DNA of 36,557 nt from Chloroflexota bacterium (GTDB lineage: Bacteria > Chloroflexota > Anaerolineae > Anaerolineales > VGOW01). Location of the stretch: the NCBI GenBank assembly GCA_016875735.1, contig VGOW01000039.1, forward strand, positions 1 to 36,557. Reading direction: 5' to 3'. Both the position numbers and the translations under genes were made by a program. The notes below the pieces were generated by a model that was not told the DNA's origin, did not search any database, and saw only the letters and a list, made by a program, of their open reading frames with translations. Shown piece by piece: positions 1 through 36,557 of this stretch. The first letter of the stretch is position 1; every line of letters starts with the position of its first letter.

Positions 1-1913
1 GTCTGCGAAGCAATGTCGTCGATGGTTTCGACTATCGCTCCAATCTGGTCGGAGCGCCGCCCCATCTCTTTCACCTTCGCCGCCGACAGGCCCACTTTGG
101 CTTTGATGCTCTCCATGCCTTTGATGGTTTCGGCCACCTTCTGCGCCCCGCCCCGCGCTTCCTGCGCCGCCTGAGCCGAACCCTGAGCGTCGGACTGGAC
201 GATGATTTGCACTTGCTGGATGGCGCTCGTGATTTGGGTCGTGACGTTGGAAGCTTTGCCGACGGCGGCGGCTTGTTCCTGGGCGCCCTTGGCCACCCCC
301 TCAATCGCTCGTTTCATCTGCTCCACCGATGAGGCCGTTCGAATCACACCTTCGGTTTGTTGGCTGGTGCCGCGCGCCACCTGTTGAATGGTGGTCGCAA
401 TCTGCGACGTGCCCTGCCCGGCCTGAGCGGCCGCCGAGGCCAGTTGGCCGGAAGCCGATTGAACACCGGAGGCATTCTGCGACACTTCGCCCACCGCGCG
501 CCGCAGGTTGGCAATCATTTGCGCGAAGGCGTTGCCCAGCACATCCCGTTCAGATTTCAACGTCACGTTTCCGGTGAGATCGCCACCGGCTATTTTGTCG
601 GCCACCCCGGCCACGTTCTGCAAGTAAGCCGTCATTTGCGCGAAGGCGTTGCCCAGCACATCGCGCTCGGATTTCAACGTCACGTTTCCGGTGAGATCGC
701 CACCGGCTATTTTGTCGGCCACCCCGGCCATGTTCTGCAAGTAAGCCGTCATCCGGCGGAAAGCATCAGCCAACTGCCCGATCTCATCTTGGCTGTTCAC
801 TTCCAGCGTTTGATTGAGATCGCCTTCGGCGATGCCGGCCGCGGCGCGTTTCACCTGCTCCAACCCATCGTTGGCGGCCAAATAGAAACCCACAAACAGC
901 CACGCCGCCAGCGCCGTCAGAACCGTGACCACTCCGAGAACAACGTTTCTGCTTGTTGAGAGTCGTTGGCCGCGCGCGGCCAACAGGCGATCCAATTCGG
1001 CATCCAGCGCCCGCACCAATTCGAACTCGGCGTCTATGGCTTGGGTGGCCGCGTCGAAATACTCGGTGGGGGTGATGGTGACGGTTTCGGCGTTGATCAC
1101 GTCTTTTTCAAGCATCTCCAGAAAGGCTCGCTGTCGAGTCTCGGCCTCCTGAAGTTGCCGCTCCATCCCAGCGCGCACCGACGGATTGAAAGCCAATGCT
1201 TTCGTCACCTTCTCGCCCGCTTGCCGGGTAGCGTTCTGGCTGCTCCTCAACATGAACTCCAGAGCCGCCGCCTGCTCGCGGATGGTGCCATTGCCTAACG
1301 CCGCCGTGCCAAAGGCCCGCGCCTGCCCCAGATATTCGGTCGCCGCCGGGTAATCGCTCACAACCATGATCATGAGATAGAAGGTGTCATTCTCCGGGTC
1401 CAGAGTGAGGCTCGAAGCATCGGCGATGAGCACGCGAAAATCTAGAATCTCTTCAATCAAGTCCGTATGGCGCGTGAAACTCTCATCGGCCGAGAGGCTC
1501 TTCACGTCAGACTGCAGGCCGCGCCATTTGGTCTTGAGCGCCTCCCAGCGTTCGCGGCTTCCGAATTCGGCTCCGTATTTCTCGTCCATCGCATCCACCG
1601 CGCGGAGGTCTTCTTCGATCAGCGCTTGCTTCTGCGTCACGACGTCGGCGAACGACTCGTCGCCGCCGAGGAAAGCCGCCGACGCGCCGCGATGCTGTTG
1701 GATATGCTGAAGCAGCGCCAGCGTGGGCGGCAGATATTCGGCGCCTTTCACTTCTTCGCCGGTGAAGTCAATATCCGCATTGAGAGCCGCGACTGTTTGA
1801 TAGATGGGCATGGCGAGGGCCAACACGAAGACCGCCGCCACCGCCAACATTTTGTGGGAGTAGGTGAGGCGATTCATGAGCCCGATGGCGGGCCGAAACA
1901 GGATTGCTTTCAT
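1..1913 (-). CDS. Methyl-accepting chemotaxis protein, C-terminus cut by window edge
   Basis: Chemoreceptor that would signal to CheA/CheW from the inner membrane. The gene runs off the left edge, so 637 codons are visible with no stop. Start ATG at 1911-1913 is preceded by AAGGAG eight bases upstream. A short cytoplasmic N-terminus leads to a first membrane segment (about residues 18-40), a helical sensing region with many charged residues up to about residue 315, and a second membrane segment just after the motif RLSTSRNVV. Next come three HAMP-like units and the start of the signalling coiled coil, ending at the window edge in RRSDQIGAIVETIDDIAS, a typical MCP signalling motif. Two of the HAMP-like units are a near-perfect 117-bp tandem duplication. 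The ligand is unknown. Family assignment is confident. Confidence 0.93.
   Translation of the reverse strand, partial: MKAILFRPAIGLMNRLTYSHKMLAVAAVFVLALAMPIYQTVAALNADIDFTGEEVKGAEYLPPTLALLQHIQQHRGASAAFLGGDESFADVVTQKQALIEEDLRAVDAMDEKYGAEFGSRERWEALKTKWRGLQSDVKSLSADESFTRHTDLIEEILDFRVLIADASSLTLDPENDTFYLMIMVVSDYPAATEYLGQARAFGTAALGNGTIREQAAALEFMLRSSQNATRQAGEKVTKALAFNPSVRAGMERQLQEAETRQRAFLEMLEKDVINAETVTITPTEYFDAATQAIDAEFELVRALDAELDRLLAARGQRLSTSRNVVLGVVTVLTALAAWLFVGFYLAANDGLEQVKRAAAGIAEGDLNQTLEVNSQDEIGQLADAFRRMTAYLQNMAGVADKIAGGDLTGNVTLKSERDVLGNAFAQMTAYLQNVAGVADKIAGGDLTGNVTLKSERDVLGNAFAQMIANLRRAVGEVSQNASGVQSASGQLASAAAQAGQGTSQIATTIQQVARGTSQQTEGVIRTASSVEQMKRAIEGVAKGAQEQAAAVGKASNVTTQITSAIQQVQIIVQSDAQGSAQAAQEARGGAQKVAETIKGMESIKAKVGLSAAKVKEMGRRSDQIGAIVETIDDIASQ
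515..748 (-). repeat. 117-bp tandem duplication (39 residues) inside the MCP HAMP region
   Basis: The stretches at about 515-631 and 632-748 are almost identical, with only a few substitutions. The period of 117 bp is read from the start of the shared word gcgcgaaggcgttgcccagc at 521 and 638. Each copy encodes a unit containing AGVADKIAGGDLTGNV and SERDVLGNAFAQM. The duplication keeps the reading frame and adds one HAMP-like unit. Confidence 0.9.
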
Positions 1914-1928
1914 TGTTGTTAACTCCTT

Positions 1929-1960
1929 GTCATTGCGAGCGATTTGTGCGAAGCAATCTC
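1929..1960. repeat. GTCATTGCGAG...GAAGCAATCTC half-element
   Basis: This 32-bp stretch in the MCP leader begins with gtcattgcgag and ends with gaagcaatctc. The same end motifs occur in a full 84-bp palindromic element at 34830-34913 and, inverted, at 12320-12368. It is one member of a dispersed repeat family. Confidence 0.6.
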
Positions 1961-1983
1961 GCGCGCCGCGAAAAGACAAAGCG

Positions 1984-2013
1984 ATGATAAGCGAATGGTT
2001 TCCATCTTGTCCA
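1984..2013 (-). promoter_or_regulatory. Candidate sigma70 promoter of the MCP gene
   Basis: On the minus strand TGGACA (2008-2013) and TATCAT (1984-1989) are separated by 18 bases, about 70 bases upstream of the MCP start. The match is moderate. Confidence 0.4.
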
Positions 2014-2078
2014 TAAACAACGCATAAATGATTGTGAAAATTGATTCGGATTTGTCGAGTCTCTTTGGGCAATGGGCA

Positions 2079-2109
2079 ACAAAAGACCCCGCCTTTTGGT
2101 GGCGGGGTC
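2079..2109 (-). terminator. Rho-independent terminator of metK
   Basis: Read on the minus strand, GACCCCGCC and GGCGGGGTC form a perfect 9-bp stem (2085-2109) with a 7-base loop, followed by TTTTGTT. It lies about 30 bases after the metK stop codon. Confidence 0.93.
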
Positions 2110-2140
2110 TCCAATGATTCGAGTTCTGCTCGGCGAGCAA

Positions 2141-3358
2141 TCAAGCCATTTGCTCGGCGGCTTCCTTCAGGGCATCGGCTTTGCTCGTCACTTCCCACGG
2201 CGCGTCAATGTCGGTGCGGCCAAAGTGGCCGTAAGCCGCTGTCTTGCGATAGATCGGGCGGCGCAGGTTGAGGTCGCGGATGATCGCGCCGGGCCGCAGA
2301 TCGAAATGCTGTTTGACCAGTTCCACGATATTGTGATCGGCGATCTTGCCCGTGCCGAACGTTTCGACATTAACGCTCAACGGGTGGGCAACGCCGATGG
2401 CGTAGGCAACCTGAATCTCGCACCGATCGGCCAACCCCGCCGCCACCACATTTTTCGCCACCCAGCGCGCGGCATACGCCGCCGACCGATCCACTTTTGT
2501 CGGGTCTTTGCCGCTGAAAGCGCCGCCGCCGTGTCGGCTCATGCCGCCGTAAGTGTCCACGATGATTTTGCGCCCGGTCACTCCGGCGTCGCCCATTGGC
2601 CCGCCGATCACGAACCGACCGGTGGGGTTGATGAAAATTTTCATGTCGCCATTGCGCATCTCGCGCGGGATGACGGGCTTGATCACCGTGTCGATGACGG
2701 CGTCCCGAATTTCATTCTGCCCAATCTCCGGCGCGTGCTGGGTGCTGATCAGCACCGTATCCACTCGCTTCGGTTTGCCATAAGAGTATTCGATGGTGAC
2801 TTGCGTTTTGCCATCGGGCCGCAGCCACGGCAGCTCGCCGCATTTGCGCACGTGCGCCAGCCGCCGCGAAAGGTTGTGCGCGAGGTAAATAGGCATGGGC
2901 ATCAGCGCGTCGGTTTCGTTGCAGGCAAACCCAAACATCATTCCTTGATCGCCCGCGCCCACTTTTTCGATCGCCTCTTCGGACATCTCGCCGGTTTTCT
3001 CTTCCAGCGCATGATCGACGCCCATGGCAATATCGGGGCTTTGGCTGGCAATGGCCGTCTGCACGCCGCAGGTGCTGGCGTCGAAACCCTTGTCGCTGGA
3101 GTCATAACCGATCTCACGGACGACGCGCCGGGCAAGTTCATCGAAGTTGACGAAGGCGTGGGTGGTGATCTCGCCGAGCAGAATCACGAATCCGGTTTTG
3201 GTCGCCGTCTCGCAAGCCACGCGGCTCATCGGGTCCTGTTCGAGGCAGGCATCCAGCACGGCATCGCTGATCTGATCGCACAGTTTATCGGGGTGGCCTT
3301 CGGTGACGGATTCGGAAGTGAACATCAGGCTCGGTTCACTCATGAAGGTCGTGGTCAT
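2141..3358 (-). CDS. metK: S-adenosylmethionine synthetase (methionine adenosyltransferase)
   Basis: Makes S-adenosylmethionine from methionine and ATP in the cytoplasm. The predicted 405 residues match the usual family length. Visible motifs are [20 protein letters not shown] at the N-terminus, [16 protein letters not shown] (ATP-binding) and [20 protein letters not shown] (phosphate-binding loop). The start was set at ATG 3356-3358 because AAGGAGA lies about nine bases upstream. A longer in-frame extension to 3469 would run back through the terminator of the leader and is rejected. The gene is preceded by a SAM-I riboswitch with its own terminator and followed by a strong terminator, so it is a single-gene unit under feedback control by its own product. 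Confidence 0.98.
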
Positions 3359-3430
3359 TGTTTCAGTGTCTCCTTTTCGTGGCGAAGGACGAATTTCTTT
3401 CGTCAGCGCCCATTCGTCATGGGTTATCAA

Positions 3431-3458
3431 ACAAAAACCCCTTCTGGCAGAGAAGGGG
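3431..3458 (-). terminator. Riboswitch-controlled intrinsic terminator in the metK leader
   Basis: On the minus strand CCCCTTCT and AGAAGGGG form a perfect 8-bp stem (3438-3458) with a 5-base loop, followed by TTTTTGT. The CUUCUC part of the 5' arm can instead pair, with one G-U pair, with GAGAGG at the 3' end of the aptamer P1 helix. This is the expected antiterminator arrangement of a SAM-I off switch. Confidence 0.88.
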
Positions 3459-3480
3459 CGCGAATGCATAATGCTCGCGG

Positions 3481-3680
3481 CCTCTCATCTTCCAGACAAG
3501 GGCGATAAACACATCGCCCCTACATGCCGGAATTGGCACCTTGGGGTTAGTCGATTAGCCCGGTAGTCCAGCAGTCTGGCGGTCGTCTGACCAGCCGACT
3601 ATTCGACTCACTGACCACTTGACTAATCACAGGTTGCCGAGGCTTCATCGGGCCGGTCCCTCCGCCTCTCTGGATAAGAT
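3481..3680 (-). ncRNA. SAM-I (S-box) riboswitch in the metK leader
   Basis: The minus strand carries the S-box core: CTTATCCAGAGAGGCGGAGG, then GACCGGCCCGATGAAGCC, CGGCAACC, GGTGCCAATTCC and finally GGAAGATGAGAGG, which pairs with the 5' end to close P1. The aptamer spans about 200 nt, longer than the roughly 100-130 nt usual for the class. The extra length lies in the P3 arm (about 95 nt between GCAACC and GGTGCC) and in a P4 hairpin GGGCGAT/ATCGCCC. SAM binding would favour the terminator at 3431-3458 and shut off metK. Assignment rests on conserved core sequences. Confidence 0.95.
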
Positions 3681-3711
3681 TGCCGTGTGAGGGCTATTGG
3701 GTTGTGGCGGG

Positions 3712-3740
3712 ATGTTACCATGCGGAGGAGGGGTTGTCAA
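3712..3740 (-). promoter_or_regulatory. metK: Sigma70-type promoter of the metK riboswitch unit
   Basis: On the minus strand a perfect TTGACA (3735-3740) and TAACAT (3712-3717) are separated by 17 bases. The -10 box lies about 30 bases upstream of the first conserved riboswitch base, so the aptamer is at the 5' end of the transcript. Confidence 0.88.
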
Positions 3741-3752
3741 TGAAATGCTACA

Positions 3753-3920
3753 ATGATCGCCTTGCTCTACATTCAACACGCAACACTCATCACCCCGCAC
3801 CAGCGCATCGAAGACGGCTCCGTCCTCATCGGCGCGGATCGCATCATCGCCGTCAATGAGCCGCCGCCATTCGGCGCGCGCGTTCTGGCAAAGTTACCCA
3901 TTAACAAACAAGCGCCCTGA
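3753..3920 (+). pseudogene. Truncated N-terminus of an amidohydrolase-family enzyme
   Basis: A 55-residue reading frame (ATG 3753, or TTG 3762) encodes LYIQHATLITPHQRIEDGSV followed by LIGADRIIAVNE. This is the N-terminal beta-sandwich pattern of amidohydrolases such as N-acetylglucosamine-6-phosphate deacetylase or dihydroorotase. The frame then meets unrelated sequence and stops at 3918-3920, and no metal-binding HxH motif or catalytic barrel follows. TACAAT at 3749-3754 may be its old -10 box. I read it as a remnant whose other nine tenths are missing. Which amidohydrolase it was cannot be decided. Confidence 0.6.
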
Positions 3921-4068
3921 GCGGAGGGCATGGGCGCTGTTTCCATGCCCGTAGTCGAAGGGTGCGGGTCTTGCGCACCGCCCGCGTTCCTTCGGCAAGC
4001 TCAGGACAAGCCTTCAACTGCGGCCCGCGAACAGCACGCGGGCCTCCGCTCAGGACGCTACCTTCTTT

Positions 4069-4205
4069 ATGAACAAGATTCGCCTCCTCATTGCCGACGA
4101 CCACACCCTCGTCCGCAGGTGGCCGACCGGGCGCAGGCGGCCATTCGGGCGCGCGAGGCCGGGTTGGGCAGAGGCTCTGCGGCCCGCAAAAATGGAAAGC
4201 CCTGA
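4069..4205 (+). pseudogene. Fused remnants: response-regulator N-terminus and an unknown C-terminus
   Basis: ATG at 4069 opens with MNKIRLLIADDHTLVR, the characteristic first strand and acidic pair of NarL/LuxR-type response regulators. Homology is lost after 16 residues. A different frame then gives VADRAQAAIRAREAG and ends KNGKP with a stop at 4203-4205, overlapping the start of the next remnant at 4192. That overlap looks like a normal gene junction, so this stretch appears to be the head of one gene joined to the tail of another by deletion. It has no phosphoacceptor Asp and no DNA-binding domain. Confidence 0.5.
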
Positions 4206-4781
4206 GTCATCCTCGCCCATCGTCACCCGCGCGGTGGCCGCCGGACTGCGCGGCGAGCATTGTGAAAATTACGAATTGCCGCGTTGGCAGAAGATTGCCC
4301 TCGCTGCGCTGGGGCGATTGTCGCAATCCGCCGCCCTCGCCGCCATTCCGCCGTTCCAAATCCTCTCCGCCCTCCCGCCGTCCGCCGTCTCCGATCTTTC
4401 GATTGACGCCCTCGCCGCCAATCGACTCCGCGATTATGCCTCCCTTCCCCTCTCACGCAGTGATGAGGGAAGGGCCGGGGATGGGGGTCGTTATCCGGCC
4501 ATTGCAATCGGCGCGGCGCTGGGCGGCGCAACCGCTCGCCGCTGGCCACGTTCTCGCGCACGCCCGATATGGTTGCTTTCGACGATTGGTTGGAGGCTCT
4601 GCGCGGCTTCGATTGGATCAACGTCGGCGCGCGGCGCTCGCATTACCCGGCCGATGCGTGGGCGGTTGCCCATTGGAGCGATTCATTGCGCGATTGGGCG
4701 AAACAAAACGCTCAACCGATTCGGTCTCGTTTGAGGGCGGAGGAGTTGCAGGGGTTAGCGGGAGAGGAGGAACGCGGATGA
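4192..4781 (+). pseudogene. Decayed gene of unknown family
   Basis: ATG at 4192 opens MESPESSSPIVTRAVAAGL, followed by an alpha-helical, Ala/Leu-rich sequence (for example LPRWQKIALAALGRLSQSAA). It is interrupted near 4442-4492 by a CCCTCTCAC-type palindrome encoding SLPLSRSDEGRAGDGG. After about 4540 coding character shifts frame: a second frame (from about 4560 to the stop at 4779-4781) gives MVAFDDWLEALRGFDWINVG and HYPADAWAVAHWSDSLRDWA. I do not recognise the family. The two halves in different frames suggest an internal deletion or frameshift, though assembly collapse is possible. Confidence 0.45.
4442..4492. repeat. CCCTCTCAC/GTGATGAGGG palindrome in a remnant gene
   Basis: The stretch contains ccctctcac gca gtgatgaggg followed by ggccggggatgggg. 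It belongs to the same CCCTCACCCC/CCCTCTCCC family seen near 7678, 7949, 34067 and 35372. Confidence 0.55.
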
Positions 4782-4845
4782 ACGCTGATTCTTTTTGTGA
4801 TTCATCCGCGAGTATCCGCTCGATCCGCGTCATCGGCGGCCAGAA
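4770..4845. repeat. GCGGATGAACGCTGATT-type intergenic repeat
   Basis: The stretch gcggatgaacgctgatt followed by gattcatccgcgag lies between the remnants and the end of the sugar transferase gene. A more complete relative lies at 29777-29867. No gene is seen in it. Confidence 0.5.
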
Positions 4846-6249
<1,404 letters not shown>

Positions 6250-6261
6250 CAGAAAACAGAT

Positions 6262-6330
6262 TCACCGCGAAGGCACAAAGGCTCAAAGATTCACAAAGGA
6301 TTCTTGGTGGCTTCGCGCCTTCGTGGTTAA
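6262..6330. repeat. CACCGCGAAGGCACAAAGG-type intergenic repeat
   Basis: This 69-bp stretch between murE and the sugar transferase has imperfectly complementary ends (ccgcgaaggc and gccttcgtgg) around a tract with caaagg repeated. I see no gene in it. Confidence 0.5.
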
Positions 6331-6347
6331 TACAGCGCAAGCCCAGA

Positions 6348-7919
6348 TTATAACGGTTTGCTCGTGGGCAGGGCGGGCATGGCCGGGCCGGGCAGGCCAA
6401 GCCGCGCGCTCAACGCCGCGCGCAGAGCCAGCCGATCATCCCACGGATACTCGATCCCGCCGAAGCACATGCTCTGCTCGTGCGCTTTGCCGCAGGCCAT
6501 CACCACATCGCCGGGGCGGGCCATGTTCACCGCAAACCGGATCGCCTCGCCGCGATCGGCGATGCGCCAAAATGTTCGGCCCTCCACACCGCCTTTGCTC
6601 TTCGCGCCCTCGGCGCTCTCGGCCATGATCGCCTCGAGCGATTCGGTGCGCGGGTCTTCGGCGGTGATGATCGCGCAATCGGCCCACTCCGCCGCCACCT
6701 CGCCCATCCACCGCCGCTTGGTCACATCGCGCAAACCTGCCGAGCCGAACACCACGATCACCCGGCCCTTCGACAACTGCCGCGCCGTTTCGAGCGCGCG
6801 CTTCAGCGCATTCGGCGTGTGAGCGAAATCGACGATGGCGATGAACTCCTGGCCGAGATCGAATCGCTCCATTCGACCGGGCACGCCTTTGAGCGACTCG
6901 ATCCCGCAGGCGACCGTCTCCGCGCTCAAGCCCAACCCTTTCAGCCCGACCGCCATCGCCGCGAGGCAGTTGGAGAGGTTGTAGGAGCCGAGGAGGGACG
7001 TTTGGAAAGGATGAAGGATGAAGGATGAAGGATGGATCTTGGCTGTGAAATGGGTGGAGTCGGGGTGGAACACAATGTCTGTCGCACGCACGTCTGCGCC
7101 TTCCTGCAAGCCATAGGAAACGCAGGGCACGCTGATCCGCGCGCGGAGATAATCGAACGAGTCGTCGTCGGCGTTGAGGACGGCCAGTTTGCTCAGGCCC
7201 GGTTTGGCCCACGCCGTCGCCAGCGACTCGAACAGCATGGCTTTGGCCGCGCGATAGTTTTCGAGCGAGCCGTGAAAGTCGAGATGCTCGTGGGTGATGT
7301 TGGTGACGACGGCAATATCGTATTCGCAGGCGGTCACACGGTGCTGGGCGAGTCCGTGAGAGGTCGTTTCGAGAACGCAGTGAGTCATCCCCGAGTCGGC
7401 CATTTGGGCGAGATAGCGTTGCACGTCGGGCGCGTCGGGAGTCGTCGTGTGCAGTCCGGTATCGAGAATCTGATCGCCAATGACGGCGTTGACGGTGCTG
7501 ATCAGCCCGGCTTTGAGTCCGGCGGCGAGCAGAATGCTGTGAATGAGATTGCTCGTGGTCGTTTTGCCGTCGGTGCCGGTCACGCCGATCATCACCATTT
7601 TGCGCGCGGGGAAATCGTGGAAGGCGGCGCACAGCCAAGCCAATGCTTCGGCGGCGTCGGGGACGCGGACGAAGAGGCCCTCACCCCCCGGCCCCCTCTC
7701 CCATTGGGGAGAGGGGGAGTCAAGCACAATGGCGACTGCGCCGCGCTCAAGGGCTTGCGGAATGAACGTGTGCCCATCCACCGTGCCGCCGCGCCGGGCG
7801 ACGAACAGCGCACCCGGAGTCACGCGGCGCGAGTCGTGCTCGATGGCGGTGATGTCGGGGTCGCCGGGCGTGCGATGGAGGATGGAAGGGAGGGCCGAGA
7901 GGAGTTGCGAGAGGCGCAC
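6348..7919 (-). CDS. murE: UDP-N-acetylmuramoyl-tripeptide synthetase (MurE)
   Basis: ATP-dependent Mur ligase adding the third amino acid to UDP-MurNAc-L-Ala-D-Glu in cytoplasmic peptidoglycan synthesis. Seen are the P-loop GVTGTDGKTTTSN, the motif LETTSHGLAQHRV, NITHEHLDFHGS and the C-terminal ligase domain with IVDFAHTPNALKRALE. The substrate motif reads EDPR (about residue 420) where meso-diaminopimelate enzymes usually have DNPR, so the added residue (mDAP, ornithine or lysine) is uncertain. The start was set at GTG 7917-7919 (VRLSQLLSALPS); a frame open to 7973 would run through a palindrome and is unlikely. Two insertions look repeat-derived: about residues 68-81 (palindrome at 7678-7720) and about 296-305 (GATGAAGG repeats at 7007-7035). 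The reading frame remains intact. Confidence 0.95.
   Translation of the reverse strand: MRLSQLLSALPSILHRTPGDPDITAIEHDSRRVTPGALFVARRGGTVDGHTFIPQALERGAVAIVLDSPSPQWERGPGGEGLFVRVPDAAEALAWLCAAFHDFPARKMVMIGVTGTDGKTTTSNLIHSILLAAGLKAGLISTVNAVIGDQILDTGLHTTTPDAPDVQRYLAQMADSGMTHCVLETTSHGLAQHRVTACEYDIAVVTNITHEHLDFHGSLENYRAAKAMLFESLATAWAKPGLSKLAVLNADDDSFDYLRARISVPCVSYGLQEGADVRATDIVFHPDSTHFTAKIHPSSFILHPFQTSLLGSYNLSNCLAAMAVGLKGLGLSAETVACGIESLKGVPGRMERFDLGQEFIAIVDFAHTPNALKRALETARQLSKGRVIVVFGSAGLRDVTKRRWMGEVAAEWADCAIITAEDPRTESLEAIMAESAEGAKSKGGVEGRTFWRIADRGEAIRFAVNMARPGDVVMACGKAHEQSMCFGGIEYPWDDRLALRAALSARLGLPGPAMPALPTSKPL
7007..7035. repeat. Heptad GATGAAG repeat inside murE
   Basis: The plus strand carries four successive units of aggatga inside murE, encoding IHPSSFILHPF on the minus strand. 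The frame is preserved, and the encoded segment sits just before the family motif LLGSYNLSN. Confidence 0.8.
7678..7720. repeat. CCCTCACCCC/CCCCTCTCCC palindromic element in frame in murE
   Basis: CCCCCTCTCCC (7692-7702) and GGGAGAGGGGG (7707-7717) form an 11-bp inverted repeat, preceded by ccctcacccccc. It encodes SPSPQWERGPGGEG in the N-terminal domain of MurE without shifting the frame. Confidence 0.85.
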
Positions 7920-7948
7920 GATGGAGGGGATTATAACCCCCACCCCGG

Positions 7949-7984
7949 CCCTCCCCCATTTGCAAAACCACAAATGGGGGAGGG
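7949..7984. repeat. 14-bp perfect inverted repeat upstream of murE
   Basis: CCCTCCCCCATTTG and CAAATGGGGGAGGG are separated by 8 bases, about 30 bases upstream of the murE start. The region 7985-8175 continues with further GC-rich hairpins and contains no gene. Confidence 0.85.
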
Positions 7985-8072
7985 AGTCATTTCTCCCCTC
8001 TCCAAAAGTGTTCTTCTTTTGGGGACCCTCTTGCAGAGGGCAGGTGGGTTGGGGGTGGGGTCAAAACCGCTG

Positions 8073-8117
8073 GGGGGCGAAGCCCCCGTGCGCAGCCCCC
8101 CGTAGCCCCGAAGGGGC
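8073..8117. repeat. GC-rich hairpins downstream of the J-domain/FGE-like gene
   Basis: Two perfect hairpins, GGGGGC-GAA-GCCCCC (8073-8087) and GCCCC-GAA-GGGGC (8105-8117), lie 60-105 bases beyond the stop codon of the gene at 8176-9135. They may act in termination. Hairpins downstream of variable regions are also a feature of diversity-generating retroelement targets, but these lie farther away than in the model system. Confidence 0.6.
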
Positions 8118-8175
8118 GGAGTGGGCAGACCCCCCGATTCAGGATCCCAGCATTCCAGAATCCAGAAGATCAGAA

Positions 8176-9135
8176 TCAGGGTGAGAGCGAACAGCGGAAG
8201 CCGATGATGTAGTCCCCGTCCGACGGCACGACCCAGTAGCGGGGCGCGGTACGGACGAGGTTCACACTGCTGCTCCACGAGCCGCCCCGCAGCGCGTAAG
8301 TGCTCGCATCGTATTTGCTCATTGTCCACTCCCACACATTTCCGGCCATGTCGGCGCAGCCATTAGGGCTATCACCCTTCGGGCTATACTTGCCTACCGG
8401 AGTCGTTCCGCGTTCGTTTTGATTGAAATTGCAGAGCGTCTTGTCCGGCGATTGATTTCCCCACGGATACAGGCGGCCATCCGTGCCGCGCGCTGCCTTC
8501 TCCCATTCCTCTTCGGCCGGCAGCCGCAAGCCCGCCCATTGGCAATAGGCTTGCGCGTCATTCCAACTCACCAGCACGACAGGATGGTTTGATTTGCCCG
8601 CCGGATGGCGGCGAGTCTTCCGATCCCAGTTGTAGGGCTTCGCCCAATCCGCATCATCAAAAGGAGCAGCATATTCGGGGTTCGCGTCAATGAAAACTTG
8701 ATACTGCGCTTGAGTCACCGGGTAACGCATGATTTGGAAGGCGGGTAATATACGCTTCTCTTTCTCGTCGCCGTACAGAAACTCGCCCGCAGGGATCGTT
8801 ACCCACGGGCCTAGCCGCACGATGCGCTCTTCTTCTGTCCATCGCCCACTTCTCGCTTCTCGTTGCGGCTCGGCTCGTTCCGCGCTGCGGGTACCGCGGT
8901 CGGCTTGGGTCCGCGCGCCGCGCCGCTCCATATCGTACAGGGCGCGTTCGGTTACGTCGCCCAGAATTGCGTAGGCCTCGTTGATTTCCTTGATACGTTC
9001 TTCTGCCTTTGCTTTGTGAGAAGGGCTGGGGAACTTATCGGGATGCCAGGCGTGAGCCAAGAAGCGGTACTGCTCTTTGATTGCCTCCGCCGTAGCATCA
9101 ACGGGCACTTCCAGAATCTCGTAGTAGTCCTTCAC
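8176..9135 (-). CDS. J-domain protein fused to an FGE/SUMF1-like (C-type lectin fold) domain
   Basis: The 319-residue protein starts with a J domain (residues 1-70: YYEILEV at the start and HPD at 31-33), which in this family stimulates Hsp70 ATPase. A charged linker follows (about 71-105), then a formylglycine-generating-enzyme-like domain (about 108-319). Landmarks are FQIMRYPVTQAQYQVFI, LVSWNDAQAYCQWAGLRLPA, WEKAARG, YPWGN, DMAGNVWEW and RGGSW near the C-terminus. True FGEs have two catalytic cysteines after RGGSW; here that segment reads SSSVNLVRTAPRYW, so formylglycine synthesis is unlikely and a binding role is more plausible. The start GTG 9133-9135 is preceded by GGGAGG. The last 30 codons resemble a retroelement-diversified region (8194-8283). 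Confidence 0.92.
   Translation of the reverse strand: MKDYYEILEVPVDATAEAIKEQYRFLAHAWHPDKFPSPSHKAKAEERIKEINEAYAILGDVTERALYDMERRGARTQADRGTRSAERAEPQREARSGRWTEEERIVRLGPWVTIPAGEFLYGDEKEKRILPAFQIMRYPVTQAQYQVFIDANPEYAAPFDDADWAKPYNWDRKTRRHPAGKSNHPVVLVSWNDAQAYCQWAGLRLPAEEEWEKAARGTDGRLYPWGNQSPDKTLCNFNQNERGTTPVGKYSPKGDSPNGCADMAGNVWEWTMSKYDASTYALRGGSWSSSVNLVRTAPRYWVVPSDGDYIIGFRCSLSP
8194..8283 (-). other. Candidate hypervariable (DGR-type variable) region
   Basis: This is the 3' end of the FGE-like domain, from RGGSW to GFR. At positions where relatives commonly carry Asn, the codons are AGC, AGC, CTC, GTC, CCC, TAC, GTC, GAC, GAC, TAC and ATC. All differ from AAC only at A positions, as adenine-specific mutagenic retrohoming would produce. 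GC-rich codon bias could also favour C endings. No template repeat or reverse transcriptase is present in this window. Confidence 0.4.
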
Positions 9136-9185
9136 AATGACTAACCTCCCATTTCAACAAGGCATGCGCCGAATCCCGAACGCCC

Positions 9186-9779
9186 CTATTTTGGAAAGAG
9201 GCTGGCAACCTTCACATTGAAACCGGGCAGGAGCGGCGAGGTGAGATCATCGTCGGCATACAGGGTGACGGCCAATCGAAGAACCGCATTCTCGCGCCGG
9301 TAAACTTCCAAGCGCTTCTCGCGCCAATCGGCTATCCAATACTCGCGCACGCCGCGCTGGGAATACAGCCGCAGTTTGGCTTCGCGGTCGCGCCGCTCGT
9401 TGCGCGCGCCGGGCGAGAGCACTTCGGCCACGAGGTCGGGCGATTCATGAAGCTTCCCGTCGTCGCCCAAAACATGCGGGAGACGCTCGCCGCTCACCCA
9501 CACCACATCCGGCGCAACTGCGTTTTCATCGTCAAACAACACACCGGGCGCCGATCGCACCTGCCCATTTCCCCCCTGGCGAATCCACAGATTCAATTCG
9601 AGGGCGATGGCGTCGGAAGTCCCTTGATGATGCCAATGCGGCTGAGTGGTCACGAGCAATTCTCCCTCGATGATCTCGTATCGTTTCCCCTCTTCGACGG
9701 GATAATGCTCAAGGTCGCGGGTTGTCCAACGATCCGGCGATCTCTCGACCTCAGATTTTGTTTGCGCGGAAACAGTCAT
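9186..9779 (-). CDS. Uma2-family (DUF820) putative PD-(D/E)xK endonuclease
   Basis: Small Uma2-like protein of about 197 residues with the typical opening WTTRDLEHYPVEEGKRYEII and EGELLVTTQPHWHHQ. The predicted nuclease core follows: APDVVWVSGERLP, then SPDLVAEVLSPGARNERRDR, EAKLRLYSQRGVREYWIADW, giving the D, E and K of a PD-(D/E)xK fold. These proteins are common in Cyanobacteria and Chloroflexota, often in many copies. Cellular targets are largely unknown. ATG 9779 was chosen to give the normal N-terminus. An alternative ATG at 9815 lies inside the hairpin at 9799-9828 and follows TATAAT (9828-9833). The gene sits downstream of the atp genes but is probably separate from them. Confidence 0.9.
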   Translation of the reverse strand: MTVSAQTKSEVERSPDRWTTRDLEHYPVEEGKRYEIIEGELLVTTQPHWHHQGTSDAIALELNLWIRQGGNGQVRSAPGVLFDDENAVAPDVVWVSGERLPHVLGDDGKLHESPDLVAEVLSPGARNERRDREAKLRLYSQRGVREYWIADWREKRLEVYRRENAVLRLAVTLYADDDLTSPLLPGFNVKVASLFPK

Positions 9780-9798
9780 ACGCACCTGCCTTAAATAG

Positions 9799-9828
9799 TG
9801 AGCGCGGCGTTCCATCTCGCCGCGCTCA
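9799..9828 (-). terminator. Hairpin at the end of the atp gene block
   Basis: TGAGCGCGGCG and CGCCGCGCTCA form an 11-bp perfect stem with an 8-base loop, 10 bases after the stop codon of the b-delta gene. Only a weak T run (TATTT) follows, so termination efficiency is uncertain. Confidence 0.55.
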
Positions 9829-9837
9829 TTATACAGT

Positions 9838-10569
9838 CTATTTCACCGACTGTTTCAGCCCTTCGAGCTTGCCGCGGGCCGAGCCGTCGATGATCCGGTC
9901 GCCCACGCGGACGATCAGCCCGCCGAGTATGGTCGGATCGACTCGGAAGGAGACCGACGACGCGCCTTTCAAATCGCGCTTCACCGCGTCCTGCTCTTTG
10001 TCGGTGAGCGGCAGGGCCGAGGTCACTTCGGCGGCCACGCCGGAGGCCGAGGCCCCTTCGAGCACGGTCACTTTGTCGGCTTTGATGCCGCTGAAAAATT
10101 CTTCGATCAGCGTGCGCCCGTATGATTTCTCTTTGTCGAGGATGCCGCCGATCACTTGTTGGGCGGCGGCCAGCGCCAGCCCGGCCACCTGCGGGCGCAG
10201 GTCGCCCAGAACGCGGTTGCGCTCCATCTCGGCGTCTTCGGCGGCGGCTTTGAGGATGCGCGCCTTCTCTTCTTCGGCGGCGGCGCGCACGGCGGCGGCG
10301 GCCTGTTCGGCGCGCTGCGAGGCCTCGCCCACGCGCTTGGCCGCTTCGGCTTGCGCCTCGGCCACAATTTTGGCCGCGTCCTTCTCGGCGTTGGCGCGGG
10401 CCTCGGCGGCGATGCGCGCGTCTTCAAGTCCCTGCGCTACCTTGTTCTTGCGATCCTCCAGCATTTTGAGGATGGGCTTGTAGGCCCATGCATACATCAA
10501 GATCGCCAGAATAGAGAAGTTGAGGACTTGGAAGATGAAGAATCCTAAGTTGATGCCCAGTTTGTCCAT
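9838..10569 (-). CDS. atpF: ATP synthase b subunit fused to delta C-terminal domain
   Basis: Peripheral stalk subunit of F-type ATP synthase. Residues 1-30 form the membrane anchor (NLGFFIFQVLNFSILAILMY), and residues 35-150 are a long charged Ala/Glu/Arg helix typical of b. About residues 165-243 match the C-terminal domain of the delta/OSCP subunit (EVTSALPLTDKEQDAV, then VDPTILGGLIVRVGDRIIDG). The six-helix N-terminal domain of delta, which binds the alpha subunits, is not visible between them. ATG 10569 is preceded by AAGGAGT. It is the last gene of the block atpI-atpB-atpE-atpF, and atpA, atpG, atpD and atpC do not follow. The fusion call is confident; the missing delta N-terminus is read directly from the length. 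Confidence 0.92.
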   Translation of the reverse strand: MDKLGINLGFFIFQVLNFSILAILMYAWAYKPILKMLEDRKNKVAQGLEDARIAAEARANAEKDAAKIVAEAQAEAAKRVGEASQRAEQAAAAVRAAAEEEKARILKAAAEDAEMERNRVLGDLRPQVAGLALAAAQQVIGGILDKEKSYGRTLIEEFFSGIKADKVTVLEGASASGVAAEVTSALPLTDKEQDAVKRDLKGASSVSFRVDPTILGGLIVRVGDRIIDGSARGKLEGLKQSVK

Positions 10570-10585
10570 CGTGACTCCTTGCGGT

Positions 10586-10825
10586 TTACGCGGCGAAGAC
10601 GATGATGAGGGCGACGGCCAGCGCGTAAATGGCGACCGCTTCGGCGAAAGCCATGCCCAAGATCATGTTGGTTTGGATGGTGGGGGTGGCGTCGGGGTTG
10701 CGGCCCATGGCCTGCACACCGCCCGAGGCGGCGATGCCCACGCCCACGCCTGCGCCAATCGCGCCCAGCATGGCCAAGCCCGCGCCGATAAACCGCATCG
10801 CATGCACGAATTGTTCTGAATCCAT
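10586..10825 (-). CDS. atpE: ATP synthase Fo subunit c
   Basis: Proteolipid of 79 residues forming the rotor ring. It has two membrane helices separated by a polar loop, with the glycine-rich GAIGAGVGVGIAASGG in helix 1, the loop AMGRNPDA, and the ion-binding glutamate in helix 2 (GMAFAEAVAIYALAVAL). The residue after the Glu is Ala and helix 1 lacks the Gln typical of sodium-binding rings, so proton coupling is the likely reading. It lies between atpB and the b-delta gene, the classic order. ATG 10825 follows an AAGGAGT box. Confidence 0.97.
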   Translation of the reverse strand: MDSEQFVHAMRFIGAGLAMLGAIGAGVGVGIAASGGVQAMGRNPDATPTIQTNMILGMAFAEAVAIYALAVALIIVFAA

Positions 10826-10874
10826 TGGTTAGAGACTCCTTATGATTGAATGAGAGTTAGGGTTTGAGTTTGAG

Positions 10875-11948
10875 TTAATGCGCCGCCGCGTGTTCGCCGT
10901 GATCGTCGCCATGACTGCCGTGGCTCACCGTTGCGCCGCTCATGAACATCGTCGCCAACAGGAAGAACACGTAGGCCTGAATGATGCCAAAGAACACCTC
11001 GAAGAGATACAACCCGGCGGGCACGATCACTGCCGTGAGCGCGCCGACGATGGACAGCAACAATGCGCCCGCGAAGATGTTGCCGAACAACCGGAAGCCG
11101 AACGAGAGTATTTTCGCCAGTTCGAGCACGATTTCGAGCAAGCCCACGCCGAAATCAATCGCGCCAAACGGCCCGCCGCTCGCCAGCTTCTTGAACTGCA
11201 AGAATTTGTCGAAGATGTAGTTGGGGCCGAGCGCCCACAGGCCGAACACTTGAGTCATGAGCACGGCCACGAAGGCCAGCGCGAACGGGAAGTTGAGATC
11301 GGTGGCCGAGCCGCGCAGGAAGGGAACGACCTCGCACGCCTTGCACGGTGCGCCGCCTTCGGACTCGGCGTGTGCCGAACTTTCGCCTTCGGCGGGAGCC
11401 GCCTCGCCTTCGTGAACCGCCGCTTCCACCGGCTGGCCTTTGTCAATCGTCCACAACGGCCCGATCTGCACTGGAGCATAGCCCGTGCCTTCGTGCCGCT
11501 CTTTCAGATAGCCAATGCTCTCGAAGCCGGGCGCCAGTTTGACCATGTTGGCGGCGAAGACGAGAAAGAAGATCGTCGCCACCACCGGAAAGATCCGTTT
11601 GGCCCATTTGCCCGCCGCGCCTTCCACACTGCTCCACAAAAACTCCACCAGAAACTCGAAGAAGTTGTAGAAGCCCTGCGGAACCATTTGGTCGCTGTTG
11701 GCAAACCGCCACGCGCCAAAGGCGATCAGGATCAAAACTAGATCGGCCAGCAGTGTTGCCAGCGTGGTGTTGGTGATCTGAAAGCTGCCGATGGCGAGGC
11801 CGGTCGGCTCGCCCGGCAGAACGACGACCGGGCTGATGGGCTTGAGGATCGACGGCCCGACGAACGCGGCGTAGATTCCGATTCCCACCAGCGCCAACAC
11901 GATCCAGCGCTTCACCGGAATCCGTTTCTGAGTTGTTTCTTCACTCAC
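10875..11948 (-). CDS. atpB: ATP synthase Fo subunit a
   Basis: Membrane stator that conducts protons against the c ring. The 357 residues exceed the usual 220-290. The essential arginine lies in LSFGFRLFGNIFAGALL. Near residue 40-60 is an N-terminal extension (PISPVVVLPGEPTG). Between two membrane segments is a long hydrophilic insertion (about residues 150-215), rich in Glu/Ala/His and containing PCKAC. The C-terminus is His-rich (HGSHGDDHGEHAAAH). Start is GTG 11946-11948, overlapping the end of the upstream AtpI/AtpZ gene by 8 bases, which suggests translational coupling. Confidence 0.96.
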   Translation of the reverse strand: MSEETTQKRIPVKRWIVLALVGIGIYAAFVGPSILKPISPVVVLPGEPTGLAIGSFQITNTTLATLLADLVLILIAFGAWRFANSDQMVPQGFYNFFEFLVEFLWSSVEGAAGKWAKRIFPVVATIFFLVFAANMVKLAPGFESIGYLKERHEGTGYAPVQIGPLWTIDKGQPVEAAVHEGEAAPAEGESSAHAESEGGAPCKACEVVPFLRGSATDLNFPFALAFVAVLMTQVFGLWALGPNYIFDKFLQFKKLASGGPFGAIDFGVGLLEIVLELAKILSFGFRLFGNIFAGALLLSIVGALTAVIVPAGLYLFEVFFGIIQAYVFFLLATMFMSGATVSHGSHGDDHGEHAAAH

Positions 11949-12237
11949 CAGTTTTTTCCTCCTTTTGCTTCGGCTCTGCCGGGGGCAACGGCTTGATGTT
12001 TTTTACTGCCCGCATCGCCATCCAAAACGTGAGAAAGAGCGCGAACGGCGCGGAGCCAAGCAACAGAATAATCGTGAATACAGGTTTCGTCTCGAACTGC
12101 CGATCGAGCCACAGGCCGCCGATCAGCGACACAAGCACAATGAACAGCGTGACACAGCCAACCTGCCCGGCAATCCCGGCCATGCCGAGATTGATGGCGT
12201 ACTGCACATTGCGCTTCTGATTTCCGCTTGTGGTCAT
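11941..12237 (-). CDS. AtpI/AtpZ-type ATP synthase accessory protein
   Basis: Small protein (98 residues) with two membrane helices: VGCVTLFIVLVSLIGGLWLD, and TIILLLGSAPFALFLTFW. It is followed by a Lys/Glu/Pro-rich tail. Position immediately before atpB and the two-helix pattern fit the AtpI/AtpZ group, which helps assemble the c ring or handle divalent ions in related systems. The start ATG lies only about 10 bases from the predicted transcription start of the promoter at 12254-12282. No Shine-Dalgarno sequence is visible. Family assignment rests on context and topology. Confidence 0.8.
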   Translation of the reverse strand: MTTSGNQKRNVQYAINLGMAGIAGQVGCVTLFIVLVSLIGGLWLDRQFETKPVFTIILLLGSAPFALFLTFWMAMRAVKNIKPLPPAEPKQKEEKTGE

Positions 12238-12253
12238 GGGTCAAAGCTCGCGC

Positions 12254-12282
12254 ATTGTATCACAAGCAGATTCTATCGCCAA
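12254..12282 (-). promoter_or_regulatory. Promoter of the atp Fo gene block
   Basis: On the minus strand TTGGCG (12277-12282) and TACAAT (12254-12259) are separated by 17 bases, and the -10 box lies 16 bases before the AtpI/AtpZ start. This suggests the Fo genes can be transcribed independently of the nuo genes. Confidence 0.65.
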
Positions 12283-12319
12283 TTGATAACGAAAGGACGC
12301 GAAGCGCTCTACGCGCCAT

Positions 12320-12368
12320 GAGATTGCTTCGCCGCCCTTCGGCTTCGCTCAGGGCGGCTCGCAATGAC
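12320..12368. repeat. GAGATTGCTTC...CTCGCAATGAC palindromic element
   Basis: Located between nuoN and the atp promoter. It is the inverted counterpart of the elements at 1929-1960 and 34830-34913, with a central hairpin GCCGCCCT/AGGGCGGC. Confidence 0.75.
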
Positions 12369-12379
12369 GTTGCGAGAGA

Positions 12380-13834
12380 TCAGAACAGACTCTTGGCCGC
12401 ATCCACGGCCCAGTTGTACCACGGCGTGGCCGCCGTTCCGGCGAAGAGGATGGCGAAGCACAGCACGCCGAGCGCGAACACATAGGGGCGCGGGATTTCG
12501 ATGAGCGGCGCGCCTTCGGGCGCGGGCTTCACGTACACCACCTTCAACACAATCAAATAGTAGTACAGGCCGATGATGGAGTTGATGATGCCCACCATCG
12601 CCAGCCAGATCAAATTGGATTGCACGGCGGCGGCGAACACGAAAAACTTGCTGATGAATCCGGCCAGTGGCGGCATCCCGCCGAGCGAGAGAAAGGCCAC
12701 CAGCATCGCCAGCGCCAGCCCGGGCGAGCGTCGGCTCAGTCCGGCGTAATCGGCAATTTCATCGGAGCCGGCCACGCGCGAGAACAGAATCACCACCGTG
12801 AAGGCGGCGAGGTTAGTGAACACGTAGGCCAGCAAATAGAACATCGTCGCCGCCAACCCATCTTTGGAAAGAGCCACGATGCCGAGCATGGCATAGCCGG
12901 CGTGAGCGATGGACGAATACGCGAGCAAGCGTTTGATATTGCGTTGAGGCAAAGCAAGGAAGTTGCCCAGCGTCATCGTCACGGCGGCCATCGCCGTCAT
13001 CAGCGGCGACCACTGCGTTGCGCCCGGATCGAGGGCGATGAGGAAGACGCGCACCAGCACCGCGAACCCGGCCGACTTGGAGGCAACGGAAAGGAAGGCC
13101 GTCACCGGCGTGGGAGCGCCTTCGTACACATCCGGTGTCCAGAAGTGGAACGGAACGAGCGCGACTTTGAAACCGACGCCAACCGCGATCATGAGCGCGA
13201 TGGCAATCGCCGTCGCCGTGGGCACGTCGCCGTTCTTCAGCGATTGAGCGATGGCATACAGATTCGTTTCGCCGGTGTAGCCGAAGAGCAGGCTGAAGCC
13301 GTAGAGCATCACCGTGCTGGTCATCGCGCCGAAGAGGAAATACTTGAGGCCCGACTCGGTGGATTTGTCGTCGTCGCGCAAAAACCCGGCCAGCACGTAC
13401 AGCCCGATGGAAGCCGTCTCGATGGCGAGGTAGAGCATGATCAGATCGGCGGCGGAGGCCATGAAGTTCATGCCAATGACACAGCCGACGAGGATGGCGT
13501 AATACTCGCCTTTGCGCCCCAAGCCTTCCACGTCGAGGCTAAGGAGAGCGGTGATGCCTCCGGCGAACATGAAGATGACCCGGAAGAGGAACGAAGCGAG
13601 ATCGTTGCGCAGGGTGCCGCCGAAGAGGAGAGCGTTCTCGCCGTTGGGAACGGAGAAGACGAGGGCCAGAACAATGGCCGCGAAGAAACCGATGGCGGTC
13701 ACCAGTCCGAGTTGTCGGCGGCGGCTCTCCGGCCAAATCACGTCCAGCGCCATGATCAACGGGATCAGCAGAATGAGAGTGATTTCAGGAATCAGCGTCA
13801 GAATGTGCGCGGCTTGAAAATCGACGAAGTTCAT
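12380..13834 (-). CDS. nuoN: NADH-quinone oxidoreductase subunit N
   Basis: Antiporter-like, proton-translocating membrane subunit of complex I. The 484 residues are hydrophobic throughout with about 14 predicted helices. Landmarks are GFKVALVPFHFWTPDVYEGA (a lysine-bearing core helix and broken-helix region), FLSVASKSAGFAVLVRVF, and RLLAYSSIAHAGYAMLGIVA. Its ATG (13832-13834) abuts the stop codon of the upstream NuoM gene, and a GGAGG box lies inside the end of that gene, so translation is coupled. It is the last nuo gene here. Confidence 0.97.
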   Translation of the reverse strand: MNFVDFQAAHILTLIPEITLILLIPLIMALDVIWPESRRRQLGLVTAIGFFAAIVLALVFSVPNGENALLFGGTLRNDLASFLFRVIFMFAGGITALLSLDVEGLGRKGEYYAILVGCVIGMNFMASAADLIMLYLAIETASIGLYVLAGFLRDDDKSTESGLKYFLFGAMTSTVMLYGFSLLFGYTGETNLYAIAQSLKNGDVPTATAIAIALMIAVGVGFKVALVPFHFWTPDVYEGAPTPVTAFLSVASKSAGFAVLVRVFLIALDPGATQWSPLMTAMAAVTMTLGNFLALPQRNIKRLLAYSSIAHAGYAMLGIVALSKDGLAATMFYLLAYVFTNLAAFTVVILFSRVAGSDEIADYAGLSRRSPGLALAMLVAFLSLGGMPPLAGFISKFFVFAAAVQSNLIWLAMVGIINSIIGLYYYLIVLKVVYVKPAPEGAPLIEIPRPYVFALGVLCFAILFAGTAATPWYNWAVDAAKSLF

Positions 13835-15391
13835 TTACGAGCCTCCAAATACCCGAAGCGCCGCTTCGATGCCCGACTTCACCATCGGGCCCATGAGGAA
13901 AGGAAACACGCCGACGGCGATCATGGCGGTGGCGAGGGTGGTGATGGCGACTTTATCCAGCACGGTGACATCGCCGACGTGGTGATCATGCTCTTCCGAG
14001 ATGTCGCCGAAGAACACTCGTTGAACGGCGATGAGCAGATAGGCGGCGGTGATGACGATGGCGATGGCGGAGATGATGGTGAGCCACGAATAATAGGGGG
14101 CAACGAAGTTCGCGCCCGGCTGGCCGGCGCTCCACCCGCCCATAAAGATGGGGAACTCGGCCATGAACCCGGCGAAGCCCGGCATGCCCATCGATGAGAG
14201 CGCGGCGATGGTGAAACCCGCCATCACCCACGGCATCTTCTTCGCCATGCCGCCGAGCTCGTCGCGCTGGCGGGTGTGCGCCCGGTCGTACACCATGCCG
14301 ACGGTGGCGAACAGCATCGCCGTCATCACGCCGTGCGCAAACATTTGCATGGCCGCGCCGAGGTAGCCGTGATAGTTGAGGGTGGCAAAACCCATCGACA
14401 CCAGGCCCATGTGCGACACGGACGAGTAGCCGATCATGTATTTGAGATCGGTTTGGCGCATGGCGATGAATGAGCCATAGACCACGTTGATAAAGGTGAG
14501 GACGTAGATCCACGGCAGGTGAAAGCGCGCGCCTTCGGGCATGAGCATGATGCCCACGCGCAGGGCGGCGAACGCGCCGAGTTTCATCAGCACGCCGGCG
14601 TGGAACATGGAGACGGCGGTCGGCGCGGCCACGTGTCCATCGGGGCTCCAATTGTGGAAGGGGTAGATGCCGCCCAACACGGCGAAGCCGAAGAACACGA
14701 TCGGGAACCAGAGTCGCTCGAACGGGATCATCGAGCCGAAGAGGCTGACGTTGAAGTTGAGCGCTCCGGCGGCCTGCGCTTCGGCAATCTTGAGCATATC
14801 GAAGGTGTACACCCCGGTGGCTTTGCCGATGGCGAAATACATCGCCAGCGCGCCGATGAGAGAGAACACCGAGCCGATGAAAAGGAAGAGGGTGAGTTTC
14901 ATCGCCGCGTATTCGCGGGTGACCTTCCAGCCCCAAATGGCGATGAGCAAGTACATGGGGAAGACGGCGATTTCGTAGAAGAAGAACAGCTGGAAGAGAT
15001 CGAGCGAGACGAAGACGCCGAACACGCCGCTGGCGAGGATGAAGAGGAAGGCGAAGAATTCGCGCGGGCGGTCGTCGATGCCCCACGAGATGAGCACGCC
15101 GGTGAAGATGACGATGCCGGTGAGCAGAACCATCGGGTTGCTCACGCCGTCTACCCCCACGTGGTATTCGATGCCAAGTTTCGGTATCCAGGCAAACTTT
15201 TCGACGAATTGATAGCCGCCCGCCGACACGTCGTAAGTGAAGTACACCCACAGCGACAGCCCCAAACAGGCCGCCGCTCCGGCCAATGCCGCCACTCGCA
15301 CTTCCGATTTGCGATCTTCGGGGAAGGCGAGCAACAGCACAGCCATGATAATGGGCGTGAGAGCGATAACACTCAAAAACGGAAAGTTCAT
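13835..15391 (-). CDS. nuoM: NADH-quinone oxidoreductase subunit M, second copy
   Basis: Second of two adjacent NuoM-type antiporter-like subunits (518 residues). Core motifs are YPFHNWSPDGHVAAPTAVSM, FHAGVLMKLGAFAALRVGIM and LKYMIGYSSVSHMGLVSMGF. It differs clearly from the other copy (NWSPDGH instead of TWLPDAH), so it is a diverged paralogue, not a recent duplicate. An extra NuoM would add a fourth antiporter-like module to the membrane arm and could raise the number of protons pumped. It lies between the first NuoM and nuoN, separated from the former by a spacer with a palindrome. Confidence 0.95.
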   Translation of the reverse strand: MNFPFLSVIALTPIIMAVLLLAFPEDRKSEVRVAALAGAAACLGLSLWVYFTYDVSAGGYQFVEKFAWIPKLGIEYHVGVDGVSNPMVLLTGIVIFTGVLISWGIDDRPREFFAFLFILASGVFGVFVSLDLFQLFFFYEIAVFPMYLLIAIWGWKVTREYAAMKLTLFLFIGSVFSLIGALAMYFAIGKATGVYTFDMLKIAEAQAAGALNFNVSLFGSMIPFERLWFPIVFFGFAVLGGIYPFHNWSPDGHVAAPTAVSMFHAGVLMKLGAFAALRVGIMLMPEGARFHLPWIYVLTFINVVYGSFIAMRQTDLKYMIGYSSVSHMGLVSMGFATLNYHGYLGAAMQMFAHGVMTAMLFATVGMVYDRAHTRQRDELGGMAKKMPWVMAGFTIAALSSMGMPGFAGFMAEFPIFMGGWSAGQPGANFVAPYYSWLTIISAIAIVITAAYLLIAVQRVFFGDISEEHDHHVGDVTVLDKVAITTLATAMIAVGVFPFLMGPMVKSGIEAALRVFGGS

Positions 15392-15409
15392 AACAGCCTC
15401 ACCAAGGGC

Positions 15410-15442
15410 AAACCCTAAAGGTCTTTGAGACCTTTAGGGTTT
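15410..15442. repeat. AAACCCTAAAGGT palindrome in the nuoM-nuoM spacer
   Basis: AAACCCTAAAGGT and ACCTTTAGGGTTT form a 13-bp perfect inverted repeat with a 7-base loop. It occupies most of the only sizeable spacer between the two NuoM genes. Confidence 0.9.
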
Positions 15443-15453
15443 AGAGATAAGTT

Positions 15454-16989
15454 CTAACCCAATAAACTTACGACCGCTTTGTTGATCACGTCGGCCAGCC
15501 ACCACGGCCACACGCCGATGACCAGCATGAGCGCCATGAGCGGGGCCACGGTGACGATTTCGCGCGCGTTCATTTCCATGCCATGCCCGGCCCACTTGGG
15601 GTTGCGCGGCCCGTGCAAAACTTTTTGGATGCCTTTGAGGATGTATGCCCCGGTGAACAACAGCCCCAACATGCCGATGGCGGTGACGGTGGTGAACACC
15701 GGCCACGATCCGCGCACGACGGCGAACTCGGACACGAAGCCGTTGAGGCCGGGCAGGCCGAGCGACGACATCGAACAGAAGAGCATCACCGCGCCGTAGA
15801 CGGGCGCATATTGCCAGATGCCGCCGCCAAGTTCGTTGAGATCGCGCGTGTGCGCGCGTTCGTACACCACGCCGACGAGGAAGAACATGGCCGCCGCGGA
15901 GAGGCCGTGATTGAACATCTGCAACACCGCGCCCGTTCCGGCGATGGCCGCGCTCTGTCGCCAGCCTTCGGCATCCACACCGTAGGCCCGCGCCACCACG
16001 GCGATGCCTAGCACCACGAAGCCCATGTGATTCACCGACGAATAGGCGACCAGCCGCTTGAAATCGGTTTGGCCGAACGCGGCGAACGCGCCGAACACAA
16101 TCGCCAGCATGGCGAGGAAAGCCAGCGCCGGAGCATAGGCGGCCGCCTGTTCAGGGAACAGCGGAAGCACGAGCCGCAAGAAACCGTACGCGCCGAGTTT
16201 GAGCAACACCCCGGCGAGGATCATCGAACCGGCGGTGGGCGCTTCGGTGTGTGCGTCGGGCAGCCAGGTGTGAAACGGCCACATCGGAACTTTGATGGCA
16301 AAGGCGAGGCAGAAGGCGAAGAACGAAACCGTTTTGATCGTGGGCATCGGCACGCCCGCAATCAGTTCTTTATCCAATCCCGGCCAGATGTTGAACAGCC
16401 GCACGATGTCGAACGTGCCGGTCGAGAGTCCGATCAACTGAATGGACAGGAGCAGGCCGAGCGACCCGGCCATCGTGTACACGAAGAACTTGAACGAGGC
16501 GTAGCGGCGGTTGGCGCTTCCCCACTGGTTGATGAGGAAATACATCGGCACGAGGCCGATCTCCCAAAAGAGGAAGAACAGCAGGAGATCGAGCGAGGCG
16601 AACACGCCGAACATGCCAGTCTCCAGCATGAGGAAGAGCATCATGTACGGCTTGATGCGATCTTGAATGCTGAACGAGGCCAGGAGCGCGAGGGGCGTGA
16701 GGATGCCGGTGAGCAAAATCATCGGCACGCTGATGCCATCCACCCCGACGTGATACGACGCGCCGATGGGCGCATACCACACCGCTTGCTCCACAAATCG
16801 GAAGCCCACGCCGCCCGCCGCATAGGCGAGCCACAGATAGATTGATAAGCCCGCTGGCACAAGACTCCACAAAAACGCCGCCCACTTGATCGCGCTCTTC
16901 TGATCGGAAGGGATCAACCCGATCAACACCATGCCGATCAGCGGGGTGAAGACAACGAGACTGACCAAATGCTCCGCAACGAAATTCAT
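15454..16989 (-). CDS. nuoM: NADH-quinone oxidoreductase subunit M, first copy
   Basis: Proton-pumping membrane subunit of complex I (511 residues). The canonical motifs VKVPMWPFHTWLPDAHTEAP, AGSMILAGVLLKLGAYGFLR and RLVAYSSVNHMGFVVLGIAV are present, as is the conserved glutamate region LLFFLFWEIGLVPMYFLI. This copy resembles ordinary NuoM most closely. It follows nuoL after 10 bases and precedes the diverged second NuoM. ATG 16989 is preceded by a GGAG-like box close to the nuoL stop. Confidence 0.96.
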   Translation of the reverse strand: MNFVAEHLVSLVVFTPLIGMVLIGLIPSDQKSAIKWAAFLWSLVPAGLSIYLWLAYAAGGVGFRFVEQAVWYAPIGASYHVGVDGISVPMILLTGILTPLALLASFSIQDRIKPYMMLFLMLETGMFGVFASLDLLLFFLFWEIGLVPMYFLINQWGSANRRYASFKFFVYTMAGSLGLLLSIQLIGLSTGTFDIVRLFNIWPGLDKELIAGVPMPTIKTVSFFAFCLAFAIKVPMWPFHTWLPDAHTEAPTAGSMILAGVLLKLGAYGFLRLVLPLFPEQAAAYAPALAFLAMLAIVFGAFAAFGQTDFKRLVAYSSVNHMGFVVLGIAVVARAYGVDAEGWRQSAAIAGTGAVLQMFNHGLSAAAMFFLVGVVYERAHTRDLNELGGGIWQYAPVYGAVMLFCSMSSLGLPGLNGFVSEFAVVRGSWPVFTTVTAIGMLGLLFTGAYILKGIQKVLHGPRNPKWAGHGMEMNAREIVTVAPLMALMLVIGVWPWWLADVINKAVVSLLG

Positions 16990-16999
16990 GTCACCGCTC

Positions 17000-19183
17000 C
17001 TACTTCACCAAGCCCGACAGCATGAGGTAATACACACCGCCGAAGGCGACGGCCACCAGCATGACAATGAGCAAATAGCTTTGAATGCGCCCGGTCTGAA
17101 TGACGCGGAAGGATCGACCGAGCCACTGAGTGAAATCGGCCAGCCTGTCCGGCGGATCGTTGATGATCACTTTCTCGGCGCCCTTGAAGAAAATGCCAAT
17201 GGCAACGGCAACGCGGGCCACGCCGTGCAGAAAGCCGTCGATGATGTTCTTATCCATCACTTGATACACAAGCACTTCCGAAATCCAGCGCGCCGGGCGC
17301 ACGAAGATGAAGTCGTACAGTTCGTCGAAGTAATACTTGTTTTCGAGCAGGGTGTAGATCGGACCGAGCGGTTTCGCCAACGGATCGGGCTGCCCGGCCT
17401 TGAGCGGTTTCCAGCCGTACACGAGCCAGCCCAACGTGAGGCCGCCGACTCCAACGACAATGGACGCGAGCAACGGGAAGACGTTGAACTCCACTGCTTC
17501 GGGGTGTTCGATCAACGTGCCGCCGATGAATTCGTGGAAGCGATTCACGTTGAGATTGTGGAACAACTCGCCGAGCGCAGGGAAGTGTTCGGGCACGCCG
17601 ACGAACCCGGCGAAGATGGCGAAGAACGAAAGGATGACGAGCGGCGTGGTCATCGTCCACGCGGTTTCCTGCGCGTGCTCCGCCGAGTGCGTGCGCGGCT
17701 CGCCGAGGAAGGTGAGCGCGATTTGGCGCATGGTGTAAAAGGCGGTGAGGAAGGCTGAGATCACCAACACCCAAAACACAAGTTGATTAGCCACAAACGC
17801 ATCGGCCAGAATTTCATCTTTCGACCAGAACCCGGCGGTGACGAACGGGAAGCCGGACAGCGCGAAGCCGCCGATGAGAAACGTCCAAAACGTGATCGGC
17901 ATCTTCTTGCGCAATGCGCCCATGTTGAACATATCCTGCGGATCGATGTGCTCGTGCGTGTGATGCACGCCGTGCTCGACGCCGTGAATGACCGAGCCAG
18001 AGCCGAGGAAGAGCAAAGCCTTGAAGAAAGCGTGAGTGATGAGGTGAAAGGCGGCGGCAATATACGCGCCGATGCCGAGCGCGGCGATCATGTACCCCAA
18101 CTGCGAGATCGTCGAATAGGCCAGCACCTTCTTCACGTCGCGTTGAGCAACGGCGATGGTGGAAGCGAACAGCGCGGTGAAAGCGCCGATGAATCCCATG
18201 GCCATCATCGGCGGGGTGAGCGCCTCGCCGTGATGCCAACCCGCCGACATGAGCGGGAACATGCGCACCATTGCGTACACGCCCGCCGATACCATCGTGG
18301 CCGCATGAATCATCGCGCTCACCGGAGTCGGGCCTTCCATCGCGTCGGGCAGCCACACGTGCAGAGGGAACTGCGCGCTCTTGCCCACCGTGCCTGCGAA
18401 CAGCAATAGCCCAACCATCGCCGCCACCGAAAGCCCGACGATGTACGACGGCGTCTCGGCGAGGTGATGCAACACGTCTTCGTTATACAAAATCTCGCGG
18501 AAGGACAGCGTGCCGGTGTGAAAGTAGAGGTACACGATGCCGAGCATCATGAACACGTCGCCGACGCGAGTGGTCATGAAGGCTTTGACGGCGGCCTGCC
18601 GCGGAGTGATCTTCTTCGGGTCGTCGTAGTTGCGCCCGTGCCAAAAGCCGATGAGCAGATACGAGCACAGGCCCATGATCTCCCAGCCGACGAACATCAT
18701 AAGCAAATTGTCGGCCACCACCAACAGCAACATGCCGAAGGCGAACAGCGAGAGGAAAGCAAAGAAGCGCGAGTACATCGGCTCTACGCCGTTGTGCGCC
18801 GGAGAGCCGGTGGAGTGAACGTCGTGCGGATCGAGCCGGCCGCCGAAGTTGTGATAGCCCACGCTGTAAATGAAGATGAGCAAACAGGTGAGCGGCACAA
18901 AGAACAGCATTCCCGCCGTCAGCGGATCCACCATCACGCCCATGTTGAGGGCGCCATCCCCGGTGGGCAGCCACGGCACGCTGTGCCCGAACACCTCTGC
19001 GCCAAAATGTTCGGTGGTGATAGCCGTCAGAAAAACGTACAGGCTGATGATCCACGAGATCGCCATCAATACGATGGCAATGGTGTGGCTCAGGGCCTTG
19101 TTGCGATTGGCGAACAGCCAGATCAAAAAGAACGATAGCAGAGGCGGTACGGGGATGAGCCAGATAAGGGTTTCAATTGGCAT
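17000..19183 (-). CDS. nuoL: NADH-quinone oxidoreductase subunit L
   Basis: Distal antiporter-like subunit of complex I with 727 residues, about 110 more than the E. coli protein. Seen are FVGWEIMGLCSYLLIGFWHG, QFPLHVWLPDAMEGPTPVSA, MIHAATMVSAGVYAMVRMFP, and KKVLAYSTISQLGYMIAALG. The C-terminus carries the region expected to form the long lateral helix and anchor (INDPPDRLADFTQWLGRSFR, then a final membrane helix). A longer lateral helix would be needed if the membrane arm carries two NuoM subunits, but this cannot be measured here. ATG 19183 follows a GGAG box. A GC palindrome lies in the spacer before it. Confidence 0.97.
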   Translation of the reverse strand: MPIETLIWLIPVPPLLSFFLIWLFANRNKALSHTIAIVLMAISWIISLYVFLTAITTEHFGAEVFGHSVPWLPTGDGALNMGVMVDPLTAGMLFFVPLTCLLIFIYSVGYHNFGGRLDPHDVHSTGSPAHNGVEPMYSRFFAFLSLFAFGMLLLVVADNLLMMFVGWEIMGLCSYLLIGFWHGRNYDDPKKITPRQAAVKAFMTTRVGDVFMMLGIVYLYFHTGTLSFREILYNEDVLHHLAETPSYIVGLSVAAMVGLLLFAGTVGKSAQFPLHVWLPDAMEGPTPVSAMIHAATMVSAGVYAMVRMFPLMSAGWHHGEALTPPMMAMGFIGAFTALFASTIAVAQRDVKKVLAYSTISQLGYMIAALGIGAYIAAAFHLITHAFFKALLFLGSGSVIHGVEHGVHHTHEHIDPQDMFNMGALRKKMPITFWTFLIGGFALSGFPFVTAGFWSKDEILADAFVANQLVFWVLVISAFLTAFYTMRQIALTFLGEPRTHSAEHAQETAWTMTTPLVILSFFAIFAGFVGVPEHFPALGELFHNLNVNRFHEFIGGTLIEHPEAVEFNVFPLLASIVVGVGGLTLGWLVYGWKPLKAGQPDPLAKPLGPIYTLLENKYYFDELYDFIFVRPARWISEVLVYQVMDKNIIDGFLHGVARVAVAIGIFFKGAEKVIINDPPDRLADFTQWLGRSFRVIQTGRIQSYLLIVMLVAVAFGGVYYLMLSGLVK

Positions 19184-19205
19184 AGATGCTCCGTACCCCC
19201 ACCCT

Positions 19206-19240
19206 CCCCTCCCCCATCGCGTGCCGCGATGGGGGAGGGG
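19206..19240. repeat. CCCCTCCCCCATCGC palindrome in the nuoK-nuoL spacer
   Basis: CCCCTCCCCCATCGC and GCGATGGGGGAGGGG form a 15-bp perfect inverted repeat with a 5-base loop, filling the 70-base gap between nuoK and nuoL. No T run follows, so it is not an obvious terminator. Confidence 0.9.
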
Positions 19241-19253
19241 CGAGGGGAGGGGG

Positions 19254-19562
19254 TCACCATTTCATCAAATTCATCTCATCGGCGATAACGCTATTGCGGC
19301 GGCGGTAAATGGAGATGATGAGCGCCAGCCCCACCGAGGCTTCGGCGGCGGCCACCGCGAACACGATGACGGCAAACACCTGCCCGTTGATGTTCGTCGG
19401 CTGGAGATACCGCCAAAAGGCCACGAGGTTGATGATTACTGCGTTCATCATCAGCTCCACGCCCATCAGAATCGCCACAGCATTTCGGCGCGACAACACG
19501 CCGTAAAGGCCAATGCAAAAGAGTGCGGCGGCGAGAGTGAGATACCAGTTGAGAGGAACCAT
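19254..19562 (-). CDS. nuoK: NADH-quinone oxidoreductase subunit K
   Basis: Small three-helix subunit (102 residues) at the junction of the membrane arm. Both conserved membrane glutamates are present, in ILMGVELMMNAVIINLV and in VAAAEASVGLALIISIYRRR. Order nuoJ-nuoK-nuoL is standard. The length matches the family. Confidence 0.97.
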   Translation of the reverse strand: MVPLNWYLTLAAALFCIGLYGVLSRRNAVAILMGVELMMNAVIINLVAFWRYLQPTNINGQVFAVIVFAVAAAEASVGLALIISIYRRRNSVIADEMNLMKW

Positions 19563-19569
19563 TGCTGTA

Positions 19570-19640
19570 ATCCTTCAATTTCCAATTACTGATTACAAAT
19601 TATTGCCACCGGTTACAGGTAATTGGCAAGTAGTAACTGA
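19570..19640. repeat. CCAATTAC/GTAATTGG palindromic spacer between nuoJ and nuoK
   Basis: The 85-base gap between nuoJ and nuoK contains nested complementary words (ccaattac with gtaattgg, and ttgcca with tggcaa). The pairing is less regular than in the other nuo spacers. No gene is seen in it. Confidence 0.5.
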
Positions 19641-19647
19641 GGGTTGG

Positions 19648-20148
19648 CTATTTCTTCTCGCCCGCCACGGCAATCGCGCCGACGAGCGCGACGGTGAGCA
19701 GAACCGACGCGATCTGGAAGGGGACAACGTATCCGTCCGGGCTGGCGAGGGCTTTGCCCAACGCGCTGATACTGAGCGAGGTGTCCACCGACGGAAGCGC
19801 AGGCCACACAGGGGCATTGAGCAAGGCGGCCACCGAGGCCAACGCCGCCGCCGCAATCGCCAAGCCCAGCGGCCACTGGCTGTTGGTTTGCTCCGAGCCA
19901 TCGGCCATCACTCGCCGGGTGAGCATCACGGCGAAGATGATGAGAATAGCGATAGCGCCGATGTACAGCACCACTTGCACGGCGGCCATGAAACCGGCGT
20001 CGAGCAAAACAAACAACACGGCAATGGAGAAAAGGGTGGCGATGAGGCACAGCGCGGCATGAACAAGATTCCGCATCGTGACTACCAACACCGCCGAGAT
20101 CAGCGTGACAGCGCCGACGATAAGAAATAGGATTTGAGAGATGCTCAT
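19648..20148 (-). CDS. nuoJ: NADH-quinone oxidoreductase subunit J
   Basis: Five-helix membrane subunit of complex I (166 residues) next to the quinone module. The conserved third helix is seen as VQVVLYIGAIAILIIFAVML, preceded by NLVHAALCLIATLFSIAVLF. It follows nuoH by 19 bases. No nuoI gene lies between nuoH and nuoJ, although it is usually found there. ATG 20148. Confidence 0.97.
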   Translation of the reverse strand: MSISQILFLIVGAVTLISAVLVVTMRNLVHAALCLIATLFSIAVLFVLLDAGFMAAVQVVLYIGAIAILIIFAVMLTRRVMADGSEQTNSQWPLGLAIAAAALASVAALLNAPVWPALPSVDTSLSISALGKALASPDGYVVPFQIASVLLTVALVGAIAVAGEKK

Positions 20149-20167
20149 GCGTTATCTTTCCAACGGA

Positions 20168-21439
20168 TCAATGCGCCGAAGCGGGAGCGTGCCCATGTTC
20201 GTCGTGGTGGCCGTCTCCGCCGTGGGAGGCATGTTCTTCGTCGTGGCCGCCTTCGGCTTCCGCGCGGGCCTGTCGCGCCGAGCGGCGGATCAACTCGAAC
20301 ACGAACCACAGCAGAGCCACATTGGCCGCGAACAGCGTCACCGTCCGCGCCATCACACTCGCGCTCGCGGCGAACTCGTTCATCACCATCATCACCAACG
20401 AAGTGACGACTAATGCGCCCAGCGCCAGCGGCGTGAAAAATTTCCAGTTGAGCGAAAGGAGATGATCGATGCGGATGCGCGGAAAGGTGGAGCGTGACCA
20501 CACCACCACAAAATAGACGGCGAAAGTTTTGATGAAAAAGTAAACGAGGCCGAGAAGCGGAAACTCTTTGGCAAACGGCCCGTTCCAGCCGCCGAGAAAC
20601 AGCGTGGCCGTGAGCGCGGCGATGGTGAAGGCATGCAAGAACTCGGTGAGCATCCACATGCCGAACTTCATGCCGGTGTATTCGATATGGTATCCGGCCA
20701 CAATTTCGGACTCGGCTTCCAGCAAATCGAACGGCGCGCGGCCAATCTCGGCCACGGAAGTGATGAAGAACAAAGCCGCCGCAATGGGAGCCATCCACAA
20801 ATACCACATCGAGTCCTGCCGCTCCACGATGTCGGCCACATTCATCGAACCGGCCAACAACACCGGCACCATGAGCGCAACGATCATCGGCACTTCATAG
20901 GCCACCAACTGCGCCACCGTGCGAAACGCGCCCAACAGCGCGAACTTGTTGTTCGACGACCATCCGCCCATCATGATGGCAATGGTGCCCAGCCCGCTGA
21001 TGCCGATCACGTACAGCACGCCCACGTTGATCCGCGCCCCGACCATTGTGGACGCCAACGGCACCACCGCCCACAGCGTCACCACCGAGAGCACGCCCAC
21101 CAGCGGCGCGAGGTTGTAAACGATTTTGTCGGCGCCCGTTGGGGTGATGTCCTCTTTGCCGAGCAGTTTGATCACATCGGCAAACGATTGCAGAAGCCCG
21201 TACGGCCCGGCGCGGTTCGGCCCGAGCCGATCCTGAAAACGAGCCGCCAACTTCCGCTCGAGCCAAATGGTGAAGATGGGGATGAGCAGGGCCATCGTCG
21301 CCAGCGACACAATTGCCACCAGCGTGACGATGACCGTCACCCACGGCTCCGGCACCCCGAGCGACCCGATCCACCACCCCAGCAGTTTCCAAAGATAAAC
21401 AATGATATTGCCTATACCATAGTCATTGAAATCTGGCAT
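20168..21439 (-). CDS. nuoH: NADH-quinone oxidoreductase subunit H
   Basis: Membrane subunit forming much of the quinone channel of complex I (423 residues). Motifs are RFQDRLGPNRAGPYGLLQSF, ADVIKLLGKEDITP, GAFRTVAQLVAYEVPM and LLEAESEIVAGYHIEYTGMK. ATG 21437-21439 is chosen because GGAGAGG lies just upstream; the frame is open to 21478 but that part is repeat sequence. The C-terminus has a His/Glu-rich cytoplasmic tail (HDEEHASHGGDGHHDEHGHA), unusual in NuoH and similar in character to the tail of the subunit a gene nearby. Confidence 0.96.
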   Translation of the reverse strand: MPDFNDYGIGNIIVYLWKLLGWWIGSLGVPEPWVTVIVTLVAIVSLATMALLIPIFTIWLERKLAARFQDRLGPNRAGPYGLLQSFADVIKLLGKEDITPTGADKIVYNLAPLVGVLSVVTLWAVVPLASTMVGARINVGVLYVIGISGLGTIAIMMGGWSSNNKFALLGAFRTVAQLVAYEVPMIVALMVPVLLAGSMNVADIVERQDSMWYLWMAPIAAALFFITSVAEIGRAPFDLLEAESEIVAGYHIEYTGMKFGMWMLTEFLHAFTIAALTATLFLGGWNGPFAKEFPLLGLVYFFIKTFAVYFVVVWSRSTFPRIRIDHLLSLNWKFFTPLALGALVVTSLVMMVMNEFAASASVMARTVTLFAANVALLWFVFELIRRSARQARAEAEGGHDEEHASHGGDGHHDEHGHAPASAH

Positions 21440-21479
21440 AGCCTCTCCAATAGTCCGTGTTGAACACCCAATTAACACT

Positions 21480-21516
21480 CAATACCCAATACCGGTGCGA
21501 TCAGTATTGGGTATTG
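21480..21516. repeat. CAATACCCAATAC palindrome in the nuoA-nuoH spacer
   Basis: CAATACCCAATAC and GTATTGGGTATTG form a 13-bp perfect inverted repeat with an 11-base loop between nuoA and nuoH. Confidence 0.9.
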
Positions 21517-21532
21517 GGCATGATGTCTTCTG

Positions 21533-21889
21533 TTATACCCACTCCAACGCGCCTTTGCGCCACACGTAAATGAGGCCTTCGGCGAGAAGGAAGATAAAAA
21601 TGATTCCTTGAATCGCCATGTACAGCGGCAGGGCATTGTGCGCCACCGCCCATGGAAAGAGAAACACCGTCTCCACATCGAAGACGACGAAGACCAGCGC
21701 GAAGATGTAATACTGAACCTTGAACTGCACCCACGCTTCGCCCACCGTTTCGATGCCGCATTCGTAGGTTTCGTATTTGGCTGGGTTGGGCTTCTTGGGG
21801 GCTAACACATACGCCGCCGCAATGGGCACGATGGGGAAAACGATACCGATGAGCAAAAAGAGTCCAACGAAAATCCAGTCAGCCTGCAT
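21533..21889 (-). CDS. nuoA: NADH-quinone oxidoreductase subunit A
   Basis: Three-helix membrane subunit (118 residues) and first gene of the cluster. It contains the conserved segment PAKYETYECGIETVGEAWVQ and VQYYIFALVFVVFDVETVFL. ATG 21889 follows AGGAG. A promoter lies about 85 bases upstream. The next gene is nuoH, so nuoB, nuoC and nuoD, which normally follow nuoA, are absent. Confidence 0.97.
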   Translation of the reverse strand: MQADWIFVGLFLLIGIVFPIVPIAAAYVLAPKKPNPAKYETYECGIETVGEAWVQFKVQYYIFALVFVVFDVETVFLFPWAVAHNALPLYMAIQGIIFIFLLAEGLIYVWRKGALEWV

Positions 21890-21971
21890 AAGTTCTCCTC
21901 AGATGTTGGCTGGGCAACTTGCCGAGACTTGGGATTCACAAACTCTGACCCAATTTGTGCCAAACTTCGCA

Positions 21972-22001
21972 ATGGTAGCAGAGGTTTATTGAAACTGTCA
22001 A
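21972..22001 (-). promoter_or_regulatory. nuoA: Sigma70-type promoter of the nuo operon
   Basis: On the minus strand a perfect TTGACA (21996-22001) and TACCAT (21972-21977) are separated by 18 bases, giving a leader of about 75 bases before nuoA. Confidence 0.8.
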
Positions 22002-22005
22002 GGAT

Positions 22006-24957
22006 TTACGGCGGCGAATAAAAAGTGATCACGCTCACTTCATCGCCCGGCACAGGGTCACTACTGTCATTGGCAAACGCCACTGTGAACGTGAATGCAG
22101 TGGATTTGCATCCGCCCGCCGACGTGCAGGACAAATTGATCCGCACCGGCTTCGACTCGCCCGGTATGTAGTTACCGATCGGAAACATGGCCGACCCGGC
22201 GGGCAAAGATGGCTCGCGCAGTGGAGTCACGGTTGTGTCGCCCAACTGCACAGCATAAAAGAATCCGTTGGTCTGTTTGCCACCGGCATTGATCCGCAGT
22301 GTGAAACTCTGCGGCTGATCGGTCGTGTTGGTCACCGTGCAATCGTAAAAACTGCGAACTTGGTCGGCATCGGCGCAGGCCAGCGTCACGTTCGACGACG
22401 GCGGCGAAACGGCGGCGGGCTGGGCAACAGTGGGCTCTGCCACCGCATCGGTCGAAACGGGCGCAGAGGCAATCGTCGGCAAGCCGAGTCGCGACCCAAA
22501 ATACAGATACGCCCCTGCCCCACCGATTATCAACAATACAATCAACGCCAGCGCAACATTCAACGCCATCAATCCCCCCAAACGCCCCGACACCGATTTG
22601 AGCGCAGTCGTATTCTTCTCCAACTTAAACTCAAGTTCTTTTACTGCCGCCTCACTGCTCCCATTCACCGGCGCGGCTTGCTTCGCGGGAGTCTCCTGCC
22701 TCACAACTGAAGCGCGCAGCCACGCCGCAAGATCCTCCAACGATTTGAGCGCGGCCTGCACTTTGGCCTCTTGCGCCTCTTGCGATTTCCTTTGCTCTAT
22801 CTGCGCTTTGACAAACCACTCCGGCGGCGCTGCCTGCAAATTGTTCAACCCCGCCGCCAATTCCTTTTGCGCCTCTTTCAACGACTCGCGCTGCCCTTCG
22901 GCGTGCTCGTCGTACATGCGGATCAACTCGGCGCGCAATCGCGCAGTTTGATCCTCCTGCAATTTTTTGCTGGCCGCTTCCAATCGACTCGCAAAATCAT
23001 TCTGGAATTTCTCCAGCGCCGACTCAACACTGGCCGACTGCTCCTCCCGACTCTGCCGCAGAGCCTCCGCCTGCCTCGCCCGTTCCTCCTCCCGCGCCTG
23101 CCTCAACGCCGCCATTTGTTTTGCGTGCGCTTGCTCCTGCGCCAGCAGAGCCGCGCCCTGCACAACGCTCTTCAACGATTCCTGCTGTTCCGCGAATCGT
23201 CGGATCAACTCGCGGGTCAGCGCATCATCACCGGGCGGTTCGCCCTTCTCTTTCGCCAACTGAATCCGCAACCCGGCGGCAGATCGAATCTCCGCGCTCT
23301 GCGCGGCGGCAAACATGAAACTGCTCAACGCCGCCGACGAATCGCCGCGACTCAATTCGATCTCGCCGCGCTGATAGGCCCACAACGCCGACTGCAACCG
23401 GGCCGCCTCTCCGCTCGTGGCCGGCCACAACATGGCCGCCGCCAATGCCGACCCGGCCCCAACCCAATCGCCATCCGCGAGCGATCTCTTTCCCTCCTCT
23501 AATTTCCGCCGCGACATCATTTCCACCAACGCCCCCCGCTCCCGGTCGCCATCCTCTTTCCACAGATCGGGATATTCGCTCGCGGCGCGATCGAACAGTG
23601 ACAACGCCGTGCTCCAGCCATCGGGCTTTTCGGCGGCGGCCAGCGCGCGGCCTCGCTCCACAAGCCGCGCAAAGTTTGCTCGCCGCGCTTGCTCGGTCGT
23701 TTCGCGCCGCGCGGCATACGGATCGCGCCGCCCGTGCTTGCCGTAAAAGTCGGCGATAGATTGGCGCAGTGCGGCAATCTTTTGGGCGCACAACGGATCC
23801 GGGCCGTGCAGAACATTGGCCGCCAATCGTTCGTGGCGATTAGCCCGATCCTCGGCCAAGGCCAGCGTGGACTCGGCCTCTTCGAGATTCCAACTTTCGT
23901 GGATGGCCGCCGATCCGGATTCGGACAGGGCGAGGCTTTGCGCGCACATCGAAAGAGCCAAAACGCAATCGCGTGCGCGTTCGCGCTTTGCGGGATCGAA
24001 TTGCGCTTCGTCGAAGAAAGTCACGCCGTGATCCCATGCTCGACGCGCTTGCGCGTATTGGCCGCCGCGCATCAGCGCCAATGCTTCGCCGAGCTGCAAG
24101 CGCTGGAATGCGCCGTCGGGGCCGAGGGTGGCGGCGGTGTTTGCCAACAGCGCCCAACGGAAATACGATTCGTCGGGGTGGCGGCGCGCGGCCACGCGCA
24201 GATCGAGCACGGCATCGGCGTGTTTGCGCCCGGCCATGTGCTCATCGACGACGGCGGCCATTTCACTTTTGAGCGAGTCGGTTAATCGCGCGCGGGCTTC
24301 ATCGCTGAGGCCGCCTTGTTTCACTACGGCCATGTCGAGCCAATTCAATCGGGCGAAGCCGCCTTCGGCGAGGCGAGCCTGCCACAGCGGATCGTTGTCG
24401 GCCCAGCGCGCGCGCTGTTCGGCGATGAGTTGCCGGAGTTCGCCGATCACAGTGTCGGCGTCCCCGTCGAAGCCGCCGCGCAATGCGCGCCGCACGAGAG
24501 TCCGTGTGCCCCACGAAAGCGCGTCCCATGCGCTGAGGGTCGGATCGCCGGGGCGGCCCGCGCCGAGCGAGTCGGCGTCGGTCACGCCGCGCCAGTCGGC
24601 AAAGATGTCGGCCATGAGTTGGCCGAGTCGGGCCAGCATCGTTTTGTGCGCGTCGGGGTCATTTGTGGCGTACACATTCCAATCGATCATGCGCGCGGTG
24701 ATCGCGCCGCGTTCATCGTAGGCAATGATGATGTTGGAGGGTTTGAGGCTGTCGGTGAGGATGACATCGGGCGCGGCTTGGCGCGCGGCGGCGAGGAGGT
24801 CGAGGATTTGCGCGCAGATGTCGAGGCCGGTGATTTCGGAGAAGACCGGGCTTTCGCTGATGTTGGCGCCGCTGGCCCATTCGACGGCACAGCACGGAAA
24901 GTCAGGCGGCCACGTGGAGCCGGGCTCCGACGGATCCGGAAAATACATTATCGCCAA
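22006..24957 (-). CDS. Large kinase-like, coiled-coil, single-pass membrane protein (main reading frame)
   Basis: A 983-codon frame. Residues 20-130 look like the C-lobe of a protein kinase: a hinge-like PCCAVEWASG, a catalytic-loop-like LTDSLKPSNIIIAY (HRD replaced by LTD) and a DFG-like IDWN, so it is degenerate and probably inactive. About residues 150-590 are alpha-helical, TPR-like repeats with many Ala/Arg/Trp. About 590-770 form a long coiled coil rich in Glu, Gln and Ala. One membrane helix (LNVALALIVLLIIGGAGAYL, about 795-820) is followed by a Pro/Ala/Val linker and an outside domain of about 130 residues with four cysteines in two close pairs. The true N-terminus probably lies in the next frame at 24902-25315. 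I do not recognise a named family. The TTG at 24957 is unlikely to be the real start. Confidence 0.75.
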   Translation of the reverse strand: MAIMYFPDPSEPGSTWPPDFPCCAVEWASGANISESPVFSEITGLDICAQILDLLAAARQAAPDVILTDSLKPSNIIIAYDERGAITARMIDWNVYATNDPDAHKTMLARLGQLMADIFADWRGVTDADSLGAGRPGDPTLSAWDALSWGTRTLVRRALRGGFDGDADTVIGELRQLIAEQRARWADNDPLWQARLAEGGFARLNWLDMAVVKQGGLSDEARARLTDSLKSEMAAVVDEHMAGRKHADAVLDLRVAARRHPDESYFRWALLANTAATLGPDGAFQRLQLGEALALMRGGQYAQARRAWDHGVTFFDEAQFDPAKRERARDCVLALSMCAQSLALSESGSAAIHESWNLEEAESTLALAEDRANRHERLAANVLHGPDPLCAQKIAALRQSIADFYGKHGRRDPYAARRETTEQARRANFARLVERGRALAAAEKPDGWSTALSLFDRAASEYPDLWKEDGDRERGALVEMMSRRKLEEGKRSLADGDWVGAGSALAAAMLWPATSGEAARLQSALWAYQRGEIELSRGDSSAALSSFMFAAAQSAEIRSAAGLRIQLAKEKGEPPGDDALTRELIRRFAEQQESLKSVVQGAALLAQEQAHAKQMAALRQAREEERARQAEALRQSREEQSASVESALEKFQNDFASRLEAASKKLQEDQTARLRAELIRMYDEHAEGQRESLKEAQKELAAGLNNLQAAPPEWFVKAQIEQRKSQEAQEAKVQAALKSLEDLAAWLRASVVRQETPAKQAAPVNGSSEAAVKELEFKLEKNTTALKSVSGRLGGLMALNVALALIVLLIIGGAGAYLYFGSRLGLPTIASAPVSTDAVAEPTVAQPAAVSPPSSNVTLACADADQVRSFYDCTVTNTTDQPQSFTLRINAGGKQTNGFFYAVQLGDTTVTPLREPSLPAGSAMFPIGNYIPGESKPVRINLSCTSAGGCKSTAFTFTVAFANDSSDPVPGDEVSVITFYSPP

Positions 24958-25315
24958 AGATCACGACGATGGGATCGGACTCTTGCGGGATGATGGCCAA
25001 TCGCTTGAGGCTGTCCTCCTGCAATTCGTCGGCAAGTTCGCGGAAGTCTTCTTCGAGTCCGCGCCCGGCGAGATAAACGACGACCGCCGCCCCGCCGCTG
25101 AGCGGGCCGAGAATGGGGCTGGTCGAAAGTTTGGCGACTGCGTTGCGATATTCGGCGGGAGAGGCGGCCAATTCGGCGTGGGTGAATTCGTCTTCGGAAA
25201 CGAAGTGAAGAGCGTTGCAACGCAAAAAGGCCGGGAAGCGTTTTTGGACGGAGTGATGAACGATATAGCCAGAGGCAATTTTGAGGGCGGGGCGGGGAGT
25301 ATAGGGGCTGGTCAT
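24902..25315 (-). CDS. N-terminal part of the kinase-like membrane protein, separated by a frameshift
   Basis: A 137-residue frame from ATG 25313-25315 (MTSPYTPRPALKIASGYI) to a stop at 24902. It contains AAVVVYLAGRGLEEDFREL and SDPIVVIFGDNVF. At the AAAA run 24940-24943 (TTTT on the coding strand) removing one base would join GDNVF to PDPSEPGSTWPPDFPCC in the next frame and give one protein of about 1,100 residues. Beyond the run the present frame gives only SGSVGARLHVAA and ends. Most likely this is the N-lobe region of the same gene. Sequencing error, a real mutation and +1 programmed frameshifting are all possible. Confidence 0.65.
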   Translation of the reverse strand: MTSPYTPRPALKIASGYIVHHSVQKRFPAFLRCNALHFVSEDEFTHAELAASPAEYRNAVAKLSTSPILGPLSGGAAVVVYLAGRGLEEDFRELADELQEDSLKRLAIIPQESDPIVVIFGDNVFSGSVGARLHVAA

Positions 25316-25387
25316 GGGCGCGAGATTCAAATCGGCGGCAATGAAATTATAGTCCAGCGCTCCGATTCGGGATACCGAATTTTGGAT

Positions 25388-25396
25388 TGGTATAAT
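25388..25396 (+). promoter_or_regulatory. Extended -10 promoter for a leaderless femX-like transcript
   Basis: TGGTATAAT (TGn extension plus a perfect TATAAT at 25391-25396) lies exactly six bases before the GTG start at 25403. Transcription would therefore start at or next to the start codon. No -35 box or ribosome binding site is evident. Confidence 0.65.
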
Positions 25397-25402
25397 GCCC
25401 GC

Positions 25403-26425
25403 GTGAGCGTTTCGATCTCTGCCGCCGAGTGGGATGCGTTTGTGGCCGCCCACCCCGATGGACACATTTTGCAATCCCCTGCATGGGCTGATCTCAAATG
25501 CGCGTTCGGGTGGAGCGCGGCGCGGGTGGGCATCCGCGAAGGCGGCCAACTCGTGGCGGGGGCACAAATTCTCTTTCGCCCTCTGCCCACGGCTCTGTTC
25601 ACAGTGGCCTACATTCCCAAAGGGCCGTTGGCGGATTGGAATAATGAAACGCTGGTGGAGTTCCTTTTCAAATCGCTCGACGAAGTGGCGAGATCGGCGA
25701 ATGCGGTTTTTCTAAAGATCGAACCGCAAACTCCAAATTCCAAATTCCAAACTTCAAACTTCAAACCGAGCCCGCACACCATCCAGCCGAGGCGGACTCT
25801 GGCGGTGGACTTGAGGCCGGACGAGGAATCGATTCTGGCGACGATGAAACAGAAGACGCGATACAACATTCGGTTAGCGGCGAAGAAAAACGTGATCGTC
25901 ACGCTGTCGGATGATGTGAATGCGTTCTGCGAATTGATGAAAGCCACCGGCGAGCGCGACCGGTTCGGCGTGCACGACGCGGCGTATTATCGAAAGGCCT
26001 ACGAGTTGTTTCATCCGGCGGGGCGAGCGCAGTTGTTCATCGCCGCATTCGAGGGCAAGCCGCTGGCCGGGCTGATGCTGTTCACACTGGGCAAGCGCGC
26101 GTGGTATTTTTACGGCGGATCATCCGACGAGGAGCGCAACCGGATGCCAGCCTATTTGCTCCAATGGGAAGCGATGCGCTGGGCGAAAGCGCGCGGTGTC
26201 GAAGAATACGATCTGTGGGGCGTGCCGGATGAGGACGAAGAGACGCTCGAAGCCAATTTCGAGAGTCGGCGCGATGGGTTGTGGGGAGTGTATCGCTTCA
26301 AGCGCGGGTTCGGGGGAACGCTGACCCGATCATCGGGCGCATTCGACCGAGTGTATTCGCCGATGCTGTATCAATTCTATTTGTGGTATGTGAGCCGACG
26401 AAAGACGAGTGACCGCTTCGCGTGA
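25403..26425 (+). CDS. FemX/FemAB-like aminoacyltransferase (first copy)
   Basis: Lipid II or peptidoglycan-precursor aminoacyltransferase of the FemABX family (340 residues), expected to add an amino acid from aminoacyl-tRNA to the stem peptide at the membrane. Landmarks are HILQSPAWADLKCAFGWSA, VAYIPKGPLADW, MKQKTRYNIRLAAKKNV, YYRKAYELFHPAG, AYLLQWEAMRWAKARG, YDLWGVPD and YRFKRGFGG. Start is GTG 25403, giving a leaderless message. A low-complexity insert at about 25734-25770, encoding NSKFQTSNFK, separates the two subdomains. The gene overlaps nothing and is divergent from the kinase-like gene. The next gene is a paralogue. Confidence 0.93.
   Translation: MSVSISAAEWDAFVAAHPDGHILQSPAWADLKCAFGWSAARVGIREGGQLVAGAQILFRPLPTALFTVAYIPKGPLADWNNETLVEFLFKSLDEVARSANAVFLKIEPQTPNSKFQTSNFKPSPHTIQPRRTLAVDLRPDEESILATMKQKTRYNIRLAAKKNVIVTLSDDVNAFCELMKATGERDRFGVHDAAYYRKAYELFHPAGRAQLFIAAFEGKPLAGLMLFTLGKRAWYFYGGSSDEERNRMPAYLLQWEAMRWAKARGVEEYDLWGVPDEDEETLEANFESRRDGLWGVYRFKRGFGGTLTRSSGAFDRVYSPMLYQFYLWYVSRRKTSDRFA
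25734..25775. repeat. AAATTCCAAATTCCAAACTTC repeat within the first femX-like gene
   Basis: Short tandem words caaattc and caaacttc fill about 40 bases and encode PNSKFQTSNFK in frame. Confidence 0.75.
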
Positions 26426-26475
26426 CAAATGACGAATGACGAAAACACCATCATTCGTCATTCGTCATTCGTCAT
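26424..26475. repeat. GACGAATGACGAA / TTCGTCATTCGTC palindromic repeat between the femX-like genes
   Basis: Tandem aatgacg words followed by their complement cattcgt lie just after the first femX-like stop and run into the N-terminus of the longest open frame of the second gene. Confidence 0.8.
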
Positions 26476-26489
26476 TTGCCAGTTTTGCG

Positions 26490-27536
26490 TTGCCTCCCCT
26501 CCTCATCACCGACCCCGTCCGTTGGGACTCCGCCCTCGCCGCTCTGCCCGCCGCGCATCTTTTGCAGTGCTGGCAGTGGGGCGAGTTCAAATCGCATTAT
26601 GGGTGGTCGGCGAAACGGCTGTTGTGGAAAGACGGCGAGCGCCCGGTGGCCGCCGCTCAAATCCTCAAGCGAAGGATCGGCCCGCTTTCAATTCTGTATG
26701 TGCCCAAAGGCCCCTGCCTCGATTGGGCCGACACGGCGCTCGCTACCCGTGTCCTCTTTGATCTCGAAGCCCTCGTCCGCCGCGAGCGAGCCATCTTCAT
26801 CAAAATCGATGCGGAGTTCGCCGCCCCACCCTCCACGCTCCACGCTTCACGCTTCACTCCGTCGGCATCGCAGGTGCAATTCAAGAACACCGTGCATCTC
26901 GATCTCACTCGCGCCGAAGAGGAGATCATTGCCTCATTCAAACAGAAGACGCGCTACAACATCCGGCTCGCCGAGCGCAAAGGGGTCAGTGTCCGCGCCC
27001 CTGCCCCGCTCGATGTTCCCTACGATCTCCTCTACCGCCTCTACGCCGAAACATCGGTGCGCGATGGTTTCGTCATCCGCCACGCCGACTACTATCGCGA
27101 TGCGTGGGGCAGTTTCATTGAGTCGGGCCGCGCCCAGCCCTTCATCGCCGAAGTCGAAGGCCAGCCCGTCGCCGCCATCATCGTCTTTCATTTCGCCGGG
27201 CGCGCGCTGTATATGTATGGCATGTCGAGCGGTCAGCACCGCGAAAAAATGCCGAACCATCTTTTGCAGTGGGCGGCCATTCGCTGGGCCAAAGAGCGCG
27301 GTTGCGCCGTCTACGATTTTTGGGGCGCGCCCGATGTGTTCGACGAATCGGATCCGATGTACGGCGTGTGGCGATTCAAGGAAGGCTTCAACGGCGCGCT
27401 CATCCGCACCCCCGGCGCATTCGATTACGCGCCGTCGCCCGCGCTCTATCGACTCTACACCCTCATCCTGCCCCGCCTGCTCGACGCGATGCGACAGCGC
27501 GGCAAAGCGCAAACGCGCCGCGCCCTCGCCGACTGA
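26490..27536 (+). CDS. FemX/FemAB-like aminoacyltransferase (second copy)
   Basis: Paralogue of the preceding gene (348 residues from TTG 26490) with the same landmarks: LLQCWQWGEFKSHYGWSAKR, LYVPKGPCLDW, FKQKTRYNIRLAERKGV, HADYYRDAWGSFIESG, NHLLQWAAIRWAKERG, YDFWGAPDVFD and WRFKEGFNG. The frame stays open to ATG 26436, but that part encodes only the repeat at 26424-26475. Starting at TTG 26490 gives an N-terminus that aligns with the first copy. An insert encoding STLHASRFT at about 26830-26865 lies at the same place as the insert in the first copy. Paired FemX proteins commonly add successive residues of a peptidoglycan bridge. Confidence 0.9.
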   Translation: MPPLLITDPVRWDSALAALPAAHLLQCWQWGEFKSHYGWSAKRLLWKDGERPVAAAQILKRRIGPLSILYVPKGPCLDWADTALATRVLFDLEALVRRERAIFIKIDAEFAAPPSTLHASRFTPSASQVQFKNTVHLDLTRAEEEIIASFKQKTRYNIRLAERKGVSVRAPAPLDVPYDLLYRLYAETSVRDGFVIRHADYYRDAWGSFIESGRAQPFIAEVEGQPVAAIIVFHFAGRALYMYGMSSGQHREKMPNHLLQWAAIRWAKERGCAVYDFWGAPDVFDESDPMYGVWRFKEGFNGALIRTPGAFDYAPSPALYRLYTLILPRLLDAMRQRGKAQTRRALAD

Positions 27537-27580
27537 CACATCTCCTCAACATCTCCACAAATCATTCACACCGTTTGCGA

Positions 27581-27586
27581 TAGAAT
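27581..27586 (+). promoter_or_regulatory. Candidate -10 box for a leaderless lipoprotein transcript
   Basis: TAGAAT lies exactly six bases before the ATG at 27593, with no ribosome binding site between. No convincing -35 box is seen. Confidence 0.5.
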
Positions 27587-27592
27587 AGCGGC

Positions 27593-28069
27593 ATGACTCC
27601 ACGAAAGATTTTGATTACAGCGATAGTTTTGGCATCGATCACGGCCGCTTGCCGCCCGGGCCGATTCCGAATCACCGCCCCGCCTCCCCCGCCGGACTCC
27701 GCCGAACCCACCCGAGCCCTCGCCAGCACCCTGCCTCCGAGTCAAACTCCGGCCCCGCGCACGCCCGCGCCCACCTTCGACTTTCCATCGTATCTTCTCA
27801 CGCAAGCCTACGCCAACCACACGCCGCAAGCCACTGCCACCGCGCTCCCTCAACCCTCCTCCACCCTCCACCCTCCGCCCGACGAAGACGAGAACTCGAT
27901 CCTCTTCGTCGGCAAAGTCGCCGAATTTCAAGCCGGGCTGGATAACGCCCAACCCGGACAGTACACCGCCCGCCTCGTCATGTGTCCGCTCAACGTCGCC
28001 GAATGCAACGAAGGCAAAGGCTGGCAAAACGTCGGCGGCGATTCGATCAACTTCGTGATTACGCCATGA
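27593..28069 (+). CDS. Putative lipoprotein of unknown function
   Basis: A 158-residue protein with a positively charged start (MTPRKILI), a hydrophobic signal segment and a lipobox ITAAC, so it should be acylated at Cys20 and anchored outside the cytoplasmic membrane. A long Pro/Thr/Ala-rich spacer follows (about residues 25-100), then a small domain with two cysteines in MCPLNVAECNEGKGW. I do not recognise the family. The stop codon overlaps the start of the next gene in ATGA (28066-28069), indicating translational coupling with the PLP enzyme. Confidence 0.8.
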   Translation: MTPRKILITAIVLASITAACRPGRFRITAPPPPPDSAEPTRALASTLPPSQTPAPRTPAPTFDFPSYLLTQAYANHTPQATATALPQPSSTLHPPPDEDENSILFVGKVAEFQAGLDNAQPGQYTARLVMCPLNVAECNEGKGWQNVGGDSINFVITP

Positions 28070-29058
28070 ACCTTCCCCCGCGCCTCCGCTTCGCCCACCT
28101 CCCCACCCCGCTCGAACCCCTGCCCCGCCTCACCGCGCATCTGGGCGGCGCCGAAATCTGGATCAAGCGCGATGATCAAACCGGCCTCGCCGGCGGCGGC
28201 AACAAAACGCGCAAGCTCGAATACCTCCTCGCCGACGCGCGGGCCAAAGGCGCGCGCACCATCATCACCGGCGGCGCGCGGCAATCGAATCACTGCCGGC
28301 AGACGGCGGCGGCTTCGGCCCGAGTCGGTTTGCGCTGTGTGCTCGCTCTGGGCGGCGACCCGCCCCGCGAGATCACCGGCAACATTTTGTTGGATGAACT
28401 GCTCGGCGCAGAGATCGTTTGGACTCACGATCAGACTCGCGAGGCGGTGATGCAATCGACCTTCGAGAAAGAGGCCGCCTCCGGCAACGGGCCTTATCTC
28501 ATCCCCAGGGGCGGCTCGAACGTGATCGGCGCATCAGCCTACGCCGCCGCCGTGCAAGAACTGGCCAACCAATTGCTCGACGGGGCAGGGTCCGGGGGCG
28601 GGGGTTTCACCCGCATCTGCTTCGCTTCCTCTTCCGGCGGCACACACGCCGGACTGGCCGTCGGCGCGAGGGCCGTGATGCCCAATACCGAAGTGCTCGG
28701 CTTCAGCGTGGAGGAGCCACTCGATGAACTGAAATCGAACGTGGCCCGCCTCGCTACCGACACCGCCGCGTATCTTGGCCTGACCTTTGCCTTCGCCCCC
28801 GCCGACATCGCCGCCAACGCCGATTACATCGGCGCGGGCTATGCTCTCATGGGCGACCGCGAGCGCGAAACGATTCGGATGCTGGCGCAACTCGAAGGCG
28901 TTTTGGTGGATCCGGTGTACACGGGCAAAGCCTTCGGGGGAATGATCGATTTGATTCGCAAAGGCCTCATCGGCAAAAACGAGCGCGTGCTATTCTGGCA
29001 CACCGGCGGCCAAACCGCGCTGTTCGCGTATGCGGATCAATTGATCGCTCATCGCTGA
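28066..29058 (+). CDS. D-cysteine desulfhydrase / ACC deaminase-family PLP enzyme
   Basis: Fold-type II pyridoxal-phosphate enzyme of 330 residues. The PLP lysine is expected in GGGNKTRKLEYLLADARAKG (about Lys50), followed by TGGARQSNHCRQTAAASARV, the glycine-rich phosphate-binding SSSGGTHAGLAVGAR, and the C-terminal FWHTGGQTALFAYADQL. Family members degrade D-cysteine to pyruvate, sulfide and ammonia, or open 1-aminocyclopropane-1-carboxylate; sequence alone does not decide between them, though D-cysteine desulfhydrase is the more usual reading. The ATG overlaps the upstream lipoprotein stop. A bidirectional terminator follows. Confidence 0.9.
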   Translation: MNLPPRLRFAHLPTPLEPLPRLTAHLGGAEIWIKRDDQTGLAGGGNKTRKLEYLLADARAKGARTIITGGARQSNHCRQTAAASARVGLRCVLALGGDPPREITGNILLDELLGAEIVWTHDQTREAVMQSTFEKEAASGNGPYLIPRGGSNVIGASAYAAAVQELANQLLDGAGSGGGGFTRICFASSSGGTHAGLAVGARAVMPNTEVLGFSVEEPLDELKSNVARLATDTAAYLGLTFAFAPADIAANADYIGAGYALMGDRERETIRMLAQLEGVLVDPVYTGKAFGGMIDLIRKGLIGKNERVLFWHTGGQTALFAYADQLIAHR

Positions 29059-29078
29059 TCACCCTCTCGAATCAAAAA

Positions 29079-29110
29079 AGCCCGCTCCCAAAACGGAAGC
29101 GGGCTTTTTC
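29079..29110. terminator. Bidirectional intrinsic terminator
   Basis: AGCCCGCT (29079-29086) and AGCGGGCT (29098-29105) form the stem, flanked by AAAAAA on the left and TTTTT on the right. It can stop the plus-strand PLP-enzyme gene (ends 29058) and the minus-strand holin-like gene (ends 29122). Confidence 0.93.
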
Positions 29111-29121
29111 ATTGTCTCATG

Positions 29122-29739
29122 CTATTTCTTCGTCCCCTCCGCCGCTTGAATCTTGAACTTCATGATCTGCGCCTCGATGAGGCCGTCTACCATCGTCATA
29201 TCCACCTTCATGCCATGATCATCGAGAAACTTCTTTGCCAGATCGAGCGCGTATTTCTTCTTTTGCTGACCCACCGATACGCCCACGGTCACCGCCGTTG
29301 CCTTCAGCCCGCTCTGCTCGGCGGCCAACACCGCGCTCTCCACCGCCTTCTCGATCAGCGCGGCGCGCGTGGCCGGTGAATCCATCGGCGGCGCGGCATG
29401 GTTGAACTGCTTGAGCACTTCGGCTTCCAAGACAGTGGCAACCGTGCCCACATCGATTTTGACTCCGAGCCGATTGAGGTAATCCTGGGCCACCTTCAGC
29501 GCATAATCCTTTTTGGCCGCGCCGCCCGCCACTTGCCTGCTCAGCCCGGCCTGCTCGGCGGCGCGCACCGCAATCGCCCCGATCGATTCGAGAGTCGCTA
29601 ACTGCTCTTGCGTCAGTTTACTTTTCACCTCATCGGCTTTTTGCTTCAGCCAATAAGCCGCCGCCGCCACCAGCACCGGAATGGCGACCACCAACAAGCC
29701 CTGCGCCAACAAAGTTAGAAAGCTGCTCAATACGTCCAT
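29122..29739 (-). CDS. LLH-family phage-holin-like protein with a duplicated domain
   Basis: A 205-residue protein with an N-terminal membrane helix (LLVVAIPVLVAAAAYWL), then two related helical domains. The first contains RAAEQAGLSRQV and KKDYALKVAQDYLNRLGVKI; the second contains LAAEQSGLKATA and KKKYALDLAKKFLDDHGMKV. This matches the LLH (Phage_holin_6_1) pattern, which usually has one such domain. No endolysin, tail or other phage gene is nearby, so a lytic role in a prophage is not supported. ATG 29739 is preceded by AAGGAA. The protein may have been adopted for a chromosomal function. Confidence 0.8.
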   Translation of the reverse strand: MDVLSSFLTLLAQGLLVVAIPVLVAAAAYWLKQKADEVKSKLTQEQLATLESIGAIAVRAAEQAGLSRQVAGGAAKKDYALKVAQDYLNRLGVKIDVGTVATVLEAEVLKQFNHAAPPMDSPATRAALIEKAVESAVLAAEQSGLKATAVTVGVSVGQQKKKYALDLAKKFLDDHGMKVDMTMVDGLIEAQIMKFKIQAAEGTKK

Positions 29740-29776
29740 GGATATTCCTTGTTCTCGAATGCTAAAGGGGAATGCG

Positions 29777-29867
29777 GATGAACGCTGATTGAAAAAGATA
29801 AACGCTGATGATTTTGATCAAAAGGAATCAGCGTTCATCTAATCTATCCGCGTTTATCAGCGTTCCC
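29777..29867. repeat. GATGAACGCTGATT palindromic repeat
   Basis: GATGAACGCTGATT (29777-29790) and AATCAGCGTTCATC (29826-29839) form a 14-bp inverted repeat, followed by partial copies ending in cgtttatcagcgtt. It fills the gap between the histidine kinase and the holin-like gene. Confidence 0.85.
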
Positions 29868-29891
29868 AGATCTACCCGTGCGACAACGAGA

Positions 29892-32402
29892 TCACATGCT
29901 GATATTCGACTTCGGCAGGGTGAAGATGAAACGACTGCCCGTGCCCACTTCGCTTTCGCCCCAAATCTTGCCGCCGTGCGCCTCAACGATCTCGCGGCAA
30001 ATTGCCAGCCCCAGCCCCATGCCGCCGTAACGGCGCGTCGTGCCGCCGTCCACTTGATAGAAGCGATCGAAGATGCGCGCCAGCTTCTCGGCGGCGATGC
30101 CGATACCGGTGTCTTCCACTTCCACCCGCACTTCTGAATCCTGCTCCTTCACGCGCAGAGTCACTTGGCCATTGGGCCGGTTGAATTTGACGGCGTTGCT
30201 CAACAAGTTGTCGAGCACTTGCCCCAACCGCTCTTCGTCCACCACCACCGTCACCGGCTTCTCCGGCGTTTCGACGACGATCTTCTGCCCGGACTGCCCG
30301 GCCGAGATGCGCGCGGCCAACACCGTCTGCTTCACCATCTCGTCCAGTTTCACCGGCCTCCGCTCCAGCCCCGATAACTTCAGCCGTTGCAGACTCACAA
30401 TATCGTTCACCGCTTTGGTCAGCGTCACGCACTTGCGCCGCACGATCTCCAGCCCGTCGGCCTGCTCTTTAGTCAGCGGACCAATGCCTTCGGTCTGCAT
30501 CAACTCCACGTAGCCGAGAATGAAGGTGAGCGGCGTGCGCAGTTCGTGCGACACGTTTTGGATCAATTCGTCTTTCAGTTTGTCGGCTTCCTTCAGTTCG
30601 GCGTAAGCCTTTTCCATCTCGTCGGCGTGCGAGCGCAGGTTGCTCACCAGCCGCACATTCTCAATCGCCACCGCCGCCCACTGCGCCAGCGTCTCGGTCA
30701 CATTCAAATCATCTTCGTTGAACTTGCCTTCGGTCTTGTTCAGCAGTTCCAGCACGCCGATCACTTGCCGCCGGATGAGCAGGGGCACCGCCACCACATT
30801 GATCGTCACCAACCCGGTCGTCTGATCGACTCCGCGATAGAAGCGCGGGTCTTTGCGCACATCGTCCACCAACGCCGGTTTGCCGTTCTGCGCCACCCAG
30901 CCAATCACTCCATAGCCAATCGGCACTTGCACACCCACCAGTTGGGCGCTCTCCTTCGGCCCCACAACGGCCCGAAAGGCCAACTGTTTCGTGCTCTCGT
31001 CAACAAGCAGTATCGATCCGGCTTTCGCGCCGAGCACTTGCACGGCCTGCTCCAGGATCGTCTGCGGCGCCGACTCGAAGTCGAGCAGAGAGGCCATCGT
31101 GCGCCCGGCGTTGTTGATGGCCATCAATTGCCGGGTTCGGTTGAGCAGATCGGCTTCGCGCTCTTTCAATTCCGAGAGGTCGGACACCACCATAATATCG
31201 CCCACGCCGCTGTGCTGGCCGGGCACATGCACCGCCAGCACCGGCAGGGCCGTGCCGTTCTTTCGCAACAACCGCTTCTCGAACGAACTCGTGCCGCTCG
31301 TGCGCGCAATCCACGCATCGGTGGATTGCCGGTCGCCGGTATGGATCATGTCCACAATACTGCGGCCCACCAGTTCCGATTCCTCGAACCCCAACATGCG
31401 GCACAAGCGGCGGTTGACGAAGGTGATGCGGTTGCTGTGATCGAGCATGATCAACCCATCGCCCATCGTGTTGACCAGCGTTTGCAGGAACATCTTTTCG
31501 CGCCGCGTTTCCTGCTCGCGCACTTCCAGCCGCTTCACCAGCCGCAGGTTCTCCACTGCCATTGCCGCCTGGCTCGCCAACACATTCAACAAGCGCGGGT
31601 CGGGCGATTCGATGCGGGCATCGCCGCGCCGGGCAACGAGCATCACGCCAAGAATTTTTCCGCGAAGGATGAGGGGCAAAAGGCTGGCCGTGCGCGCGCC
31701 GGCGGCTTCCAATCCGCGCGTGAGCACCTCGCCGCCGGGCATGCGGTTGAGCGAGGGCATCGTCTGTTCGATTAACGCTTTGTCAGTGAGAGCCACTTGG
31801 CACAGCGGGCTGATCTGCGCCGAGAGAGGGAAGACCACTTCGCCGGGCCCGCCTTTGATGAGCCGCAGAAATGCTTGCGAGGCTTCGGCGCCGCCGAGGC
31901 TGGCTACCGCCATCGATTTGAGATTGCGCCCCTCATCGTCGATAGCCAATATCCACGCCAGCGCCGCGCCCGCCGTCATCATCGCCCCGTTGGCGATCTC
32001 GATCAACAAACTGCTGGGCTGTTGATCGCCGCGCGGGCGCTGAAGCGCGGCTTTGATTCGCACCGCCAGATCAACCGGGTCAACCGGCTTGGTAATGTAA
32101 TCGTCGGCTCCGGCGCGCAGGCCCTCGGCGCGATCGCTGGGATGCACTTTGGCCGTGAGCATCACAATGGGCACGTGCGCCAGACGAGGGTCGGCTCTCA
32201 TGCGCCGGCACACTTCGAGGCCGTCCATATCCGGCATCATGAGATCGAGCACGATCAGATCGGGCGGCTCGTTGGCGGCGACCTTCAGCGCATCGCCCCC
32301 CGACATGGCGCTGCTCACCTCATAGCCCTGCCCGCGCAAAATGTAGCCGATCAGTTGTACGGTCTTATCATCATCGTCAACAACGAGAATTCGTTTGGCC
32401 AC
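29892..32402 (-). CDS. Response regulator/GAF/PAS/GAF sensor histidine kinase
   Basis: An 836-residue signalling protein without membrane helices. Order: receiver domain (1-120; RILVVDDDDKTVQLIGYI, phospho-acceptor Asp53 in LDLMMPDMDG, Lys in YITKPV), GAF (about 130-290), PAS (about 305-420; VNTMGDGLIMLDHSNRITFV), GAF (about 435-590), HisKA (NVSHELRTPLTFILGYVELM) and ATPase domain (LDNLLSNAVKFNRPNG, DTGIGIA, GMGLGLAICREIVEAHGGKI). A receiver at the N-terminus suggests it is switched on by another kinase or by a phosphorelay. No partner regulator lies beside it. The GTG start 32400-32402 follows a TAATAT box by six bases, suggesting a leaderless message. Confidence 0.96.
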   Translation of the reverse strand: MAKRILVVDDDDKTVQLIGYILRGQGYEVSSAMSGGDALKVAANEPPDLIVLDLMMPDMDGLEVCRRMRADPRLAHVPIVMLTAKVHPSDRAEGLRAGADDYITKPVDPVDLAVRIKAALQRPRGDQQPSSLLIEIANGAMMTAGAALAWILAIDDEGRNLKSMAVASLGGAEASQAFLRLIKGGPGEVVFPLSAQISPLCQVALTDKALIEQTMPSLNRMPGGEVLTRGLEAAGARTASLLPLILRGKILGVMLVARRGDARIESPDPRLLNVLASQAAMAVENLRLVKRLEVREQETRREKMFLQTLVNTMGDGLIMLDHSNRITFVNRRLCRMLGFEESELVGRSIVDMIHTGDRQSTDAWIARTSGTSSFEKRLLRKNGTALPVLAVHVPGQHSGVGDIMVVSDLSELKEREADLLNRTRQLMAINNAGRTMASLLDFESAPQTILEQAVQVLGAKAGSILLVDESTKQLAFRAVVGPKESAQLVGVQVPIGYGVIGWVAQNGKPALVDDVRKDPRFYRGVDQTTGLVTINVVAVPLLIRRQVIGVLELLNKTEGKFNEDDLNVTETLAQWAAVAIENVRLVSNLRSHADEMEKAYAELKEADKLKDELIQNVSHELRTPLTFILGYVELMQTEGIGPLTKEQADGLEIVRRKCVTLTKAVNDIVSLQRLKLSGLERRPVKLDEMVKQTVLAARISAGQSGQKIVVETPEKPVTVVVDEERLGQVLDNLLSNAVKFNRPNGQVTLRVKEQDSEVRVEVEDTGIGIAAEKLARIFDRFYQVDGGTTRRYGGMGLGLAICREIVEAHGGKIWGESEVGTGSRFIFTLPKSNISM

Positions 32403-32408
32403 GGCTGT

Positions 32409-32437
32409 ATATTAGTCCCGAAACGGCAAGTGAGCAA
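32409..32437 (-). promoter_or_regulatory. Promoter of the histidine kinase gene, overlapping the upstream stop codon
   Basis: On the minus strand TTGCTC (32432-32437) and TAATAT (32409-32414) are 17 bases apart. The -10 box includes the TAA stop of the upstream gene and ends six bases before the GTG start. Confidence 0.6.
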
Positions 32438-33350
32438 CCCTCACCACAGCATCCCCAATTTCAATCTCAGCGCCCGACTCGGCTTGCGCCGGGCGCGCGA
32501 ATCCCAACCCGATCCAACCCCAACGCGGTGAGTGAGTCACACTGGTGATGGTGACTCCGCCGCCGAACTCGCCCATCGTCAACTGGGACGCCGACTTCAG
32601 GCCCACCAACGTCTTCGCCAACTTGCCGCGGCTTTCCATGCGGGCAATGATCTCCTGCCCAATATAACAGCCCTTCGTAAAACTAACCTCCCCCCACAGG
32701 GCGGCTTCCAACGGAATGAACCCCTCGCCGATCTCGTGTCCGTAGATCGGGAGACCGGACTCCACGCGCATCACTTCATACACATCTGAACCGGCCTCCA
32801 CCGCGCCGGCCGAGGCCGCCGCCGCCCACCAGCCTTTCATCGCCTCTCGATCCATCACCGCAAAGAAGCCGCCTCCGGCCACCGCATCGCCCCGCCCCAC
32901 AATCAACCCATCGCGCTCCATCACGCAATAGGGTTTCAGGCTGCTCGCGCCCGGCAATAATTTTTCAGCGACCGACTCGGCCTGCGGCCCGAACAAAACG
33001 AACTGCCCCAATTCGGCGCTGGCGTCGGCAAACTTCACATCATCGTTGAAGAATACGTAACTCGACAGCCAACGGCGGATCGTTTCCGCCGCGTCCGCAC
33101 TGCCGAGAATGAGCGCGCGTTCGCCGAGATGGATCACGATGATGCGATCCACCATTCGAGCCAGCGCAGTGGTGAGCACGGTGGCCCGGCCCTCGTTCAC
33201 CGCCATGCCGCGCAGATCGTTGGTGGACATGCGGTGAATGAGATCGATCCGATCGCGCCCGGTGGCCCACAACCGCGCGCGATCCGATGCATCCACAATT
33301 CCGCATCCATCAACGATTTGGCGATAGGTCTCCAACGACTCCGCGTTCAT
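32412..33350 (-). CDS. YgfZ/GcvT-like folate-binding protein
   Basis: A 312-residue protein of the glycine-cleavage T-protein fold. The signature KGCYIGQEI, the preceding GFIPLEAALW and the N-terminal RARLWATGRDRIDLIHRM with STNDLRG are typical of the YgfZ group, which uses tetrahydrofolate in assembly or repair of some iron-sulfur proteins. The length is short of a full T protein and the Lys-Gly-Cys signature separates it from true GcvT. Nine bases separate it from the histidine kinase gene downstream, but that gene has its own promoter. Confidence 0.9.
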   Translation of the reverse strand: MNAESLETYRQIVDGCGIVDASDRARLWATGRDRIDLIHRMSTNDLRGMAVNEGRATVLTTALARMVDRIIVIHLGERALILGSADAAETIRRWLSSYVFFNDDVKFADASAELGQFVLFGPQAESVAEKLLPGASSLKPYCVMERDGLIVGRGDAVAGGGFFAVMDREAMKGWWAAAASAGAVEAGSDVYEVMRVESGLPIYGHEIGEGFIPLEAALWGEVSFTKGCYIGQEIIARMESRGKLAKTLVGLKSASQLTMGEFGGGVTITSVTHSPRWGWIGLGFARPAQAESGAEIEIGDAVVRVAHLPFRD

Positions 33351-33365
33351 CAGAAATGTGATGGG

Positions 33366-33450
33366 TTTATCTCTGCTTTCACTGCCGAGACACAGAGTTC
33401 ACAGAGTGTTTTTTTCTCTCCGCGTTCTCCGCGACTCTGCGCTGAATCAA
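33366..33450. repeat. CTGCCGAGACACAGAGTTCACAG-type intergenic repeat
   Basis: The 106-base gap between the membrane protein gene and the YgfZ-like gene is filled by cacagagttcacagagtg, a T run and ctccgcgttctccgcgactc. It resembles the other dispersed elements in style and contains no gene. Confidence 0.5.
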
Positions 33451-33456
33451 ACACCG

Positions 33457-34014
33457 CTATTTCTTCGCCGCCTTGTTTTGCCCTTCGTTGGTGCGCACGA
33501 ACCAAAAGGCCAGCCCCGCGCCCACCACGACAGTGCCGACGATGATGCCCACCGCGCTTCCAGCCGCGATGAGCCACTGCGTTTGATTCATTAATCGCGC
33601 TTGCGCCATCCACTGCTCCCACTGGCTCCACGCGGAAAAAGCCACGAACAACACGAGCACTACAACCAGCCAGATGGCGAATTGGCGAGTCTCGGTCTGC
33701 TCCGGAATGGCTTTGTAGGAATACGCCGGAACGTGCGGCGCGGCCGCGTTCGCATCGGGTTTTGGGCCGCCCGGGGCGCTGGGCTTGGCCGATTGCAGTA
33801 TGCCGCCCAATTGCTTGAAGGCAAACGACAACGCGCCGCCCACGACTATCGTGAGAACAACGATGCCCGCCAGCGAGCCGACGAATATCGCGCTCACGTT
33901 GGGATCGCTGGGCAGAGTATAAGTTGTGATGGTATATGAGAACCCACCGGCAATGACCGCCGCGCCGAGGGCGAACAATACTATGATACCGACAATGGTA
34001 AGCGTGCGCTGCAT
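33457..34014 (-). CDS. Four-helix membrane protein of unknown function
   Basis: A 185-residue protein with four predicted membrane helices, near residues 7-27, 42-64, 113-130 and 147-171. A Pro/Ala-rich linker lies between the two pairs. Helix 2 (SLAGIVVLTIVVGGALSFAF) and helix 4 (SAVGIIVGTVVVGAGLAFWF) are clearly similar, suggesting an internal two-fold repeat. I do not recognise the family. The start ATG 34012-34014 is chosen because GGAGGAGAGAGAAG lies directly upstream; an earlier in-frame start at 34065 lacks such a site. Confidence 0.8.
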   Translation of the reverse strand: MQRTLTIVGIIVLFALGAAVIAGGFSYTITTYTLPSDPNVSAIFVGSLAGIVVLTIVVGGALSFAFKQLGGILQSAKPSAPGGPKPDANAAAPHVPAYSYKAIPEQTETRQFAIWLVVVLVLFVAFSAWSQWEQWMAQARLMNQTQWLIAAGSAVGIIVGTVVVGAGLAFWFVRTNEGQNKAAKK

Positions 34015-34037
34015 CTTCTCTCTCCTCCGTGCCGACA

Positions 34038-34065
34038 ATTTTATACGCAACCGCGTCAAGCGCAA
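34038..34065 (-). promoter_or_regulatory. Candidate promoter of the four-helix membrane protein gene
   Basis: On the minus strand TTGCGC (34060-34065) and TAAAAT (34038-34043) are 16 bases apart, with an overlapping TATAAA at 34040-34045, about 25 bases before the start codon. Confidence 0.35.
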
Positions 34066-34066
34066 T

Positions 34067-34120
34067 CCCTCACCCCTAACCCCTAACCCCTCTCCCTGTG
34101 GGAGAGGGCCGGGGTGAGGG
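34067..34120. repeat. Nested CCCTCACCCC / CCCTCTCCC palindrome over the racemase stop
   Basis: Outer arms CCCTCACCCC (34067-34076) and GGGGTGAGGG (34111-34120) enclose inner arms CCCTCTCCC (34088-34096) and GGGAGAGGG (34100-34108). The racemase C-terminus and stop codon (34083-34085) lie inside it. Confidence 0.9.
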
Positions 34121-34814
34121 ATCGCCAGCGCCTCACCGTTTCGCGGGCCAGGCAGTGGGTGGCGTCGAGCACGGCCAGCCCGTCGGGAGTGTTCGCGCTC
34201 ACCGCGTTGAGGTCGGTGCAGGCGATGAGGATGGCGTCAACGGAGTCAGATTCCAACATCTCGACGAGCCGCCGCCACGAGTCGCGGGCCGGTTCCAGAG
34301 TCGGCGAGGTTTTGATCGCATGCAGAGTCTCACCCACCATCGCCTGCCATTCCTCTTTCACCGTCAGATCGATTCCGTGTTGCGCCGCCCCGCGCTGATA
34401 CAACCCGGACTCTGTGGTGAGGCGCGTTGCCAACAGCGCCATCTTCTTCGCGCCCGGCGGCATGGCCCGCAGGGCAACGTCGATCATATTGATCAGCGGC
34501 ACGCTCACGCAGGCGGTAACGTCGTCGAAATATACGTGCGCCGAGTTGCAGGGCATGGCGATGAAACTCACGCCGGTCGATTCCAGTTTTTGCAGTCCGG
34601 CGCAGAGGGCGCGTTTCATTGCCGCGTGATCGATGGGGCGGTCGTCGTAGAACGGCGTGGGCAGTGAATAGATCATCATCGGCGGGAAGTCGAGGTCTTC
34701 TTTCGCGCCGTACTGCCGCTGGCATTCGGTGACGACCAAGTCCACGAACGGCGCGGTGGAGCGCGGCCCCATTCCGGCGAGGATGCCGATGGTGGGCGAC
34801 GAGTCAGTGATCAT
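34083..34814 (-). CDS. Aspartate/glutamate racemase family protein
   Basis: Cofactor-independent amino-acid racemase-type enzyme (243 residues). The opening TIGILAGMGPRSTAPFVDLV is typical. Both catalytic cysteines are present, in AMPCNSAHVYFDD and in ILIACTDLNAVS, so activity is expected. Aspartate is the likely substrate in the YgeA-like group, but this is not proven by sequence. ATG 34812-34814 was chosen because it precedes the conserved first strand; the frame open to 34901 is repeat sequence. The last residues, SLTPALSHRERG, are encoded by the palindrome at 34067-34120, which seems to have replaced the original C-terminus. Confidence 0.9.
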   Translation of the reverse strand: MITDSSPTIGILAGMGPRSTAPFVDLVVTECQRQYGAKEDLDFPPMMIYSLPTPFYDDRPIDHAAMKRALCAGLQKLESTGVSFIAMPCNSAHVYFDDVTACVSVPLINMIDVALRAMPPGAKKMALLATRLTTESGLYQRGAAQHGIDLTVKEEWQAMVGETLHAIKTSPTLEPARDSWRRLVEMLESDSVDAILIACTDLNAVSANTPDGLAVLDATHCLARETVRRWRSLTPALSHRERG

Positions 34815-34829
34815 GGCATTCCGGAAAGC

Positions 34830-34913
34830 GTCATTGCGAGCGCCCGAAGGGCGCGAAGCAATCTGGAACTTCGGCGGGAGATTGCTTCGGGCGCGTTGCA
34901 CCCTCGCAATGAC
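34830..34913. repeat. 84-bp palindromic MITE-like element with GTCATTGCGAG ends
   Basis: Terminal arms GTCATTGCGAG (34830-34840) and CTCGCAATGAC (34903-34913) are perfectly complementary. Inside are gcgcccgaagggcgc and paired gaagcaatct/gattgcttc. It lies between the methyltransferase-nuclease gene and the racemase and encodes no protein. Confidence 0.85.
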
Positions 34914-34950
34914 TGTTGGCTTGGAATCAAGTTATGCAACGCCTTTCCTT

Positions 34951-36557
<1,607 letters not shown>

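Follow-up and report, generated by a model that had tools for sequence, protein, structure and literature searches.

The window analysed here, a stretch of 36,557 nt, is contig C39 of a draft Chloroflexota genome (G000; 4.15 Mb, 150 contigs, 97.8% complete), and holds a gene that joins a J-domain to an FGE-sulfatase-like domain. The question raised by this locus is whether the 3' end of the gene is the variable region (VR) of a diversity-generating retroelement (DGR). A first-pass annotation had suggested a current or former DGR target whose reverse transcriptase (RT) lies elsewhere, with both the RT and the template repeat (TR) outside the window, and indeed neither was found within it. We arrive at the same reading, and give a probability of roughly 0.87 to the gene being a remote DGR target, away from its RT and template, either current or orphaned. 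It draws on the third bases of the VR codons, on TR-verified FGE homologues, on a module downstream of the gene, on an RT and two diversified FGE genes elsewhere in the genome, and on a hairpin core with two sites in the genome. The nearest sequence relatives found are mostly Anaerolineae/Anaerolineales MAGs, with which the host probably belongs.

The gene and its domains are placed as follows.

8176..9135, minus strand: candidate target gene, J-domain plus FGE-sulfatase-like domain (C-type-lectin fold), 319 aa; from ORF and translation, Pfam and Foldseek
8932..9129, minus strand: J-domain (DnaJ), Pfam PF00226, residues 8-73, 1.7e-19
8191..8805, minus strand: FGE-sulfatase-like domain, Pfam PF03781, residues 116-320, 2e-48

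The structure model of the protein (mean pLDDT 72) confirmed the FGE fold, with Foldseek matches to FGE structures at E about 1e-15; a DGR variable protein was absent among the structure matches listed, and the model seems to add little on mechanism. The gene has its VR-like sequence at the 3' end of a C-type-lectin/FGE fold, as DGR targets do. In FGE enzymes the catalytic Cys pair sits in the segment from RGGSW to GFR, and the translation has no Cys in this segment; hence the protein appears unlikely to be an enzyme. By analogy with FGE sensors from earlier work (PMC10907252, PMC7159879), the protein is probably a variable ligand sensor. The neighbouring genes encode a Mur ligase (6348-7973), a Uma2 protein (9186-9815) and ATP-synthase components, with no phage-like gene among them, and no relative was found in IMG/VR, which is not the picture given by a phage-borne DGR.

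Homologues in related genomes provided the reference for a genuine target. Eight TR/VR pairs have no mismatch outside A positions (G026:C273, G010:C153, G010:C218, L118, L119, L120 and two targets at L122), and a ninth (G054:C9) has 2; all these TR-verified relatives have a tail of 32 codons. The N-termini found in TR-verified relatives or in other FGE homologues (L114, L117, G037) are NACHT, KAP NTPase, TIR and protein kinase domains. Three FGE targets of G037, about 50% identical to the window protein, have identical third bases except at two codons that template A can explain, and were therefore written from one template, which was not present in the DNA examined. Two of these three targets, which lie on L093 and L094, are kinase-FGE genes, and the template that is assembled at G037:C332 differs.

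The 3' end of the window gene can be divided as follows.

8194..8289, minus strand: VR-like 3' end, RGGSW...GFR, 32 codons; third-base rule 10/10, length equal to that of TR-verified VRs
8203-8274, minus strand: variable core, codons 6-29 of the VR-like end
8183..8202, minus strand: 20-nt stretch free of adenine at the VR 3' end, in a position like that of an IMH (initiation of mutagenic homing) sequence and possibly acting as one, by sequence reading

On the minus strand the tail reads RGGSWSSSVNLVRTAPRYWVVPSDGDYIIGFR-CSLSP*. The annotation had recognised the tail from RGGSW to GFR and ended it at 8283; the tail is there, but its 32 codons run to 8289, 6 nt further. The codons it had listed (AGC, CTC, GTC, CCC, TAC, GAC and ATC) are all present. 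The sites at which a template would carry Asn (codons 6, 7, 8, 11, 18, 20, 24, 26, 27 and 28) were set from 12 independent TRs of related DGRs in other genomes, which avoids circularity. In the window VR the third base of all ten codons is C or T, including each of the six at which a synonym existed, and the same rule is seen in the TR-verified VRs of relatives. The 3' end thereby carries the codon signature that an AAC/AAT-rich template would leave after rewriting specific to adenine, and the codons at its variable sites can be derived from such a template by changes at A only. By itself the pattern is moderate evidence, suggestive and not decisive.

The annotation had named codon bias in a GC-rich genome as the main alternative, in which case the gene would be an ordinary FGE domain that never belonged to a DGR. 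Local GC3 is 0.78, and Asp, Tyr and Asn have only C- or T-ending codons. With the amino acids of the window fixed and local codon usage applied, bias alone yields 10/10 with p about 0.02 (0.019); among 7289 sliding windows taken from local coding sequence, 36 (0.5%) attain this score. Against this explanation, Val is encoded by GTC and three serines by AGY codons where GTG (0.65) and TCG (0.42) would be expected, and most FGE tails that lack DGR marks have lower scores, 3-9, and miss at sites where a synonym was available. As bias also leaves the downstream module described below unexplained, we hold it to be very improbable. The fraction of A retained at the window template sites (8/20) was dropped as a DGR mark, being non-significant for one sequence (p = 0.21). 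It is when the codon pattern is taken together with the downstream site and the remaining genome that the signal goes beyond chance.

The genome has further J-domain proteins. A second J-domain plus FGE gene (C38, L109 2176-3480) was considered as a target and rejected, as it scores 7/10 by the third-base rule and the module is absent. A third J-domain protein (L205, on C48), 51% identical to the J-domain and linker of the window protein, has a charged repeat linker, a transmembrane-like stretch and pentapeptide-like repeats.

Downstream of the gene the following elements were found.

8140..8179, minus strand: CTG tract, six CTG, 6-8 nt apart, directly after the VR (chain of 6)
8126..8135, minus strand: GGGGGGTCTG, first half of a conserved hairpin module; occurs only in the window and at C8:865 in the 89.6 kb of own-genome DNA examined
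8068..8087, minus strand: GGGGGCTTCGCCCCCCAGCG hairpin, second half of the module

Only about 0.08% of background 85-nt windows hold at least six chained CTG. In DGR targets of the same order a CTG tract follows the stop codon and a GC hairpin comes next, and the DNA downstream of the window gene carries this pair: in summary form, the CTG tract and then GGGGGGTCTG...GGGGGC/GCCCCCC hairpin. The GC hairpin past the VR is present and interrupted, since the window reads AATCGGGGGGTCTG at 8126-8139, then 38 extra bases, then GGGGGCTTCGCCCCCCAGCG; these 38 nt between the two halves were not seen in relatives. The module GGGGGGTYTGGGGGG..CCCCCCAG is present in C8, L117, L178, L247 and L102, where the hairpin is laid out as GGGGGGTYTGGGGGGC-loop-GCCCCCCAG or nearly so, and variants of the module occur in L035, L082 and L107. 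The hairpin core GGGGGCGAAGCCCCC has exactly two sites in the 4.15-Mb genome, C39:8073 and C8:875, and both follow VR-type FGE genes.

A CTG tract follows 14 of 22 FGE tails that obey the third-base rule (DGR-type) as against 1 of 19 other FGE tails; it should be noted that these 41 tails are related, and the p-value of 1e-4 is a guide. TTCTG-spaced tracts gave 21 pattern matches in G000 against 1 for a reversed control, and many genomes have such tracts; the tract was consequently rejected as a DGR-specific mark and retained as a correlate. A heptamer-like family of intergenic TTCTG repeats in G000 extends past the DGR sites. The combination of a CTG tract with a G6-TYTG-G6-C loop G-C6-AG hairpin is found after DGR-type FGE genes at L035, L082, L102, L107, L117, L178, L247 and L002. 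We suggest that the CTG tract with the G6-TYTG-G6 hairpin is possibly a mark of DGR target sites in this order. A further intergenic repeat, CTCCCCCATTTG...CAAATGGGGGAG, with CTCCCC/GGGGAG arms, is alike after the window FGE gene (7930-8050) and after the FGE gene of C1 (L014 1360-1460).

The annotation had proposed to look through the complete genome for an RT of the DGR clade and for a near-repeat of the VR; in the draft assembly this gave one truncated RT and no TR. The RVT_1 search returned a single match, a DGR-clade RT at C8:954-1541, directly behind the FGE gene with which the contig terminates. Compared with intact DGR-type RTs that adjoin TRs in relatives, its identity is 58-67%; it ends just before motif 4 (GLPIGNLTSQ), so that motifs 4 and 5 and the catalytic YVDD box are missing; the truncation lies within the contig, away from its end. 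With an intact RT from the same genus as query, no further RT pieces were found in the assembly. At this locus (FGE gene and RT, L002 3-1541) the RT frame ends in CTCCCGATAAC, which resembles the end of the FGE gene, CTCCCGCTAAC, as if a deletion had fused the RT to a template end.

A second, similar FGE gene is situated at the end of C1 (L014). The differences between the FGE genes of C8 and C1 fall on codon positions 1/2/3 as 12/8/2 in the VR and 11/9/41 elsewhere (Fisher p = 2.5e-6), and both third-base differences in the VR are accounted for by template A. Judged by this pattern, the two genes are targets rewritten from one common template, and this template is absent from the assembly. 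The third bases of the window VR differ from those of the C8 and C1 VRs at many codons, hence the C8/C1 template was not the writer of the window VR. The C8 RT with its unseen template was accordingly rejected as that writer, and the C8 RT, which is truncated and whose own targets have other third bases, is not supported as the enzyme serving the window gene.

Several searches were made for a TR of the window VR itself. BLAST found none in the assembly; the matches on C135 and C106 were due to chance and fall in a response regulator/histidine kinase locus and a cytochrome-like gene. A pattern allowing the VR base or A at each position matched, with at most 3 mismatches, only the VR itself in its own genome. 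Template pattern searches gave no template in GTDB contigs or IMG/VR, and in 400 genomes of the order returned only the window itself and poly-A or otherwise low-complexity A-rich matches. The template of the C8 and C1 targets is missing too, however, and the assembly is for that reason no fair test. As no TR was obtained for the window gene, a current target cannot be separated from a former one.

How the VR came to its present state can be explained in more than one way. We lean somewhat towards a frozen relic, that is, a gene diversified in an ancestor or donor which then lost the template and has followed ordinary evolution since. The truncated RT, a template not found anywhere searched and a module interrupted by 38 nt all argue for such orphaning, and targets outliving lost DGR cores are among the cases described for Treponema denticola (PMC4891356). 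On the other hand, drift would blur the third-base rule over time, and the rule still holds at 10/10, which argues against long drift. An element that is active now, with an intact RT and template in the cell or in other strains, is a possibility to which we give less credence. Such sequences could have dropped out of the draft, since contigs break where VR/TR copies are near-identical; the draft reaches 97.8% completeness in 150 contigs, the FGE copies of C8 and C1 both run to contig ends, and the C8/C1 template is likewise unassembled, so that templates are being lost, whether during assembly or by the genome itself. Dore et al. 2024 (PMC10907252) describe loci with a broken RT/TR in the reference for which long reads show structural variants that are intact. 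The sole RT found is nevertheless truncated inside its contig and not at the end, and the hairpin module of the window is interrupted. Gene conversion or recombination could instead have brought the variable 3' end from another FGE target, the gene having no template of its own; several FGE paralogues exist in the genome, but the window VR has no above-chance match at any further locus of the assembly, and we regard this origin as very improbable.

For a remote target written by a DGR, the course of events would be the following. An error-prone DGR RT would copy template RNA to cDNA, placing random bases at template A, and this product would replace 8194-8289 with the assistance of the downstream hairpin. 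The resulting protein may expose a lectin fold with a variable surface, to which a changing ligand binds, and the J-domain may hand the bound protein to Hsp70. The window template would be separate from that of C8 and C1 and would by now be lost or unassembled, the gene then possibly being an orphaned, frozen target. Further, we speculate that the domain by which a J-domain co-chaperone binds clients or antigens is diversified by a DGR, so that the cell has evolving recognition modules that pass chosen proteins to Hsp70, and that target choice in trans across Anaerolineales-type bacteria is set by the CTG tract and the G6-TYTG-G6 hairpin; taken as a whole, we consider this idea unlikely.

Remote targets, orphan targets and FGE sensors are already known. 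In bacteria that form filaments or aggregates, DGR targets with an FGE/C-type-lectin fold (Dore et al. 2024, PMC10907252; Kaur et al. 2020, PMC7159879) share with the window gene the C-terminal FGE domain and the 3' VR. Their descriptions likewise include signalling or effector domains at the N-terminus, genomes with several targets, loci that are incomplete and targets that are remote; PMC10907252 reports both activity in trans and broken reference loci with intact population variants. The window gene differs from these systems by its N-terminal J-domain and in that neither an RT nor a TR lies close to it. Fusion of a J-domain to an FGE domain of DGR type is not mentioned in the main texts of the DGR papers searched, and in the searched text of Kaur et al. 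2020 (PMC7159879) DnaJ appears only for a different GAP1-N2 system.

The site itself may be compared with that of Bordetella phage BPP-1, where efficient recognition of the target is reported to depend on hairpins downstream of the VR (Guo et al. 2011, PMC3240598). Both have a GC-rich hairpin past the VR, adenine-only rewriting and an A-free 3' end. The hairpin of the present order, G6-TYTG-G6-C/G-C6-AG, lies about 60-105 nt away after a CTG tract, compared with 4-34 nt in BPP-1 (PMC3240598); its loops are variable, whereas those of BPP-1 are 4-nt GRNA, and in the window 38 nt separate its two halves. No description of an order-wide G6-TYTG-G6 hairpin module with a CTG tract was found in the sections of the DGR literature searched. 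If shared as it appears, the module renders recognition in trans by the DGRs of this order directly testable.

The DGRs of Treponema denticola (PMC4891356) also have targets far from the core and targets in strains that lack it, but there the templates are known, while none was found for the window gene. Within the same genome, the C8 and C1 FGE genes resemble the window gene in VR layout, CTG tract and, for C8, the hairpin core, and differ from it in the third bases of the VR, which point to another template, and in that no J-domain was seen in their assembled parts. Large DGR surveys of metagenome contigs are described as overlooking targets distant from the RT (PMC8144416); the present locus suggests that such targets are detectable by the third-base rule together with the downstream site module. 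The pairing of a J-domain with a diversified lectin fold would further suggest that DGR sensors can feed a chaperone system, in addition to outputs through NACHT, TIR and kinase domains.
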